64,000 nucleotides of DNA from Verrucomicrobiia bacterium (GTDB taxonomy: Bacteria > Verrucomicrobiota > Verrucomicrobiia > Verrucomicrobiales > Akkermansiaceae). Where the stretch lies: positions 1 to 64,000 of the forward strand of contig JAUIGV010000016.1 in the NCBI GenBank assembly GCA_030432565.1. Reading direction: 5' to 3'. The notes beneath the pieces are model-generated. The model had not been told where the DNA came from, ran no database searches, and was given only the letters and a program-made list of their open reading frames with translations. A program made the translations under genes and the position numbers. Below are positions 1 through 64,000 of this stretch, one piece after another. The first letter of the stretch is position 1. Every line of letters starts with the position of its first letter.

Positions 1-38
1 TATCTCTTGGCCTCGGTCAGGCGGCTGTAGTTTGGCAT
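1..38 (-). CDS. Start of a probable IS30-type transposase, cut by the left window edge
   Basis: Reading leftward from an ATG at 38-36, twelve codons give MPNYSRLTEAKR before the edge, with the next codon starting TA (Tyr if the frame continues). IS30-family transposases commonly begin with a short Met-x-Tyr-x-x-Leu-Thr-x-x-x-Arg-Tyr stretch just before the helix-turn-helix, and this matches that pattern. The reading frame is also open upstream back to a stop near base 100, but the ATG fits the family start best. Too little is visible to see the HTH or DDE residues. Family assignment is inference from these few residues; a chance match is possible. Confidence 0.4.
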   Translation of the reverse strand, partial: MPNYSRLTEAKR

Positions 39-677
39 TTCAGGTTCAGTTTGGTGATTGAGCCAGAAGCCTCTACAGCTCCTGACTTTTTCGCCAACCT
101 AAATTGCGCTGGAGTCTTGAATCCAAGGTATGAAATGACCATTTTCTACTATTTTCAGTTATCGATAGTCCCCGCATAACTATCAGATTTTCAGTGTCTA
201 GTGCGCAGCTGACTTGTTCCGTGGTTGTGACGTGTGTTGCTTGGAACCAGAGACTAAAGCCCACTCAAAAGACGATAAGGTAGTATTGAGAGATGTTTGG
301 TCCTGGAGAATTTACCGCTACGCGGCGATCCCAGAGCCGGGCGCTTTCCAGAAGAATCGGCGTTCTTCGCCGTTCATGGTGCGAGTAACCTTTCTCTTCT
401 GGTTTTGTTTTGCCGGAAATCACTCCGGCAATTCTACCAGTTCGTTTTTCTCACTGCTTATGGTCGTCGCGGAGCGCTCCGGAGAATCCGCAAAAGAAAC
501 TCTGAAACTCCGGGTGGGTGTCAGCCGGGGAGCACGAGCGACAGGGGGTGCCAAGGAATCCGAACGTGGAGCGGGACTGTATCCGGCCTACCGGGAAATG
601 AAAGCGGCGTTGCTTCTAGCAACGCCGGGCTTCACAAATTTCGATTTTACCCCGTCTGGGTTTGGCTGAAAACCAAC
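39..677. other. Left intergenic stretch, no convincing gene
   Basis: About 640 bases without a credible coding region. Short open frames exist on both strands but none has plausible protein composition or a start signal. It holds two clear inverted repeats, at 410-431 (8-bp stem) and 606-626 (8-bp stem). If the left-edge fragment is an insertion sequence, its terminal repeat should lie within roughly the first 150 bases, but no end could be identified from one copy. Confidence 0.5.
606..626 (-). terminator. Likely terminator of the beta-repeat surface protein gene
   Basis: A perfect 8-bp stem (GGCGTTGC / GCAACGCC) with a TTCTA loop lies about 50 bases past the stop codon of the minus-strand gene at 678-1673. 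On that strand it is followed by a weak T-rich run (GCTTTCATTTC). The stem is GC-rich and well placed; the T-tract is imperfect, so termination strength is uncertain. Confidence 0.5.
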
Positions 678-1673
678 CTAGCAAGCAGCTGCAATCCGTT
701 GATTCGAGGTCTTGCCTCTCGACCGACGGTTCCGCATGGTCACGAGGGGGAGAAATGCCAGGGACAGGGGGATAATGTTGGTGACTTCGGGAATGATCGC
801 CGCAGTGATTGCGATTTGGCCTCCGGAGTAGCTAATCGACTGGCCTGGCCCAAGTCCAGAGACACTGCTGAATTGCCCTGTCAAATTGCCTCCGTAGGTT
901 CCAATCACGATTGGGCCGCTAGCAATTGATGGGGTCCCTGAGAGGTTGAGAGTGAATCCGGAAACGTCAAGATTTCCGGTCACATTCAACAGGTCTCGAT
1001 TCGACGCATCGACGGCATCGAAGACCCAGGTTCCCGAGCCGCTCACGTTGCCTGTGACGTTCATCGTGCCTGCTCCTGTTGTGCCGGGAGAGAGAGTGCC
1101 GCCAGCCATTGAAAAATTTTCCTGCACAGTGCCAGTGCCCTTCAATGTCGAACCATTTCCAACACTTAGTGAACTTGCTACTGTGGTATTCGTCAGGGTC
1201 GTTTCCCCGCTGCCGGTCAAATCAATACTGTACCCGGAATTCATGATGGTGCCAGAAAAAGAAGCAGCCCCGTCGATGTTAAAATTAAGATCTGTAAAAT
1301 CGCTCGTCCCGCCTACGATCTTACCCGAAAACGCCAAGCTACTGCCGCTGGCTATATTGATTGCCGGACTAGTGTTATTTCCCAAGGTGAGCGAATTACT
1401 TCCCGTAGCAAGAGTGACTGCCGCGTTATTTCCAACACTTAATAGGAAAGTGCTGATTTCACCCCCAACCGTCGGTTCAGCGTCCGAAGTAAATTCGGCA
1501 CTGTGCCCGTTATTTGCGGTTGAATTATTATTAATAAGAGGAGCTTTGCTATTATCCCAGTTTCCCCTCGTGTTAAAGTCATCTAAAGTCGCCCCCCCAG
1601 TCCAGATCCCGGCATTAAGAGATGAGGCAAGGGCAAGTGGTAATCCGAAGAAAAGGAAATAGCGGGAAGTCAT
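678..1673 (-). CDS. Secreted beta-repeat protein with PEP-CTERM-like tail
   Basis: 331 residues. The first ~21 form a signal peptide (hydrophobic FFGLPLALASSLNA). The body is rich in Gly, Ser, Thr and Asn, with alternating strand-like segments such as LSVGNGSTLKGTGTVQ and the phrase GGTLSPGTTGAGTMNVTG. This is typical of autotransporter-associated beta-strand repeats that form a right-handed beta-helix. The C-terminus carries IPEV, a hydrophobic segment and an Arg-rich cluster (MRNRRSR), a variant of the PEP-CTERM exosortase sorting signal, followed by an unusually long extra tail of about a dozen residues. It probably ends at the cell surface or in the matrix. The ATG start is supported by the signal peptide. 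Function beyond surface structure or adhesion is unknown. Confidence 0.7.
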   Translation of the reverse strand: MTSRYFLFFGLPLALASSLNAGIWTGGATLDDFNTRGNWDNSKAPLINNNSTANNGHSAEFTSDAEPTVGGEISTFLLSVGNNAAVTLATGSNSLTLGNNTSPAINIASGSSLAFSGKIVGGTSDFTDLNFNIDGAASFSGTIMNSGYSIDLTGSGETTLTNTTVASSLSVGNGSTLKGTGTVQENFSMAGGTLSPGTTGAGTMNVTGNVSGSGTWVFDAVDASNRDLLNVTGNLDVSGFTLNLSGTPSIASGPIVIGTYGGNLTGQFSSVSGLGPGQSISYSGGQIAITAAIIPEVTNIIPLSLAFLPLVTMRNRRSRGKTSNQRIAAAC

Positions 1674-2041
1674 ACTTTTAGGGGCTGGCGGAGCCTAAAG
1701 TAAATTTTTCAGTTATCCTCAAGAATTTTTGAAAACAATTTTCATAATATTGATGATTTTGGCTTTCTGCCTCTCTTGAACGTGGAGTGGTGTTCAAAAG
1801 AATTGGTGTGAATTTGACTTAACATGCTCCCAATGAGTTGGTAGCGGTTCACTGGAAATGCTGGTTGGAAATGTCGTTTGGAGCTCCCCGGAAAGGATCC
1901 GAACCCGTATGAACTGGGAAAAATCTAATGATTTGGGATTCTTAATAGTCTTGAGATGGATCATTTTTTCCATCTGCTGAGTGATCGGGCTTTTTGTTTA
2001 CCCATTTCCCGTCTTGGAAGTTCGTCAGATCGCCTCTTCCT
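1674..2041. other. AT-richer intergenic region
   Basis: About 370 bases between the divergent starts of the beta-repeat protein and the small unknown gene. It is visibly AT-richer near 1700-1760, just upstream of the minus-strand start, so it should hold that gene's promoter. No clear -35/-10 pair, riboswitch or RNA gene was recognised. Confidence 0.4.
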
Positions 2042-2479
2042 ATGACTGCTGCTGATTTTTCAGATTGTTTATTGATCGCCGCCGACGGGAGTGGTGCGAA
2101 TTGGGACGAAGTGGAGCGGAGAATTGAGGCGCTGGGGCCGGGTGCAGACCGGAATCTCTTGTGGGGAGTGGCGGCCAAGAATTGGGTGAAGGCGCTGGCA
2201 TCGAAAACTCCGGGGCCGATGCAGGTGACAGAAACGATGCACTTCATGGCGATGACGATGTTCCCTGACAAGCTTCAGGGGAGGTTTGCGACCGGAATTG
2301 ATGAAATCCACGATGCAATCATGGCCTACCTCGGGCGGGCCGGAGTCTGCGAGCGGTGGGGAAAGTTGGTGGTCCTGGTCTGCCAAGTCTCCTACGAAGA
2401 TGGCGGCCAAGCGGCTTTGCAGAAGCTCTTTGGGGTGGGCCTTGAGGATCTCTTCCGGAGTTTTCTTGCTGAGTTCTAA
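2042..2479 (+). CDS. Hypothetical cytoplasmic protein, 145 residues
   Basis: No family was recognised. The protein begins MTAADFSDCLLIAADGSG and is mostly helical and soluble, with two tryptophan-containing helices and no signal peptide, membrane segment or metal-binding cluster. An in-frame TTG at 1994 would add 16 residues, but their composition looks non-coding, so the ATG is preferred. No strong ribosome binding site is visible. The stop overlaps by four bases with the stop of the convergent oxidoreductase gene. Codon composition resembles the neighbouring genes, which supports a real gene. Confidence 0.55.
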   Translation: MTAADFSDCLLIAADGSGANWDEVERRIEALGPGADRNLLWGVAAKNWVKALASKTPGPMQVTETMHFMAMTMFPDKLQGRFATGIDEIHDAIMAYLGRAGVCERWGKLVVLVCQVSYEDGGQAALQKLFGVGLEDLFRSFLAEF

Positions 2480-3630
2480 AGTTCAATCAGCCTACCGGTA
2501 TCGAGACTTCGGCGACCGGCTTCTAGAATGGCGGTGGTGTTTCGGGTCGTTTCAATGGTGGCGAGATTTTCGCGCTTCCCGAGGATGAAGTCGGCGATGC
2601 TTTGGTAACCGTAACTTGATTGCCCCGCAAAGCGACCGTTTGCGCCCGGAGTGTATCGATAGAAGAGTGGATTGGGTGCTTGATGCCCTCCGGCATCCGA
2701 GGCGAAGTCATACCCGCGGTGAGCTTGGTCGACCCGCACTTCGCCCGCGTGATGGAGGGCAAAGAAGCGTTGTTGGGAATGGACCTCGGCCTTCGCGGCA
2801 ATCCATGAGGCGGTGTAAACGGCAGTGCCTTTGGTCCCGGAGTTGTTCAACCAATCGACCATGAGGGTGATGGAATCTTCGGTGGGTAGGCCTTGGCTTT
2901 TGGCAACGCCGGTGGAGGCAGAAGCGATGACTGAAGTCGGGCGGGCAAGGCCTTCAAGAGTCCAGCAGTGGAAGTCGATATGGTGGGCGTTGAGGTAGTA
3001 GGAGATATCGGACGATTTTCCAGCCCACGCGCGGAACGAGTCGAGTTGGGATTTAGGTTGCGACATGTAACTGGAGAAGTAGGAAAAATCTCCGAGATTA
3101 CGCAGTTTTTCACGGGCATCCGAATAGATGGGGTCCCAGCGCTTGTGAACCTCCATGGCGATGGTGATTCCCTTCGTTCGTGAGACTGCGATAAGAGAGT
3201 CGTGTTCTGCGACCGTTTTAACGATGGGTTTGGCTACCAGCACATTGAGTCCCTTGCTTGCTGAGGCATGGGCCATTTCGTGGTGTAAGTCGTCGGGGGT
3301 GAAAATAAGGACGGCGTCACCAGGAGTGAGTTCCTGCAGGGCGGACTTCCACGCCCGGGGGTCGTGTTGGTCGTCGTCCGGAAAACTCCGAAAGGAGGTG
3401 TCGAGCCCGTAGCGTTTTGTAATGAGGTGATCAAAGTGCCCGCGGACGAGGGGGAATTTGGAGCCGTTGGATCCGGCCAGAATGATCTCGGAGATGAATC
3501 CCCGCTCACGGAGGTCGAAGAGGGTGAGAGCCACAACTCCGGCTCCCTTGTCGGAAGTGGACTCGGATCCGTTCACAAGTCCGGTGACGTATTCTCCGGT
3601 GCCAATTACGAGGATTTTGGGGGCGCTCAT
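2476..3630 (-). CDS. Gfo/Idh/MocA-family NAD(P)-dependent oxidoreductase
   Basis: 384 residues, the usual family length. The N-terminal Rossmann fold opens with ILVIGTGEYVTG. The family's EKP-like cofactor and active-site loop appears as VLVAKPIVKT near residues 131-140, and MEVHKRWDP near 160 continues the active-site region. The C-terminal half contains a putative catalytic His in YYLNAHHIDFH. Members oxidise or reduce sugars, inositols and related alcohols; the substrate cannot be told from sequence. It is the last gene of a minus-strand cluster, starting six bases after the pseudokinase stop, so co-transcription is likely. The N-terminus has an insertion after the first strand (GSESTSDKGAG), longer than the typical glycine-rich loop, which might alter dinucleotide binding. 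Confidence 0.8.
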   Translation of the reverse strand: MSAPKILVIGTGEYVTGLVNGSESTSDKGAGVVALTLFDLRERGFISEIILAGSNGSKFPLVRGHFDHLITKRYGLDTSFRSFPDDDQHDPRAWKSALQELTPGDAVLIFTPDDLHHEMAHASASKGLNVLVAKPIVKTVAEHDSLIAVSRTKGITIAMEVHKRWDPIYSDAREKLRNLGDFSYFSSYMSQPKSQLDSFRAWAGKSSDISYYLNAHHIDFHCWTLEGLARPTSVIASASTGVAKSQGLPTEDSITLMVDWLNNSGTKGTAVYTASWIAAKAEVHSQQRFFALHHAGEVRVDQAHRGYDFASDAGGHQAPNPLFYRYTPGANGRFAGQSSYGYQSIADFILGKRENLATIETTRNTTAILEAGRRSLDTGRLIEL

Positions 3631-3636
3631 GATGGT

Positions 3637-5109
3637 TTACTCGATGACCTTGATTTGCGATTTGCGCGTCAAAACGATTGAGATTCTGCTGCTGCCGGTA
3701 CTCTTGCGCACGCGTCCTTTGACCTCGATGGTCTTGCCGATCAAAGATTCAAGGTAGGCTTCGTCCAAGCCGGCCTCTGCTTGACTCTTGTCGACGCGGC
3801 CGGTGAATTCGGGGGGCTCGGGCTTGAACTGTAGGTAGAGGACTGTCCCTGGTTTGGATTTGGTGACTGCCCGGACCACGGCGCGAAGCGGGATGACTTG
3901 ACCTGCTTCGGCGAATTGCTTCCGAATTTGGGGTTCATCATCAAGGGTGTAGTATTCCTGAAGGAGGTAGCTGACGATGATGTCCTCGGAATCAACGATG
4001 CGTAGGACAGACGGCGAGGCGAAAAAGCCGCGCAGAGTGACCTTGTTCCGGAGGGCTGACTTGACTAGTTTTTCGGAACCCGCCGGAGGAACGGCGCGAA
4101 GCGCGGAGTCAGGAATGATCAGGCGGCCATTTTCATCGATCCCGTCGAGTGACGTCTCAAAGGTGATCCACCTGCCAATTTTGTGATCAAGTGAATAGGG
4201 ACTCGTGGGGTCGACTGTGGCGAACCCGGCGGCGTTTTTGGGGCGGGCGGTTGGTTCGAGCTCGGGGACTTCTTGAGCGATGGGTTCGATGACGACAACG
4301 GGCGGGATTGCCTTCGCTGTTGTTGGAGCGGTGACGGGCTCCGGAGTGCTTGCAAGAACGATGGGTTTTTCCCCGGCCGGGGTTTCGCGATTGGCAAGCT
4401 TCCACCCGAAGTAGCCAATCGCACCAAGTAAGAGAACGAGAAGGGGAAGGACTCTGAGAGAGGAAGAGCTGGTAGCCGAAGGAAGGGCTGTGACCGGCAC
4501 GGAAGGGGCCGGCGGTGCTTCGATCGCAGCGACCATGGGTGTCGAAGTGAGTCCGGCTTGGCGCCTGAGGTAGGTGGACAGGGCGTCATACTTCGCCTGA
4601 ACGTCGACAAGTTCGGCGGGATGAATCCCCTCGGCAAAGGCCGTAAACCATGAATGGTAGTCGATTGAAAAGGTATCGATGGCTTGCTCTCCCTCGCCGC
4701 AGATCACGATGGATCCCGGCGTGAAGGCGACTGTTCCGGCGACCGGGCCAAGGGCAGTGATGAGCGACCCGGCGTGCCCCTGAATTCGCAAACACTCTTC
4801 TTCGGTGAGATCGAAGTCGCGAACGCGGTCCGTGAGAAGAATGCCGTCCCACCAACGGGCTGCGATCCAGGGGAAGCCGTCAACAGGATCAAGGCCGCCG
4901 TCGACGACCGGGCGGAGGCAGTTGTGACTGAGCTGCATGAGCTGATCCAGCGCGTTCTCAAAGGTGCCACCTTTGAATTTTTTGAGGACATCATCCCCGT
5001 ATTTGAGACGGACGAGTGCAAGAGGCACCTGATCGCGTGTTGTTACGCGGTAAACGACGAGGTTCCCGGTCTGGTGAACGAGTTCCTCGATGTGATAGTC
5101 GGTCTGCAT
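3637..5109 (-). CDS. Membrane-anchored pseudokinase with C-terminal OB-like domain
   Basis: 490 residues from ATG 5109, which has GGAG eight bases upstream. A TTG 14 codons further up is less likely. Residues 1-170 resemble a eukaryotic-type Ser/Thr kinase. ALVRLKYG sits where VAIK should be, LSHNCLRPVVDGG where the HPNIV-type strand falls, and FPWIAARWWDGILLTD resembles the hinge and glycine stretch. The catalytic HRD...N and DFG positions are replaced (AFTPGSIVI and IDTFSI), so phosphotransfer is unlikely. A transmembrane helix follows (about 220-238, VLPLLVLLLGAIGYFGW), then a Pro/Thr-rich linker. The soluble C-terminal region ends in an OB-like segment (GKTIEVKGRVRKSTGSS). The first ATG overlaps the stop of the redoxin remnant (TGATG). 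The role is probably signalling or scaffolding at the inner membrane; this is inferred. Confidence 0.65.
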   Translation of the reverse strand: MQTDYHIEELVHQTGNLVVYRVTTRDQVPLALVRLKYGDDVLKKFKGGTFENALDQLMQLSHNCLRPVVDGGLDPVDGFPWIAARWWDGILLTDRVRDFDLTEEECLRIQGHAGSLITALGPVAGTVAFTPGSIVICGEGEQAIDTFSIDYHSWFTAFAEGIHPAELVDVQAKYDALSTYLRRQAGLTSTPMVAAIEAPPAPSVPVTALPSATSSSSLRVLPLLVLLLGAIGYFGWKLANRETPAGEKPIVLASTPEPVTAPTTAKAIPPVVVIEPIAQEVPELEPTARPKNAAGFATVDPTSPYSLDHKIGRWITFETSLDGIDENGRLIIPDSALRAVPPAGSEKLVKSALRNKVTLRGFFASPSVLRIVDSEDIIVSYLLQEYYTLDDEPQIRKQFAEAGQVIPLRAVVRAVTKSKPGTVLYLQFKPEPPEFTGRVDKSQAEAGLDEAYLESLIGKTIEVKGRVRKSTGSSRISIVLTRKSQIKVIE

Positions 5110-5328
5110 CAAAGGTCTCCGGAGGCTGACCGACCCGGCGGGTGAAGCCAAACGGAAAAGTTGGTGACCTTGGTAGCGGGTGGTTTCATCGGGACGAGGC
5201 TACCGTTGCCGTCGGACAAGACCTCAAAGAGCCGGATTCCACGGGCCTGGAATTTTTGATGAAGCCTGATTCAGAGCGGGAAGATCGCTGCGGGCGATGG
5301 GGCACCCGGTGGCGAGGAAGAGCTTCAA
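5109..5328 (-). pseudogene. Frameshifted fragment of a TlpA/AhpC-like redoxin
   Basis: In one frame (5328-5224) the sequence reads LKLFLATGCPIARSDLPALNQ and then hits a stop. In another frame, joined near 5252-5263 at a run of five A/T bases, it continues HQKFQARGIRLFEVLSDGNG and runs to a stop at 5111-5109. Together these reproduce the thioredoxin-fold strand, peroxidatic-type Cys loop, helix and next strand seen in planctomycete/verrucomicrobial redoxins. About 70 residues remain of a fold that needs at least 130. The 5' part abuts the stop of the TPR gene and the 3' stop overlaps the ATG of the pseudokinase (TGATG). It is either a decayed, internally deleted gene or a short gene broken by a sequencing error. 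The missing C-terminal half argues for decay. Confidence 0.6.
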
Positions 5329-6221
5329 TTGTCAGCAAGGGTGTCGCTGAGGAGGCGATAGGCGTCGGTGGAGTAGCCTGAATTGATGAGAGTTTCGAGG
5401 TCGCGTTTGGCAAGAGCCTTGTTTCCCATAAGGGCGTGGATGAGGCCACGGTCGGCGATGAGGGTGAGGTCGGGGCGCTCCGGATTGATACGCGGAGTGA
5501 TTTCGACGAGGGCGGCGCGCAGGTCGGCTTGGGCGGATTTCTTGTTCTTGAGAATCAGGAAAGCGCGGGCCCGGCGGATGAGCCAGGATGAGCGGAAGCG
5601 GGAGGAGGTGAGCTCTTTCTGGATAATGGGGAGGACAGTTTCGGTTTGTCCGGCGGTGAGGGCGGCATCGATCCAATTATTGCGAACGACGATGGATTTC
5701 GTGCGGTTCGCGGATTTTTTCAGGACGGTGCTTGCCTCCCCGGGACGTTGCAAGTCGAGGAGTAATCCGGCGTGGAAGAGGTCGAGCGCGGGATCATCGT
5801 TGGGCCGCATGAGATGGAGGGCGTCGCAGAGTGAGCAGGCTTTTTCGAGTTGCCCAAGCTGCGCGGTGTAGTGGGTGAGGAGGAAATGCGCCTCAAATTT
5901 CTCTTCTTTGGTCTTTGCGAACTGCTGGTATCGCGAAATGAGGGGAGGTGCCTTCTTATCGGTGCCGAAAAGCTGAACCAGAGCGACGAGAGCCCGTCGG
6001 TTTTCGGGCTCCAGTTTTAGAGCGGATTCGAGGTCCTCGATGGCGTGGACCTTCTCCTGGAGCGCGCGAAATTCGGTCGCGCGCTGGTAGTAGAGATCGG
6101 CGGTGGGCTGGACCTCGATCTTCGCGGTCAGCGCCTTGATCGTCTCGGAAACGTCATTGTGCCCGCATGCCAGAGCGGGTGCAAAGATGAGAATGAGCGA
6201 AAGAAGACGCGGGCGGAGCAT
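5325..6221 (-). CDS. Exported TPR protein
   Basis: 298 residues. A signal peptide (LLSLILIFAPALACG) is followed by Cys in a loose lipobox-like context (ALAC), so it may be a lipoprotein facing the periplasm. The rest is helical, with recognisable tetratricopeptide repeats: ADLYYQRATEFRALQEKVHAIEDLESALKL near residues 40-70, DLFHAGLLLDLQRPGEA near 150, and a last repeat around 260-285 (DRGLIHALMGNKALAKRDLE). Such proteins act as binding scaffolds. It starts two bases after the stop of the phosphatase gene, and its stop touches the redoxin remnant, so the genes probably form one transcript. No specific partner can be named. Confidence 0.7.
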   Translation of the reverse strand: MLRPRLLSLILIFAPALACGHNDVSETIKALTAKIEVQPTADLYYQRATEFRALQEKVHAIEDLESALKLEPENRRALVALVQLFGTDKKAPPLISRYQQFAKTKEEKFEAHFLLTHYTAQLGQLEKACSLCDALHLMRPNDDPALDLFHAGLLLDLQRPGEASTVLKKSANRTKSIVVRNNWIDAALTAGQTETVLPIIQKELTSSRFRSSWLIRRARAFLILKNKKSAQADLRAALVEITPRINPERPDLTLIADRGLIHALMGNKALAKRDLETLINSGYSTDAYRLLSDTLADN

Positions 6222-6223
6222 GA

Positions 6224-8161
6224 CTATTTCGCGAGGAGAAGTCTGGGGTGCAGGGTGAAGTCGGAACTGTTGATGTTCACGTTGTGCCCTTCGATGGCGA
6301 GGACGTTTTTTTGCCCCGGCTTAAGGATCTTCGAGATTCCTTTGAGCGGGAAGTATTCAAAGCCCTTGGCGTCGTGGTTGGTGAAGCCATCGGCCTCTTT
6401 ACCCTGTTTCTTGTCAACTCCCTGGCGGTGGACTTCGTGCCCGTTGAGATAGGCGATGAAGGCGTCGTCGTATGAGACGTGAAGACCAAGTTTGTCCAGG
6501 TTGGCATTCTTGGGGAGTTGGAACTCCTTGCGGATGTAAACGGTGGTGAACTTGCCACGCATGTTGATCTCGGTGGTGTCATCGTTGTCGCCGTAACCGA
6601 AACCAGCTTTGCCGGTTTTCCAAGCGGAGATGTCATAGTCCGGAGCGGCCCAGTCGGTGATATCACCCGATGGATGTGAACCGGCGAGGTAGGACCAGGT
6701 TTCGTTTTTGTCGATGATGACGGTGGCGTTTCGCGGAGGTTTTGGACCGGCTTGTGGTTGTGCACGGCGCAGAGGTTCCGGCTGCCAGGGGTTTTCGACG
6801 ACGGTGTGGGTGACTTCGCCGCTCTTTTTGATGGCGAAGGTGTCGCGAATGACGCCGTTGGAATTGAGCATCTCTCCTTTGATGGTGTCGTCGGCGATGG
6901 TGATGAGGCACGAGCCGTGGTCGAGGATGATTTTGCGCATCACGGGGTGGGTGCCCGACCGTCGGTTGGCGGTGCCGCCGTGGCCGGTGACGATGGAGAC
7001 GTGGCCGTTGTTTGGTTTCAGGCCTTCGCTTTTCCGGTAGGCTCCGTCGCCCGCGGGATCGCCGTCGCCATCATCGAGGATCACTCCCTTGGCGACCGAG
7101 GGTGTTTGATAGGCTCCGTCGATGAGCATGGAGCGCTCGTAGATGTGGGAGTGGCCGGTGAAGACAAGGTCAACGCCACCGCTTTCGAGGATGGGCATGA
7201 TGTGTTCGCGCATCTCGACGAGCTGGCCTTCGCGATCGGAATCGTGAGAGCCTTTGGTGTAGGGGGGATGGTGGAAGAAGGCGATGAGGAATTCCGCTTT
7301 GGTTTTTTCCAGATCGGCCTTGAGCCACTGGGCCATTTCGCCGGTGGGGCGACGATCAAGGTCATGGGAGTCGAGGCAGATGAAGTGGACCTTGCCCCAG
7401 TCGAAGGAGTAGAAGGCCTCCTTGCCGGACGGGAGTCCGCCGGCCTCGGCTTTGGTGGGGCTGATGAAGGCGTCGTAGAATGGGCCGATGCCGGTTGCTC
7501 CCTTGGAAGTGCGCCCTTCGTGGTTGCCCATGGATCCCCAGCAAACGGTGTTGCGGAGGGTGGGCTCATACATTTTGAAGAAGCGATCGCTGAATTCCTT
7601 GTTGGTTCCGGAGCCGTAGGCCATGTCGCCGACGTGAAGGTAGAGATCGATGGGTCGGCCGTTTTTGGCGGTGTGCTCGACCATGGCGGTGTGGACTTGC
7701 GCCTGTGCCTTGCCGCCGGTGCCGGAGTCACCCACAACCCAGAAATAAACCGGGGTATCGGAACCCGGGACAGGGTTGGTTTTGAAACGATAGGATGAAT
7801 CGGCAGGAGTCAGACGCTTGTCCCCGTCATAAATCGCGTAGTAGTAGCTGGTGAGTGGCTTGAGGCCGGTCACGGTGGCTTCGAATTGGCGTGTATCGAC
7901 CGGGGCGTCCTTGAAAATAGGATTTTCCTCACCGAGCGACGGGTGTTTCCGGGTGATGATTTGCTCGGCAGGAACTTCCGATGACAAGTCATCCACGGTT
8001 GTGCCAAAAACGACTTTTGGTGTCATCTCGTTGCGAGAACGCCAAACGACGCGAATGGAGTTGTCGGTTGCCAGCTGAACGTAGGGCTGGCGGGAGAACT
8101 CCTCGACGATTGCGGAGGAGGCGATGAGGGAGCTAAGAAAGAGGAAAACGAGGCTTTTCAT
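6224..8161 (-). CDS. Exported purple-acid-phosphatase-like metallophosphoesterase
   Basis: 645 residues from ATG 8161, which gives a clean signal peptide; an upstream TTG would spoil it. Residues 20-130 form the fibronectin-like N-terminal domain of purple acid phosphatases. The catalytic domain has the full metal-ligand series: GDSGTG (144-149), GDMAYG (178-183), GNHEGR (212-217), HHPP (297-300) and GHSHIYE (336-342), with a second-sphere DSH in between. Residues about 484-645 form a separate jelly-roll-like module that also occurs in two other exported proteins in this window. It should hydrolyse phosphomonoesters or diesters outside the inner membrane. It is the first gene of the minus-strand cluster and is divergent from a small lipoprotein gene. 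Confidence 0.85.
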   Translation of the reverse strand: MKSLVFLFLSSLIASSAIVEEFSRQPYVQLATDNSIRVVWRSRNEMTPKVVFGTTVDDLSSEVPAEQIITRKHPSLGEENPIFKDAPVDTRQFEATVTGLKPLTSYYYAIYDGDKRLTPADSSYRFKTNPVPGSDTPVYFWVVGDSGTGGKAQAQVHTAMVEHTAKNGRPIDLYLHVGDMAYGSGTNKEFSDRFFKMYEPTLRNTVCWGSMGNHEGRTSKGATGIGPFYDAFISPTKAEAGGLPSGKEAFYSFDWGKVHFICLDSHDLDRRPTGEMAQWLKADLEKTKAEFLIAFFHHPPYTKGSHDSDREGQLVEMREHIMPILESGGVDLVFTGHSHIYERSMLIDGAYQTPSVAKGVILDDGDGDPAGDGAYRKSEGLKPNNGHVSIVTGHGGTANRRSGTHPVMRKIILDHGSCLITIADDTIKGEMLNSNGVIRDTFAIKKSGEVTHTVVENPWQPEPLRRAQPQAGPKPPRNATVIIDKNETWSYLAGSHPSGDITDWAAPDYDISAWKTGKAGFGYGDNDDTTEINMRGKFTTVYIRKEFQLPKNANLDKLGLHVSYDDAFIAYLNGHEVHRQGVDKKQGKEADGFTNHDAKGFEYFPLKGISKILKPGQKNVLAIEGHNVNINSSDFTLHPRLLLAK

Positions 8162-8256
8162 GTGCGAGGGATGGGACGTTGAGAGATTTTCAGGATTTCG
8201 CAACCCAGATTGTAAGTTTGACGGAAGAGTAGGGACGGGAGTATTCAGAGGGTCCT

Positions 8257-8460
8257 ATGAAACTGTTATTGCTCCCGCTCCTCTTGATTGGCTCGTTGGT
8301 CCTTAGCTCTTGCGGCTTGGTTCGTTCAGCTACGCAACTTCCGATCCGAACCTTGCAGAGTGTTGGGAGAGCGGTCGGTCTTGGCCTTGAGCAGACCGAG
8401 GTTCAAGGGGAGGAGGAAGCTGCGAAGCCAATCAAATGGGAGTCTGTCCGGGGGGATTGA
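8257..8460 (+). CDS. Small lipoprotein, 67 residues
   Basis: The protein begins MKLLLLPLLLIGSLVLSSCG, a textbook lipoprotein signal with lipobox LSSC, so the mature protein is about 49 residues attached at Cys19. The mature part has one amphipathic stretch and an acidic centre (EEEAA). AGAGGG lies just upstream of the ATG and serves as ribosome binding site. It is divergent from the phosphatase gene. No family was recognised; a short envelope lipoprotein of entericidin-like size is one possibility, without specific support. Confidence 0.65.
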   Translation: MKLLLLPLLLIGSLVLSSCGLVRSATQLPIRTLQSVGRAVGLGLEQTEVQGEEEAAKPIKWESVRGD

Positions 8461-8479
8461 TATTCCGGGCTGCAAGTGC

Positions 8480-10657
8480 TTATTCGCCGATCAGCGTTTT
8501 CATGCCTTTTCCCATCGCTTCGCCAATGAGGTAGTAGGTTTCGCCGTTTTGGTTCCAGTGAAATCCCTGATCGCGGGGAGAAACCGAGCTTTCGCGCCAG
8601 AATTCGCGGGTATCGGCGGCGAAGACATTGCCGGCGAATTCCGGATAGAGAGCCGGGTCGGCCACCGCAAGTTGTCCTTCCAGCATGGTGAGGCGGTTTC
8701 CTGATGCGCTTGCGCCACCGATGCCGGTGTTTGCGATCGCGAATGGAAGTGTGGGTTTCCCGAGTTCCGCCCGGATATCAGTGATGAAGTCGGCGAGGTT
8801 TGCTTCATACTGTGACGCGGTGAAATCCGTGCCACCGTCATTCCACCCCTGGTGCCATCCAAAGCCGGCGATTTGATATCCCAATCCGTCCCACTCCGGA
8901 AACTCGGTGGCCAGATTATCAAGGGCGTCGTGGATGTACTCGATCATGCCCACGTAGTAGTCACCGACTTCACCACCGCGCTTGGCGACGGCTTCCGGCG
9001 AGCGGAAATCAGCATAGAGGCTTTTTCCACCCCAGCAGGTTTTCACAATGAGCACGGGCTCGTCGAAAGAGTCTGCAATGGCCCAGCCGAAACCAAATTC
9101 AGGTCCGATGCGGGCGTCGTCGACCCCGAATTCCGGAAGAAGATCTCCCTTTTTGATCGTGCGTCCGGTGTTGAGATCGCTCCGGCGGTAGAAAACCTTG
9201 ACGTCATCGCGGGCAATCCAGTTGTTTTGGTCGTCGACCAATTTTCCATAGGTGTCGGGGTCGTTGGTCACTTGGTAGCGCAGGCTGCCGACACCTCCGG
9301 GAACGCCGCCATTCCCTTCTTCATTGCGGCCGTGCCCCTGCATGTTGGATTGTCCGGCGAGGATGAAGACCTTCACGCCGTTCGGGTTGTCATCCCAGGT
9401 TCTGAAAGTTGCGAAATCCGGGCCGGTCACCGGGCGTCCGGCGAGATCGGTTACATTATTGACCGATACGCTGAAATCCGAATCCAATGCGAGCGGGGTG
9501 GCCGTTGTCAGGACGATGGTGTCGGGTTTCACTCCGATGGCAGCTTCCGTGATCGCAACAGTGGTGCCGCCGTCTTGAGTGACCGTGAAATTGGCGGGAT
9601 CTGTGGCTGCGGCCACTTGCATGGCTTCCGAAAAGTCGAGGTTCACGGTCGTGCCATTGCCCCAGACCCGGTCAAGCGTGGGGTCGCTGAGGTCTGCGGG
9701 CCCGAGTCGAAAAAACAGCCGCTCTGAATTCGGGCTGGGATTGGGGAAGGGGCCGAAGGTGGTCAGGGGGCCGTCGGGATTGGCGGGAACCGCCGCATTA
9801 ATCCCGGGTTTGAAATTGATGAGATCATCGGACCAATACACTCCGTAAAATTCACCGGGATTTGATTTCCAGGTCAGGATGATTTCCCCGGTTTCATCGA
9901 AGTACGAGACATCTGAGAATTCGAGCGGTTGGCGGGCCTCGTCACTTTCAACAATCTGCATGCCGGTGGGGCCCATGTGGTTGAAGCCGTTCCCCCAAAT
10001 ACGGGCGGTGAAGGATCCTCCTCCGAGGCCTTTGTAGACGAGGTAGTTACCCGGGGTCTCCGGATCGGTGATTTGCGTGAAGGTGCCATTGAAGGCTCCG
10101 GAGAGAAGGGTGAAATCCGAGGGCGGGGCGCCATTGATGGAGGCCTTGCCGGTACCGTCGCCAAACTGGGCCTGATTGGCGCCGAGGTAGAAGATGACGT
10201 CGAATGTTTCAAAGGGAATGTCGGTGACCTCGATGTCGAAAATATTGGAGCCATCGCCCGGGTCATCGGTGGAGTTGGCGTGACCGTCCATCATGTTGGC
10301 ATTGGCATCCCCGACCATGGTGGTGCGGGGGGGATTCCAAAGATAAGGCCCGCCATTACGGACGTCGTTGAGAACGAAAGTTGCGGTCGAGCCTTCGTTT
10401 CCGGTCAGGGTGACCGCATTTTGAGGGCGTGATGGAGCCCAGGGGAGTTCGTAGTTTTGCCAGCCCGTGGTGAGCCAGTCGCCTGCGCCGGCGGCCTCAT
10501 TGGAATTCAAGGTCAGCAGGGGCTGCCAGGTCGCCCTGGGGACGGTGCCTGCTCCCGTTCTCCAGAAATTCACGCTGATCATTTCAGCGCCGGCGTGTGC
10601 TGCCAAGGTGATGATTGAGAGGCCAACGAGGTTCTGAAGCATCTTCGGTTTTTCCAT
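8480..10657 (-). CDS. Exported SASA/SGNH carbohydrate esterase with Ig-like domain
   Basis: 725 residues with an N-terminal signal peptide ending near AHAGA. Residues 25-240 form a beta-rich module of unknown type (SVNFWRTGAGTVP...). Around 330-425 lies a bacterial Ig-like domain of the kind that defines new functional extremes (VWGNGTTVNLDFSEAM). The C-terminal 300 residues are a SASA (sialate O-acetylesterase-like, DUF303) domain with the nucleophile block GQSNMQGHG near 435, GWHQGWNDGG, and the catalytic His in HWNQNGETYY. Relatives remove acetyl groups from carbohydrates such as sialic acids or plant xylans; the substrate here is unknown. It is paralogous over its C-terminal domain with the gene at 18007-19023. 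Confidence 0.8.
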   Translation of the reverse strand: MEKPKMLQNLVGLSIITLAAHAGAEMISVNFWRTGAGTVPRATWQPLLTLNSNEAAGAGDWLTTGWQNYELPWAPSRPQNAVTLTGNEGSTATFVLNDVRNGGPYLWNPPRTTMVGDANANMMDGHANSTDDPGDGSNIFDIEVTDIPFETFDVIFYLGANQAQFGDGTGKASINGAPPSDFTLLSGAFNGTFTQITDPETPGNYLVYKGLGGGSFTARIWGNGFNHMGPTGMQIVESDEARQPLEFSDVSYFDETGEIILTWKSNPGEFYGVYWSDDLINFKPGINAAVPANPDGPLTTFGPFPNPSPNSERLFFRLGPADLSDPTLDRVWGNGTTVNLDFSEAMQVAAATDPANFTVTQDGGTTVAITEAAIGVKPDTIVLTTATPLALDSDFSVSVNNVTDLAGRPVTGPDFATFRTWDDNPNGVKVFILAGQSNMQGHGRNEEGNGGVPGGVGSLRYQVTNDPDTYGKLVDDQNNWIARDDVKVFYRRSDLNTGRTIKKGDLLPEFGVDDARIGPEFGFGWAIADSFDEPVLIVKTCWGGKSLYADFRSPEAVAKRGGEVGDYYVGMIEYIHDALDNLATEFPEWDGLGYQIAGFGWHQGWNDGGTDFTASQYEANLADFITDIRAELGKPTLPFAIANTGIGGASASGNRLTMLEGQLAVADPALYPEFAGNVFAADTREFWRESSVSPRDQGFHWNQNGETYYLIGEAMGKGMKTLIGE

Positions 10658-10750
10658 GTGCCCGCAATAACCGCATCCGGCCGGAAACGCTTACGAAAAA
10701 CTTCGGGAAGGCCTACCCTTTGATGGTCAGCGAACCCGTCATTGGCGACC

Positions 10751-11896
10751 TTACTTCTTCCTGAATTCAGTAACAAGATCTTCAAGGTCGTCGTCTGGCT
10801 TTTGATCGACCGAAGAAACATAAAAGAGGGCACCCGAGCGCTTCAAGAGATCGCGAAGCCTTTCGAGGCCGGAGGGTGAAACAGGATCGCGAAGATCGCT
10901 GAACCAGTAAATGGCATCGGCTCGTTTGACGATGATGAGGTCCTCCATGGCCAGGAGGACATGGTCCCGTTGTCCCAAGGTGGTGGTCCCGGCCTGCCAG
11001 GTGAGTGCGCAGCCGTAGACTTCGCGAAAGTGCGAACCGGGAAAGCCCTTGTTGATTTCCTTCCTGAGTTCCGGAAGGTGGGGCTGCATGCTCGAGGAAT
11101 TGTCGAGAACGACGCCGAGGTTGCTGCTGCGAACCCTGATGCCTCCGACCCCGCCTTTTTTGACCTCGCCATCTTTGGCGACAGCTTTTGGATCAAGGCG
11201 CAAGGCGGTGATGACTTGATCGCGTGCGGTGATCACTTTTTTGATGAGGGGTGATGCCGGACCCCCGCCGAAGGTCTCAAGAGTCGCTTCAAAGCCTTGG
11301 TCGGGAACATTGCCAAAAAAGGCGGTGCGAAGGACTGCCAAATCCTTTTCGAAGGTGGCGATTTCTTCCTCCAGTTCGTCGATGGCCCGATCGTTCGGAA
11401 TGTTCCGGTCATATTCCCGGTTGAGGGATTTTCGGGCTTTTGAAATTTCCAGCAATGGTTTGCGAGCCTTGCGCTCGAAGGCTTTGCGAAGTTTGTCGAC
11501 CGGGTTGCTCCGGGGCTCTTTTGCGTTCGGTTCGACAAGGCTCGCTGCTCGATATTGGTTGGCCTCGGCCCGCAGTTCGATGGTGCGTTTTTGTTCGGAG
11601 CGGCTGAGCTCCTCGATCTCCACCTGTTCTTGCAAAGCGGCGGGATCATTGCTGAGTTCACGCAGGACTTTTTCCATCTCAAGAAGAAAACGCAGATCAA
11701 GTAGTGCGGCGGTGCGGGGGGCTCCTTCCAGGGCTTTGCCGTTGGCGGGTGGGAAATTGGCTGCGCGGGTGGAGAGGGATTTCTCAAGTGACTTGAGGAT
11801 TTGGTCCGGAGCAACCTGCGACCAGCAAGGCGAAGTCAGGGACAGAATCAGAGCGAGCAGGATTTTCACGACGGGGGCACTATAGAGGTCTGACAT
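10751..11896 (-). CDS. Exported coiled-coil protein with VWA-like domain
   Basis: 381 residues when started at ATG 11896. The longer upstream open frame lacks a credible protein and would overlap the divergent protease promoter region. A signal peptide (VKILLALILSLTSPCWSQ) precedes a long charged helical region, about 30-200, with heptad-like Glu/Lys/Arg segments (EEIATFEKDLAVLRTAFFG). The C-terminal 125 residues look like a von Willebrand factor A domain: VVLDNSSSM gives the DxSxS metal site at 265-269, and DAIYWFSDLRDP supplies a later strand with an acidic residue. Planctomycetes and Verrucomicrobiota carry many such periplasmic VWA proteins of unknown role. Start choice is uncertain because a GTG near 11869 is also possible. 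Confidence 0.65.
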   Translation of the reverse strand: MSDLYSAPVVKILLALILSLTSPCWSQVAPDQILKSLEKSLSTRAANFPPANGKALEGAPRTAALLDLRFLLEMEKVLRELSNDPAALQEQVEIEELSRSEQKRTIELRAEANQYRAASLVEPNAKEPRSNPVDKLRKAFERKARKPLLEISKARKSLNREYDRNIPNDRAIDELEEEIATFEKDLAVLRTAFFGNVPDQGFEATLETFGGGPASPLIKKVITARDQVITALRLDPKAVAKDGEVKKGGVGGIRVRSSNLGVVLDNSSSMQPHLPELRKEINKGFPGSHFREVYGCALTWQAGTTTLGQRDHVLLAMEDLIIVKRADAIYWFSDLRDPVSPSGLERLRDLLKRSGALFYVSSVDQKPDDDLEDLVTEFRKK

Positions 11897-12101
11897 TTCA
11901 CGACACAGGCAAAAAAATAAATTGTCTTTGTGAGATGAGTGCAAAATTATCTTTTGAATCCAGGTGTGCTTAAAATACTTAAAAACGGAAGGAAGCTTCC
12001 GGATTGGTTTCATGAGCGCCATCATTTTTGAAAAAAATAGTGAGCCAATCGGGTGGATTGAAATCGACAGTCTTTGGGCCGGTTCGGTAGCCTTGGAATG
12101 C

Positions 12102-13007
12102 ATGCACAAGGTCACACTCGCACTTTCTTTGGTCACTCTGCCGGTTTTTTCGGCAACCATTACCCACAACCTGAATGTTCAGATTGTGCAGGTTTTTAAT
12201 GATGCCGGAGGTGATGGCGCTCCAATTGCTTCTTCGTCGACCTTTTCCCCCGGGGCGAGCTTTCTCTATCAACCGGAAGTGAACGAGATCTGGGAGCAAG
12301 CGGGAATTCAAGTGACCTACCTTCCAACGGTCAGTTGGAATAATACAGAAGCGCAGCGTCTGACGACTTCCGAACGGAGTGCGATTTATGGTGACACCTA
12401 TACGAGTACGACGGGTGACCCGCTTCCAAACATTCCGACGGATGCCCTGCAGATTTTCTTTGTTTGGGATCATCCGGGGACCGGCTATGATGGCACGGTC
12501 AACTCAGGCTGGAAGAACGACACGGGTTTTCCAAACAACAGCGCGCAGAATGCCGGTAATGCCCAACTTGGAATCGAAGGTTTTGTCAGCAACGGTCGTT
12601 CGGTGATGGCAAATCGTGGGTTTGCTACCGAGCAGTTGTCAGGAACCCTGGCTCACGAAATCGGGCACGCGCTTGGTCTGCGACATGTCGATGAGATTAA
12701 CATGGGAGCAGCGACCGGAGGCCCGGGAGATCCTGATTTCAGTGTAGTGCCCCTGACCGATAATAACCTGATGTGGAGTGCGGGGGTGGGGCCGGGCTAT
12801 GATGGTTCGCAGGATAATGATCCGAACCTGACGATTCTTCAGGAGAACGAGTTCCTGCGTCCCGAGCAAGTTGCGGCTGCCATCAGCAACGGTCTTGCGC
12901 TGGATCCCGATGGAAATGGCATTGGTGTTCTTCAGCCAATTCCGGAGCCTTCCGCTCTTTTGCTTTTGCTGGCCGGCCTGCCGGCGCTGATGCGCCGGAG
13001 GCGGTAA
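12102..13007 (+). CDS. Secreted zinc metalloprotease with PEP-CTERM tail
   Basis: 301 residues from ATG 12102, which starts a signal peptide (MHKVTLALSLVTLPVFSA). Earlier in-frame starts would place it internally. The zinc-binding motif HEIGHALGLRH (185-195) is the long HExxHxxGxxH metzincin form, and a Met further on (DNNLMWS) fits the Met-turn of that clan. The C-terminus is a classical PEP-CTERM signal: IPEPSA, a Leu-rich helix and MRRRR. It is therefore exported, sorted by an exosortase, and probably released or anchored in the extracellular matrix. The family is matrixin/reprolysin-like; the exact peptidase family cannot be settled by eye. No exosortase gene lies in this window. Confidence 0.8.
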   Translation: MHKVTLALSLVTLPVFSATITHNLNVQIVQVFNDAGGDGAPIASSSTFSPGASFLYQPEVNEIWEQAGIQVTYLPTVSWNNTEAQRLTTSERSAIYGDTYTSTTGDPLPNIPTDALQIFFVWDHPGTGYDGTVNSGWKNDTGFPNNSAQNAGNAQLGIEGFVSNGRSVMANRGFATEQLSGTLAHEIGHALGLRHVDEINMGAATGGPGDPDFSVVPLTDNNLMWSAGVGPGYDGSQDNDPNLTILQENEFLRPEQVAAAISNGLALDPDGNGIGVLQPIPEPSALLLLLAGLPALMRRRR

Positions 13008-13016
13008 ACCGGTGAA

Positions 13017-14603
13017 TTAAGCGGATTTTGGACCGCCGCTGATAATCTCGGCGCTCGTGCCTGCTTCGTAGTTCTTGAAATTGGCGAGAAAGAGGTCGGC
13101 AAGTCCCCGCGCGCTGGTGTCAAAGGCGGCCTGGTCATCCCAGCTGTTGCGGGGAACGAGGATGTCCGAAGGAACCTCGGGGACTTCGGTGATCGTTTCA
13201 AAGCCGAAGACAGGATCAGTCTCGGTAGGTGCCGATGCGAGCTTACCATTGTAAATTGCTTCGACGATGGAGCGGGAATACTTGAGCTTGATGCGTTCAC
13301 CGGCACTGTAGCCGCCCTTGATCCAGCCGGTATTGACGAGCCAGACGTTGACTTTGTGGTTCTTCATTTTGTCGGCGAGGAGTTCGGCGTAGCGCGAGGG
13401 ATGAAGGACGAGGAATGGTGCTCCGAAGCAGGCCGAGAAGGTTGCGGTGGGTTCGGTGACGCCCATCTCGGTGCCGGCCACCTTGGCGGTATAACCGGAG
13501 ATGAAGTGGTACATCGCTTGCTCTTCGCTGAGTTTGGCAACGGGAGGGAGGACGCCGAAGGCATCGCAGGTGAGGAAGATGATATCGGTCGGGTGACCGG
13601 CGATGCACGGGACGAGGGCGTTATCGATGAATTCGATGGGGTAGGCTCCACGGGTGTTCTGCGTGAGCGAGGTGTCGTGGAAATCGACGTTGTAGTCTTC
13701 GTCGTGCACCACGTTTTCGAGGACCGCTCCGTAGTGAAGGGCGTTGTAAATATCGGGCTCGGTTTCCTTGGAAAGATCGATGGCTTTGGCGTAGCAGCCA
13801 CCCTCGATGTTGAAGACCCCGGTGTCGGTCCAGACGTGCTCGTCATCACCGATGAGCATGCGGGTGGGGTCGGCAGAGAGGGTGGTTTTGCCGGTGCCGG
13901 AGAGACCGAAGAGGATGGCCGAGCGATTGGTCTCGGGGCAGGCCGTGGCCGAGCAGTGCATCGAGAGATGGCCCTTCATCGGCATGAGATAGTGCATCAA
14001 GGTGAAGACCCCTTTCTTCATTTCGCCGGCGTATTCGGTGCCGAGGATAACCATTTCCTTTTCCTCGAAGCATACGTCGATGGAAGTCTTGGAAGTCATG
14101 CCTTCGGTGAGGCGGTTGGCGGGGAATTGGCCCGCGTTGTAGATTGTGAAATCCGGCTCGCCGAAGTCGGCCAATTCTTCTTTCGAGGGATTGATAAGCA
14201 TGATCTGCATGAAAAGCGCGTGGTAAGGGCGGGTGCAGATGACGCGGACCTTGATGCGGTTTTCGGGGTCCCAGCCGGCGAAGGCATCGATGACGTAAAG
14301 CTGGTCGCGGGTATTGAGGTAGTCTTTGGCGCGCTCGCGGTTGATTTCGAAGGTGTGCTCACCGATGGGGATGTTGATATCGCCCCACCAAACGTGGTCT
14401 TTCGAGGCGGCATTTTCGGTGATGCGTTTGTCGCCGGGCGAGCGTCCGGTCTTTTCACCGGAGTAGGCAATGAGGGCGCCGAAGGCGGAGAGCGAAGTGG
14501 ACGGCTCGTAGCGGATGGCGTCCATGTAAAGGCGGGAGGCCGCCGGATTGCGGGCGACGTTCGGTTTCTCGAGGCCAAGGTGGGAAAGGTCGATGGTTTT
14601 CAC
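13017..14603 (-). CDS. pckA: Phosphoenolpyruvate carboxykinase (ATP)
   Basis: 528 residues, the normal length for the ATP-dependent enzyme. It converts oxaloacetate and ATP to phosphoenolpyruvate, CO2 and ADP in gluconeogenesis. The kinase-1a loop [11 protein letters not shown] is at 233-243 and the kinase-2 motif IGDDEHVW at 251-258. TRPYHALFM and the substrate-site [10 protein letters not shown] are also present. It stands alone, convergent with the metalloprotease gene ten bases away and with a long non-coding stretch upstream. No clear promoter was recognised in the 80 bases before the ATG. Confidence 0.97.
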
Positions 14604-14685
14604 GAAAGAAGACCTAACACTTTCCGTGCCAGAGTAAACGCTTGCGCAACGTGTGCGGGGAAAAAGGCAAATAGAGATGAGTCAC

Positions 14686-14874
14686 TCATGCTTTTTCGCG
14701 GTGTTCATGGTGACGATTGAAGTCGATTTCTTCGATGGTTTTGGGACTTTTCCACCGGATGCGATACATGCGGGTGACTCCGGCTGTGATGACGCTGGAT
14801 TCCTCCGTAGTGGTCCGGGTTCCTCCGATTCCTCCGCCATGTTTTTTGAGGCTGTTTGGAGTTTTCTCATGGCT
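14686..14874 (-). pseudogene. Possible decayed coding fragment of unknown origin
   Basis: An open frame without a good start codon ends MYRIRWKSPKTIEEIDFN followed by about ten charged residues and a stop. Composition in this frame looks protein-like (balanced charged and aromatic residues), unlike the Ser/Pro-rich alternative frame on the same strand. No family was recognised. It lies between pckA and the tail of a lost esterase, so this stretch is probably a graveyard of broken genes. The evidence is composition only. Confidence 0.25.
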
Positions 14875-14922
14875 CTATCTGTCGAGATCCACCGCGCTGT
14901 GATAGCGGGGTTGGCGGCGGAA

Positions 14923-15036
14923 TTATTTTTTCAGGAAGCCGATCATGGCGCGGCCCGTGGCGTCGCTGACGTGGAAGTGGCTTTCGCCGGAGTGGTTCCA
15001 GTGATACCCGAAGTCGCCGGGGGATTTTCAATGGCA
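14923..15036 (-). pseudogene. 3' remnant of a SASA-family esterase
   Basis: On the minus strand this encodes ENPPGDFGYHWNHSGESHF, then about 17 more residues ending RAMIGFLKK and a stop. The end of the intact esterase at 18007-19023 reads EESPSGFGYHWNHSGTSHF and ends RAMVEFLK. The similarity is also obvious at nucleotide level, for example in the run around ggagtggttccagtgata. Upstream of the Glu the similarity stops and nothing resembling the rest of the enzyme, including its GQSN serine block, is present. This is the last ~37 codons of a lost paralogue, containing the catalytic His region but no nucleophile. Confidence 0.75.
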
Positions 15037-15066
15037 AGGAGGATGCTTCGATGGAAAAATTCTCTC

Positions 15067-15297
15067 TTAGAAATTGATATTTTGAAGATTACCATTGTTG
15101 TAATTTTCTTCCTTTAGAGCGGCCCATTCGGAGCAGTGCGCTCCGGTGGTTCTGACTTGGTAGTATCCGGTTTCAGGCGGGTGAATAGCAATTTCAATGG
15201 TTAGCTGCTTTGCAAAGGGGGTGATTGCTTTAATGAGTTTAAACCTTCCGTTGACAGAAAGGCGTCGCAGAACTAACCAAGTCGCGATGGGTTCCAT
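15067..15297 (-). CDS. Hypothetical small protein, 76 residues
   Basis: From ATG 15297 it reads MEPIATWLVLRRLSVNGRFK and ends in an Asn-rich tail; a TTG six codons earlier is possible. Composition is protein-like, with TIEIAIHPPETGYYQVRT resembling a beta strand pair. It contains no signal peptide and one Cys. Its start is only about 25 bases from the divergent LRR gene start, leaving little room for promoters, and it lies beside an esterase remnant. It could therefore be the surviving end of a larger lost gene. No family recognised. Confidence 0.35.
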   Translation of the reverse strand: MEPIATWLVLRRLSVNGRFKLIKAITPFAKQLTIEIAIHPPETGYYQVRTTGAHCSEWAALKEENYNNGNLQNINF

Positions 15298-15321
15298 AGG
15301 CGTTAAGGGAATCAAGAAGGC

Positions 15322-17985
15322 ATGAAACGTTTTATTATTTGGATTCTAATTTTTTCGATCGGCCCGGTTCTTCACGGGGAAGCATTTGGACCTCTGACTT
15401 ATCGAATTGAAGAGGGACAAGTTACGATTACCGACTGCGATATTTCAGCGATTGGCGAAGTTTCCATTCCTGCGACACTTGAGGGTGCTCCGGTGACATC
15501 AATCGGTGAATCTGCCTTTCTTGATTGTACCGGGATTACGAACATCGATATACCAGCCTCAGTTGAATCCATCGGAGCGGATTGTTTCAAGAGGTGCTCA
15601 AGTCTTACCTCAATCAACATTCCACCCGGGGTCGAATCAATTCTTGAGAGCACTTTCGAGGAGGCGGGTCTTGCGAGCATCACGATCCCGGACACGGTCC
15701 AGGAAATCGGACGAAGGGCCTTTCGCCGTTGCGAGAACCTTGCTGAGGTTGTGATTGGGAATGGCGTCACGAGTATTCGAAATCGTGCCTTTTCGTATTG
15801 CACAGCCTTGGATGATTTGACCTTTGGTAATCAGGTTGAGTTGCTTGAAGACTCCTCTTTTGCCAGCAGTGGTCTGACCGAGGTCATGCTGCCCGATAGT
15901 GTGAAGACGATCGAGGCGGAGGCTTTCGAGGATTGTTCCGAATTGGCAAGCATCTCATTCGGAGCAGGGCTCGAGGAGATCGGGGAAAGCGCCTTTGAGA
16001 GCTGTATTAGTCTCGCCACCATTTCGATTCCTGACCAAGTCCAGTTGATTGGCCCATCAGCGTTTGAGCAATGCGTTTTCCTTGCTGAAGTGGTGATTGG
16101 AAACGGAGTGACCATCATTGGGGAGAGAGCTTTCTCATCTTGCGTCGCACTGAATGACGTGACACTGGGCACCCTGGTGAGCATTGTGGGAGATGATGCT
16201 TTCGCCAACACCAGCCTGGCGGAGGTGAACTTCCCTGACAGCGTGACTTCGATTGGATTCGAGTCATTTAAGAGCTGTTCCCGGCTGACTACGATCTCCT
16301 TCGGAAATGGTCTTCAAGAGATTGGGGAGAGGGCCTTTGAGGAGTGCTCCGCTCTCACTGCCGTGGTGATTCCTGATCAGGTTGTTTCGGTCGGTCAATC
16401 GGTGTTTGCTCGATGCAGCAGTCTGTCGGTGGCGACGTTCAGGGGCGAAAATACGACAATCGGGCCCTATGCTTTCGCGCTATGTCCTGATTTGGTAGAG
16501 GTCACGTTACCGGGTGGGTTAGTTAGGCTTGAGGAGTCTGTTTTCTCAAACTGTCAAAGCTTGGACGGGGTTCAACTTCCGGACAGCGTTTCGTATCTTG
16601 GAAGGTCAGTTTTTGCGCGGTGTCTTGCTCTTAGCGAGATCGACATTCCGCAAGGCGTGACTTCAATCGGAGTGAATGCCTTCAAGGATTGTCAGCAACT
16701 TTCGAGGGTGGGAGTTTCTCCCGGTGTGGCAACGATTGGGATGGAGGCGTTCTCCGGTTGTCGGAGTCTCACCGAGTTTTCAATTCCGGAAAGCGTCACG
16801 GCAATCAGCGATGACCTTTTCTTTGGTTGTGTGAATCTGCGCTCGGTGGTGATCCCGGAAGGCGTGATCTCTGTTGGCATCAGATCATTTGCAAATTGTG
16901 CTGTCCTTAGTGACCTCGAACTTCCCGATACGGTCAAGGAGATCGGAGGTTTTGCATTCTTATCCTGCGAAGGTCTTGTCGAGGTATCTCTTCCTGACGG
17001 AATCCACACGCTTGGGTTAGGGGCATTCTCAAGGTGTCGTCAATTGGTCGCGATCTCCCTACCAGAGAATCTCGCAAATTTGGGTGCGCTGGCCTTCGAG
17101 CGGTGTGAAAACCTTCGCGGGATTGTGATTCCTGAAGGAGTGACTGCGATCGAGGATTCGACGTTTGCCGAGTGTGAAAAATTATCCAGTATTCAGATTC
17201 CGGTGGGGGTCATCTCCTTGGGCGACCGGGCATTTACCGATTGTAGCTCTCTCGTTAAGGTGACGCTACCGCAGGGTCTTGAGTCAATAGAGTTTCGAGC
17301 GTTCTCATCCTGTAGGAAACTATCCGCGATCAACATTCCAAAGAGTGTCTCCTTCATTGGAGGGAGGGCTTTCATGAATTGTGAGAGTCTCAGGGAGATC
17401 AAACTACCCGAGGGGTTGACTGAGTTGGAGTTTGGCCTTTTCACTTATTGTTCCAAACTTTCGCGAGTCGAGCTACCGACTACCCTGACAAAGATCGGCA
17501 ATAACGTTTTCACTTTCTGCTCCAGCCTCAAGACAATCACGATACCGGCCAATGTGACGACTTTTGAATCGAGCGCGTTCGCATACTGCCGTAACCTTGA
17601 AAGTTTCATTTTTTTAGGCCGCTCTCCTACGGTCGACAGCTTTACCTTCGGTGGAGTGGATCGTGAAGTGAAGGCGCTTGTCACATCCGATCACCTAGCC
17701 AGCTATGGGCGGGAAGGGGGCACCTGGGAAGATATTTTCAGGGTCACTCTTTTACGCGATCCCTTGATTCGGAATTCGGGCTTTCTTTCAGGGGACTTTT
17801 TCGTCGATGTGAGATCCGGAACCGAAGGGCTTAAAGTAACTGCGGCGATCCGGCCCGATGGTCCCTTTGACGATGTGCCACGAGTGAGAGTCGTTGAAGA
17901 TGATTCGGGAGCCCGCAACCGATTTCTCATTCCGGCTGAAAGTCTCCCTCCCGGAAAATTCTTTTTTCGCGTGGAGCACGAATAA
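15322..17985 (+). CDS. Exported BspA-like leucine-rich repeat protein
   Basis: 887 residues with a signal peptide (FIIWILIFSIGPVLHG). From about residue 70 to 760 there are roughly 30 LRR_5-type repeats of 23 residues. The consensus is L-x-x-I-x-I-P-x-x-V-x-x-I-G-x-x-A-F-x-x-C-x-x, with Cys near each repeat end. A few repeats are 22 long and lack the Cys. Repeats 3-7 and 8-12 form two consecutive five-repeat blocks of exactly 342 bases each. After the repeats come about 110 non-repeat residues (DHLASYGREGGTWEDIF...) that may cap the solenoid or bind a partner. Relatives are surface adhesins or binding proteins. It has no PEP-CTERM or other obvious sorting signal, so it may be periplasmic or on the outer membrane. 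Confidence 0.8.
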   Translation: MKRFIIWILIFSIGPVLHGEAFGPLTYRIEEGQVTITDCDISAIGEVSIPATLEGAPVTSIGESAFLDCTGITNIDIPASVESIGADCFKRCSSLTSINIPPGVESILESTFEEAGLASITIPDTVQEIGRRAFRRCENLAEVVIGNGVTSIRNRAFSYCTALDDLTFGNQVELLEDSSFASSGLTEVMLPDSVKTIEAEAFEDCSELASISFGAGLEEIGESAFESCISLATISIPDQVQLIGPSAFEQCVFLAEVVIGNGVTIIGERAFSSCVALNDVTLGTLVSIVGDDAFANTSLAEVNFPDSVTSIGFESFKSCSRLTTISFGNGLQEIGERAFEECSALTAVVIPDQVVSVGQSVFARCSSLSVATFRGENTTIGPYAFALCPDLVEVTLPGGLVRLEESVFSNCQSLDGVQLPDSVSYLGRSVFARCLALSEIDIPQGVTSIGVNAFKDCQQLSRVGVSPGVATIGMEAFSGCRSLTEFSIPESVTAISDDLFFGCVNLRSVVIPEGVISVGIRSFANCAVLSDLELPDTVKEIGGFAFLSCEGLVEVSLPDGIHTLGLGAFSRCRQLVAISLPENLANLGALAFERCENLRGIVIPEGVTAIEDSTFAECEKLSSIQIPVGVISLGDRAFTDCSSLVKVTLPQGLESIEFRAFSSCRKLSAINIPKSVSFIGGRAFMNCESLREIKLPEGLTELEFGLFTYCSKLSRVELPTTLTKIGNNVFTFCSSLKTITIPANVTTFESSAFAYCRNLESFIFLGRSPTVDSFTFGGVDREVKALVTSDHLASYGREGGTWEDIFRVTLLRDPLIRNSGFLSGDFFVDVRSGTEGLKVTAAIRPDGPFDDVPRVRVVEDDSGARNRFLIPAESLPPGKFFFRVEHE

Positions 17986-18006
17986 GCCTGCCAAGATTGG
18001 AGGTTG

Positions 18007-19023
18007 TTATTTTAGGAATTCGACCATCGCGCGGCCCATGGCTTCACCGACCTTGAAGTGGCTTGTGCCGGAGTGGTTCCAGTGATAACCGAAGCCGCTG
18101 GGAGATTCCTCGGTGCTACGTTTGAAGGAGCGGGTGTCGACCGAGCGGATGGTGCCGGCGAAATCCGGAGTGGCTTTTGGATCTCCAAGTTTGAGCTGGA
18201 TTTCGCAGAGCTCGTTACGAATTCCTTTCCCGCCCGTACCAATCATGCCGGTGTTGGCGATGACGACGGGAAGTTTTGGAACCTCCAGGTCTTTGCGGAG
18301 GTCGCGGATCAGGTTTTGCATGTTGTCGGAATATTCGGCGACCATTTCGGCGGAGCCTGCGTCGTTCCATCCCTGGTGCCAGCCGAAGCCGAGGATCTCG
18401 GTTTTTCGGTCTTTGAGTTCGGGGAAGTGAGTGCCGAGATTGGCTTGGACGTCTTTGACAATTTTGACCATCTCCCGGTAGGAGGCGCCGAGGTCCTCCT
18501 CTTTGTATTTGGCCTTTTTGTAGTCGGGTTTGCCGGACGAAGGTGGGCGGAAGTTGATGCCGAGTGAGTGACCGCCCCATGCGGTTTTGATGATGAGAAC
18601 GGGTTCGTCGATGAGGTCTCCGACGAGGTTTCCGAACTGGAGCTCGGGGCCGAACCAGCTTCCCTTGCCGAAGCCGGGGGCGAGCTTGCCGGTGGTTTTT
18701 CCGGGAGCGGTGGAATAAACGAAAACGTCGTCGCGCTCGATCCATTTGCCGTCGTCCCCGAGAAGGTGACCGAATCGTTTTTTGGTGTCCGGAGCGGTGG
18801 CAAGAGATCGCAGGCAATCGAGCCCGCCCTTGATTTCGCGTTGTGATTTTTTATTAGATTCCTCGTACTTCGGATTAAGACCCATTTCGACCTTGCCGTG
18901 GCCGACCATGTTGGACTGCCCGGCAAGGATGAACATTTTGACCGGGCCTTTTGGGCCTTCGGCTGGAAGGAGTGAGGCTGTGGCCAGGGGGATGACGACG
19001 CGAATAAGTGTTTTCAGTTTCAT
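18007..19023 (-). CDS. Exported SASA-family carbohydrate esterase
   Basis: 338 residues: a signal peptide (to about residue 21) and a single SASA/DUF303 domain. The nucleophile block AGQSNMVGHG includes GQSN at 35-38. WGGHSLGINFRPP and GWHQGWNDAG mark the oxyanion region, and HWNHSG near 314-319 carries the catalytic His. It likely deacetylates a carbohydrate in the periplasm or outside. The C-terminal 37 codons recur as a broken copy at 14923-15036. It follows the lamin-tail gene by 29 bases on the same strand, so they may be co-transcribed. The substrate is unknown. Confidence 0.85.
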   Translation of the reverse strand: MKLKTLIRVVIPLATASLLPAEGPKGPVKMFILAGQSNMVGHGKVEMGLNPKYEESNKKSQREIKGGLDCLRSLATAPDTKKRFGHLLGDDGKWIERDDVFVYSTAPGKTTGKLAPGFGKGSWFGPELQFGNLVGDLIDEPVLIIKTAWGGHSLGINFRPPSSGKPDYKKAKYKEEDLGASYREMVKIVKDVQANLGTHFPELKDRKTEILGFGWHQGWNDAGSAEMVAEYSDNMQNLIRDLRKDLEVPKLPVVIANTGMIGTGGKGIRNELCEIQLKLGDPKATPDFAGTIRSVDTRSFKRSTEESPSGFGYHWNHSGTSHFKVGEAMGRAMVEFLK

Positions 19024-19052
19024 AAAAGGGAGTTGTTTTTTAGGCCCGGTTT

Positions 19053-21176
19053 TTAGGGGGCGGTGGTGCTGCGGAGGCGCAGGAACTTGGGCTTGCGGTT
19101 TCGGTAAATCCGGTAGGAGAGTTTTTCGCGCTGGGCGTCGACGATTTCGATGGTTGGTTCGAAGATTTTGGACGGGTTGAAAAGAGTGGGAAGTGGAGTC
19201 CAGGTGATGAGATCCTCGGAGGTCTCGAGGTGGATGGTAGCATTGCCGGGGTTGCGGTGGCGGTGGAAGCTGGCTTCATACCACGCAAATTTTCCGGAGG
19301 TGAGCGGTTGGTCGCTGAGTGGGTAGTAGTAAGGTTCAAAGGTGAGGGGTTGGTCGTTTGGAGTCAGAGGATCGCTGACGGTGAGGAATTCCATCAGGTT
19401 GGAGATGCCGTCTTGGTCCGGGTCTGCCTGGTCGCTTTGGGCATCTTCATTCCCAGGAAATATTTCGAGAGCCCATTGCTGGTAGGTTTGGAGCGGGGGG
19501 AGATCATCGAGGATGTTGACGGTGATGGTTTTTTGAGTGGTGCCGTAGGGATTGGTGGCGGTGAGGCTGTAGGTTTGGGGGCCGGTGATGGGATCGTAGG
19601 TCCGAAGATCAAAGTCGAGATAGAATGAGACAAAATAGAAGTCGAGGCGCTCCGGATAGATCTCGGCTGCCACGGTGAGAGTCTGGCTGGGAAAGGGGGC
19701 TGGTTGAAATTCTCCAGAGCCGCCGTAACTCAACCAATCCCAATAGTGGGCATTTCGATCGCCGGGAGGAGTGTCCAGGGTGTATTTCGTTAGCTTTCCA
19801 TCAAGATACAAAGCTCCGTTCTGACCCAGCGACCACCGGCATTTGAGTCGCTGGTAGGGGAGTGTTTCCGGGAGCTGATATTGTGTCCGAAAGTATGGGG
19901 TGGAGAAATAGTCGAGTTCGTTGATTTCGGGAACATTGGCCTCTGAGAAAGGGAGGTTGCCGGTGGGCCAGATGGTGTCATCGAATCCGGGGAGCGTCCA
20001 GTCCCGGCCATAGTCTGTCTGGCTGAGGTCGAATGACCAATCCTGGTCAGGGGGGAGAATTGATCGCGATTCAGTCGGAAGGAAGGTGATGTTTGATGAG
20101 GGCAAGTAGATTCCGTTTCGGCCTTCGGGGAGAGGATTGAGATCGAGAGAGGTGCTTCCGAGGACTTCCCAAATCAGTTTGATGGGCTGCCCGGCGCGGA
20201 TTTCGGTTCGCTCAGGGAGGAAGGAGGCAATCTCGGGAGCCCGGGGGAAGATCAGTGGGTCGAGCGGGTCGCCGAGGAAGTTGATCTCGTCTCCATCGAG
20301 GTGTAAATCTCCGTCTGTGTCGAAATTATTGGGATCGGTTGGGAAGGCGTTTGGCGGAGTGTCAATGGGGATTTCTTGACCATCTGGGAGCCCGTCGTTG
20401 TCGGTGTCGCGATCATATGGGAGGGTTCCGGTATTTTGGCGCGAGATAAAGCGGCCGGTTCCAGTTTCAATTTGATCGGTGAGGCCGTCGCCATCGGTGT
20501 CCTCGGAAGCGGGGTGTGTGTAGAACCGATGTTCGGTAAAATTGTCCAGAGTGTCGCCGTCTGGATCGTCTGATGGGAGAGGATCGAGTGAGCCAAAGTA
20601 TCGGGTCTCCCATTCATCATCGAGTCCGTCGCGATCGGTGTCTGAGTCGGTGCCAGGGGTGCCATTCTCCCGGAAGGCGCGGTGCCAGTTTGCGCCATCG
20701 TTTGGACTGAAATCCGGGTCATCCGGGTGGGAATAGACGAGGGCGTGCTCCCGCCTGCGGGGATCGGGCGGCCAAGCTTCGAATTCAGGAATGCCCCGGA
20801 TGATTTTGGCCCGGTATTCCAACCTCAAGATGACTTGACCGTTGGGATCCCGGAGAGCGATCTCTTCCCCATCGTTGTCGAGCCTGCGCTCGTATTCGGC
20901 GAGAATTTGAATCTCGTTGAGACGATGTTCCTGCCGGAATCTGATCAAGTCTCCAACGATGACGGCACGTTTTTTTGGCGGGATCGTGCCAACGAGGAAG
21001 GCGTCAATCCCACCAATGACAGTGTAGCCAGTGAGGTCGACGTCAGTTTCACCGGGGTTGTAGAATTCCAGAAATTCGGCGCGGTCGAAGTGGATCTCGC
21101 TGATGACAACCCGCTGAGCTTCGAGAGAGCATACGGTTGCCAGCAGAGTTAGAACCAAGAGGAGCCGCCGGGACAT
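19053..21176 (-). CDS. Exported lamin-tail protein with calcium-type repeats
   Basis: 707 residues from ATG 21176; the TTG at 21209 is less likely. After the signal peptide, residues 20-130 form a lamin-tail domain (VVISEIHFDRAEFLEFYNPG). Residues 180-310 carry thrombospondin type-3-like calcium motifs (DTDRDGLDDEWE, DTDGDGLTDQIE, DTDNDGLPDGQE, DTDGDLHLDGDE). About 377-535 is the shared jelly-roll-like module (DYGRDWTLPGFDDTIW). Near the C-terminus another calcium motif, DPDQDGISNLMEFL, precedes a short beta domain. All this indicates an extracellular structural or binding protein. It lacks a sorting tail. It is downstream of lpxC-fabZ by about 50 bases, probably incidentally. Confidence 0.7.
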   Translation of the reverse strand: MSRRLLLVLTLLATVCSLEAQRVVISEIHFDRAEFLEFYNPGETDVDLTGYTVIGGIDAFLVGTIPPKKRAVIVGDLIRFRQEHRLNEIQILAEYERRLDNDGEEIALRDPNGQVILRLEYRAKIIRGIPEFEAWPPDPRRREHALVYSHPDDPDFSPNDGANWHRAFRENGTPGTDSDTDRDGLDDEWETRYFGSLDPLPSDDPDGDTLDNFTEHRFYTHPASEDTDGDGLTDQIETGTGRFISRQNTGTLPYDRDTDNDGLPDGQEIPIDTPPNAFPTDPNNFDTDGDLHLDGDEINFLGDPLDPLIFPRAPEIASFLPERTEIRAGQPIKLIWEVLGSTSLDLNPLPEGRNGIYLPSSNITFLPTESRSILPPDQDWSFDLSQTDYGRDWTLPGFDDTIWPTGNLPFSEANVPEINELDYFSTPYFRTQYQLPETLPYQRLKCRWSLGQNGALYLDGKLTKYTLDTPPGDRNAHYWDWLSYGGSGEFQPAPFPSQTLTVAAEIYPERLDFYFVSFYLDFDLRTYDPITGPQTYSLTATNPYGTTQKTITVNILDDLPPLQTYQQWALEIFPGNEDAQSDQADPDQDGISNLMEFLTVSDPLTPNDQPLTFEPYYYPLSDQPLTSGKFAWYEASFHRHRNPGNATIHLETSEDLITWTPLPTLFNPSKIFEPTIEIVDAQREKLSYRIYRNRKPKFLRLRSTTAP

Positions 21177-21229
21177 TCCGTAGTCTAGGGCGGAGTCCCG
21201 GAAGTTCAATGTCAGAGCTCAATGGAAAG

Positions 21230-22540
21230 TCAGGCGTCGACGATGGCGAACTTAAGTTCGGCGCTTGAGACGACCTGTCCGTTGACGGAGCAGGAGGCAA
21301 TGGCGGTGCCGATGGTGCGGCGGAAGGAAAGGATTTCAGCGTCAATAAAGAGGGTGTCTCCAGGGACGACTGGTTTGCGGAATTTGACTTTGTCGGCGCT
21401 GAGGAAGTAGCCGATTTTTCCGGAGTTATCCGGCATCCGCATGATGAGGATGGAGGCGGTTTGCGCCATGGCCTCGAGTTGGAGGACGCCTGGCATGACG
21501 GGATGTCCGGGGAAGTGGCCCTGGAAGAAGTCCTCGTTCATGGTGAGATTCTTGATAGCGGTGCACTTCATCTCGGAGGAGAATCCGGTGACGCGGTCAA
21601 TGAGGAGGAAGGGGTAGCGGTGGGGGAGGATCTTGAGGATCTCGGTGATATCGAGGACGGCTTCGGCTTCGGGGAGTTTGACGGGGGGAACCATGGCGCG
21701 CATGGCGGCGTAGTTTTTGCGAAGGGCTTTGGCGGCTTCGGTGTTGGGGCCGTGGCCGGGTTTGACGGCGATGACGTGGCCGGTGAATTTGCGCCCGGAG
21801 AGCATGAGGTCGCCGATGAGGTCGAGGGCTTTGTGGCGGGCGAATTCGTTGTCGAAGCGCATGGGCTCCTTGGACATGATTTCTTCGCCGCGGACGACGA
21901 CGGCGTTTTCAAGCGAGCCGCCTTTGATGAGGCCTTTGTCGAGGAGGGGCTTGATGTCTTCGTAAAAGGTGAAGGTGCGTGCGGGGGCGACTTCGTTTTC
22001 GTAGAGTTCGGGGGTGACCACGGTGGAGAAGTATTGCACGAAGCGGCCGTCTTTGCCGACGTTGGTGACGGAGACGCGGAATTGCTTGTCGGGGACGATG
22101 GTGATGAGGGAGCCATCGCCGGTTTCGAGATGGATGGGCTCGCGGATTTCCCAGACTTTTCGCGGGGTGGTTTGTTCTTCGAGGCCGGCTTTCTTGATGA
22201 GTTCGACATAGGGGCGCGAGGAGCCATCGCCGATGGGAGGTTCGTTGGAGTCCATCTCGATGAGGGCGTTGTCGACTCCGAGGCCAACGAGGGCGGAGAG
22301 GACATGCTCGACGGTGTGAACGCGGACGGAGCCTTCGGCGAGGGTGGTGGCGCGTTCGACGGTCTGGACTTTGGAGACGCAGGCGTCGATGAAGGGTTTG
22401 TCGGGGAGGTCGACGCGGCGGAACTTGAAGCCGTGGCCTTCGGGAGCGGGCTTTAGAGTGAGAGTGACTTTTTCTCCGGTGTGGAGGGAGGTTCCTTCGA
22501 GAGTGGCTTCGGAAGCCAGCGTGTGCTCCATGTGGGACAT
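21230..22540 (-). CDS. lpxC/fabZ: Bifunctional LpxC deacetylase / FabZ dehydratase
   Basis: 436 residues. Residues 1-290 are UDP-3-O-acyl-N-acetylglucosamine deacetylase, the committed step of lipid A synthesis, with zinc ligands in HTVEH (75-79) and HKALDLIGD (236-244). Residues about 297-436 are beta-hydroxyacyl-ACP dehydratase FabZ, with LPHRYPFLLIDRV (305-317) and the catalytic His/Glu block GHFPGHPVMPGVLQLEAMAQ (341-360). This fusion is known from Bacteroidota and related phyla and is a useful lineage marker. It couples lipid A and fatty acid synthesis in one cytoplasmic protein. All catalytic residues appear intact. It is divergent from the pseudouridine synthase gene. Confidence 0.97.
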   Translation of the reverse strand: MSHMEHTLASEATLEGTSLHTGEKVTLTLKPAPEGHGFKFRRVDLPDKPFIDACVSKVQTVERATTLAEGSVRVHTVEHVLSALVGLGVDNALIEMDSNEPPIGDGSSRPYVELIKKAGLEEQTTPRKVWEIREPIHLETGDGSLITIVPDKQFRVSVTNVGKDGRFVQYFSTVVTPELYENEVAPARTFTFYEDIKPLLDKGLIKGGSLENAVVVRGEEIMSKEPMRFDNEFARHKALDLIGDLMLSGRKFTGHVIAVKPGHGPNTEAAKALRKNYAAMRAMVPPVKLPEAEAVLDITEILKILPHRYPFLLIDRVTGFSSEMKCTAIKNLTMNEDFFQGHFPGHPVMPGVLQLEAMAQTASILIMRMPDNSGKIGYFLSADKVKFRKPVVPGDTLFIDAEILSFRRTIGTAIASCSVNGQVVSSAELKFAIVDA

Positions 22541-22590
22541 GCGCGGGTTTTAGACTGGAGGGGGATTTTGAAAAGGGATTTTATGCGGAG

Positions 22591-23331
22591 GTGACTTTAA
22601 GAATCGCGGCGCGGACGAACTTTGAGATTCTCGAAGAGTGCGAGGATTGGCTGATCGTGGACAAGCCGGCGCCGCTAATCATGCATCCGACGGGGAAGAG
22701 TGACGAGGTGACCTTGTTGGGAGTTTTGAAGGAGGCGATGCCCGCTCTTGAGTTCTTTTTTGTGAATCGACTGGATCGGGAGACGAGTGGATGTGTTTTG
22801 GTGGCGAAGAATTCGGGGGCTGCGAGGAGGTTGGGCAAGATGATGGGAAGAAAGGAGATTAAGAAGGAATATGAGGCGATTGTATGGGGTTGGCCGGAGT
22901 GGCAGGAAAATTGTTTGACGCAGCCGATTCGACGGAAAGGGGAGTTTGAGGAGAGTGAGGTGTGGGTGAGGCAGGCGGTGCATCCCGAAGGAAAGGAAAG
23001 CGAGACCGGTTTTCGGGTCGAGGGGATGTTTGAGAAAGACGGCGATCGATTTTCGATGATAGGCTGCGAGCCTCGAACGGGCCGGACCCATCAAATCAGG
23101 GTTCATTTGGAATACCTCGGTTTTCCGATTGTGGGTGATAAAATATATGGCGATGAGGGGCGGGCCTACCTCGAGTTTTTGGACAACGGGTGGACGGAGG
23201 CATTAAACGAGCGGTTGCGGTTGGACCGGCAGGCGCTGCATGCCAGGCGGATGGAATTTGAGTGGGCGGGCGAAGTGATCGTAGCTCACAGCAAGCTTCC
23301 CGATGAGCTTAGGGCCTTTTGTGTTGCCTGA
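22591..23331 (+). CDS. RluA-family RNA pseudouridine synthase
   Basis: 246 residues as started at GTG 22591. The start is uncertain because a GGAGG sits directly against that codon. The catalytic block NRLDRETSG contains the nucleophilic Asp at residue 62. The later family motif RTGRTHQIRVH supplies the RNA/uridine-binding Arg and Lys-type positions, followed by GFPIVGDKIYG. There is no N-terminal S4 domain, so it is a short RluA-type enzyme. It isomerises uridine in rRNA or tRNA; the target site cannot be deduced. Its stop codon directly abuts the ATG of the NIF3-family gene, indicating one transcript. Confidence 0.9.
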   Translation: MTLRIAARTNFEILEECEDWLIVDKPAPLIMHPTGKSDEVTLLGVLKEAMPALEFFFVNRLDRETSGCVLVAKNSGAARRLGKMMGRKEIKKEYEAIVWGWPEWQENCLTQPIRRKGEFEESEVWVRQAVHPEGKESETGFRVEGMFEKDGDRFSMIGCEPRTGRTHQIRVHLEYLGFPIVGDKIYGDEGRAYLEFLDNGWTEALNERLRLDRQALHARRMEFEWAGEVIVAHSKLPDELRAFCVA

Positions 23332-24114
23332 ATGGAGTGCCCCGGGTTGATTTCCGACATGGCCAAATTATCTGAGGTGGTTGGATTTCTCGAAAATGAA
23401 CTCGGGACGTCGGGGATTCCCGATTATCCGGGTGCGCACAACGGCTTGCAGCTTCAGAATGGGGGGGAGGTTTTTCGGGTGGCTTGTGCGGTGGATGCGA
23501 GCCTTCCCGTCATTGAAAAAGCGGTTGCGGAAGGTGCTGACCTTCTGGTGGTCCACCACGGGCTCTTTTGGCAAGGGGTGCGGATGTTGACTGGAGCGGC
23601 CTATTTCAAGCTCAAAATTGCGATGGACGCTGGCTTGGCCATTTATAGCAGTCACATCCCGCTCGATGTTCATCCGGAGCATGGAAACAACGTCAAATTG
23701 TCGCGGGCTCTGGGACTTGGCGACGGGGAGCCATTTTTTGACTGGAAGGGAATTTCTTTGGGGAGGCGGTCAGTTTATGAGGGCAGTTTGGGGGAGCTCA
23801 GGCAGGTTCTCGAAGCGGCCGTTGGCGGGCCGATTCTTCTTCGCGGGGATGAAAGTGCTTCAGCTGGCTTGGTGGGAATCATTACGGGAGCGGCGGGAAG
23901 TGAGATTGAGGCGATGGCGGCGGAGGGAATCGAGACGTTTGTCACCGGGGAGGGGCCGCACTGGAGTCATCCACTGGCGGAAGAGCTGGGAATAAACGTG
24001 CTCTACGCGGGGCACTACGCGAGCGAAACCTTTGGGGTAAAGGCGCTCGGTCAGCTCTTGAAAGATCGCTTCGATCTCGATTGGTGCTTTGTGGATCACC
24101 CGACCGGTTTATAA
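23332..24114 (+). CDS. NIF3-family (YbgI/DUF34) dinuclear-metal protein
   Basis: 260 residues. Metal-binding signatures are VVHHGLFW near residues 74-81, SHIPLDVHPEHGNN near 107-120, GEGPHWSH near 210 and GHYASETFGV near 227-236. These match the hexameric, two-metal NIF3 fold, often linked to GTP cyclohydrolase-like or metal-handling roles but without a settled function. ATG 23332 immediately follows the upstream TGA; an in-frame ATG at 23359 (MAKLSEVVGF) is an alternative that fits relatives at least as well. It is co-transcribed with the pseudouridine synthase. Confidence 0.92.
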   Translation: MECPGLISDMAKLSEVVGFLENELGTSGIPDYPGAHNGLQLQNGGEVFRVACAVDASLPVIEKAVAEGADLLVVHHGLFWQGVRMLTGAAYFKLKIAMDAGLAIYSSHIPLDVHPEHGNNVKLSRALGLGDGEPFFDWKGISLGRRSVYEGSLGELRQVLEAAVGGPILLRGDESASAGLVGIITGAAGSEIEAMAAEGIETFVTGEGPHWSHPLAEELGINVLYAGHYASETFGVKALGQLLKDRFDLDWCFVDHPTGL

Positions 24115-24238
24115 ATCCGCAAATTTTTTAACAAAACAGGATAGTTAAGATTTCTTTTGTAAGAGCGTTGCGCAATGCCATTTAAATGGGATTAGGCCAC
24201 TAGTGATAAAATGGCTGTCGGCGAAGTGAAAAAAAACC

Positions 24239-24267
24239 TTGCGGTCCCTTGATCGGGAAGGTAAACC
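24239..24267 (+). promoter_or_regulatory. Candidate promoter of the tRNA-Gly gene
   Basis: TTGCGG (24239-24244), a 17-base spacer and TAAACC (24262-24267) lie so that transcription would start a few bases before the tRNA at 24281. Spacing is ideal; the -10 match is partial. This is a prediction from position and sequence only. Confidence 0.35.
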
Positions 24268-24280
24268 TTTCGCCAGTGAC

Positions 24281-24354
24281 GCGGGTATAGCTTAATGGTA
24301 AAGCTCCAGCCTTCCAAGCTGATCATGAGGGTTCGATTCCCTCTACCCGCTCCA
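24281..24354 (+). tRNA. tRNA-Gly, anticodon TCC
   Basis: A complete cloverleaf. Acceptor stem GCGGGTA pairs with TACCCGC at 24344-24350. The D stem is GCTT/AAGC, the T arm GAGGG-TTCGATT-CCCTC, and the anticodon TCC lies at 24313-24315 within loop CTTCCAA. The discriminator is T and CCA is encoded (24352-24354). The outermost anticodon-stem pair (24306 with 24322) is a C-A mismatch, where most bacterial copies of this tRNA have a T-A pair. All other stems are perfect, so the gene is probably functional. Confidence 0.95.
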
Positions 24355-24402
24355 AATCCCCCTAGTTAATAGGGTTCATTCAGAACTTAGATTTATAAAT
24401 CC

Positions 24403-25035
24403 ATGAAAAATACGCTGAAATTCGCACTTACGGCAGTTCTTCTGGCCGCTGCACCACTTGCTTCGGCAAACGTGGCTGACTGCGTCAAGTTGAGCAAGGC
24501 TGTCAAAGTCGCAGTCGCTGCTGACTCGAGCAAGGTCCTTGAAATCGTCGCCGCTAACGTTGCCGCCAACGAGTCTTGCGCATGTGAGATCGTCAAAGCC
24601 GCCATCGTTGCTTCCGACGCTGACAAGAAGCAAGTCGCTAAGATCGTGAATACAGCGATTCTTGAGGCTCCTTCCCAGATTCGCATCATCGCCCAGTGTG
24701 CTATTGCCACTGCTCCTGATGCCGTCTCCAACATCCAGGCTGTTGTTGAAAAGTATGACGCCGCTGGTGGCGAGGGTTATTCCGAAAAAGGTGGTCTTGC
24801 AAAAGGCGGTCTCGAAAAGGGCGTGATTCCTCCTCCCTCTGATGACGGCCCAAACCCGCTCGACTATCCTTTTGAGAGTATCAACGATCCCATCGTCAAG
24901 GAAAGTCGCTGGCTCCCTGAGTTCTTCTTCCCACCCATCGAGGACGATCCCAACGTGACCGGTCCCGTTGATAACTCCGGTTCCAGCGGGGGCTCCGCCG
25001 GAGGTGGCAACGGGGGCTCCGATATTGGTGACTAG
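24403..25035 (+). CDS. Small exported Ala-rich protein at the head of the EPS locus
   Basis: 210 residues. A signal peptide ending PLASA is followed by an Ala/Val/Lys-rich helical region to about residue 120, with four Cys (C27, C59, C61, C99) that could form disulphides. The rest is low complexity: a repeated GGLxKGG-type segment, a Pro/Asp-rich stretch (PPPSDDGPNPLDYPFE) and a Gly/Ser tail. No enzyme family is recognised. Its position, 77 bases before the barrel gene and followed by the autokinase and export genes, suggests an extracellular or periplasmic partner in polysaccharide export. That role is inferred from context only. Confidence 0.6.
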   Translation: MKNTLKFALTAVLLAAAPLASANVADCVKLSKAVKVAVAADSSKVLEIVAANVAANESCACEIVKAAIVASDADKKQVAKIVNTAILEAPSQIRIIAQCAIATAPDAVSNIQAVVEKYDAAGGEGYSEKGGLAKGGLEKGVIPPPSDDGPNPLDYPFESINDPIVKESRWLPEFFFPPIEDDPNVTGPVDNSGSSGGSAGGGNGGSDIGD

Positions 25036-25059
25036 TCCTAAAATCTAATTCTTGCATGC

Positions 25060-25079
25060 GAGGGGTCGTGAGACCTCTC
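25060..25079 (+). promoter_or_regulatory. Intercistronic hairpin before the barrel gene
   Basis: GAGGGGTC-GTGA-GACCTCTC forms an 8-bp stem (one G-T pair) with a GNRA-like loop, about 30 bases before the ATG at 25112. No T-tract follows, so it is not a terminator. It could be an RNA processing or stability element that sets the ratio of the two proteins. Speculative. Confidence 0.35.
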
Positions 25080-25111
25080 CATGTGCTTATACAAAACAAA
25101 CATTTATTTTG

Positions 25112-26335
25112 ATGAAAAAACAATCTTTCGCAGTTGCAACAGTCGGCATGGCATTGGCCAGCTCTCTGTGCGCGCAGTCACTTTTTGACCTTGCTCCAGA
25201 TGATGGTGAGACCGAATCCCTTCCATTGTCTTACACCGCCGGGGTAAACTTCGGTTACGATGACAACCCAACCCCTCTTCTCGGTAACGATGATGAGTCG
25301 TTTTACGGCCAGGCCTACGTAGGGGCATCGTTTCTGAGCAACTCGCCACAAACCACCACCAACTTTGGTGCTCAGCTTGGGGTGATCCACTATTTTGATA
25401 ACCTCGATGCTGCTGGTCAGGACGTTGACGACACGGCCTTCACTGCTTCGCTCTACCTCAACTGGACCCATCGCGTGAGCGAGCGTCTCCGTTTCGTGAG
25501 TCGTAACTTCGCGGCTTATGAGCTTGAGCCTGACTATTCAACCGGTTTCCAGGCACAACGCCAGATTGGTAACTACTTCCGTTGGTCAACCGACAATGCT
25601 GTTGGATACCGTTGGTCCGATCGACTCGCGACTTATACCGGCATTCGTCTTGACGGGATTACCTTCGACGAATTTGACAATGGTGATCGTACCACAGTCA
25701 CCTACTACAACGATTTCCGTTATCAGGTGAGCGATCGCACCGTGGCAACTTTGACCTACCGTTACTCGGACGTTTCTGCAGACGGAGCAGTCACTGATTC
25801 AACCAACCAGTTCATCCTTGCAGGATTGGAGCACCGCTTTAATCAGCGCTCTACTGGTGTGATCCGCGCGGGTGTCCAGCTTCGTGACGTTGACGGTGGG
25901 GATTCTTCCAGCAACCCATACGTTGAAGGTTCGTTCCGCACTGCGATCAATACCCAGCTCAGCTTGCGGAGTTATGTCCGCTACGGAGTTGAGGATTTCC
26001 AGCGCAACGTCTTTGATCCTAATACGGGCTTCAACTCCATCTACAGTAACACCGACACCCTTCGTATCGGTTTCACCGCGGACTATTCTGTTTCCCAGGA
26101 CCTTACCCTGACCGGTGGAATCAATTACGCTGCTTTGGATTACAATGATCTCCAGGCAGGCGGCGGAGCTTCTTCGGTTGATGAAGAACTTCTGAACGTG
26201 TTTATCGGAGTCAATCTTCAGGTCACTGATAACATCGCAGTCAATGCTCGTTACAACTTTGAAGATCTCACCTCTGACGCGGGTCGCGACTACGACCGGA
26301 ATCGCTTCAGTGTGGGTGCTTCGACACGATTCTAG
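25112..26335 (+). CDS. Outer-membrane beta-barrel protein of the EPS locus
   Basis: 407 residues from ATG 25112 (MKKQSFAVATVGMALASSLCAQ, a signal peptide). The longer in-frame TTG-type extension has poor composition. The mature protein alternates short amphipathic strands and turns throughout (VSERLRFVSRNFAAYELEPDY, TVATLTYRYSDVSADG). It ends in Phe (SVGASTRF), the typical last-strand signature for barrel insertion. Similar barrels sit in exosortase-linked exopolysaccharide operons and may form or assist the export pore. It is the second gene of the locus, upstream of a terminator-like hairpin and the autokinase. Confidence 0.75.
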   Translation: MKKQSFAVATVGMALASSLCAQSLFDLAPDDGETESLPLSYTAGVNFGYDDNPTPLLGNDDESFYGQAYVGASFLSNSPQTTTNFGAQLGVIHYFDNLDAAGQDVDDTAFTASLYLNWTHRVSERLRFVSRNFAAYELEPDYSTGFQAQRQIGNYFRWSTDNAVGYRWSDRLATYTGIRLDGITFDEFDNGDRTTVTYYNDFRYQVSDRTVATLTYRYSDVSADGAVTDSTNQFILAGLEHRFNQRSTGVIRAGVQLRDVDGGDSSSNPYVEGSFRTAINTQLSLRSYVRYGVEDFQRNVFDPNTGFNSIYSNTDTLRIGFTADYSVSQDLTLTGGINYAALDYNDLQAGGGASSVDEELLNVFIGVNLQVTDNIAVNARYNFEDLTSDAGRDYDRNRFSVGASTRF

Positions 26336-26362
26336 GATTTTTAAAATCTAATTCTGAACATT

Positions 26363-26404
26363 TCGGCCTTCGCGGTGTCTTTTCATTGCGAAGGCCGATT
26401 TTTG
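26363..26404 (+). terminator. Rho-independent terminator after the barrel gene
   Basis: TCGGCCTTCGC (26363-26373) pairs perfectly with GCGAAGGCCGA (26388-26398) across a 14-base loop, followed by TTTTTG. It lies 28 bases after the barrel stop and 46 before the autokinase ATG, so it probably attenuates rather than fully separates the two halves of the locus. Confidence 0.85.
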
Positions 26405-26449
26405 TCTCTAAATAACGGCCCCGCCGGAAACCCCTAAATCTGATTTCGC

Positions 26450-28621
26450 ATGCAAGGTAGCAACCAAACAACAATCGACTCGACTCCCTCCATTGATTAC
26501 TGGCAAGTGCTGAAAAATCGATACGGAGTAATTTTACTCACGTTCCTGCTCGTTTTCATGACCGCCGCTGTGATCACATCGGTCATGCCGGAGAAGTATG
26601 AAAGCACTTCTGTGGTGCAGGTTCATCCTTCAACCATTGCCATCGCACCATTTGGAAACAATGGCGGAGTGAACCCGGGTGCGCAGATGACCGCGCAATA
26701 CATGCAGAACGAGTTTGAGACGATTATTGCGCCTGAAACCCTCAAGATGGCAGCTAAGAAGGCTCAGCTTGAGACCTTGTGGGGGATGGAGATGGATGAT
26801 GTCATTACCAACCTAAAGGGGATTGTGGAAACGACACCAAGAAGGGGAACGGATTTTATCGAAATCAATGTGCGGCACTCAAAGGCAAGCGATGCTAAAG
26901 CAATCGCGGTTGCTGTTGCCGAGGCCTATATCGAACGCCGTAAATCAACCGAGGAAGATCGTGCCCAGAAGGCGCTGGATGCCTTGGATAACGAGCTGAT
27001 TGCTCAGAGTGATTTGGTGCAGGATCATCGCAAGGAACTCACCGTCTTGATCCAGCAGTATGGAATTCCTTACTTTGATGGGGGACATTCCAATCCACTG
27101 GGGATGAGTGAGCAGCAGATGTTCCAAAATGCCCGCCAAAAACTTGCAGATTTCGAGACACAGGCCGACCAAATTGAAATTCAGATCAAAAAGCTTTTCC
27201 AGCTGACCAACGTGGAATTGATCAGCTATGCGGCGGGTCTTGATCTTCCTCAAAACCAAGTGACGCTGTATGCAAATCAGAATCGCGAGGCGCTGGATCG
27301 AAAGCTTGATCTTGCTGCTCAAGGACTAGGCCAGAGGCACCCTGATATGGTTGCGATGGATCAGCGTGCAAAATCGGCACTGGAAAAAGCTCATGAAGAG
27401 GTCGTGTCACTGCGTGCCGTCCTTCAAACGAAACTCGAACTCGTTGAGCGTCAGGTCCTCAAGATGCGCGAAATGGTTGATGATCGCAAGGAAGACGCCA
27501 TTACCCTCTCGTTGAAGCAAAGCAATTATACCCAGGCCAAGGAGCAATATGAGCAGGCTCGGGCGATGCTTCGCGAAATGAAGATCAAGCAGCAAGAGGC
27601 ACGTGTTCTTCTTAAGATGCCCCGCGATCCCATCACTCTGCATGAGCGACCCAAGAAAGCCAACGCTCCGGTTTTTCCAAATTTCACCATGAACCTTCTC
27701 CTTGGCGCGGGTGTCGGGCTGGTTTTTGGTATCGGTATCGCCTTCCTGCTGGAACATCTCGACACCTCCGTGAAGAGCCTTGAGGACGTGGAGCGTTACC
27801 TCCAGGTTCCGGTCCTCGCCGTGATTCCAAAAGATGTTGGGGTGCTTCACAAGCAGAGCGGAATGAGCCCGGACGCCGAAGCTTATCGAATTCTGCGAAC
27901 CAATATTGAGTTCAACCGAAAGAATCCCGACGACAATTCCATTACCGTTGTCTCCGGTGGAGCGGGTGAGGGTAAGTCCACGACTCTGGTCAACCTTGCT
28001 TACGTGTGTGCTCAAGGTGGATATACCACGCTGATGATTGACGCCGACCTTCGTCGTCCACGTCTCCATACCTTCTTCGATATCAACAACTCGGTAGGCC
28101 TTACCAACTACCTTACAACGGATCTTGCGCTTGAGGATGTGATTCTGCAGACGCCTGTCGATAATCTCTACTTTATGCCTTCGGGAATTTTGCCGGCAGA
28201 CGCAGCTGGTATCCTGAACTCCCGTCGCATGTCCGAGCTTCTTCAGGACGTGAAGCAGCGCTTCGATCTCGTGCTTGTTGACTCCCCGCCAATCCTTGGT
28301 GTGAGTGATGCCGCAGTGCTGGCGAGTGAAGTTGATCTCACCATGGTTGTGGTCCAGCACCGCAAGCTTCCCCGAAATATGCTGATGCGAGTCAAGCAGG
28401 CCGTTGAGAACGTAGGCGGTCAGGTGATTGGAGTGGTCTTGAATAACGTCGATGTCCGCAGCGACAGTCAGTATCAATATTACACCAGCTACTACACCTA
28501 CTACGCTCCGAGCAATATGGAAGAGAACCAGACGCCACAGGCGATGACGGCGCATCAGTCGAGCAAGCCTGAACCCAAGTCTTCCAGTGCATCGAAGCCG
28601 TCAAACGAAGACCTTTATTAA
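26450..28621 (+). CDS. Wzc-type tyrosine autokinase / polysaccharide chain-length regulator
   Basis: 723 residues. An N-terminal transmembrane helix (about 27-45) begins a Wzz domain, followed by a long coiled-coil region to about 385. A second helix near 417-437 (LLLGAGVGLVFGIGIAFLL) ends the periplasmic part. The cytoplasmic BY-kinase domain has Walker A SGGAGEGKST (502-511), Walker A' LMIDADLRRPR and Walker B LVLVDSPP. The C-terminus holds a Tyr cluster (YQYYTSYYTYY), the autophosphorylation tail. It regulates polymer length and export at the inner membrane. It is followed 52 bases later by the Wza-like gene. All functional motifs look intact. Confidence 0.93.
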   Translation: MQGSNQTTIDSTPSIDYWQVLKNRYGVILLTFLLVFMTAAVITSVMPEKYESTSVVQVHPSTIAIAPFGNNGGVNPGAQMTAQYMQNEFETIIAPETLKMAAKKAQLETLWGMEMDDVITNLKGIVETTPRRGTDFIEINVRHSKASDAKAIAVAVAEAYIERRKSTEEDRAQKALDALDNELIAQSDLVQDHRKELTVLIQQYGIPYFDGGHSNPLGMSEQQMFQNARQKLADFETQADQIEIQIKKLFQLTNVELISYAAGLDLPQNQVTLYANQNREALDRKLDLAAQGLGQRHPDMVAMDQRAKSALEKAHEEVVSLRAVLQTKLELVERQVLKMREMVDDRKEDAITLSLKQSNYTQAKEQYEQARAMLREMKIKQQEARVLLKMPRDPITLHERPKKANAPVFPNFTMNLLLGAGVGLVFGIGIAFLLEHLDTSVKSLEDVERYLQVPVLAVIPKDVGVLHKQSGMSPDAEAYRILRTNIEFNRKNPDDNSITVVSGGAGEGKSTTLVNLAYVCAQGGYTTLMIDADLRRPRLHTFFDINNSVGLTNYLTTDLALEDVILQTPVDNLYFMPSGILPADAAGILNSRRMSELLQDVKQRFDLVLVDSPPILGVSDAAVLASEVDLTMVVVQHRKLPRNMLMRVKQAVENVGGQVIGVVLNNVDVRSDSQYQYYTSYYTYYAPSNMEENQTPQAMTAHQSSKPEPKSSSASKPSNEDLY

Positions 28622-28673
28622 AAGTCACCCTATTATCTGAGCGAGAGCTCCGTAACCCCCAATAAAAAATAGA

Positions 28674-29234
28674 ATGAAAACAATCCTGACCTTATTAATT
28701 GCAGTCCTCAGCCTGGCATCGGCAAATGCCCAAATAGTGAGAACCGGCCAAACTCTTCAAATCTCAATTACAGGCGTGCCCGTTTCCGAGAAAGGGAGGC
28801 TCGATGCCACTTATTCCGTCTCAGGAGACGGCTATATTGAAATGTGGATGATTGGAAAAGTGAAGGCCTCGGGTCTGAGTAAGTCGGCTTTGGCCACCAA
28901 GATTGCTTCCCAGTATAAGGCTGCTCAAATCTACACGAATCCTGTTTTTCAGGTTTTCAGCGGAGAGGATGCGAAGGCCCAGGACAATCAATTCTTTACG
29001 GTTGGTGGTCAGGTTCGCAGCCCCGGTCAAAAACAATGGACGAAGGGAATGACGCTTTACTCGGCGATTCAAGGTGCCGGTGGTGAGACTCCCTATGCGG
29101 CCATGAACCGCGTGAAGCTCTACCGTAACGGACAAGCATACGTCTATGATATGAAGCGTCAGGACCACAAAGGCGTGAAGATCTACTCCCGCGATGTCAT
29201 CGAGGTGCCGGAAGGAAACTTGATTGGTCGATAG
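28674..29234 (+). CDS. Short Wza-like polysaccharide export protein
   Basis: 186 residues with a signal peptide (to about ANAQ, residue 19). Residues 20-105 are a polysaccharide export domain (TGQTLQISITGVPVSEKGRL ... GDGYIEMWMIGKV). About 108-165 is one SLBB-like domain (FTVGGQVRSPGQKQWTKGMT). There is no lipobox and no C-terminal membrane helix. At half the length of E. coli Wza it cannot build the same full outer-membrane channel alone; the barrel upstream may supply the pore. It is the last gene of the locus and followed by a strong terminator. Confidence 0.85.
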   Translation: MKTILTLLIAVLSLASANAQIVRTGQTLQISITGVPVSEKGRLDATYSVSGDGYIEMWMIGKVKASGLSKSALATKIASQYKAAQIYTNPVFQVFSGEDAKAQDNQFFTVGGQVRSPGQKQWTKGMTLYSAIQGAGGETPYAAMNRVKLYRNGQAYVYDMKRQDHKGVKIYSRDVIEVPEGNLIGR

Positions 29235-29256
29235 CTTCTCTCCTGTCACAACTTTC

Positions 29257-29293
29257 AAACGGGTCTCCTATTTAGGGGAGGCCCGTTTTTTTA
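29257..29293 (+). terminator. Rho-independent terminator closing the EPS locus
   Basis: AAACGGGTCTCC (29257-29268) pairs with GGGGAGGCCCGTTT (29275-29288) with one bulge or mismatch, followed by a T run. It is placed 23 bases after the stop of the Wza-like gene and separates it from the PDZ gene. Confidence 0.9.
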
Positions 29294-29328
29294 TTCCTGT
29301 GAGATTGATTCGTTCATAGGGAGGAGTA

Positions 29329-30099
29329 GTGTCACAAGACATGAAACCAGTAGCGGCCTTCTTTCTTACATTGTTCTCGGGTTTTCTGGGGGCAGAAGAG
29401 CTTCCTGACTTTTCGGCGCTTTCATCAGGCAGTTTTGAAAAACGGGAAGCTGCCCAAAAGGCGGTGTATGATTGGGTGGTGTCAAATCATGAGACTGCAA
29501 AGGCCGTTCTCTTAAAAAAGTATCTCAAAACGGACGATCCGGAAATCCGGGTCCGGCTCGTGCCTCTCCTCGAGCGTGCCTATTTTCAGCCCAAGGGGTA
29601 TGTCGGAATCATCATGTCGCCCGAGCTGAAGGAGCCGCAGGCCCAACCTCCGGGACAGGTCCCTCCGGGGCGCGTCCCCCCGGCACAGGTACCGCCAGCC
29701 AGGGAATACGAGGGAGTTATGATTACCAAGGTATTCCCAAAAACTCCTGCTGAGTTGAGTGGGCTGAAAAATGATGATGTGATTCTTAAAATCAACGATT
29801 GGGAGGTCCGCGGTGGATTCGACCTAACTTCGGAGGTGGCCGCGCAGATTCAAAAAAACCCACCCCGGACTCCGATTGATCTGCAGGTCAGACGCGGAAA
29901 GGAAATGATGAGCATTGAGCTGAAGCTGGGCATTCTCCCGACCCCCAGCGAGCGTCTCCGCGATCTGCCGAGAACCGCGCTGGGGATTCGAAGTTCCTCG
30001 ACCCTGGAAGTCATCGAGCAGATGAGAGAATTCAGAAGCTGGCTCGAAGGAGAAATCGACAAGGAAAGAAAAAATCTCATCGCTGATCGTCGCTTGTAG
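29329..30099 (+). CDS. Exported PDZ-domain protein
   Basis: 256 residues from GTG 29329, preceded by GGGAGGA at good spacing. ATG 29341 is an alternative, and both give a signal peptide (PVAAFFLTLFSGFLGA). Residues 30-90 are helical, a HEAT/TPR-like segment. A short Pro-rich repeat follows (PPGQVPPGRVPPAQVPPAR, about 105-123). Residues 124-205 form a PDZ domain (GVMITKVFPKTPAELSGLKN) and the last 50 are charged helix. No protease active site is present. The next gene encodes a PDZ-containing tail-specific protease 56 bases downstream, so this may be its adaptor or a periplasmic substrate-binding scaffold. Confidence 0.75.
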   Translation: MSQDMKPVAAFFLTLFSGFLGAEELPDFSALSSGSFEKREAAQKAVYDWVVSNHETAKAVLLKKYLKTDDPEIRVRLVPLLERAYFQPKGYVGIIMSPELKEPQAQPPGQVPPGRVPPAQVPPAREYEGVMITKVFPKTPAELSGLKNDDVILKINDWEVRGGFDLTSEVAAQIQKNPPRTPIDLQVRRGKEMMSIELKLGILPTPSERLRDLPRTALGIRSSSTLEVIEQMREFRSWLEGEIDKERKNLIADRRL

Positions 30100-30155
30100 A
30101 TTACAGTCCCACCCAAGGGGAGGTCTTGAGGCCTCAAACAACCCCTCCAATTTTT

Positions 30156-32387
30156 ATGAAGAAAACTCTGATGCGTTTCGTGGCCCCGGTTCTGGCACTG
30201 TGGCTCATTCCAAGTTGCACGACCAAGGCTGCCGACTTTGATCTGGTCGCCCGGGAGATGTCCCGGATCCTGCAAAACGGCCACTATGCCCGTCTTGATT
30301 TTGATGACTCCCTCAGCAAGAGGATTTTCAACGACTATATCGGAGATCTCGACCCCTCGCGACTCTATTTTGAGCAAGCAGATATCGATGAGTTGGGGAA
30401 AAAGTATGAAACCGAACTCGACAACATGCTTCTCGAAAAGAAATCGATGGCTGCGGCCACCGAGATCTATGAAGTTTACAAAAAACGGGTGGTCGAGCGT
30501 GCGGCTGTGGTGGAAAAGTTGCTTGATGAACACGAGTTTGTTTTCAACACCGAGGAGTTCATCGCCCGTGACCGTGAAGACGCCGCCTGGCCTAAAAATG
30601 CCGTGGATGCCGAGAATCTGTGGAGACTCCAGCTCAAAGAAGCTCTTCTTGCGGAGACTTTGCGCCGTCAGGAAATTGCCCGCCGTGCCAAGGAACAGGG
30701 AAAGGAAAACCCGCTGAAGGACCAGCCCGCGGCCAAGGAGAAGATTTCCCAGCGTTACGAGCGGTTTTTCAAAACAATTGAAGGTGCGGATGACGAGGAT
30801 ATTGCAAACTACTTCCTCAGTGCCGTGGCGCGTGCCCACGACCCCCACTCCGAGTATTTCAGTGCGCGCGAACTCCAGCAGTTCAGGGTGAATATCCAGA
30901 ATCGCTTGGTTGGCATCGGTGCGCTGCTTCGAGCCGAGGACGATGGCGCGACCAAAATCGAGGGAATCGTAAACAACGGACCGGCCGATCGTCAGGGTGA
31001 ATTGCAGCTCAAGGACCGGGTTGTGGGCGTTGATTCCAAGAATGACGGGAATTGGGTCGATATCATGTTTATGCCCCTGGACAAGGTGGTTGAAATGATT
31101 CGCGGAGAAGATGGTGTGGAAGTGGCCCTCAAGGTCGAGCCCGCCGGAGCTCCTGCCGGTGAGACCCGGATCATCGTGATCAAGCGCGAAGAGGTCACCA
31201 TGAAGGATGAGCTTACGACAGCCGAGATTATCGATTACAACAAGGGTGAGGATAAAATGAAGCTTGGGGTGATCAAAATGCCTTCCTTCTACTTTGACCC
31301 GGAGGACCGCGATGTCCGTGTGTCCCGTGATTTGGAAATTTTGATGGAGCGCCTGAAGAAAGAGAATATCGACGGTTTGGCAATCGATCTCCGTGGCAAT
31401 GGTGGTGGCTCTCTTGAAGAAGTTCGCCGAATTACCGGTTTCTTCGTTGGTGCCGGACCGGTGGTTCAGATTAAAATGACCAGCGGTCATATCGAGCCGC
31501 TTAAGTCGCCCTTCCGCAAGCCGCTCTACGACGGTCCCATCGTGATTCTGACTGATAAGGGGAGTGCTTCAGCGAGTGAGATCCTTGCGGGTGCTCTGCA
31601 GGACTACAATCGCGCTGTCATCGTGGGTGAGTCTTCGACTTACGGTAAAGGCACCGTCCAGCAACCGCTGGAGATTTCACGTTTCATGCCTCCACTGGTG
31701 AATCGAGACCGCGCCGGTGCGGTGAAGCTTACAATCCAGAAATTCTATCGGGTTGCCGGGAGTTCCACCCAAAAATTGGGAGTGGTTCCGGATATTATTC
31801 TTCCTTCTGTAAGAGATGCCCTGGAGGTCGGGGAGAAGTATGCGGATCACGCTCTCGACTACGATAAAATCCGTCGGGCGCAGGATTTGAAGCCCTACAA
31901 TCGCCAAAATCTCTTCCTGTCCATGCTTGCGGATAAGAATGCCAAGCGGGTTGCTGCGAGCAAGGACTTTGCCTATGTTCTGGAAGACACCGCGCGCCTT
32001 GAGAAGCGGATGGAGGAAAACAAGGTCTCCTTGAACATGGAAAAGCGCAAGGATGAGATTGCGGAAGCGGATGCCCGTCGGAAGTCGCGTAATGCCGAAC
32101 GCCTCAAGCGCTTTGCGGAGATCGAAAAACAGGATGAAGCGACCTTTAAAATGTATCGCCTGACTCTGGATGATGTGAATTCGGATGAGTTGCCCGAAGT
32201 GAATTTGGAGGATGATGCCCAGCGGCACATGAGGCAGGCGAAAGACGCGGTCGCTGATCTTGATGACACGCCGGAATGGCCCAGTGGTATCGATGCCACG
32301 AAGCGCGAGGGACTTGCCGTTTTGCGGGATCTTGTGGGCGCGGTGAAAGCCAGCAAGCTGGCCGGTGTGCTGGAGCGCGGGGATTAA
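30156..32387 (+). CDS. prc: Tail-specific (Prc/CtpA-type) protease, lipoprotein
   Basis: 743 residues from ATG 30156. The signal ends in a lipobox-like LIPSC, so it is probably lipid-anchored facing the periplasm. The N-terminal Prc domain (about 30-230) is followed by a PDZ domain (about 235-330, degenerate) and the S41 peptidase domain. The Ser/Lys dyad is S472 in GSASASEI and K498 in TYGKGTVQQ. The C-terminal region (about 610-743) is long, charged and helical, as in E. coli Tsp. It degrades or matures periplasmic and outer-membrane proteins recognised by their C-termini. It is followed at once by the YggS gene, so expression is probably coupled. Confidence 0.93.
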   Translation: MKKTLMRFVAPVLALWLIPSCTTKAADFDLVAREMSRILQNGHYARLDFDDSLSKRIFNDYIGDLDPSRLYFEQADIDELGKKYETELDNMLLEKKSMAAATEIYEVYKKRVVERAAVVEKLLDEHEFVFNTEEFIARDREDAAWPKNAVDAENLWRLQLKEALLAETLRRQEIARRAKEQGKENPLKDQPAAKEKISQRYERFFKTIEGADDEDIANYFLSAVARAHDPHSEYFSARELQQFRVNIQNRLVGIGALLRAEDDGATKIEGIVNNGPADRQGELQLKDRVVGVDSKNDGNWVDIMFMPLDKVVEMIRGEDGVEVALKVEPAGAPAGETRIIVIKREEVTMKDELTTAEIIDYNKGEDKMKLGVIKMPSFYFDPEDRDVRVSRDLEILMERLKKENIDGLAIDLRGNGGGSLEEVRRITGFFVGAGPVVQIKMTSGHIEPLKSPFRKPLYDGPIVILTDKGSASASEILAGALQDYNRAVIVGESSTYGKGTVQQPLEISRFMPPLVNRDRAGAVKLTIQKFYRVAGSSTQKLGVVPDIILPSVRDALEVGEKYADHALDYDKIRRAQDLKPYNRQNLFLSMLADKNAKRVAASKDFAYVLEDTARLEKRMEENKVSLNMEKRKDEIAEADARRKSRNAERLKRFAEIEKQDEATFKMYRLTLDDVNSDELPEVNLEDDAQRHMRQAKDAVADLDDTPEWPSGIDATKREGLAVLRDLVGAVKASKLAGVLERGD

Positions 32388-32392
32388 AGGAT

Positions 32393-33076
32393 ATGTCCCA
32401 TATCGCCGAGAACCTGGAGGTGGTCAGAGGTCGGGTGGCTGAGGCAGCCAAACGCCGGGGACACCACGTTGATTTATTGGTGGTTTCCAAAACCTGGCCG
32501 TCCGAAATCGTCCGGGAAGCCGTCGAGGCTGGTCAGGTCCTTTTTGGCGAAAACCGCTTGCAGGAAGGTGAGGAAAAAATTCCGAACCTTCCGGATGATT
32601 TGGAGTGGCATTTCATTGGAGGACTGCAACGAAACAAGATTCGCAGGGTGCTGCCGCTTTTTCCGGTGATTCATAGCATTTCATCGATGAAACTGGCCCG
32701 CTTTACGAATCGGGTTGCAGGTGAGTTGGGCTTGGTTCCCAAGATTTATCTGGAGGTCAATATCGGGGCCGAAGAAAGCAAACACGGATTCTCTCCCGAG
32801 GAATTGAGGGCGGGCTTGGAAGAAGTCCTCGAGCTAACAAACCTCGATTGGCAGGGGTTGATGTGCATTCCTCCACGCTCTGAAACTCCGGAGGCTGCCC
32901 GCGTATGGTTCGCGAAGGTACGGGAGCTGCAGAGCGAGCTTGAATCAACATCGGGGCGCAAACTTCCTGGTCTGAGCATGGGAATGAGTGGTGATTTTGA
33001 GGTGGCGATTGAGGAAGGTTCGACGATTGTCCGTGTGGGGTCGGCGATCTTTGGCCCCAGGATTCAGCAACCATGA
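32393..33076 (+). CDS. YggS/PROSC-family PLP homeostasis protein
   Basis: 227 residues from ATG 32393, six bases after the protease stop with AAAGGAT as ribosome binding site. An alanine-racemase-like barrel. The PLP-binding Lys is in VVSKTWPSE near residue 28. GENRLQEGEEKIP, WHFIGGLQRNK and the phosphate-binding GMSGDFEVAIEEGSTIVRVG near the C-terminus are all family signatures. It buffers pyridoxal phosphate and affects amino acid balance; it is not a racemase. It overlaps the DUF971 gene by four bases (ATGA). Confidence 0.95.
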   Translation: MSHIAENLEVVRGRVAEAAKRRGHHVDLLVVSKTWPSEIVREAVEAGQVLFGENRLQEGEEKIPNLPDDLEWHFIGGLQRNKIRRVLPLFPVIHSISSMKLARFTNRVAGELGLVPKIYLEVNIGAEESKHGFSPEELRAGLEEVLELTNLDWQGLMCIPPRSETPEAARVWFAKVRELQSELESTSGRKLPGLSMGMSGDFEVAIEEGSTIVRVGSAIFGPRIQQP

Positions 33077-33381
33077 GTGTAATCAAACTGGAGAATATTG
33101 CCGTGATCGGGAATGAGCTTGCCTTGGCCTGGGGTGATGGCGGCGAAACTTATCTGGGCTTTGAGCGGCTGCGGCGGGCCTGTCCGTGTGCTGCCTGCCA
33201 GGGTGAACCTGATGTAACGGGTAAGGTTTTGGTTCCCAAGGTCGTTCACACGGCGAAGAGTTTTGAGCTTCAGCGGCATCAGATCGTTGGTGGCTATGCG
33301 ATCCAGTTTTTCTGGGCGGATGGGCATGGCACCGGGATTTACTCCTTTGATTTTTTGAGGAGGCTTGGTGAGAGTCCATAG
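33073..33381 (+). CDS. DUF971 / GBBH-like N-terminal domain protein
   Basis: 102 residues. It matches the small family related to the N-terminal domain of gamma-butyrobetaine hydroxylase. Conserved LRRACPCAACQGEPD (about 33-47) carries three Cys that probably bind zinc or an iron-sulphur site. GGYAIQFFWADGHGTGIYSFDFLRRL is the typical end, broken here only by length limits of this note. Its function is not firmly known; some members are tied to iron-sulphur cluster assembly. It overlaps the yggS-type gene by four bases. Confidence 0.85.
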   Translation: MSVIKLENIAVIGNELALAWGDGGETYLGFERLRRACPCAACQGEPDVTGKVLVPKVVHTAKSFELQRHQIVGGYAIQFFWADGHGTGIYSFDFLRRLGESP

Positions 33382-33393
33382 TTGATCGGGCCC

Positions 33394-33422
33394 AAAAAAA
33401 GCGAGCCACCACAGTGGCCCGC
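33394..33422 (-). terminator. Terminator of the helical periplasmic protein gene
   Basis: On the minus strand GCGGGCCAC-TGTG-GTGGCTCGC forms a 9-bp stem (one G-T pair) followed by seven T. It sits 35 bases after the stop at 33457. On the plus strand no T run follows, though the convergent DUF971 transcript may also stop near here. Confidence 0.9.
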
Positions 33423-33456
33423 GTCGATCACGGAGTGATGATTCGTGATGCTCTCT

Positions 33457-35334
33457 TTACTGAAGGGCGACTTGCACCAAGCGCTTGATGCCGTTTTCGG
33501 CTTTCGCGCTCAGAGGGTGAAGGTGCCTGGCCTTGTAAAACCATGAGAGGGCTGAGCCGAGGTTTCCGCGCTCCTCGTGTTTCTTGGCATTGTTCAGAGC
33601 GATGGTGAAATCAGCCACCTTCGGGGCCAGCTTTGTCATGAATTGGTTCAAGTCGGGATCATCCGGAAAGCGTTCGTGCACTTCCGAGAGCTCCTCCCAG
33701 GCTGCGTAGTTTTGGCCGATGTTGGACATCTTTTCAGCACCTTTGACGGCGGTTTCAATGGCGGTGATATTGTCCATGACCTGACGAAATTTGGCAGTGC
33801 GATCGGCATCGCCATCGATGCTGGGGCCGAATTCAAAGCGGCGCCGGAAGACTTCGCGGTAGTTCTTCTCGGCGAAGAGGCGGTCGAAGTCGTTGCGCAG
33901 CTGGATGAGGGAACCGCCGGCATTGACGAGTCGATCAAACTCCGCGAGCTTGGGGTTCTGGGGCCAGATTTCCATCGCTTTGCGAATTTCCCCCTGGGCC
34001 TTTTCCATGTCTTTGGCCGCGAGGTGATTCTTGGCCATCATGATGTGCATGTCACTGGCGCGCGTGAAGGTGGCAACGGCGGCTTGGGCCTTGGTGGCAT
34101 CAAAGTCTCCGGCCTTTCCTCTGAGCTCATTGATTTGCTCGGTGGCCTTTGCGTAGTCTTTGGAGTCGATGGCGTTGAGGAGAACATTGGAACCACGGAC
34201 GAACTCGAGGACCTTGCGTTTCTTCTCGCGTTCAAGAGTGTTGATGGAGGGCATAAATTCTCCAACGAGGTAAGCTTCGGCGAGCCGCTTGGAGGCTGAC
34301 TCCAGTTCGCCGCGTTCGACGAGGAACTTGAAGACTTCAACACCCTTGTCGACATCGCGGATGGCTTCGTGGGCGAGCGAGTCGAGAGTGGAAACAGTCG
34401 GGCTGACACCAAGGCTTTCGCTGAAGACCTTGTTGATGTCCGAGTCCTGGTCGATATACAGGGTACCGTCCCCTTCCTTCCAAATCTGGTTGTAGAACCG
34501 GGAAGCCATGATGACGTGCTTAAAGCGACGCTGCGCGAAGAACTGCACCATCAAGGCCTGGTATTGGACCTTGGAGAGCTCATTCTTAACTTTTTGTTCA
34601 AGCTCACGGGTCTTTTTCTGAGCTTCAATCTCAGCGATCCGGCGGACGTGCTCGGCGTATGCGAGTGATTGTGCTCCGCGTCCGATTTGCTGGGCTTGTT
34701 CGGTTTGTTCCTGATTTTCGCCGCCGGCGGGACGGGAGTTTCCGACATTCGGGTCTTGTTCGGTGCGTGCTTTCCAGTCGGCATCGAGGATTGCTTTCTT
34801 TTTTTCCTGCTCCATGCGGGCGAGGAGTTCCTTGGACCGGTTGTCGGCCTTTCGGGAGAGGATGGCAGTGTAAATGGCGTTACTCAGGGAGTCGCAAAGC
34901 TTGGCATCGCCCGGGTAGGTGGATGCTTTTGGGAGAAGGGCGACAGCGTCAAGGAAGACCGGGCCACCCTTGCGATGAGGCGAGAGGAGGTTGAGAATCT
35001 CATCAATGGTATCGCGGTATTCCTGCGCGGCGAAGGTGGCTTCCTCGGGCTCGTTGAGGTATTTTTCAAACCGAGCGGCGACGAGGCGGTTGTTGCTGGC
35101 GGCCCAGGTTTTACCGTTCCAGGAGATGGTGTCGTTGGTGGGGTCAAAGAAGCCGACCTCATTGCCGAGAAGCCCACCATTCGCGTTATTGCCGCCGCCG
35201 GATGACTGGTTGTTATTTGAACGAACGACGGTGTCGCTGGGAGTCGAGTTCGAATTATTGGTGGGAGCCGGGGGAGTGTAGACCTGCCCTAGTGCGGGGA
35301 GGGCGAGCGCGAGGGTGAGTAGGGTGTTTTTCAT
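33457..35334 (-). CDS. Long helical exported protein of unknown function
   Basis: 625 residues. A signal peptide (LLTLALALPALG) is followed by an Asn/Ser/Pro-rich linker (about 20-60). The rest is almost all alpha-helical, with coiled-coil segments near 165-260 (EAQKKTRELEQKVKNELSKVQ) and TPR-like helix pairs toward the end (WPQNPKLAEFDRLVN, NLGSALSWFYKARHLHPLSAKA). No enzyme motif is seen. It is the last of three minus-strand genes with a fused ABC transporter and a small OB-like membrane protein, which suggests a periplasmic scaffold for that transporter. The grouping is positional; the role is inferred. Confidence 0.65.
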   Translation of the reverse strand: MKNTLLTLALALPALGQVYTPPAPTNNSNSTPSDTVVRSNNNQSSGGGNNANGGLLGNEVGFFDPTNDTISWNGKTWAASNNRLVAARFEKYLNEPEEATFAAQEYRDTIDEILNLLSPHRKGGPVFLDAVALLPKASTYPGDAKLCDSLSNAIYTAILSRKADNRSKELLARMEQEKKKAILDADWKARTEQDPNVGNSRPAGGENQEQTEQAQQIGRGAQSLAYAEHVRRIAEIEAQKKTRELEQKVKNELSKVQYQALMVQFFAQRRFKHVIMASRFYNQIWKEGDGTLYIDQDSDINKVFSESLGVSPTVSTLDSLAHEAIRDVDKGVEVFKFLVERGELESASKRLAEAYLVGEFMPSINTLEREKKRKVLEFVRGSNVLLNAIDSKDYAKATEQINELRGKAGDFDATKAQAAVATFTRASDMHIMMAKNHLAAKDMEKAQGEIRKAMEIWPQNPKLAEFDRLVNAGGSLIQLRNDFDRLFAEKNYREVFRRRFEFGPSIDGDADRTAKFRQVMDNITAIETAVKGAEKMSNIGQNYAAWEELSEVHERFPDDPDLNQFMTKLAPKVADFTIALNNAKKHEERGNLGSALSWFYKARHLHPLSAKAENGIKRLVQVALQ

Positions 35335-35363
35335 AACGTTGTCAGGTAGGTGTTGGTTGTAGC

Positions 35364-35759
35364 TTAGAGTTGTTTTACGTCCTCCGCAACCGCGAGACCG
35401 ACCGTGTTGAACTCAATGAGGAAGGTGTATTCGGCTTGTTGGTTGAGGTTTCCGCCCTGAAAGTCCTGCGGGATCATGATGGGCAGGAATTTCGGGTTGG
35501 TTTCCTCGCCGAGCTGGATGGTGACGATTTGCCCGTTTGATTCAATCTTCCGGTCGATGAGCTTGCCCGTGACCTGATAGCGGTTCCCCGAGAGGCTGCG
35601 GCTGTTACCGAGAGCTTGTTCGATATCCAATTCCGGAGCATCGAAGCCGGATGGCTTCCTGTTTAGAAACCAATAGCCTCCTCCGAGGACGAGGAGAAGA
35701 ATGACAGCCCCGATGATAAGAGCCTGGGTATTGACGCCTGAGCTAGCGCGACGAGCCAT
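35364..35759 (-). CDS. Small membrane protein with OB-like domain
   Basis: 131 residues. A short basic N-terminus is followed by one transmembrane helix (about 13-31, ALIIGAVILLLVLGGGYWF). The remainder is a compact beta domain with SGNRYQVTGKLIDRKIESNG and VTIQLGEETNPK, which suggests an OB-type fold, and it ends in VAEDVKQL. It is probably anchored in the inner membrane with the domain in the periplasm. It lies between the ABC transporter gene (24 bases) and the helical exported protein gene (29 bases) in the same direction. The fold guess is by eye; no family name is claimed. Confidence 0.6.
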   Translation of the reverse strand: MARRASSGVNTQALIIGAVILLLVLGGGYWFLNRKPSGFDAPELDIEQALGNSRSLSGNRYQVTGKLIDRKIESNGQIVTIQLGEETNPKFLPIMIPQDFQGGNLNQQAEYTFLIEFNTVGLAVAEDVKQL

Positions 35760-35783
35760 GATTGAAGAAAGATTTGTGGGTGA

Positions 35784-37694
35784 TTAGTGTTCCCATTGCG
35801 GGCGACTGGTGCCAACCCATGAGGCGGCGAGGCCGACCATAATATGGATGACGAGGACGAAAAAGCAGATGTTTGTGGGAGAGAGCTCGGTTTCGCTGAT
35901 TGCGGTGAGAGCGGATTTATAGTCTCCCGAAAGTGAAGCAACGCTGCCCGACCAGGCCCAGTAAGCCGAAATGAACGGGCGGGTGAGGGGTTCAATGTTT
36001 TCCGGCAGGGCCAAAACGGCTCCGGAGAGAGGAAGCTGGAAGCCGACCAGATAGACCGAAAGCAGCGAGGCCTTTTCAGCAGTCCTCATCAGGCTGGAGA
36101 TTCCAAGGCAAACCGAAGTCATCGCAGCATTCACCAGTATCAGAAAAATTGCGTGATCGGTAAAATTGCCCTTAAACGACCAAAATAGCTCCACAAAGCC
36201 CGCCATCCACAGCGATTGGACAAGAACCAGCCCGGACAAGAAGACGACTTTGCTCATGAGATAGGCGATGGGACTGACCCCTCCAAATTTCTCTTTTTCC
36301 AGAATCTGGCGTTCCCCGGCGATTTCGCGGGCGGCGTTGTTGGATCCCATCAGGGAGAGCAGGACGACCTGGAACATGATGATGCCGGACACGGCCGAGC
36401 CCACCTTGAGGCGGTCGGCCTGCACATTGGCTTGTTCCTGGTATTGTTCCTGAAGGCTCGCGCCGGAGGCATTGGTGAATTTCCGCATGTTTTCATTGGC
36501 CCTTGGCGAAAAGAGGACCACAAGAATGGGAAAGCAGACCAAGATGGCGAGTTGGAGGAGGACTTGTCCCCGGTCGCGGAAGAAAATGCGCATTCGTCGA
36601 CCCAGCAGGGTGCTGAACTGGCTGAGCATTCCGGGCGCACGGATTTCGTCTTCGTGAGCGATGGAGGAGTCCTCATCGCCCGGATCTTCAAATTCATCTG
36701 CCGGTAGCTCGAGAAGCCCCTGATCGACCAGATTTTGGCGATTGCGCTCAAGCTTGTCGTAGTAGGTGGGCGAGTGCTTCAGCCACGATGCGCGCCACTT
36801 TTCCGAGGCTTGCTTCGCCAGTTGGGGATAAACCAGTTCGATGTTATCGACCGAGAAGTAGTGGGTGAGTTGTTCCGGGGTGCCGTGATAGGCGACCCGG
36901 CCCTCGTGAAGGACCAAGATGGAATCGTAGAGTTCCAGGTGAGCCAGGGAGTGGGTCACGGAAAGGACAATTCGACCTTCCCGGCGTGAAATATCGTGCA
37001 GAAGGTGGACGATTTCCCTTTCGGACCGGGGGTCCAAGCCGCTGGTGACCTCGTCACAAAGGAGAAGCTTGGGGTGGGAAACCAGCTCCATGGCTAGGCC
37101 AAGGCGGCGTTTTTGACCTCCGGAGAGGACGCTGACGGGGCGGTCTGCGATGGGGGCGAGTCCGGTTTCTTCGAGAACCTTGTCAATTCGCTCGTCGAGA
37201 TCTGGGGATCCTTTGGTTTTCACGCGGAGGCGCGTCGCAGCTTCGACGGACTCGTCAACGCTGAGTTGATCATAGGCGATGGAGAACTGGGGGACGTAGC
37301 CGATTTCATAGGGTTCCAGATCCCCGTCTTCCGATAAATTGCGCCCATTCCACCAAAGAGAACCATCGGATTCGGGGTTGAGCCCGGCGATGGTCTTAAG
37401 CAGGGTCGTTTTGCCGCAGCCGGAAGGTCCCACGATGGCCATAAAGTGGCCCCGGGGGATTTTTAGGCTGGCGCGGTCTACGAGATTTAAGGGTTCACCA
37501 TCTTTTTGAATGGTGAAGCAAACATCTTTCAGTTCGAGCACTGGCTGCGTTGGGTTTGGCGGAGAGGTGTGGGGATCAGCATTTTTACTGTCTGATTTCC
37601 AGAAACCTGTCGAAAATCGTGGAAGATTGAAAGGCAGAAAATCGAGGTGTTTAGCCAGTTTGGCGAACAACCGGGAACGTTCGGTGTTGCCCAT
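35784..37694 (-). CDS. ABCG-type fused ABC transporter
   Basis: 636 residues with the ATPase first and the membrane domain second. Walker A GPSGCGKTT is at 89-97, the signature LSGGQ at 190-194 and Walker B LLLCDE at 210-215, followed by SVTHSLAHLE carrying the switch His. After a linker with an acidic patch (EDPGDEDSS, near 330), an ABC-2 membrane domain has about six helices from residue 375 on, with a large soluble loop between the first two. This domain order is that of ABCG half-transporters, which export lipids or other hydrophobic compounds; it would act as a dimer. The substrate is unknown. It is divergent from accB by 60 bases. Confidence 0.85.
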   Translation of the reverse strand: MGNTERSRLFAKLAKHLDFLPFNLPRFSTGFWKSDSKNADPHTSPPNPTQPVLELKDVCFTIQKDGEPLNLVDRASLKIPRGHFMAIVGPSGCGKTTLLKTIAGLNPESDGSLWWNGRNLSEDGDLEPYEIGYVPQFSIAYDQLSVDESVEAATRLRVKTKGSPDLDERIDKVLEETGLAPIADRPVSVLSGGQKRRLGLAMELVSHPKLLLCDEVTSGLDPRSEREIVHLLHDISRREGRIVLSVTHSLAHLELYDSILVLHEGRVAYHGTPEQLTHYFSVDNIELVYPQLAKQASEKWRASWLKHSPTYYDKLERNRQNLVDQGLLELPADEFEDPGDEDSSIAHEDEIRAPGMLSQFSTLLGRRMRIFFRDRGQVLLQLAILVCFPILVVLFSPRANENMRKFTNASGASLQEQYQEQANVQADRLKVGSAVSGIIMFQVVLLSLMGSNNAAREIAGERQILEKEKFGGVSPIAYLMSKVVFLSGLVLVQSLWMAGFVELFWSFKGNFTDHAIFLILVNAAMTSVCLGISSLMRTAEKASLLSVYLVGFQLPLSGAVLALPENIEPLTRPFISAYWAWSGSVASLSGDYKSALTAISETELSPTNICFFVLVIHIMVGLAASWVGTSRPQWEH

Positions 37695-37753
37695 CTTTAC
37701 AAATTCGTCATACTGCTTACAGAGCAGCTGCTCAACAACCTCTTATCAACTCC

Positions 37754-38239
37754 GTGGACCTCACTGAAATTCGCAAAATCATGAAACTGATGGATGAGCA
37801 TGGCTTGTCTCAGTTTCAGTACGAAAAGGAAGACTTCAATCTCAAGCTCAAGAAGGGCACTGATCTCGAAGAGATCCAGAAGTTAATCGCCTCAGTCCCC
37901 TCAAGTGGCGGTCATGTCCCTGCTCCTGTCTCTGTGGCAGCACCTGCATCAGCCGGTGCGGCACCTGCATCGGCTGCGGACGGCGGAGCCGCGGACGCCC
38001 CATCCGGCGAAGCGATTTCCTCTCCGATGGTCGGAACCTTTTATCGCAAGCCTTCTCCGGACGATCCCGATTTCGTGAATGTGGGAGATACCATCAGCGA
38101 AGGTCAAACGCTCTGCATCATTGAAGCCATGAAGGTCATGAATGAGATCAAGGCCGAGCGTTCCGGGACCATCACCCAGATTTGTGTGGATGACGGAACT
38201 CCGGTTCAGTTCGGAGACGAGCTCTTCCGTGTTCAATAA
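37754..38239 (+). CDS. accB: Biotin carboxyl carrier protein of acetyl-CoA carboxylase
   Basis: 161 residues from GTG 37754, starting VDLTEIRKIMKLMDEHGLSQ, the normal AccB N-terminus. An Ala/Pro-rich hinge (about 55-80) links to the biotinyl domain, with the biotinylated Lys127 in EAMKVMNE. It carries the carboxyl group from biotin carboxylase to the carboxyltransferase in malonyl-CoA synthesis. It begins an operon with accC (16 bases downstream). Confidence 0.97.
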   Translation: MDLTEIRKIMKLMDEHGLSQFQYEKEDFNLKLKKGTDLEEIQKLIASVPSSGGHVPAPVSVAAPASAGAAPASAADGGAADAPSGEAISSPMVGTFYRKPSPDDPDFVNVGDTISEGQTLCIIEAMKVMNEIKAERSGTITQICVDDGTPVQFGDELFRVQ

Positions 38240-38255
38240 ACTTCCCTGATTTATC

Positions 38256-39614
38256 ATGTTTACGCGCGTCCTCGTCGCCAATCGTGGCGAAATCGCCCTT
38301 CGTATCATTCGGGCTTGCCGTGAGTTGGGAGTTGAATCCGTCGCGGTGTATTCCGAGGCGGATGTGGATTCCATGCACGTCCAGCTCGCCGATGATTCGG
38401 TGTGCATCGGCCCGGGCCCCAGCAAGGAAAGCTATCTGAAGCCCGATCGCATCATTGCGGCCGCTGAGATTACCGGGGCGGATGCCATCCATCCCGGATA
38501 CGGATTTCTCTCGGAAAATGCTCGTTTCGCTGAGATTTGCGAAAGCTGTAACATCACCTTCATCGGGCCTTCGGCCGAGGTCATCCGCACGATGGGCGAT
38601 AAAAACACCGCCCGTGCCACGGCAACCGCCAACGGTGTTCCGGTCACTCCTGGTTCGGACGGGATTGTGGCTGATGCCGACGAGGGTCTGAAGGTTGCCA
38701 AAGAGGTTGGATTCCCGGTCATGATCAAGGCGACGGCCGGCGGCGGAGGCCGGGGCATGCGCCCCGCCATGAATGAGGGCGAGTTCAAGTCGCAATTCCA
38801 GGCGGCTTCCAAGGAGGCGGAGGCCTGCTTTAACAATGGCGATTGTTACATCGAGAAGCTGGTCCTTGAGCCTCACCACATTGAATTTCAGGTTCTTGCC
38901 GACAATCACGGGAATTACCTCCATCTTGGTGAGCGCGACTGCTCGATGCAGCGTCGCAACCAGAAAATTATCGAAGAGTGCCCCAGTCCGCTGATTTCCC
39001 CTGAAATGCGGAAGCGCATGGGCGACGCCTCGGTCCGCTTAATCGAATCAATCGGCTATCGGAATGCCGGAACGATTGAGTATTTGGTCAATGCCGACGC
39101 TACTGACTTCTATTTTATGGAGATGAACACCCGGATCCAGGTCGAGCACCCGGTGACCGAGGAGGTGATGGGCTGCGAGCTGATCAAGGAACAAATCCGC
39201 ATCGCGTCCGGCGAGCCTGTTTCCGAACATGTTTTGGGAGTCGAGCCGCGTGGTCATTCCATCGAATGCCGGATTAATGCGGAGGACCCCTACAATAATT
39301 TCACGCCAAGTCCCGGCACCATCGATCTTTGGTATGCTCCGGGCGGAAAAGGGGTTCGGGTGGATACCCACGTTTACTCCGGTTACACGGTTCCTCCATA
39401 TTATGACTCGATGATCGCAAAGCTCATCGTGACGGCCTCGAGCCGCGAGGTTGCCATTGCCCGGATGAAGCGTGCGCTCTCGGAATTCACGATTCGAGGC
39501 ATCAAGACCACCATCCCGTTCCAGCAGGAAATTATCGATCACCCGGATTTCATCGCCGGGAAATACGACATTGCCTGGGTTGCAAACTACCTAAAAGAAA
39601 AGGAAGGGGAGTGA
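38256..39614 (+). CDS. accC: Biotin carboxylase of acetyl-CoA carboxylase
   Basis: 452 residues, standard length. The N-terminal domain starts [20 protein letters not shown]. The ATP-grasp glycine loop [11 protein letters not shown] is near 158-168, [17 protein letters not shown] near 287-303 holds metal and catalytic residues, and the C-terminal domain is complete. It carboxylates biotin on AccB using ATP and bicarbonate. The stop overlaps the GTG start of thiE by four bases (GTGA), indicating translational coupling with an unrelated pathway gene. Confidence 0.98.
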
Positions 39615-40243
39615 GGTCGGCTCTGCAAAAAGCATTCCTTTATGGGATTTGCGATCTGGGCTACGTGAAGATCGGGACGGCGGAAGCCGTCGCGCGCGCG
39701 CTTCTGGCCGGGGGTGTGGGAATTTTGCAGCTTCGCGCCAAGGGACATGATCCAAGTGAACTCGGTGATCTCGCGTTGAAGCTTCGGATTCTTTGCGACG
39801 AATTTGAGAAACCCTTCGTGATCAATGACCATCTGGAGCTCGCACTTAAGTGCCAAGCCCATGGGCTTCACCTGGGGCAGGATGATGGTTCGCTGCAGGA
39901 AGCGAGGTCGCAGGTTGGGCCGGAAATGATCCTTGGCCGGTCAACCCACTCTTTGGAGCAGGCCCGGCAGGCTCTCTTGGATCAGGCGGATTACATCGGT
40001 TTTGGCCCCTTGTTTCCAACGCCGACCAAAAAAGGACGCCCCGGAATTGGTTTGGATGAGATCCGCTGCATGCAGGAGGAGGTGGGGCGGCAGATCCCGG
40101 CATTCTGCATCGGTGGAATCAAGCCGGAGAATCTCGAGGAGGTGAAGCAAGCCGGTGCCAGACGCGTTGTGATGGTGTCGCATCTCCTCTCCTCGCCTGA
40201 CCCGGAACAGGAGACCACGAAAATCTTATCCCAACTCTCATGA
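39611..40243 (+). CDS. thiE: Thiamine-phosphate synthase
   Basis: 210 residues from GTG 39611. The barrel signatures are present: [10 protein letters not shown] near 36-45, [20 protein letters not shown] near 69-88, GRSTHS near 109, [13 protein letters not shown] near 135-147 and FCIGGI near 168-173. It joins the thiazole and pyrimidine moieties to make thiamine phosphate. No other thi gene and no TPP riboswitch is visible here; it is transcribed inside the accBC operon. INDH replaces the more common VNDR, a conservative change in the diphosphate site region. It overlaps the kinase gene by four bases (ATGA). Confidence 0.9.
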
Positions 40244-41154
40244 AAATACTCGTCGGCGGATCAGTCGCCATTGATAACGTCAAAACCCCCGTGGCAGATG
40301 AAACCAATCTGCTCGGGGGCTCCGCTAGTTATGCTTCGCTGGCCGCGGCAAAGCTTTCCTCTCCTGTCCATTTGGTGGGAATCATTGGCAATGATTTCCC
40401 CCCGGAGCATCTCGAGATGTTGAGTGATCAGGGCGTCGATTTGTCGGGCCTGGAGCGCTCCGACCAAGCTTCCTTCACCTGGACCGGCGAATATCACGAA
40501 AACATGAACGAGCGGACCACGCACAACGTCGCGATCAATGTGCTGGAGCACTGGCAGGTTTCGGTCCCGGCCGGCCTGGCGGACTCGCCCTTCGTTGTTT
40601 TGGCCAACATGGCTCCTGTCAATCAGCTCCAAATGCTGGATCAGTGCATTGCGGAAGAAAAATTTGTCGTCGCGGACACCATGGATCTCTGGATTACCGT
40701 TGCCAATGATGAACTGCACGAGGTTCTGAAGCGGATTGACCTTCTGGTTATCAACGAAAGCGAAGCGCGGGAGTTTGCAGGTACGAATAATCTCGTACTC
40801 GCCGGCGAAAGGTTGCTTGAAAAAGGACCTCGTTACGTCGTGGTAAAACTCGGCGAATTTGGGGCCAAATTGTTTGGCCCTGATGGAGATTTCTTCCGTT
40901 GTGGAGCCTGGCCCTTGCGCGACCTGGCGGATCCGACCGGTGCCGGAGATACCTTCCTGGGTGGCCTGATCGGAACCCTGGCCGCCGAAGGTGCGGTTTC
41001 CCCGTCGTTCGACCAACTCAAGAAGGCGGTTGTGAACGGATCCATTCTCGCCTCGTTTACCTGCGAAAATTTCTCAACGAAATCCCTGGAATCGGCCGAC
41101 GAAACCGAATTTTCCGATCGTCTCGACAGATTTGAGCGGATTTCAGCCTGGTAG
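40240..41154 (+). CDS. PfkB-family sugar or nucleoside kinase
   Basis: 304 residues. ILVGGSVAIDNV opens the fold and LLGGSASYASLAAAKL supplies the first PfkB signature. DPTGAGDTFLGGL (about 231-243) holds the anion hole and catalytic Asp of the second signature. The family phosphorylates ribose, fructose, adenosine and similar substrates; the specificity of this one is not clear from the motifs. It is the last gene of the accB-accC-thiE group, overlapping thiE by four bases. No terminator was identified after it. Confidence 0.9.
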   Translation: MKILVGGSVAIDNVKTPVADETNLLGGSASYASLAAAKLSSPVHLVGIIGNDFPPEHLEMLSDQGVDLSGLERSDQASFTWTGEYHENMNERTTHNVAINVLEHWQVSVPAGLADSPFVVLANMAPVNQLQMLDQCIAEEKFVVADTMDLWITVANDELHEVLKRIDLLVINESEAREFAGTNNLVLAGERLLEKGPRYVVVKLGEFGAKLFGPDGDFFRCGAWPLRDLADPTGAGDTFLGGLIGTLAAEGAVSPSFDQLKKAVVNGSILASFTCENFSTKSLESADETEFSDRLDRFERISAW

Positions 41155-41250
41155 CCCGCTCAACGAATCCCGTAACCAAAGGATCCAGGGCCAAAGTGTT
41201 AATGTTTTGCGAAATAAATCAAATTTTCTCAAAAACTTTTAAGAATGCCA

Positions 41251-41279
41251 TTGACGCCCCCCCTCTTTTGACGATAGCT
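41251..41279 (+). promoter_or_regulatory. Candidate promoter of the duplicated secreted-protein gene
   Basis: TTGACG at 41251-41256 is followed 16-17 bases later by GATAGCT, a partial -10 match, about 75 bases before the ATG at 41356. The -35 element is good and the -10 weak. It follows an AT-rich stretch (TTTTCTCAAAAACTTTTAAG). Prediction from sequence only. Confidence 0.35.
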
Positions 41280-41355
41280 TCCCGGTGGATTGCCTGCGGA
41301 AACTCATCGACGTCAAGTCGCTGGGACTTCAACAAAAACAAAAAAGAAAACAAAA

Positions 41356-42405
41356 ATGAAAACTACTACTCTTAAAGCAGCTGCCGCTTTTGGGCTTGGC
41401 GCCCTTCTCATGGGCAGTGCCGCAGCTCAGGAATCAGTCTCCAAGCCCGTGGGCTACGAGACGCTTGAGATCAACCAACAGTTTAACTACGTCGGACTTC
41501 GCCTTCTTGGTGCTCCTCTTGCGACCAGCACTGTTGCAACCGCTGAGAATGCTGAAATCACACTCGCGAGCGGAACCGTTGCTGACGGTCCTGTGATCGT
41601 CGAAGTGATCGACGGAGACGCAGCTGGCGCTGTCGTCGAAGGGACTGCTGCTGGCGGTGTTATCACCGTCCCTGCAAGCCTCCTTGACAATCTTGAGGTC
41701 GACAACGCAGTGACCGTTCGCGCTCCACAGACCCTCGCTTCTGTGTTCGGTGCTGCTGGTGAAAGTCTTACGACCGGCTCTGCTTCCGCTGCCGCTGACC
41801 TCGTGCTGATTCCTGACGGCGCTGGCAACTTCGACACCTACTGGTATTCTTCCGGGGGTTTCGGCGGTGTTGGTGCAGGCTGGAAACAGCTTGATACCGC
41901 TACCAATGCGAGCACCGATGTTGATGGTTCTGCAATCACCTTGGTCTACACGGACGGAATCATCATTCAGAATCGTGGTGCCGATAATAGTATTGTTGTG
42001 AGCGGCTCGGTGAAAACCACCGGAACGACTCCAGCTCTCACGACCCAGTTCAATTACCTCAGCACGGTCTACCCTGCTGGAGCGACTCTTTCTTCCGCTT
42101 TTGACGAGGCTGAGAATCCTGGTGTGCTTCGGGCTGGAACTCTAGATTCCGCTTCTGCTTCCGCCGCTGCGGACTTGGTTTTTGTGCCTAGTGGAGACGG
42201 GTTCAATGTTTACTGGTATTCTTCAGGTGGTTTCGGTGGAGCTGGTGCAGGTTGGAAACAACTTGATTTGACCACCAACGTCAGCACCGATGTAGTGTCA
42301 ACCGAAGTTTCACTTGACTCAGCTTCTGGAATTGTTATCCAGAACCGCGGAGCTCTTCCACAGGGTGTTGCCATTGAGGCACCTGCCTTCTACGCAGATC
42401 TCTAG
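41356..42405 (+). CDS. Secreted protein with an internal duplication
   Basis: 349 residues from ATG 41356, with a signal peptide (MKTTTLKAAAAFGLGALLMGSAAAQ). Two halves repeat the same plan: a FNYLSTVYP/FNYVGLRLL-type strand, SASAAADLV, then YWYSSGGFGG(V/A)GAGWKQLD and a closing IQNRGA. The two YWYSSGG blocks lie near residues 162-183 and 284-305. This layout resembles an uncharacterised verrucomicrobial secreted-protein family (I recall TIGR02597 for it, without certainty). There is no PEP-CTERM tail here, although the next gene, 38 bases away, has one. Function unknown, probably a surface or matrix component. Confidence 0.65.
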   Translation: MKTTTLKAAAAFGLGALLMGSAAAQESVSKPVGYETLEINQQFNYVGLRLLGAPLATSTVATAENAEITLASGTVADGPVIVEVIDGDAAGAVVEGTAAGGVITVPASLLDNLEVDNAVTVRAPQTLASVFGAAGESLTTGSASAAADLVLIPDGAGNFDTYWYSSGGFGGVGAGWKQLDTATNASTDVDGSAITLVYTDGIIIQNRGADNSIVVSGSVKTTGTTPALTTQFNYLSTVYPAGATLSSAFDEAENPGVLRAGTLDSASASAAADLVFVPSGDGFNVYWYSSGGFGGAGAGWKQLDLTTNVSTDVVSTEVSLDSASGIVIQNRGALPQGVAIEAPAFYADL

Positions 42406-42443
42406 GAAGCAAAAGAAACCAGTTCATCCTCATTAAGAAAATT

Positions 42444-43085
42444 ATGAAAAAAACAACCATCATCGGTCTTTCAACATTAGTGTTGTTCTCGGCCGCTAAC
42501 GCATACACCGTAGCATTCACGAATATCGGTGCCGCTGATCCAACAGCTGTGCCGATCCTCGATAACACGGGAACACCTATCGCCTTCGGTGGAGGATATG
42601 TATCCGCAGGAACCTTCTCGGCTGTGCCTTCAAGCGTCGAAGATATCAAAACCTTCACAGCATTCGGCGCAGGTGGCACCGCATTCGCTAATGATTTCAG
42701 TGCTCCGGGCTTTTTCAATGCTGCTCGCACCGCCCCAATCCCTGAAGGAACTGTCACCGCTCCTGTAGGTGAGGATGTCTACGTTGTGATTGGTAACGGT
42801 TCCTCACTCGCTGATTCCGATCAGTTTGCTGTTTTCAACCCGGGTCTCGTATTTGGAACTGAAAACAGTGTCGGTGCAGGTGGTGTCGATGCGTTTCTTA
42901 ACAGTGATACCCTGACTCCCGACTCACTTGTGTTTGGCACGCTTGTCACTGATATCGACACTGGGCTTGGAGTTACTTTCACCGAAGGTATTGAGCTCTC
43001 TGATGGAACTATCGTTCCTGAGCCTTCAACAAGCCTCCTCGCAGCGCTTGCTGGACTTGCTCTCGCAGCACGCCGCCGTCGCTAG
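42444..43085 (+). CDS. PEP-CTERM protein, 213 residues
   Basis: A signal peptide (MKKTTIIGLSTLVLFSAANA) starts a beta-rich Gly/Ala/Thr body with no recognised domain. The C-terminus is a textbook exosortase signal: VPEPST, a hydrophobic helix (LLAALAGLALAA) and RRRR as the very last residues. The protein should be exported and processed by an exosortase, which is not encoded in this window. It is probably co-transcribed with the duplicated secreted protein upstream and closed by a strong terminator. Confidence 0.8.
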   Translation: MKKTTIIGLSTLVLFSAANAYTVAFTNIGAADPTAVPILDNTGTPIAFGGGYVSAGTFSAVPSSVEDIKTFTAFGAGGTAFANDFSAPGFFNAARTAPIPEGTVTAPVGEDVYVVIGNGSSLADSDQFAVFNPGLVFGTENSVGAGGVDAFLNSDTLTPDSLVFGTLVTDIDTGLGVTFTEGIELSDGTIVPEPSTSLLAALAGLALAARRRR

Positions 43086-43130
43086 TTCGACGCAGGCACG
43101 CTCATAACAATCGTTTTACTTTTTGTTTTC

Positions 43131-43163
43131 ACGGCTGCTTTCTTCGGAAAGCAGCCGTTTTTT
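43131..43163 (+). terminator. Rho-independent terminator with TTCG loop
   Basis: ACGGCTGCTTTC (43131-43142), loop TTCG and GAAAGCAGCCGT (43147-43158) form a perfect 12-bp stem followed by five T. This is among the strongest terminators in the window, ending the secreted-protein pair. Confidence 0.95.
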
Positions 43164-43205
43164 GTCCCTTATTATTTCCCTTAGTCCCTTAAGGCCTCCC
43201 GATTA

Positions 43206-43805
43206 ATGAAAATTCAAAGTGCAAGGTTTAAGAAAAGTGCAGTCAGCCTCGACCGTTGTTCGGCTCCGGAACTTCCTGAGTTCGCTTTTATTGGTAGATC
43301 CAATGTTGGGAAATCGTCGTTAATTAACCTCCTGACAAACAAAGACGGCTTGGCCAGGGTTTCAAAAACTCCGGGTCGGACCAGGGAAATCAACTTTTTC
43401 ACAATTAACGATGCCTGGAACCTTGTCGATCTCCCGGGCTATGGCTACGCCAAGGTCTCAAAATCCCAGAGGGATCAGTTCAACGAATTCGTCTCGGACT
43501 ATCTCCTCAATCGGGAATCTTTGGCAGGAACATTCGTTTTGATCGACTCCCGTCACACTCCCCAGAAAATTGATTTGGAGTTCGTTGCCTGGCTTATTGA
43601 AGCCCAATTGCCTTTTGCTCTCATCTTTACGAAGACCGACAAAAGCAAGGCCAGAGTGGTCCGCAAAAACATTGAATTGTTCCTGGAAAGGATGAAGGAG
43701 TTCAGCGAGGGTGCCCCGGTCTTTTTCGAAACCTCCACGACCACCCGGGCCGGTCGGAAGGAAGTCCTCGGATTCATTGAAACTGCAATCTCCAGGCAGG
43801 AGTAG
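43206..43805 (+). CDS. engB: Ribosome-assembly GTPase EngB (YihA/YsxC)
   Basis: 199 residues, typical size. G1 GRSNVGKSS is at 30-38, the G2 region TPGRTREINFF near 55-65, G3 DLPGYG at 75-80, G4 TKTD at 142-145 and a G5-like ETSTTT near the end. It is an essential GTPase for assembly of the large ribosomal subunit in the cytoplasm. It stands alone after the TTCG terminator and converges with the LolA-like gene, leaving 20 bases between them. Confidence 0.96.
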   Translation: MKIQSARFKKSAVSLDRCSAPELPEFAFIGRSNVGKSSLINLLTNKDGLARVSKTPGRTREINFFTINDAWNLVDLPGYGYAKVSKSQRDQFNEFVSDYLLNRESLAGTFVLIDSRHTPQKIDLEFVAWLIEAQLPFALIFTKTDKSKARVVRKNIELFLERMKEFSEGAPVFFETSTTTRAGRKEVLGFIETAISRQE

Positions 43806-43825
43806 CCGGAATCAAAGGTGCTGGG

Positions 43826-44461
43826 TTATTTCTTCCAGCGATAAGCAGCCTCGTCGACGACGAAGGTGCTCGTGGGAATCTGCTCGTTAAGTGTCGGCTT
43901 GAAGAACTCGGTCATGGTCTCGGTGCCATCCCGTTGGACCCAGCCGATGCGCTCTACGAATGAGCTCTCAAGATTCACCTGCATCAAGAGTGATTTGATG
44001 ACCTTCCGAATGGAGCGTGGTTTGGGCGAGAATGTCGCGAGGTAGCGACCTTTGGCTTCGTTTGTCCCGGTAATGGTAAAGACCTTGGACATCTCATCGA
44101 ATGACGCCTCTTCGCCCATTCCGAGGGTCAGAAACAGTGGCTTGACCGAACGATTGTCGGGAGAAACCCGCTCACCGGTCTTTTTGAGCTCGTCAATCAC
44201 GAGGACATCGCCACCGTTGTAGATGATGGTCTTCTTGGTAGGTGTCCCAAGTTGCCAGCGAAAGGCTTTTCCCGGAATGAGCCAGAGTTTCCCCATGGTT
44301 TTGATGTCGTCGGTCAAAGCGGGAATCTTCTTGGTCTGACGAAAAGTGACGACAACAGATTTGTGGCCTGCCTGCTTTTTGAGAGCTTCTCTGAGCGGAG
44401 CGGCTTCGTCGGCGAAAAGTCCGAGTGGAAGAAACAGGAAAAGTAAGGCAATGCGGAGCAT
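43826..44461 (-). CDS. LolA-like periplasmic protein
   Basis: 211 residues with a signal peptide (LRIALLFLFLPLGLFA). The rest fits the LolA/DUF-type half-barrel that carries lipids or lipoproteins: VVVTFRQTKKIPAL at the first strand, GKLWLIPGKAFRWQLG and IIYNGGDVLVIDE following. It has no lipobox. A typical LolA works with LolCDE, none of which is here; instead the gene is divergent from a large MMPL/RND exporter. This pairing suggests a carrier for another lipid-like cargo passed on by that exporter. Family call by eye, cargo inferred. Confidence 0.75.
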   Translation of the reverse strand: MLRIALLFLFLPLGLFADEAAPLREALKKQAGHKSVVVTFRQTKKIPALTDDIKTMGKLWLIPGKAFRWQLGTPTKKTIIYNGGDVLVIDELKKTGERVSPDNRSVKPLFLTLGMGEEASFDEMSKVFTITGTNEAKGRYLATFSPKPRSIRKVIKSLLMQVNLESSFVERIGWVQRDGTETMTEFFKPTLNEQIPTSTFVVDEAAYRWKK

Positions 44462-44538
44462 GGGGTAATGATCCGCTTTTTTGGGATATTCTCAATCTAG
44501 GAAGTCGATATTTCTCAAAGAGCAGTCAATCTCCTCCC

Positions 44539-46839
44539 GTGCGCCGCTCGATTCAGTCCTATCTTATTCTTGGAATTGTCCTTTTGATTTCCATTAACGG
44601 TTTGCGTCATTTGAGTTTCGCAACCGATGTTCTCGAAATCCTACCTGACGGAATTCCCGAAGTGGAAGCTCTGCAGGTTTTTCGGGAATACTTTGATGAT
44701 GATCACCGGGTGATTCTTTTGTTGAAGCATGACGAAGAGATTTTCGAGGAGGACGTGGCTGAATTAGCAGATCACCTCGAAAAGAGTCTTCCAGAAGCCC
44801 GAATCCAGTATCGCGAACGATTCGAGGATGATCGTGAAAGCGTTGCCAAAAGTCTGGCCAGGCTTTGGGCGGACTCCGAACCTACTGAAGTCGAAAAATT
44901 TGCCACGAGGCTGAAGGACCCTGCAGGACTTCAGGCATTGCTCGCCGAGACCAGGGACAAAGTGGCTCTCTCTCTGGATCAGGGCGAAGCGACAATGGCT
45001 GCCTATGATCCGCTGGGATTTTTGAACCATCCGGCGGTGACTCGGTTGCAGGGCAATGGCTTCGACTATCAAAGCGAAGATGGTCGGCTCTGGCTGGTCA
45101 TGATCGCAAACACCGATCTTGGCTTGGAATATCGTGAGCATGCGAGTTGGGTGGAAAAAATTCGCGAATCAGCTGATGGTTGGGAATCGGAAGGCTTCAC
45201 TTATACTCTGACCGGAGGCCCCGTTTTTAGCTCCGAGATTGGCTCTGGAATGGAGAAAGACATGTCCGGAACCATTGCCATGACCTCGATTATTGTGGGG
45301 ATTTTGTTTCTTTTGACGCAGCGGAGTTTTGTTCAACTGGCGGTGTTGGGAGTGATCCTTGGCTTGGTTTTTCTAATTACCCTCGGTCTGGCGGGGTGGA
45401 TTTATGGGACGCTGAATTTGGTGAGCGTCGGTTTTGCCGCCATCCTCCTTGGATTGGTGATCGACTACGGTGTAGTCATCGCTCGTGAATCATCAGCGGG
45501 GCAATCGCCTGCTTCCTTGCGACGGGAAATGGCACCCGGGATTCTTTGGGCGGCTTTAACCACCGCGGTCGTTTTTGGAATCCTCATGTTGAGCACTTTT
45601 AAGGGGGTGCAGCAGTTGGGCGGGCTGATTCTCATTGGTCTGGTTGTTGGTGCACTAGTTTGTCTTTGGTTGATGCCGCTGGCTCTGCAAAAATTCCCAA
45701 GAAAACAACCCTCCCAATTGCTCAAGCCACCATTTCCGGGGGTGAGAGCAGCGTTGGCCTTTCTTGGGGTATTGCTGGCGGGATCCGCCGGGGTTTTTGC
45801 GTTTCTTGGATCACCCCAGATCGAATTTGACGTGTCGATGGTCGAGCCGGAGGTCAGTGAGGCAGCTCAAACCCTGGAAGTTATCCAAGAACACTTCCCG
45901 GCTTGGTCGAAACGGAACCTATCTTTGGTTGCAAAGGGGGATTCGGTCGAAGAGATACGGAAATCGCTGAAGGTGGCCGAGCGCAAGATCAATGAGCTCA
46001 AGGAATCGGGGCTAATCACAAGATCAGAGTGGCCGGTGCAGGTTTTGCCGGACCGTGAAGCACGGGCCAAGAATGCCGGCGTGTGGAAAGAGGTTTCACA
46101 AAATTCCGAGGCGATCCTCGCTGAGATGGAAAAAGCAGGCTTCAACGAGAGGGGAAGAGAATTGGATTCTATGGTGCTTAAAAATCTGGCGAATGTTCCC
46201 GATGAGCTCGATCCCTTTGCCCGGATGTTTTACCACGAGGAGGGTTTCTTCTCCGGGCGTATTCAGCTGAAAGAAATAGTCACGGCAGAAACCGCCAAGG
46301 AGTTGCAGGTATTAAATAGCGATGGAGTGACAGTCTCGGGATGGGAGATGTTGCGTTTACTTCTGCTCAAGCGGGTCAAGGACGACCTTTATTTTCTCTT
46401 CATTCCGGCGACTTTGGTCCTTCTCGTGGCATTGGTTCTGGTCTTCCGGTCGTGGAAAGATGCTGTCCTCACGGCGGGGGTCCTTTTGACCGTCCTTCTT
46501 TTGGTGAATGCCTTGGTTGTGGTTGCCGGAAGACCGTGGAACTTTTTGAGCAGTATGGCGATCCCGCTCATCGTGGGGACCGGGATCGATTACAGTATTC
46601 ACCTGATCTTTGCTTTGAGACGAAGTGGGGGCGATCTCGCCAAAGTCTGGAATGGAGTGGGGAAAGGAATCTTTTTTTGCGGACTTTCGACTGTGGTGGG
46701 CTTCGGGTCGCTTGCCTTTGCTTCCAATGAAACCCTGCAATCGATGGGGATCTTTTGTGGGATCGGGGTCCTGTTAACGATGACCCTGAGCGTGATCGTG
46801 GTGCCCACCCTCTGGGTGTGGGGGCACCGCGATCGCTAG
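44539..46839 (+). CDS. MMPL/RND-family exporter
   Basis: About 766 residues if started at GTG 44539; starts further upstream would run into the divergent LolA-like gene, so the start is uncertain. The plan is one N-terminal helix, a large periplasmic loop, five helices (about 245-390, with LVIDYGVVIARE in the fourth), then a second helix, a second loop and five helices (about 605-760, with IVGTGIDYSIHLIF). The paired Asp residues (VIDYG and GTGIDYS) match the proton-relay Asp of RND/MMPL proteins. It likely exports a lipid or hydrophobic molecule across the inner membrane using the proton gradient. Substrate unknown. Confidence 0.85.
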   Translation: MRRSIQSYLILGIVLLISINGLRHLSFATDVLEILPDGIPEVEALQVFREYFDDDHRVILLLKHDEEIFEEDVAELADHLEKSLPEARIQYRERFEDDRESVAKSLARLWADSEPTEVEKFATRLKDPAGLQALLAETRDKVALSLDQGEATMAAYDPLGFLNHPAVTRLQGNGFDYQSEDGRLWLVMIANTDLGLEYREHASWVEKIRESADGWESEGFTYTLTGGPVFSSEIGSGMEKDMSGTIAMTSIIVGILFLLTQRSFVQLAVLGVILGLVFLITLGLAGWIYGTLNLVSVGFAAILLGLVIDYGVVIARESSAGQSPASLRREMAPGILWAALTTAVVFGILMLSTFKGVQQLGGLILIGLVVGALVCLWLMPLALQKFPRKQPSQLLKPPFPGVRAALAFLGVLLAGSAGVFAFLGSPQIEFDVSMVEPEVSEAAQTLEVIQEHFPAWSKRNLSLVAKGDSVEEIRKSLKVAERKINELKESGLITRSEWPVQVLPDREARAKNAGVWKEVSQNSEAILAEMEKAGFNERGRELDSMVLKNLANVPDELDPFARMFYHEEGFFSGRIQLKEIVTAETAKELQVLNSDGVTVSGWEMLRLLLLKRVKDDLYFLFIPATLVLLVALVLVFRSWKDAVLTAGVLLTVLLLVNALVVVAGRPWNFLSSMAIPLIVGTGIDYSIHLIFALRRSGGDLAKVWNGVGKGIFFCGLSTVVGFGSLAFASNETLQSMGIFCGIGVLLTMTLSVIVVPTLWVWGHRDR

Positions 46840-46866
46840 GGCATCAAAGTCCTGGCGGTTTCTGGT

Positions 46867-49800
46867 TTAGAAAGCAGTGACCACGAGGCGGAAGTAAACT
46901 TCGCCACGATCCGAAGTAGGGATTTCGCTCAGAAGATTGACCGTAAAGGTGCCGTCGGGATTCTCAATTGGTTCGCCATCAGCACTGAGGTCTCCGGCAG
47001 GCTCCCAATCCACGAGGTTTGTGGACTTTTCAACCTGATAACGGACCTGGCCACCGACGATGCGTTGACGGTGACTGAAACCAATGACATCACCATTTCT
47101 AATGAGAGCGGGGGCAACATTGGGATTCAGATCGCGGCCCAAGGCATAGGCCATGAGATTGGTGAGCCCTGAGCTTTCATATTCGGCATTCGGATCGGTG
47201 AGGCCGTTCATCGACATCCAGGTCGTGAAGTCGGTATCGGAACCGATCAGCATGACGTAGTCGAAGCTGGCCTCAAGGGACTGTTCAACTTCAGTGGATG
47301 CGAAGACTCCACCGGTGCTGAAAGTTGTTCCCTCCGGCAGGGTGACCTGGTTGATCTGGGTTAGGCTTCCATCATTCAACCAGTAGAAGTTGAGAAGGTT
47401 GCCCTTACGCTCCAGTCGAATCACGGCGACATCCGATTCAAGAGCGGGGACGCTGGTCATCGTCTCGGAGCCGCCGGATGGATTCACGCGGATGGAGGCA
47501 ATGCTGTCTCCATCTTTAAATCCGATACCGTATCGAAGGGCGTTTCCTCCTTGGTCAGCTTCGACCAGCAAGCCGGCGTAGAATTCTCCGAACTGGACCT
47601 TCTCGAGTTTCACTTCGGTTTCCATGGCCCAATCGCCATCAGGAAGTTGCCTCTTAATCCAGGGGTGGAGGGCATCATCGAGATTCGGAGGGCCATTGCC
47701 GACGGGATTTGCGGCGATGTCAACACGGGCCCCGAAGACGAGGTCACTGCTGCCCGGGCTGGAGTTGTGAACCTCGGCGGCGAAAACGTTTGTGCCGTTG
47801 ACGATTGCGGTTGAGACGTCGACAACGAGAGCATCTTCGGTAATGACACCTTCGGTGGAAAGTGTGTCGGCCTCCGTGTTGGAATCGATCTCACCGTCTG
47901 GAAGGCGGATGGAGCCCAGAACCTGGCCATTGAGGTAGTAGCGCACCCCATCATCGACGAGGTGGTCGATGTAGAGTTTTGCTCCGATGGGATCTCCGGT
48001 GAATTCAAACTCGGTTCTAAAATAGTAGGTGACCAGATTGGTGGTCCGGTTTCCCCGGGTCAGGGTGTCTGTCTGCAGGCCGGGTGCAGGAACGTTGAAT
48101 TCGTTGAAACCGAGGAATCCTGCCCCTGAACTCCAGCTGGAATCATCGAAGGCGGGTTGGGCGAAGGTCCCGGTGAGTTCCTGATTGGAATCATCATATT
48201 TCCAGGTCGAACCAAAATCGATGTATTTCACAGCGGGGGGCAGCTCTGGCTCGGGCAGGCCCAGCGGAACCTGACTGACCGGAATATTGATGGTGAGGCG
48301 GCCCTCGTGATCTTGAAGCGAATAGTGGGCGACATCTGATGAGTTCTCATGCTTGGGCGCATTGGCTCCGGTCCAGACGTTTCCGAGGGCGGGATCTCCG
48401 AAGTTTGAAAAGCTCTCATCAAGATGCACGGAGACGGCAGCCGATTTGCTGCTCGTGTTTCCACTGCCATCGGTGGCTTCTGCGGTGAAGACATAGAAGC
48501 CAGGTTGCGAAAATTCTGCCGTCAGATTGCTTCCGTCGACTGCAAAATTCACACCGGTATCAGGAAGCACGGTCCAGTTAATCGAGACCGTTTCTCCCTC
48601 CGGATCATACGTTCCCATGGTGTCCAGAGTGATCGTTTCATCCAGCGCGATTCTTTGCGAATTTGGCGAAGAGTCCAAGGCGATCACCGGCGGGGCATTA
48701 CCGGTTTTGGTAATGGTGAACTGGGTTTGCTCAACCACATTGCCATCATGATCGACTCCCTCGATGTCCAGGGTATTGACCCCTTCTTGAAGGACAACCC
48801 CGGCAAGTTCCCAGGCCGTTGTACTGGTCCATGAGAATGAAGTTCCGTCCTGTCCAGCCACCCGGATGTCAAAGGCCGTTGGAGGTGAGGTGCCCACCAG
48901 GGTGATGACATTCTCAGAGGTCGGAGCGTTGGAGCTTGTGACCGAAAAAGAGGTGTTGGCAACGTTTGACGTGATGAAGTTCCGTGCGAGGCCTTCGCGA
49001 TTGTTGAACCAGTTGGTGTAGTGGGATTTGGTCATGTTGATTCCGGTCCCGGCCACTGCGGCGGTCTCGGCGTCCATCCAGGCTTCGGTCCTTGCCGATC
49101 CTTTGGTGTGCTCGTTGAGAAGCTTCGTCATGTAGTAGTTCATCCGGCGCCTGATGAAAGGGCGGTTGAAATATTTGCTGACTCCGGCCCTACCGCCGAG
49201 GATTGCTTGGTTTATGCGGTCAAAGACACGGTCCCCGTCCCAGTGGAGGAGCATCCAGCCATTGCCATCTTTGGGTCGGAAAAAGTAGGCGTTTTTGCCC
49301 CGGTTCACCGTGAGGGTGTCCCAGTCGGCATCGTATCCACGAACGACGGCATTCAGCGCCAACATGTCGGCGTTGGTGATCCGCCTGAGGGTTGTTTCAT
49401 CGGTTTTGTTCTCGGCCAGGAGACGCGTGAGCTCGATGAAGTTTCCGTAGTCATAGTCCGACTCCCGGGTACGCATGAGCCACTCGCTGTGATAAGCAAT
49501 TGGGTTTTCGCTGTTCTTGTAGGCCCAATCGGCGTTGCGACTCTGCCGGGCGTTTCCATCATCACTGGTAAAGCGCCATTGGTCATCGATTCGGAGGAGA
49601 GTCCCCTTGCTCCCGTTCTCAAAGTTCCTCTTCAGGAAATCGTTTGAGATCGGCTCGTGATTTTCGCGGAGATTAAAGGGTCCGTTGTTGACGACGGTGT
49701 GGGTGAATTCCATCTCATTGACGGGATGCCCGAGCTGGTAGAGGAAGTAGCGAGCGATGCGGTCATCGTAAAAGCGGGGAGTCCCGCTTCCCTGGGGAGT

Positions 49801-52800
49801 TCCCGAGGCATCGATGACACTGCGCCGCCTTCCGCGGAAGAGCCGATCGCCGGGAAGCTTCCATTTCCCGTGGTCGATGTTGGCATCAGTGGCCCTGGTG
49901 AAAGGGCTGCCACTTTTTCGAATCTCGGCGTTGTAGTAAATCTCACTCTCATTTGCAATGAAGGTCGCATTGAAGAACTGGTTCGAAGGGCGGGGGAAGT
50001 TGTAGTTGAAGGCGGGGCCTCCGCCAATATTGGTGGTAAGAGCCTGCCGGTCGTAGTTGGAGATAATAAATCTTTCCTGCAGGAGAATGTCGGGCATTTC
50101 ACGGTTGTCCACGATCCACATTGCGGGGCGGGCGGCTCCAAATTTAGGTTGGGTGGTGGCAGAGGTTCCGGAAATTGCCTCCACGTAGAATTGAGTGATT
50201 TGATTGTTGGAGGTGTTTTGACTGACGGTGGCGCTATAGACTCCATCTCCTTGATCGGTCATTGTGGTGCGGATCCACGTCCCGTTTCCGGAGGTGTTGT
50301 CGAGGCGATGGACGAGATCGACCGAGGTCAATGGTCCGACAGAATCGACTCTTGCCGTAACCGTGACCGGGTTTCCTTGCTTCGGAACGGCGGGGCTGTG
50401 AATGACCCCGGTCACAGTTGGAGCGGGAGCATTCAATAGAGCGGAATTGGCAGCGCCGGGTGTGCCCAGGTTTTCAGGAATCGGGAGGAGAAAAGTGGTG
50501 CCGAAGCCATGATCCAGAGTTTGGAAAATGATACGGGATTTTCCATGCACCCAGCGGGCGTCGAACGAGAGGGTGTAGCTCTGGCCCACCACCGGGGAAG
50601 TCTCGAAATCAACTTCGGCGCGGTTCCCCTTGTTGTCGCCGTGGCCTGTTGAAATGAGATTCAATTTCCCTCCGTCCATGAAGCTTTGCCAGTGGGTCCC
50701 CTGGCAGACCCAACCCAGGGCGCTGCTGCTGGTGGGCGACATCACACCGGGATTTCGGAGAAGGTTGGAACCTGAATTGTTGAGGGTGACCGAGATATTT
50801 TCGAGGATGACGTGGGCGTCTCCGACAAGGTGAGTGTGGAGTTCCTGACCGCTCGTGAGTGGCAGCCAATAGGAACGTTCGAATTCGCCGGTGTATGTGA
50901 AATTCTGCATGGTGGACTTTTGGCTTTCATCACTGTCAGCCCACGCGGTGCTGATGTTGTTGTCCATATCAGGATGGCGGAGTTCCATACTGCTGCCGTC
51001 CCCATCGGCAAGATTCGGCCAATCGCCTTCCGGAAGGTAGTCGACTTCATCGACCAGGTTTCCATTTGCATCTTCGATGCGGATCAGTTCGCCGGTGTCT
51101 CTCAGGCTTCCCCGCCAGTTCCCAACGACCGGGATATTGCCGTGTGCGGCGGTGAGGCAATCCTGATTGGCGGCGACAACCAAGTAGCCACCGGGGGCAA
51201 TGCTGGTGCCGTCGGGGAAATCAAAGCGGACTCCGTCGGTGATCTCCCATCCAGTCAGGTCGACGACTTCGCTACTGCGGTTGTAGAGTTCGATATACTC
51301 GGCGGTTCCGTGGTCGGACGGGGCATCGTACATGATCTCGTTAATGACGATGGAAGTCTGCCTTGAAACAGGGTTGTTTGGTTCATCGCGGGTGTGCCCG
51401 GGGCCGCCAAACCATTCCTTGCCAACCGGAAGGGACTGGAAGGTTTCCTCGCCATTGTCGCGGTCAAGGCGGGCGGCATCGATGACGGAGCTTCCTTGAA
51501 TCAGGAAGAGGTCGACATCGCCATTATCGTCGATGGGAAGGGTCAGCGGGAAGCTGAGATAGCCGCCGGCGGGGACGCTACCGGTCAAATCGACCGCGTT
51601 CGTAAGCGAGCGGGTCGTTGCGAGTGCCAGACCTGACACGGACACCGGGGCGCTTCCGGGCGCATGAAGTTCGACCCAGTCGATTTGATCGTCTTCTCCA
51701 AAGTGGATTTCACTGATGACGAGATTTGGGAGAGGAGCGCTGAGTGACTCGGTTGCTGTAATGCTGATATTGGCACCGAAGGCGATATCCGAACTGCCGG
51801 CGGTCCGGTTGTGAACCTCGACGGCCAGGACATTCAAGCCGGTCCGAAGCGCGGAGCTAATATCCGTGCCGGAAGCAATCTCGGCCAATTCCTGCCACTC
51901 ACGTCCCGAGCTTGCCGGGGTGTCGAAGTTGATCGCACCCGGGGGCATGTTGAAGCGGGTGATCTCCTGTCCGTTGAGATAGAAGACCACGCCATCGTCC
52001 AAGTGGGATTCGATGTCGATGGTCGCGCTTGAAAAAAGCTCGTCGAACTGGAACTCGGAGCGCAAATAGTAGGTGATTCTGCCACCTGTGGTCCATGGGG
52101 TGGCGAATGGATCGCCGGAGTTTTTTCCGAAAACACCGGCGCCTTCCAGCCAGCTGCTGTCGTCAAAATCCGATTCCCGCCACGCGGTGCCGCGGTCGAG
52201 ATTCGCCTCATTCTGATCATATTTCCACGTGGAGGTGGTTTGTGCGATCTCTGTGGTGAAGGTTGGAAGATCGTCCTCGGTGGCCGGTCCCCGGCCCGGA
52301 GTTCCGCCGGGCTGTTCGCTGGCTGCCCAGTTGCGCCACTCCGCATTGGAGAGATTTGGGTTGATGCGGGTGAGGGTGTGGCCGGTCCCATCGGCTGCGG
52401 CGGGCCATTTGCCACCGTCATTGTATTCGATAGTGGTCATCACGACGCCGTTCTTGTCGTTCAATGTCAAGGTCTCCCCGGAGTTCGAAAGGGCTCCGGT
52501 GTAAGGCCCGAAGATGCGGGTTTCCGCCGGGATGTCGGGGTAAGCCGCTCTCAAGGTGGCCTCATCGACCGGTGAAACCAGGATGGTCTCAAATTGCTTG
52601 AAAATATGAGCACCAGGATCTGCCGAGCTAAAATCAGGGAAGGTGTAGTCGATCCCATCCGAGAAATACCATTTCCCCATATCGAGCGGAGTGCCGGTAA
52701 TGTTGGTGATCTCCAAAAAATCCGGATCGCCCGCTTTGGCGTTGTATTGGATTTCGGTGAAAATCACCTGCTCGGCGGTGGCCGGAATGGTGCCTAAAAT

Positions 52801-52857
52801 GGCGGCGCACCCGAATGGTAGAAGTGATTTGATCGCAGCGAATTGCTTGATGTTCAT
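46867..52857 (-). CDS. Giant secreted CotH / lamin-tail protein
   Basis: 1996 residues with a signal peptide ending IPATA. Approximate order: lamin-tail domain (30-170); jelly-roll-like module 1 (207-370, STWKYDQNEANLDRG); second and third lamin-tail-like domains (380-490 and 500-620); a carbohydrate-module-like stretch; CotH kinase-like domain (about 915-1330, with LLRIDDQWRFT and LLHWDGDRVFD); PKD/Ig-like domain (1395-1485); jelly-roll module 2 (1548-1715); a concanavalin-like region; and a short calcium-motif C-terminus. CotH-fold proteins include atypical kinases that phosphorylate secreted proteins, but whether this one is active is unknown. There is no PEP-CTERM tail. It is divergent from the DUF1549 gene across 170 bases. 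Confidence 0.75.
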   Translation of the reverse strand: MNIKQFAAIKSLLPFGCAAILGTIPATAEQVIFTEIQYNAKAGDPDFLEITNITGTPLDMGKWYFSDGIDYTFPDFSSADPGAHIFKQFETILVSPVDEATLRAAYPDIPAETRIFGPYTGALSNSGETLTLNDKNGVVMTTIEYNDGGKWPAAADGTGHTLTRINPNLSNAEWRNWAASEQPGGTPGRGPATEDDLPTFTTEIAQTTSTWKYDQNEANLDRGTAWRESDFDDSSWLEGAGVFGKNSGDPFATPWTTGGRITYYLRSEFQFDELFSSATIDIESHLDDGVVFYLNGQEITRFNMPPGAINFDTPASSGREWQELAEIASGTDISSALRTGLNVLAVEVHNRTAGSSDIAFGANISITATESLSAPLPNLVISEIHFGEDDQIDWVELHAPGSAPVSVSGLALATTRSLTNAVDLTGSVPAGGYLSFPLTLPIDDNGDVDLFLIQGSSVIDAARLDRDNGEETFQSLPVGKEWFGGPGHTRDEPNNPVSRQTSIVINEIMYDAPSDHGTAEYIELYNRSSEVVDLTGWEITDGVRFDFPDGTSIAPGGYLVVAANQDCLTAAHGNIPVVGNWRGSLRDTGELIRIEDANGNLVDEVDYLPEGDWPNLADGDGSSMELRHPDMDNNISTAWADSDESQKSTMQNFTYTGEFERSYWLPLTSGQELHTHLVGDAHVILENISVTLNNSGSNLLRNPGVMSPTSSSALGWVCQGTHWQSFMDGGKLNLISTGHGDNKGNRAEVDFETSPVVGQSYTLSFDARWVHGKSRIIFQTLDHGFGTTFLLPIPENLGTPGAANSALLNAPAPTVTGVIHSPAVPKQGNPVTVTARVDSVGPLTSVDLVHRLDNTSGNGTWIRTTMTDQGDGVYSATVSQNTSNNQITQFYVEAISGTSATTQPKFGAARPAMWIVDNREMPDILLQERFIISNYDRQALTTNIGGGPAFNYNFPRPSNQFFNATFIANESEIYYNAEIRKSGSPFTRATDANIDHGKWKLPGDRLFRGRRRSVIDASGTPQGSGTPRFYDDRIARYFLYQLGHPVNEMEFTHTVVNNGPFNLRENHEPISNDFLKRNFENGSKGTLLRIDDQWRFTSDDGNARQSRNADWAYKNSENPIAYHSEWLMRTRESDYDYGNFIELTRLLAENKTDETTLRRITNADMLALNAVVRGYDADWDTLTVNRGKNAYFFRPKDGNGWMLLHWDGDRVFDRINQAILGGRAGVSKYFNRPFIRRRMNYYMTKLLNEHTKGSARTEAWMDAETAAVAGTGINMTKSHYTNWFNNREGLARNFITSNVANTSFSVTSSNAPTSENVITLVGTSPPTAFDIRVAGQDGTSFSWTSTTAWELAGVVLQEGVNTLDIEGVDHDGNVVEQTQFTITKTGNAPPVIALDSSPNSQRIALDETITLDTMGTYDPEGETVSINWTVLPDTGVNFAVDGSNLTAEFSQPGFYVFTAEATDGSGNTSSKSAAVSVHLDESFSNFGDPALGNVWTGANAPKHENSSDVAHYSLQDHEGRLTINIPVSQVPLGLPEPELPPAVKYIDFGSTWKYDDSNQELTGTFAQPAFDDSSWSSGAGFLGFNEFNVPAPGLQTDTLTRGNRTTNLVTYYFRTEFEFTGDPIGAKLYIDHLVDDGVRYYLNGQVLGSIRLPDGEIDSNTEADTLSTEGVITEDALVVDVSTAIVNGTNVFAAEVHNSSPGSSDLVFGARVDIAANPVGNGPPNLDDALHPWIKRQLPDGDWAMETEVKLEKVQFGEFYAGLLVEADQGGNALRYGIGFKDGDSIASIRVNPSGGSETMTSVPALESDVAVIRLERKGNLLNFYWLNDGSLTQINQVTLPEGTTFSTGGVFASTEVEQSLEASFDYVMLIGSDTDFTTWMSMNGLTDPNAEYESSGLTNLMAYALGRDLNPNVAPALIRNGDVIGFSHRQRIVGGQVRYQVEKSTNLVDWEPAGDLSADGEPIENPDGTFTVNLLSEIPTSDRGEVYFRLVVTAF

Positions 52858-53025
52858 GGCGTGAGTGTGTGAATAGCTGGCAAATTTGGGATTTTTGCTT
52901 GGTTCGACAAGCTAGCACAAAAGTTTGCCCCCCAAAAAGGGCAATTTCGAAATCACCCTACCCTGTCGGCGGGAACCTGGCTTTTTTGTTCGTTACAGGT
53001 TTCATTGCTGATAAATTCCTTCCCT

Positions 53026-55623
53026 GTGAAGGTGCTGCGAATTTTCTTCTTCTCAGTCATTGGGGCTGCCGGGAGCGAGGTGTGGTGGTCAATGCGCGCT
53101 CTGGAACGTCCGGATGTTCCCGCCGGGCTTGAAGAGGCACCCATTGATCGATTCATTCGGGCGAAGCAGCAGGAGCTCGGGCTCACGTTTTCAGAACCTG
53201 CCGGGAAGCGGGTGCTGGCCCGCCGATTGGCTTTCGATCTTTGGGGGATGCCTCTTTCGCCCGAGAGGGTGAATGCCTTTGTTCAGGACGAAAGCCCCGG
53301 GGCCTATCGTGAGTTGGTGGATGAACTTTTGGCCTCACCCAGATATGGCGAGCGGTGGGCGCGTCACTGGCTGGATTTGGTGCATTTCGGAGAGACCCAT
53401 GGATACGACAAGGACAAGCCCCGTAATCATGCCTGGCCCTACCGGGATTACGTCATTCGATCACTGAACGAGGACAAGCCCTATGCGCGATTTGTGCGTG
53501 AGCAGATCGCCGGAGATGTGCTCTGGCCCCATCGACGTGATGGTATCGAGGCTACTGGTTTTTTAGCGGCAGGGCCATGGGATTTCATCGGACACGCGGA
53601 AGTGCCCGAGACCAAGATTGATGGAAAGGTGGCGCGCCATCTTGATCGGGATGACATGGTTACGACGGTCATGACGTCCTTTTGCTCGCTGACCGTCCAG
53701 TGTGCCCAATGCCATGATCATAAGGCGGATCCCGTGACGATGAAGGATTACTATTCCTTGCAGTCGGTTTTCGCGGCCCTCGATCGGGCTGATCGCGGGT
53801 ATGATTTGGATCCAGTGCTTGCTCAAAAGCGCGCGGCCCTCGCCGCACGGATCCGGGAGAAGCAAGCGGAGCTGGTTAAAGTTCGGTCCAAAATCGAAAG
53901 TACGAAATCTCCCGAACTTAAGAAGCTCGAAAGAGTAATTGGCAACGCCCGGGGAATCCGATCCGATCACTACGGATTTCATAGTCAGGTTGCGGGCCGG
54001 CAGGAGACGGTGAAGTGGGTGCAGGTCGATTTGGGGAGTTCTCTTCCGATGGACAAAGTGGAGATTTTTCCGGCTGACGAGTATGGCTTTCAGGATTTTG
54101 GATTTCCCCATCGTTTTCGAGTTGAGGTTTCCGATGTTGAGGATTTTTCCTCGAAATCAATTCTTTCGGATCAAACTGGATCTGATTTTCCCCGCCCCGG
54201 AGCAGGTCCGGTGGTGATCGATGCGCGGGGAAAGAAGGGTCGCTTTGTCCGAATCGTCGCCACCACGTTGTGGAGTCGTCGTCAAGCAGGAGGGCCTTTG
54301 AGCAATGATTGGATCTTCGCCTTGAGCGAGTTGAAGGTGATTTCAAAGGGGGAGGTTTTGGAGCTGCATCAAGTGACATCTCTCGACTCCATTGAAGCGA
54401 TGCCGCGTTGGGGGCGTGCCAATCTTGTTGATGGCAGAGCCGGAACCGGAGTTACCCAAATTGATCCCCAAAAAATAGAGCGCCACGATCTGCTTTTGCA
54501 GGAGCTCGCAGGCGGGCTTTTACAAGAGGAAAACCAGCTTGCGACTGAGTTGAAGGCCCTGGAGGCGGAGGTTTCGCGCCTACCCAAACTCCACCGTGCC
54601 TATGTGGCGACCATTCATCATGGAAAAGGGAATTTCATTGGTCGTGGTCATGTGAACGGGGAGCCAAGGGAGGTTCGCATTCTGGATCGCGGTGATATCA
54701 CCAGCCCGCTTGGTAAGGTCGGTCCCGCACCGGTGCCCGGAGTTGTCGAGGGCGTGGATTCCTTCGATCTTCCCAAGACTCATTCGGAAGGGGATCGTCG
54801 CGTCGCGCTTGCCAATTGGGTGGTCCACCCCGGGAATAAACTCACCTGGAGGAGCATCGTTAACCGGGTTTGGCAGCAGCACTTTGGAACCGGCCTTGTC
54901 GAAACCGCCAACGATTTTGGCCGGATCGGCGGGAAGCCGTCTCATCCCGGGCTACTCGATTGGCTCGCGGTGGAATTCCGGGACAGCGGGGGGTCTCTCA
55001 AAAAACTTCATCGCATGATTCTCTTGAGTGAAACCTACCGGCAGAAGAGTTCCGGAGCAGAGGTGAACCATTCGATTGACGGCTCCAACCGATTCCTTTG
55101 GCGACAAAATCGTCGACGTCTTGAAGCGGAGGTCGTTCGCGATACCGTTCTTGTTGTGGCAGGGAAAATGAACTTCAAAATGGGGGGAGCTTCCTTTCGG
55201 GATTTCATCATCGAGAAGCCCCAGCACTCGCCCCACTACCAGTATCACAAGGCGGATCCCGATGACCCGACGACCCACCGGCGATCAATCTACCGGTTTC
55301 TCGTTCGTTCCCAACCCCAGCCTTTTATGGATGCCTTGGATTGTGCGGACCCTTCCCTGCTGGTTGACAAACGCAGTGAAACAACCACCTCCTTGCAAGC
55401 TCTCGCGATGTTGAATAATCGTTTCATTCTTCGCATGGCAGAGCATGTCGCCTCCGATTTGAAAAACGTCGGTGACCCCGTTGGAGAGCTGGTTGTTCGT
55501 TCGCTTGGAAGACCGGTAAAACAAGCGGAGCGAACTTTGTTGGAGCAATATGCCAGGTCACACGGTATGGCGGCCCTTGTTCGAGTGGTTTTCAATATGA
55601 GTGAGTTTTCCTACGTGGATTGA
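53026..55623 (+). CDS. DUF1549/DUF1553 protein with discoidin-like insert
   Basis: 865 residues from GTG 53026, which gives a signal-like N-terminus. DUF1549 occupies about 30-240 (APIDRFIRAKQQELGL, GERWARHWLDLVHFGETHGY) and ends with CAQCHDHKADP, a CxxCH haem-type site. A coiled segment follows. About residues 310-440 resemble an F5/8 type C (discoidin) carbohydrate-binding domain (VKWVQVDLGSSLPMDKVEIF). DUF1553 fills the C-terminal 300 residues (ALANWVVHPGNKLTWRSIVN). The usual N-terminal cytochrome (PSCyt1) domain is absent. Such proteins pair with DUF1501 genes, as here five bases downstream, and are common near polysaccharide-use genes. Their biochemical role is unproven. Confidence 0.85.
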   Translation: MKVLRIFFFSVIGAAGSEVWWSMRALERPDVPAGLEEAPIDRFIRAKQQELGLTFSEPAGKRVLARRLAFDLWGMPLSPERVNAFVQDESPGAYRELVDELLASPRYGERWARHWLDLVHFGETHGYDKDKPRNHAWPYRDYVIRSLNEDKPYARFVREQIAGDVLWPHRRDGIEATGFLAAGPWDFIGHAEVPETKIDGKVARHLDRDDMVTTVMTSFCSLTVQCAQCHDHKADPVTMKDYYSLQSVFAALDRADRGYDLDPVLAQKRAALAARIREKQAELVKVRSKIESTKSPELKKLERVIGNARGIRSDHYGFHSQVAGRQETVKWVQVDLGSSLPMDKVEIFPADEYGFQDFGFPHRFRVEVSDVEDFSSKSILSDQTGSDFPRPGAGPVVIDARGKKGRFVRIVATTLWSRRQAGGPLSNDWIFALSELKVISKGEVLELHQVTSLDSIEAMPRWGRANLVDGRAGTGVTQIDPQKIERHDLLLQELAGGLLQEENQLATELKALEAEVSRLPKLHRAYVATIHHGKGNFIGRGHVNGEPREVRILDRGDITSPLGKVGPAPVPGVVEGVDSFDLPKTHSEGDRRVALANWVVHPGNKLTWRSIVNRVWQQHFGTGLVETANDFGRIGGKPSHPGLLDWLAVEFRDSGGSLKKLHRMILLSETYRQKSSGAEVNHSIDGSNRFLWRQNRRRLEAEVVRDTVLVVAGKMNFKMGGASFRDFIIEKPQHSPHYQYHKADPDDPTTHRRSIYRFLVRSQPQPFMDALDCADPSLLVDKRSETTTSLQALAMLNNRFILRMAEHVASDLKNVGDPVGELVVRSLGRPVKQAERTLLEQYARSHGMAALVRVVFNMSEFSYVD

Positions 55624-55627
55624 TGTG

Positions 55628-57073
55628 ATGAAGAACCGACGTGATTTTCTGTGGCAATCCGGCGGCGGTCTCGGCGGGATTGCCTTGTCATCACTTCTCG
55701 GAGGCGAGGCACGTGGTGTCGGGGTGCTGCAGGAAGCGCATCATCGACCCAAGGCGAAGCGGGTGATTCAGCTTTTCATGGCAGGCGCGGCGAGTCACCT
55801 CGACCTTTTTGACTACAAGCCGGAGTTGGTGAAACGCCACGGTGAGAAGTCGGATTTCGGGGAGCACGTTGAAGCCTTCCAAAATGGTCTTGGTCCATGG
55901 AAAAAGCCGGTGTGGGAATTCTCTCCTTACGGGTCTTGTGGCAAGTTGCTTGGTGAGACCGTCTCGCCTTTGGGCGATGTCGTCGATGAGATGGCCTTCG
56001 TCCACAATATGACGGGGAAGACCGGCGTTCACAGCCAGGCCACCTACCTGCAGGCCACGGGCTTTGACCGTCCCGGATTTCCCGGGATGGGGTCGTGGGT
56101 GAGTTATGGATTGGGGAGCTTGAATGACAACCTCCCGACCTTCGTGGTTCTTCCCGACCATCGGGGCTATGCTTCCAACGGGCCCAAGAATTGGGCTTCC
56201 GCTTTTTTGCCGACCGTTCATCAAGGCACGATCATTCGCCCCGGTACAAGCGAGCCCATCACGCATCTCTACCCCCACGAAAGCGCGAAGTATCTCACGC
56301 CGCAAGCTGAGAAAGATGCCGGATCCTTGCTCGAGAAATTGAACCGAAACTACGCGGAGCAACGTTCCGGTGATTCCCGCCTGGAGGCCCGAATTCAGAG
56401 CTATGAACTGGCGGCGCGAATGCAGTTGGCCGCGCCCGAAGCACTTGATCTCGCGAAGGAGCCGGATTACATCAAATCAATGTATGGCCTGTCTCCGGAT
56501 GGCACCAAGTGGCCCAAGGAGATCAATTGGAAGGAAGAAGCGGATGCCTTTGGCCGGAAGTGTCTTGCCGCACGCCGGCTCCTGGAGCGCGGGGTGAAGT
56601 TCGTGCAGATTTGGTCGGGAAATGACAACGGATTTCCGCGGCGAAACTGGGATAGTCATGAAGATATCGGGCGTGAGCACGGTCCGCTCTCGCGTGGCAT
56701 GGCGATCGGGACTGCTGCTCTTATCAAGGATTTGAAGCAGCGGGGTATGCTCGAAGATACCGTGATTCTCTGGACCACCGAATTCGGGCGCATGCCATCG
56801 ACGCAAGGGAGCAAAGGGCGCGATCATAACCCGCACGTCTTCACCAACTGGCTTGCCGGGGGAGGGGTGCGTGGCGGGATCACTCACGGCGAAAGCGATG
56901 AGTGGGGTTACAAGCCGGCTGACCGGGATCACCCCACGCAGGTCTACGACATCCATGCCACCATCCTCCACCTTCTCGGAATCGATCACGAGAGATTGGT
57001 GTTCCGCAAGGATAGCATCGACCGTCGCCTCACTGATGTGCACGGTCGGGTGATTCGGGAAATTCTTGCTTAG
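55628..57073 (+). CDS. DUF1501 (sulfatase-like fold) exported protein
   Basis: 481 residues from ATG 55628 (MKNRRDFLWQSGGGLGGIAL), a Tat signal with the twin-arginine RRDFLW. The body belongs to the DUF1501 group related to alkaline phosphatases and sulfatases: VIQLFMAGAASHLDLFDYKP near the start, MTGKTGVHSQATYL near 120, EFGRMPSTQGSKGRDHNP near 380, and a metal-type His in PTQVYDIHATILHLLGID. The export route through Tat implies cofactor or metal loading in the cytoplasm. It is the partner of the DUF1549/DUF1553 gene. The stop overlaps four bases with that of the convergent beta-helix gene. Confidence 0.88.
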   Translation: MKNRRDFLWQSGGGLGGIALSSLLGGEARGVGVLQEAHHRPKAKRVIQLFMAGAASHLDLFDYKPELVKRHGEKSDFGEHVEAFQNGLGPWKKPVWEFSPYGSCGKLLGETVSPLGDVVDEMAFVHNMTGKTGVHSQATYLQATGFDRPGFPGMGSWVSYGLGSLNDNLPTFVVLPDHRGYASNGPKNWASAFLPTVHQGTIIRPGTSEPITHLYPHESAKYLTPQAEKDAGSLLEKLNRNYAEQRSGDSRLEARIQSYELAARMQLAAPEALDLAKEPDYIKSMYGLSPDGTKWPKEINWKEEADAFGRKCLAARRLLERGVKFVQIWSGNDNGFPRRNWDSHEDIGREHGPLSRGMAIGTAALIKDLKQRGMLEDTVILWTTEFGRMPSTQGSKGRDHNPHVFTNWLAGGGVRGGITHGESDEWGYKPADRDHPTQVYDIHATILHLLGIDHERLVFRKDSIDRRLTDVHGRVIREILA

Positions 57074-58293
57074 CGGCTTTTAAATCCTGTGGTGATTTTC
57101 CAGCCGGGGTTTCCATTTGGTGAAAATTGGTAAGCGCCGACATCTTGGCGCTTCTCCCGGGGAGTTTTATTAAAGTCAACCTGGGTAAGGAATCCGGGGT
57201 CGGCAATTCCAAGGCAAGGTGACTTGGCGGTTGGGAAGCTTTCGAGAACTCCAGTGATGTTCGTACTTGTGGTGATTCCTTTGAGCGCGGGAATGCGGGG
57301 CTTGCTGGTCAGTGCGTTGTTGGCGATCACCACGGGGCCGCTGAGATTTTCCGGAGGAGAGATGCGGATTGAATGCCTGGAGAGGATGGTGTTGTGAACG
57401 ATGGTGAGGTTGCCGACGATTGCGCTTTGGTGGTTGCGTGACGAAATGCCCTCGCCTCCGGTGTCAAAAATGATGTTATTGCGAATGATGGCGTCGGCGG
57501 CAGCCTGAATTCCATGATCACCGGTGTTCCAGATGACATTGCGCTCGATGATGTTCGGAGCTTTCCCGTCGGTGTCATAGACGATGATACCCGGATACTT
57601 GGTGTCGTGGATGACATTGTCGCGCACGATGTTTCCGTAACTGCCGTCCTTGAGTTCGATTCCGTCGCCCTGGCTCACCGTGCCCCCTTTTAAGTCGTGA
57701 ATGTAATTGTTTTCGATGATGGAGTTGAAAATGTATCCGTTCGTGGAGCCGTCCGGCTTGTTGTTGGAGCCGAGGTAAAACCCTTCACCGTGGCCACCGG
57801 TGTGGTGAATATGATTGTGGCGGAAGGTGAGGGATTCGTATTTTTCCCCGGGGTAGTTCGCGGTGACGGCAACGCCCCCGATGTGATGAATGTGGAGGTT
57901 TTCCAGTGTGATGAACTTCGCGGAGTGCGGCCCTTTTCTGCCAATGCGAACAGCGGCGGATCCTCCCGTGATTTCGAGATCGCGAATGATGAGATGCTGG
58001 CACCCGCCCAGGTTGATCGTGTTTTGTTTGGCGTCGGGGCGCTTGATGATCACTTGGGCATTCTTTGCCGCGCGGATCACAATGGGCTTTTTGGCGGAAC
58101 CACGTTGCGAGATTTCCAGACGTCTGGAGTCCGAATAGATTCCCGCCTTGAGGACAATTTCATCACCAGGTTTGAGGGAGGGGCCGCTCAGCGTTGAGAA
58201 CCAATCGTCGGTCGGCGAAACGGTGACTGTTCCTCCCGAGAGAGCCAGCGTGGAGATGAACAAGGCCAGGGTGGTAAGAAGAAATGGTCTCAT
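57070..58293 (-). CDS. Exported parallel beta-helix protein
   Basis: 407 residues from ATG 58293, starting a signal peptide (MRPFLLTTLALFISTLALSG). Residues 25-100 have the strand pattern of chondroitinase-B/alginate-lyase-like N-termini (LKPGDEIVLKAGIYSDSRRL). Right-handed beta-helix coils follow, with repeated NxxIHxxG units (ENLHIHHIGGVAV, HNHIHHTGG, ENNYIHDLKGG, RDNVIHDTKYPG, ERNVIWNTGDHG). Members bind or cleave polysaccharides; no clear catalytic Lys/Arg pair could be fixed by eye. It closes on the DUF1501 gene by four bases and may target the same polysaccharide. Role inferred. Confidence 0.75.
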   Translation of the reverse strand: MRPFLLTTLALFISTLALSGGTVTVSPTDDWFSTLSGPSLKPGDEIVLKAGIYSDSRRLEISQRGSAKKPIVIRAAKNAQVIIKRPDAKQNTINLGGCQHLIIRDLEITGGSAAVRIGRKGPHSAKFITLENLHIHHIGGVAVTANYPGEKYESLTFRHNHIHHTGGHGEGFYLGSNNKPDGSTNGYIFNSIIENNYIHDLKGGTVSQGDGIELKDGSYGNIVRDNVIHDTKYPGIIVYDTDGKAPNIIERNVIWNTGDHGIQAAADAIIRNNIIFDTGGEGISSRNHQSAIVGNLTIVHNTILSRHSIRISPPENLSGPVVIANNALTSKPRIPALKGITTSTNITGVLESFPTAKSPCLGIADPGFLTQVDFNKTPREKRQDVGAYQFSPNGNPGWKITTGFKSR

Positions 58294-58385
58294 GTGATGA
58301 TCAAGGGTTCCCGTGCACCCTCTGAAAGCATAGGAAGCAAAGAGGGAGGTAGAAGGCAAATATTAGAGCGCCCGTCTTTCCCGGG

Positions 58386-61300
58386 CTACTCGATTATTTG
58401 CACAATCAATCGCATGAAGCGTTGGTCGTCATCGTCCAGACCTTTATCATGCGCGACCTTGATAATGGATAGGTTTGGTGAAACGTTTTCTTCGGTGATG
58501 ACACTTCCTTCGCTCCAGGGAAGAGTTCCTTCTTTAATTCCGATGGTATCCCATGTGACCAGATCGGTGGTTGTTTGAACGAGGTAACGAAGATCCGGGC
58601 GGCCACCGTTTGGGAGTTGGAAGCAAAGCTCGCTGGTGGTCGGTGAGATGAGAACAACGGGTCCGGGCTCGGCTTGGGCGGGTGAGATACCGCCGATCGG
58701 GTCGATTCCAAGCCCGTAGCTAAGGAGATTTGGAATGCCAGCTCCGGGTGATTCGGTACTTTGACCCTGTTGCCCGGCAGGAATCATGTAGGCGTTCACC
58801 CAGCCTTGATAGTCGGAGAAAGGAGCGAGGGGCTGGATTTCGATGGTGATGAGAGCGGTCGTTGATTGCCGGTCGGTGGAAGCGGTGACGGGCACGGTAT
58901 AAACTCCGGTTGGAACATCAAAAGTCTGCCAATGCAAGCGGGCGTGGCCCGGGTCATCAAGTTCCTCAAGAAGAAGGAAACCGGGAAGGGCGGTGAAGTT
59001 TGCGGCAAATGAGATCGCATCTCCCTCGGGGTCTTCAGCATGGAGATCGAGGAAGTGGGTCGTGGCCGTAGTCCAAATTTGCGCCGGGAAGGGATCGAAG
59101 ACGGGAGGCAGGCCGGGGTCTTCGAGGACTTCCACGAGAAGGGTGCGGGTGGCACTGAGCGGGGGAGTTTGGTCGTCCGTAACGGCGACTTGGATGGCGA
59201 AGCTCTGACCACCCTGGCTTTCAAGCGGGGTCCATTGAATCTCCCCGGTCGCCGGGTTCAGGGTCAGGCCGGTGGGAATTTCAGACAGGATCCCGTAGGT
59301 AAGAACTTGTGCCGGTGCATCAGGGTCGGCGCCGTTGGCCGTGATGGCGAAATCATCTCCGATTTCCAGGACAAGCGAATCAAAGGGTGCAAGTGAGGGA
59401 GCCTTGTTGTCATCAATGACGGTGACGTTAAAGAGATCCGAGCTGGAAAGCGGTGGCGAATTTCCATCGGTGACTGTTACCGTGACAGCAACAGTTTGGC
59501 CCCCGTTGTTTTCGTTGGTGATCCATCGAATCCTTCCGCTGACCGGGTTGATGGTCATTCCGGGGTCATCACAAACGATGGAGTAGCGGAGCGAGGAATC
59601 CGGCCCGTCGGGATCGCTTGCAGAGGCGGTGAGGCGAAGAGTCTGACCCTCGGTGATCGAGGTGTCAGCAATGTCATTCAGGACGGGAGCTTGATTGACG
59701 AGGGACACCGTAGTCGAGGCTTCGCCTGTGAACTTTGGAGGTTCGCTGTTGCCGGCGGCGTCGCTGGCGATGCTGTGGAAAGCGTAGGCGTTCCCAAAGG
59801 TTCCCTCGAACAAGGCGGATGTCGCGTTTGAGTTCTCAAGCCAGAGGGTGAAAGGCCCGTTGTTTTCGGAAACATAGATATCGTAGCCGGTGACTCCGGT
59901 GTTGTCGGAACCCGACCAATCCACACCAAAGAATCCAGAATTCGCAAGAGGCAGCATGGCCACCGAGCTACTTGGAGCCTCGGTGTCGGCAGGGGGGATT
60001 TGCACGTAGGTCAGGGTGTAGCTTCCGGTGGTGTCGTGATCGAAGAGGTGGAGCTTGTTCTCACGGACCGGCTTGAGTCCCAGTCCGAGGAAGGTGCGGT
60101 CGGTGGTCCAGGCGTTCACGTCGAGGGGAAGCACCCGGCCATCTGAACGGAGGACATTGACGAGGCGGAAGTTGCCGTTGCCCGGATCATCGATTTTGGC
60201 ATAGAGGAAGCCGGACGGGGTGTCGATGGTGAGGGTCACTTCGAGTTGCAACGGGTTGGGGGCGGCCGCGGTTCCCGTCGGAATGTAGGTAACGGGATCG
60301 GTGGTGCCGTCGCTCAAGTGGACGGTATCGGCAGTGTCGCCGAAGTCCGGGATGTCATTGACGAGGAAGTCAGGAAGGTTGTCCTGGAAACTCCCTGGAG
60401 CGGAAACGGTTTGGATTGTTTCGTGAATGGTCACCTCTTCGATGAGAGAAAGACGTTCGTCATCGAGGGAATTGAGATGCTCGAAGGAAGCTTCGTATTC
60501 CGTGAAGAGGCCTTGCAGTGAGGACTTCATCAACCATTGACCGATTTTAACCCCGCCCGGCTGAATGTCTCCAAAGTTGGCGGTGAGTGAGGGGGTAAGA
60601 TTTTGCCCGGAGACTTCGGAAGCGATGATGTCGAAGTCGATGAAAAGTCCCTTCTCGTTGTCAATGATGACCGGTTGAGCGGATGTAATACGGAGATTGC
60701 GGGCCAGTCCGGCTCCCTGGTTTTGCACCATCACTCCGAGCGAGAAGGGAATGCTTGGCTCGATGATATCGGTGTCGGGATCGTCTGAGAAGACATCGCG
60801 CTCATGGAAATACTTGAGCTTCAAACTTGGATTTGGCTGAACGGTGATGCTCTGCGGTGCGAGCGGTGTTTCGACCAGAAAATCACCCTGCATAAAGGAG
60901 ACGGTTCCCTTGACGAAATACTCGACCGGACCGGTGGGCGCGGCGAGAGAGGTTGGGATGATGGTCCAGCTCCAGTTGCCATTTGTTTCGCCATTTAAGG
61001 TGGCATTGCTCGCGCCGTTGCCATCGATCCCGAAGAGGGCGGATTGATCGGCACCATTGGCATCGATGATCGAGATGGCAATGTTGAGGTCTTCGAGAGG
61101 AGCCGGGTCGCTGTTGATAATCTCCAGTGATGCTTCGAAAGCGTCACGAGTCATCACGGCTTCTTGTTCGATGCGAAGGCGAACCCGTGCGCACACGCCA
61201 CCGCCAACGGTGAGGAAGTTGAAGAGGTCGGCTTGCTTGGCCAGGTAGGCCTCGACCAATCCTTCATATCCTGCCGCCTGGGCGCGATCGAGCGCGGCGA

Positions 61301-64000
61301 GGTAGGCGGCTCCGGCCGCTTGCACGGAGGAGCGGGTGGCAAAGTCGTCGCTCATGCCCGGAGCGAGATCTTCAAGTTCATAGATTCCGGCAGCGTAGTA
61401 GGTCCGGTTGCGATTGAGGCGGTCAATGAGTGCGTTGACCAAGGCGGTCTCGCTGATCCCGAGTGGCGTGGCGAGGGCGGCGGCGCGCTCGCTTGCCGAG
61501 ACCAGGCCACCGGATTCGCTGTCTGCTTCGAAAGCCGGCACCAGTGATTCGGCGAGCACGCCAAGTTCTATGGTGGGGAGGTATTGAAGCCAGGCGGGAT
61601 CTCCGAAGGTAATCATCTGGAAATCGCGATAGGTCATCAGATCACGGCCAGCCTGGTCGAACGCGCCGAAGGCGGGGGTTCCCAGAACACCTGCCCTGCC
61701 GGCTCCTCCTCCGCCACCTCCTCCGCCCTCGGCGCACTGAAGGATGTCGATGTAGCAATTGATGAGGTTGCATGCTGCTCCCGCGGGCGGGATCAGATCA
61801 GTAAATGCACAAGCGCAGGAAAGAGCGGCTTGGGCGGCCTCGACCGGGTCGGGGCTGGCCGAGGCCTTGGCGGCGCCGCGGATGCAGAGAGGAATATCCA
61901 ACCCTGGGACAAAGCTCAGAATGCATTCACCGATTGCTTCGGCCAGGCAGGGATCGCAGGGACTGTTGCTGCCTGATGGTCTGGGATTGATTCCACCCCC
62001 ATTTGGAACGCCTCCGCCCGGGAAGGCTGATCCTCCGTTGCCACTTCCTCCGCATCCTCCGCCGCTGCTGGAGATTCCGGCTCCGCTCCTGATGTAGGTG
62101 TCTCCGCATTCGTAGTTCCATCGGATTCTACCGCCGGGGCATCCCGAGGCCCGTCCGGAAGTCCGAGATCCGTTATAGTTTAGGTCAACGACGGTGACTG
62201 GAATGGTGATCGAGCTTTTGGCGGGGAGGGTGCCGAGATCTTCGGCGATAGACAACATTTGCCAGTCGGTGGTCGAGTCGAAGGAGGCACTCAGGCCTTC
62301 CACGCCAATGAGGCCGTGGTTTGTGATGGTGATGTCAATATTGGTGACTTCCTGTGTGATTGCGGAGAGGTCAATGTTGGCGGGTTCAATGGTGACAACC
62401 GGAACGGGGACATTGGTTTCGAATACGGTTTCAATGACGATGCGGTATTCGTCCTCGATGCTGGTGGGGACAACATTCCAAACGTATTCCACGGTGGTGC
62501 GTTGAAGGAAAGCGCGTAAGGAATTGTTTTCTCCCGGGTCGATAAAGATGATTTCGCGAAAGGAGGAGTGCTTCTCCGCGCTCACGATAACCTCGTAGTA
62601 TCCTTCGGTAAGATCGGCGAAGCTTGCCTGGCCGGCGGCATCGCTGGTTCCTTCTGCAACGACCGAGTTGCTCAGCGTGTCAATGACCTTGACGGTGGCG
62701 CCGGCAAGCGGAGGTTGTCCTTGTGCAAAGTAGGTGTATTCGTCCTCGCAATTCACAGTGAGGTCTCCTTTTGCCAGGGAGAGATTGCGGATTTCGTAAG
62801 GAACGGCGAGCGAGGAATCATCGGCCCGGAGGACGAGCGATCCGGTGTAGGTCCCCAGGGCGAGATCGTTGGCGGGGCAAAGTTGCAGCGAGATTGTTGC
62901 CCGCTCGTCCGGAGCCAGCGATGGGAGCGGTGATTGGACCGCACTCGAGAGCCAGGGTACGTTTGGAAGGACGAGGTGAAGGGGGCCGGTGGGTGCTCCT
63001 CCGGTGTTGGTGACGGTGAAGTTGATGAAGGATTGCTCGCCCGCCACCATGCCCCGGAGAATTGGCAGGCTGTTGACGCGAAGCTCGGAAGTGTTTTTGC
63101 AAACGGTGAGGTCGAGAGCGACTTGGCGGATGCCGCCTTCGCTTGATTCGATGCGGAGGTTGGCGTTGTAAATTCCGGCGGTGACATCCGGTGAGGCTGA
63201 CAGAGTGAAGGAGACTTCCGTCCCGGCAAGCGGGGCGAGCGACGACCCGCCGGCTGGAAGGAAATTCCCGGTGACCCCGGCTGGGGCGTTGAGGATGGTG
63301 AAAGTCAATCCGGATTGGGGGACATCGGCGAGGTTTGCGAGGGTAAAGGATCCCGCGAATTGCGAGCCGTCCGAGGTGAGTTTTGCATTGAGGGAAGCCG
63401 GGTCGGTTTTGAAACCAAGGAGAGTGAAGGAGTCTTGCACCGTAGCGACCGGGTTGCCGGGGTGGGTGGCTCCGATCGTGTAGGCTCCGGCCTCTCCGGG
63501 AAGCGGATTAAAGGTGGTGGCGAAGTTTCCGTTCGAATCGGTGAGGGCCGAGATGATGCGCTTGGTGCCACGGAGGTTGATGTGAAGATTGACGATCTCA
63601 AAGGCCGCGGGCGAACTGTCGAGCCTGGTGGCATTTCCTGAAAGAGGGATTGGAGTGCCGGAAGATTCGACGTTGATCGGGGTGGAAACGGTTGCGGTGT
63701 AGGCGGTGACCACGTTGATGAGGTTGCTGACCGAGGTATTATTGTTCTCAATAATCTCCTCAATGGTGTCAGGGGGATCGACGCGCGAGATGATGAAGTA
63801 GGGGCCACCTTGCAAGGGGGCGATGAATGATCCCGAGCGTTCGAAATAGAGTCCTGCGTTGATGGTCCCTTCGAAGACGTAGTCGTCGATGAGTTTGTCG
63901 CCTTCACCAATGGTTTGGTCACGGGAGAGGAAAGTTTGGATTTCGATCGGGTTGCTTGTAGTCCGCCCGCCAAGGTTTGAAATGCGGTAGCTGAAGGTGC
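58386..64000 (-). CDS. Giant exported CARDB / Ig-like / Cys-rich protein, 5' end outside
   Basis: About 1870 residues are visible and the frame stays open to the right edge (first visible residues include TFSYRISNLGGRTTSNPIE), so the true start lies outside. In order: CARDB-type and Ig-like domains; a carboxypeptidase-regulatory-like domain near 62500-62760 (EGYYEVIVSAEKHSSFRE); a Gly- and Cys-rich centre (about 61660-62140, including CDPCLAEAIGEC and ALSCACAF); long helical segment; fibronectin-like domain; two or three cadherin/He_PIG Ig-like repeats (LRYSIVCDDPGMTINPVSGR) near 59100-59700; and a C-terminal calcium-type segment. There is no sorting tail at the C-terminus. It is probably an adhesin or matrix protein. 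Confidence 0.75.
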   Translation of the reverse strand, partial: TFSYRISNLGGRTTSNPIEIQTFLSRDQTIGEGDKLIDDYVFEGTINAGLYFERSGSFIAPLQGGPYFIISRVDPPDTIEEIIENNNTSVSNLINVVTAYTATVSTPINVESSGTPIPLSGNATRLDSSPAAFEIVNLHINLRGTKRIISALTDSNGNFATTFNPLPGEAGAYTIGATHPGNPVATVQDSFTLLGFKTDPASLNAKLTSDGSQFAGSFTLANLADVPQSGLTFTILNAPAGVTGNFLPAGGSSLAPLAGTEVSFTLSASPDVTAGIYNANLRIESSEGGIRQVALDLTVCKNTSELRVNSLPILRGMVAGEQSFINFTVTNTGGAPTGPLHLVLPNVPWLSSAVQSPLPSLAPDERATISLQLCPANDLALGTYTGSLVLRADDSSLAVPYEIRNLSLAKGDLTVNCEDEYTYFAQGQPPLAGATVKVIDTLSNSVVAEGTSDAAGQASFADLTEGYYEVIVSAEKHSSFREIIFIDPGENNSLRAFLQRTTVEYVWNVVPTSIEDEYRIVIETVFETNVPVPVVTIEPANIDLSAITQEVTNIDITITNHGLIGVEGLSASFDSTTDWQMLSIAEDLGTLPAKSSITIPVTVVDLNYNGSRTSGRASGCPGGRIRWNYECGDTYIRSGAGISSSGGGCGGSGNGGSAFPGGGVPNGGGINPRPSGSNSPCDPCLAEAIGECILSFVPGLDIPLCIRGAAKASASPDPVEAAQAALSCACAFTDLIPPAGAACNLINCYIDILQCAEGGGGGGGGAGRAGVLGTPAFGAFDQAGRDLMTYRDFQMITFGDPAWLQYLPTIELGVLAESLVPAFEADSESGGLVSASERAAALATPLGISETALVNALIDRLNRNRTYYAAGIYELEDLAPGMSDDFATRSSVQAAGAAYLAALDRAQAAGYEGLVEAYLAKQADLFNFLTVGGGVCARVRLRIEQEAVMTRDAFEASLEIINSDPAPLEDLNIAISIIDANGADQSALFGIDGNGASNATLNGETNGNWSWTIIPTSLAAPTGPVEYFVKGTVSFMQGDFLVETPLAPQSITVQPNPSLKLKYFHERDVFSDDPDTDIIEPSIPFSLGVMVQNQGAGLARNLRITSAQPVIIDNEKGLFIDFDIIASEVSGQNLTPSLTANFGDIQPGGVKIGQWLMKSSLQGLFTEYEASFEHLNSLDDERLSLIEEVTIHETIQTVSAPGSFQDNLPDFLVNDIPDFGDTADTVHLSDGTTDPVTYIPTGTAAAPNPLQLEVTLTIDTPSGFLYAKIDDPGNGNFRLVNVLRSDGRVLPLDVNAWTTDRTFLGLGLKPVRENKLHLFDHDTTGSYTLTYVQIPPADTEAPSSSVAMLPLANSGFFGVDWSGSDNTGVTGYDIYVSENNGPFTLWLENSNATSALFEGTFGNAYAFHSIASDAAGNSEPPKFTGEASTTVSLVNQAPVLNDIADTSITEGQTLRLTASASDPDGPDSSLRYSIVCDDPGMTINPVSGRIRWITNENNGGQTVAVTVTVTDGNSPPLSSSDLFNVTVIDDNKAPSLAPFDSLVLEIGDDFAITANGADPDAPAQVLTYGILSEIPTGLTLNPATGEIQWTPLESQGGQSFAIQVAVTDDQTPPLSATRTLLVEVLEDPGLPPVFDPFPAQIWTTATTHFLDLHAEDPEGDAISFAANFTALPGFLLLEELDDPGHARLHWQTFDVPTGVYTVPVTASTDRQSTTALITIEIQPLAPFSDYQGWVNAYMIPAGQQGQSTESPGAGIPNLLSYGLGIDPIGGISPAQAEPGPVVLISPTTSELCFQLPNGGRPDLRYLVQTTTDLVTWDTIGIKEGTLPWSEGSVITEENVSPNLSIIKVAHDKGLDDDDQRFMRLIVQIIE

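Follow-up and report, generated by a model that had tools for sequence, protein, structure and literature searches.

The closest described counterparts of the element analyzed here are highly degraded intergenic pseudogenes, of which, in the Pseudofinder paper, 238 are given for a Shewanella genome and 305 for a Sodalis genome (PMC9336565). In the window, i.e. the whole 64-kb stretch of DNA that was analyzed, a short interval between the genes for a TPR-repeat protein and a pseudokinase-like protein appears to be an element of this kind. We read it as a decaying, untranslated remnant (scrap) of a redoxin gene at a rearrangement junction, and thus as an ordinary gene fossil, with a probability of roughly 0.87. 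The features of the locus are listed below, with G000 denoting the genome of the window's species and G003 the nearest genome found.

5325..6221, minus strand: gene for a TPR-repeat protein of 298 amino acids with Pfam TPR matches; its block ends here
5266..5325, minus strand: first part of the redoxin remnant (frame A), with the Cys loop T-G-C-P-I-A-R; 20.4 bits
5265 (approximate place), minus strand: frame break, one base surplus for the redoxin reading, common to G003
5208..5264, minus strand: second part of the redoxin remnant (frame B), helix and next strand; 11.2 bits
5172..5207, minus strand: remainder of the interposed stretch, with no clear homology, outside both the profile match and the block common to four relatives
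5110..5171, minus strand: pseudokinase leader, from the alignment of 10 upstream regions, with the conserved CG.TTGGCTTC at 5144-5154
5107..5111, minus strand: TGATG, in which the frame-B stop happens to overlap the pseudokinase start codon
3640..5109, minus strand: pseudokinase-like protein of 490 amino acids with a likely membrane helix

Frame A (minus strand, 5331-5227) reads QLKLFLATGCPIARSDLPALNQ... and frame B (minus strand, 5270-5112) reads IRLHQKFQARGIRLFEVLSDGNG..., with an overlap of 44 bases between them. A TTG in frame A overlaps the stop of the TPR gene, and the frame-B TGA (5111-5109) shares position 5109 with the ATG (5109-5107) of the gene that follows. Sequence profile analysis was carried out with 22 redoxins, picked by their C-P-I/V motif out of 56 collected hit frames. 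Frames A and B emerged as the best and second-best of all six-frame segments in the 64-kb window, with 20.4 and 11.2 bits, the third segment scoring 4.1 bits and the best among 30 dinucleotide-shuffled windows 9.1 bits. The joined A+B reading attains 40.8 bits in this test, which is mildly circular in that the training redoxins were found with the joined query and the scrap itself fits the C-P-I/V selection motif. Independent support comes from the match of the joined reading to the Pfam family PF00578 (AhpC-TSA; E=0.0019, 18.6 bits, with the curated cut-off of 26 not reached) and from a 29-bp, 90% identical nucleotide match between the scrap and an open redoxin gene in locus L094. Frame B on its own recovered no Pfam match, and the scrap had no NCBIfam match at E 0.1. 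Searched against PDB sequences, the joined 42 residues yielded five matches, the best with E=0.087 and none of them significant, all named as thiol-disulfide or redoxin proteins. Frame A on its own recovered only Arb1 from Pfam (E=0.069), which was taken as chance.

The profile match spans columns 6-43 of 85 and includes, in order, the strand of the Cys loop, the first helix and the next strand, the frame-B portion stopping after L-S-D-G. Columns 44-85 are unmatched, and both the N-terminal part and the C-terminal half of the thioredoxin fold are missing, the remnant being hemmed in by the TPR stop on one side and the pseudokinase leader on the other. The 36 bases at 5172..5207 may represent further degraded redoxin. 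An earlier, sequence-only reading of the locus had proposed a remnant of a thioredoxin-fold redoxin in two rejoining frames, and this is borne out: the two segments score 20.4 and 11.2 bits, keep their order and lie one base out of frame, and one base near 5265 has to be skipped for the redoxin reading to continue from A into B. It had also named a failed redoxin search with the joined frames as evidence against itself, and the search did return a match, the PF00578 hit below its curated cut-off. Its estimate of about 70 surviving residues was too high, only about 38-40 being redoxin-like and the last 20 or so being the pseudokinase leader read in frame B.

Comparison with G003, in which the TPR and pseudokinase genes are respectively 98% and 93% identical to those of the window, bears on the state of the remnant. 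There is no single open reading frame for it in either genome: G003 carries the same scrap (its frame-B segment scoring 10.1 bits) with the same frame break, which therefore is not a sequencing error. The two genomes differ at 8 of 156 bases in the scrap and at none of 62 in the leader, while the divergence at four-fold sites is 4.2% for the TPR gene and 5.4% for the phosphatase gene. This suggests, though eight changes are no proof, that the scrap changes at a neutral-like rate, close to the four-fold rate of its neighbours. By codon positions 1, 2 and 3 the differences number 2, 2 and 1 in the frame-A part and 0, 1 and 2 in the frame-B part of this very short remnant. The Cys of the loop is kept in both genomes. 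The A-run near the junction is CAAAAATT in the window versus CAAGAATT in G003, so that the A-rich stretch is not kept and, going by the generally known appearance of programmed-frameshift slippery sites, no conserved one is present at the frame change. As a separate observation, the four-fold divergence from G003 climbs stepwise over 2479-8203 (phosphatase 5.4%, TPR 4.2%, pseudokinase 11.4%, oxidoreductase 34.6%), as if there were a recombination boundary near the pseudokinase and oxidoreductase genes.

The TPR gene has matches in 33 of 58 genomes. For the pseudokinase-like protein the figures are 23 of 24 genomes within its own genus and none of 14 others. For the analysis of gene neighborhoods, 30 of the 35 TPR matches were scanned with up to 1.5 kb on each side (less at contig ends), along with 20 pseudokinase loci, 8 longer regions and 7 further loci that repeat genomes already covered and hence add no independent counts. 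A redoxin segment of at least 7 bits was recovered only in G000 and G003; the remaining 28 TPR loci (of 30) and 18 pseudokinase loci (of 20) lack one at that score. A full-length redoxin at this place in relatives, a check proposed by the sequence-only reading, was likewise found in none of the 30 TPR and 20 pseudokinase loci. Downstream of the TPR gene, motif-based detection placed ispH in 13 of the 30 TPR loci; in G000 and G003 ispH is on other contigs. After the TPR stop only G003 agrees with the window among the 18 loci displayed. Approaching from the other side, the window matches the DNA of G014, G017, G020 and G023 only as far as 5171-5172, and that of G004 and G021 as far as 5161-5162. 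These ends, taken with the disagreement after the TPR gene, indicate that 5172-5325 is interposed between two blocks that lie apart in the relatives compared. In G014, G017, G020 and G023 the pseudokinase gene is preceded by one gene, with a similar end lying further upstream in G004. We take this gene to encode a sulfatase-like protein; its best matches in G000 and G003 are only 46% identical, so an ortholog seems to be absent from both. No reciprocal junction could be read in G000 or G003. Two irregularities were noted among the relatives: the TPR homolog of G004 (L032) contains one in-frame TGA, and in L027 (G015) the ispH frame after the TPR gene appears broken, possibly by an assembly error.

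The region between the interposed stretch and the pseudokinase gene is of a different character. Alignment of the upstream regions of 10 of the 20 pseudokinase loci, namely those that look alike upstream and of which 8 are without redoxin, showed CG.TTGGCTTC in all of them, along with other invariant positions between it and the ATG. Over all 20 loci the exact motif is present in the same 10, at a nearly constant distance of 43-47 bp before the gene; in the window it lies 35-45 bp before the ATG. The remaining 10 loci have at least three mismatches to it and are mostly the more distant ones, with G013 and G019 also among them; by sequence, the conserved leader thus appears to be a feature of the closer pseudokinase orthologs only. 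The last 62 bp before the ATG are conserved in the 8 orthologs lacking the redoxin, and the frame-B stop therefore belongs to the pseudokinase leader, its overlap with the ATG being accidental rather than a coupling. Indeed TGATG itself recurs in 5 of these 8, so the overlap neither depends on an upstream gene nor is kept with one, and the earlier proposal that it is a surviving mark of coupling is not supported. A promoter scan of 4900-8400 returned no sigma-70-like site, for which reason a promoter in the leader is something that we infer. The motif with one mismatch allowed is not enriched in the window (10 occurrences versus 6.7 expected); it may constitute an unusual promoter or operator.

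The protein encoded downstream of this leader recovered no Pfam or NCBIfam match. Its AlphaFold model (mean pLDDT 77.2, pTM 0.42) has a kinase fold in the N-terminal part (best Foldseek E 2.9e-7), a likely membrane helix at 221-239 and a beta-rich C-terminal part, with 5uv4 giving the highest Z in VIA-align (Z 15.3, rmsd 3.0, 178 aligned). Neither HRD nor DFG is present in any of the 20 pseudokinase proteins, the places of these motifs being read by eye, and an Arg in the third strand is invariant in all 20 aligned sequences. We take this Arg to stand where a Lys is expected, and the places of the HRD and DFG motifs are similarly assumed. The name pseudokinase, given to this protein in the sequence-only reading, thus looks right as far as the model goes.

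An origin of the scrap was sought within the order and in the two genomes themselves. Besides G000 and G003, tblastn recovered matches at E<=0.005 in 41 of 286 genomes of the order, and among those listed of the 56 best hit frames that were aligned, nearly every one belongs to a redoxin or a TlpA-like thiol protein; L070 clearly does not. The best match of the scrap is a TlpA-like protein with a W-C-P-P-C motif, which leaves the redoxin subfamily uncertain; redoxins with C-P-I-A are also among the best, and the sequence of the Cys loop would favour these. A search of G000 and G003 for the severed other half gave six matches, none of them fitting: all are in long open frames of 234 to 598 amino acids, and five look like complete thiol proteins. 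L133, considered as the severed half, was set aside as the thioredoxin-like end of another protein. The redoxins that the scrap recovered in G000 share 31 and 36% identity with it, and no intact source gene was found. Judging from these sequences, that gene would have been lost, have diverged, or have come from outside.

These observations are best accommodated by a rearrangement in a recent ancestor of the window's species and G003, which would have joined a block with the phosphatase and TPR genes to one with the pseudokinase and oxidoreductase genes. The approximately 155 bp between the blocks (5172-5325) contain an interior piece of a redoxin gene that has lost both ends and is frameshifted; this piece would be non-coding, decay in a neutral-like manner and give no product. 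The pseudokinase would be read from its own conserved leader, the TGATG overlap probably being accidental. Counted against this explanation are the lack of an intact redoxin or a reciprocal junction among the sequences searched, the unmet curated cut-offs and the absence of the exact leader motif in 10 of the 20 loci. Alternatively, an intact redoxin gene might have stood in an operon between the TPR and pseudokinase genes and been reduced by an internal deletion and a frameshift, in line with the earlier suggestion that the cluster once held a full redox protein. The position of the scrap between both genes on their strand and the frame-A TTG overlapping the TPR stop fit such an origin, which is nevertheless unlikely, given that outside G000 and G003 neither the TPR loci (28 of 30) nor the pseudokinase loci (18 of 20) show a redoxin segment, that a single internal deletion is insufficient where both ends of the domain are gone, and that the redoxin did not supply the 3' stop. 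It is still conceivable that the direct ancestor of G000 and G003 had a full redoxin gene here.

A product of the locus is harder to sustain. The sequence-only reading had also offered a putative very short Cys protein, for which ribosomes would have to shift from frame A into frame B and whose translation would be coupled to that of the pseudokinase. In its favour one could cite the Cys kept in both species, the 44-base overlap of the frames and the TGATG. Against it, translation would have to begin at a TTG, the window and G003 differ in their A-run (CAAAAATT versus CAAGAATT) and diverge in a neutral-like way, such a protein would end in residues taken from the pseudokinase leader, and the arrangement is found in only two genomes; this makes it very improbable. 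More doubtful still is a putative nascent small Cys protein, frameshift-joined from A and B, which would have captured the leader as its C-terminus and would be coupled to the pseudokinase and modulate it. Finally, scores below the curated cut-offs and the best PDB E-value of 0.087 might prompt the view that the similarity is due to chance, or else that a real gene was broken by a sequencing error. This has next to no likelihood, as two neighbouring frames, correctly ordered and phased, each score above the best of the 30 shuffles and a second genome has the same break.

Searches of the literature found nothing on redoxin pseudogenes in Verrucomicrobia, on a redoxin domain with cytochrome c in Planctomycetes or, in a narrow search, on gene fragments at rearrangement breakpoints. 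The scrap resembles the C-P-I-A-N/R redoxins of the AhpC/TSA type in the same order (L055, L057, L058, L093, L096 and L099), to which it aligns over about 38 columns that surround the Cys loop. Related larger proteins in L053, L054 and L056 combine the redoxin with further parts, which are presumably c-type cytochrome-like. Those redoxins are encoded in open frames of about 180-200 or about 600-720 amino acids and have both an extension at the N-terminus and a C-terminal half, all of which are missing in the scrap.

Taken alone the scrap means little, as it adds one more gene fossil to a class that is numerous in other bacterial genomes (PMC9336565). The locus does carry a caution: an overlap of stop and start codons can mimic operon coupling when the stop sits in a leader conserved ahead of the downstream gene, and a single alignment of relatives is enough to decide such a case. 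The scrap, a truncated and frame-broken relative of a known protein, is what is meant by a gene remnant. In being a disrupted gene in an otherwise compact genome it is comparable to the bacterial pseudogenes en route to deletion of PMC2916853, although these are from Salmonella and also include younger and longer ones. It is closer to the intergenic remnants of the Pseudofinder type (PMC9336565), with which it shares six-frame similarity to a known protein, truncation, a broken frame and a position between intact genes. It differs from them in lying at the joint of two gene blocks and in abutting a conserved leader that mimics coupling.
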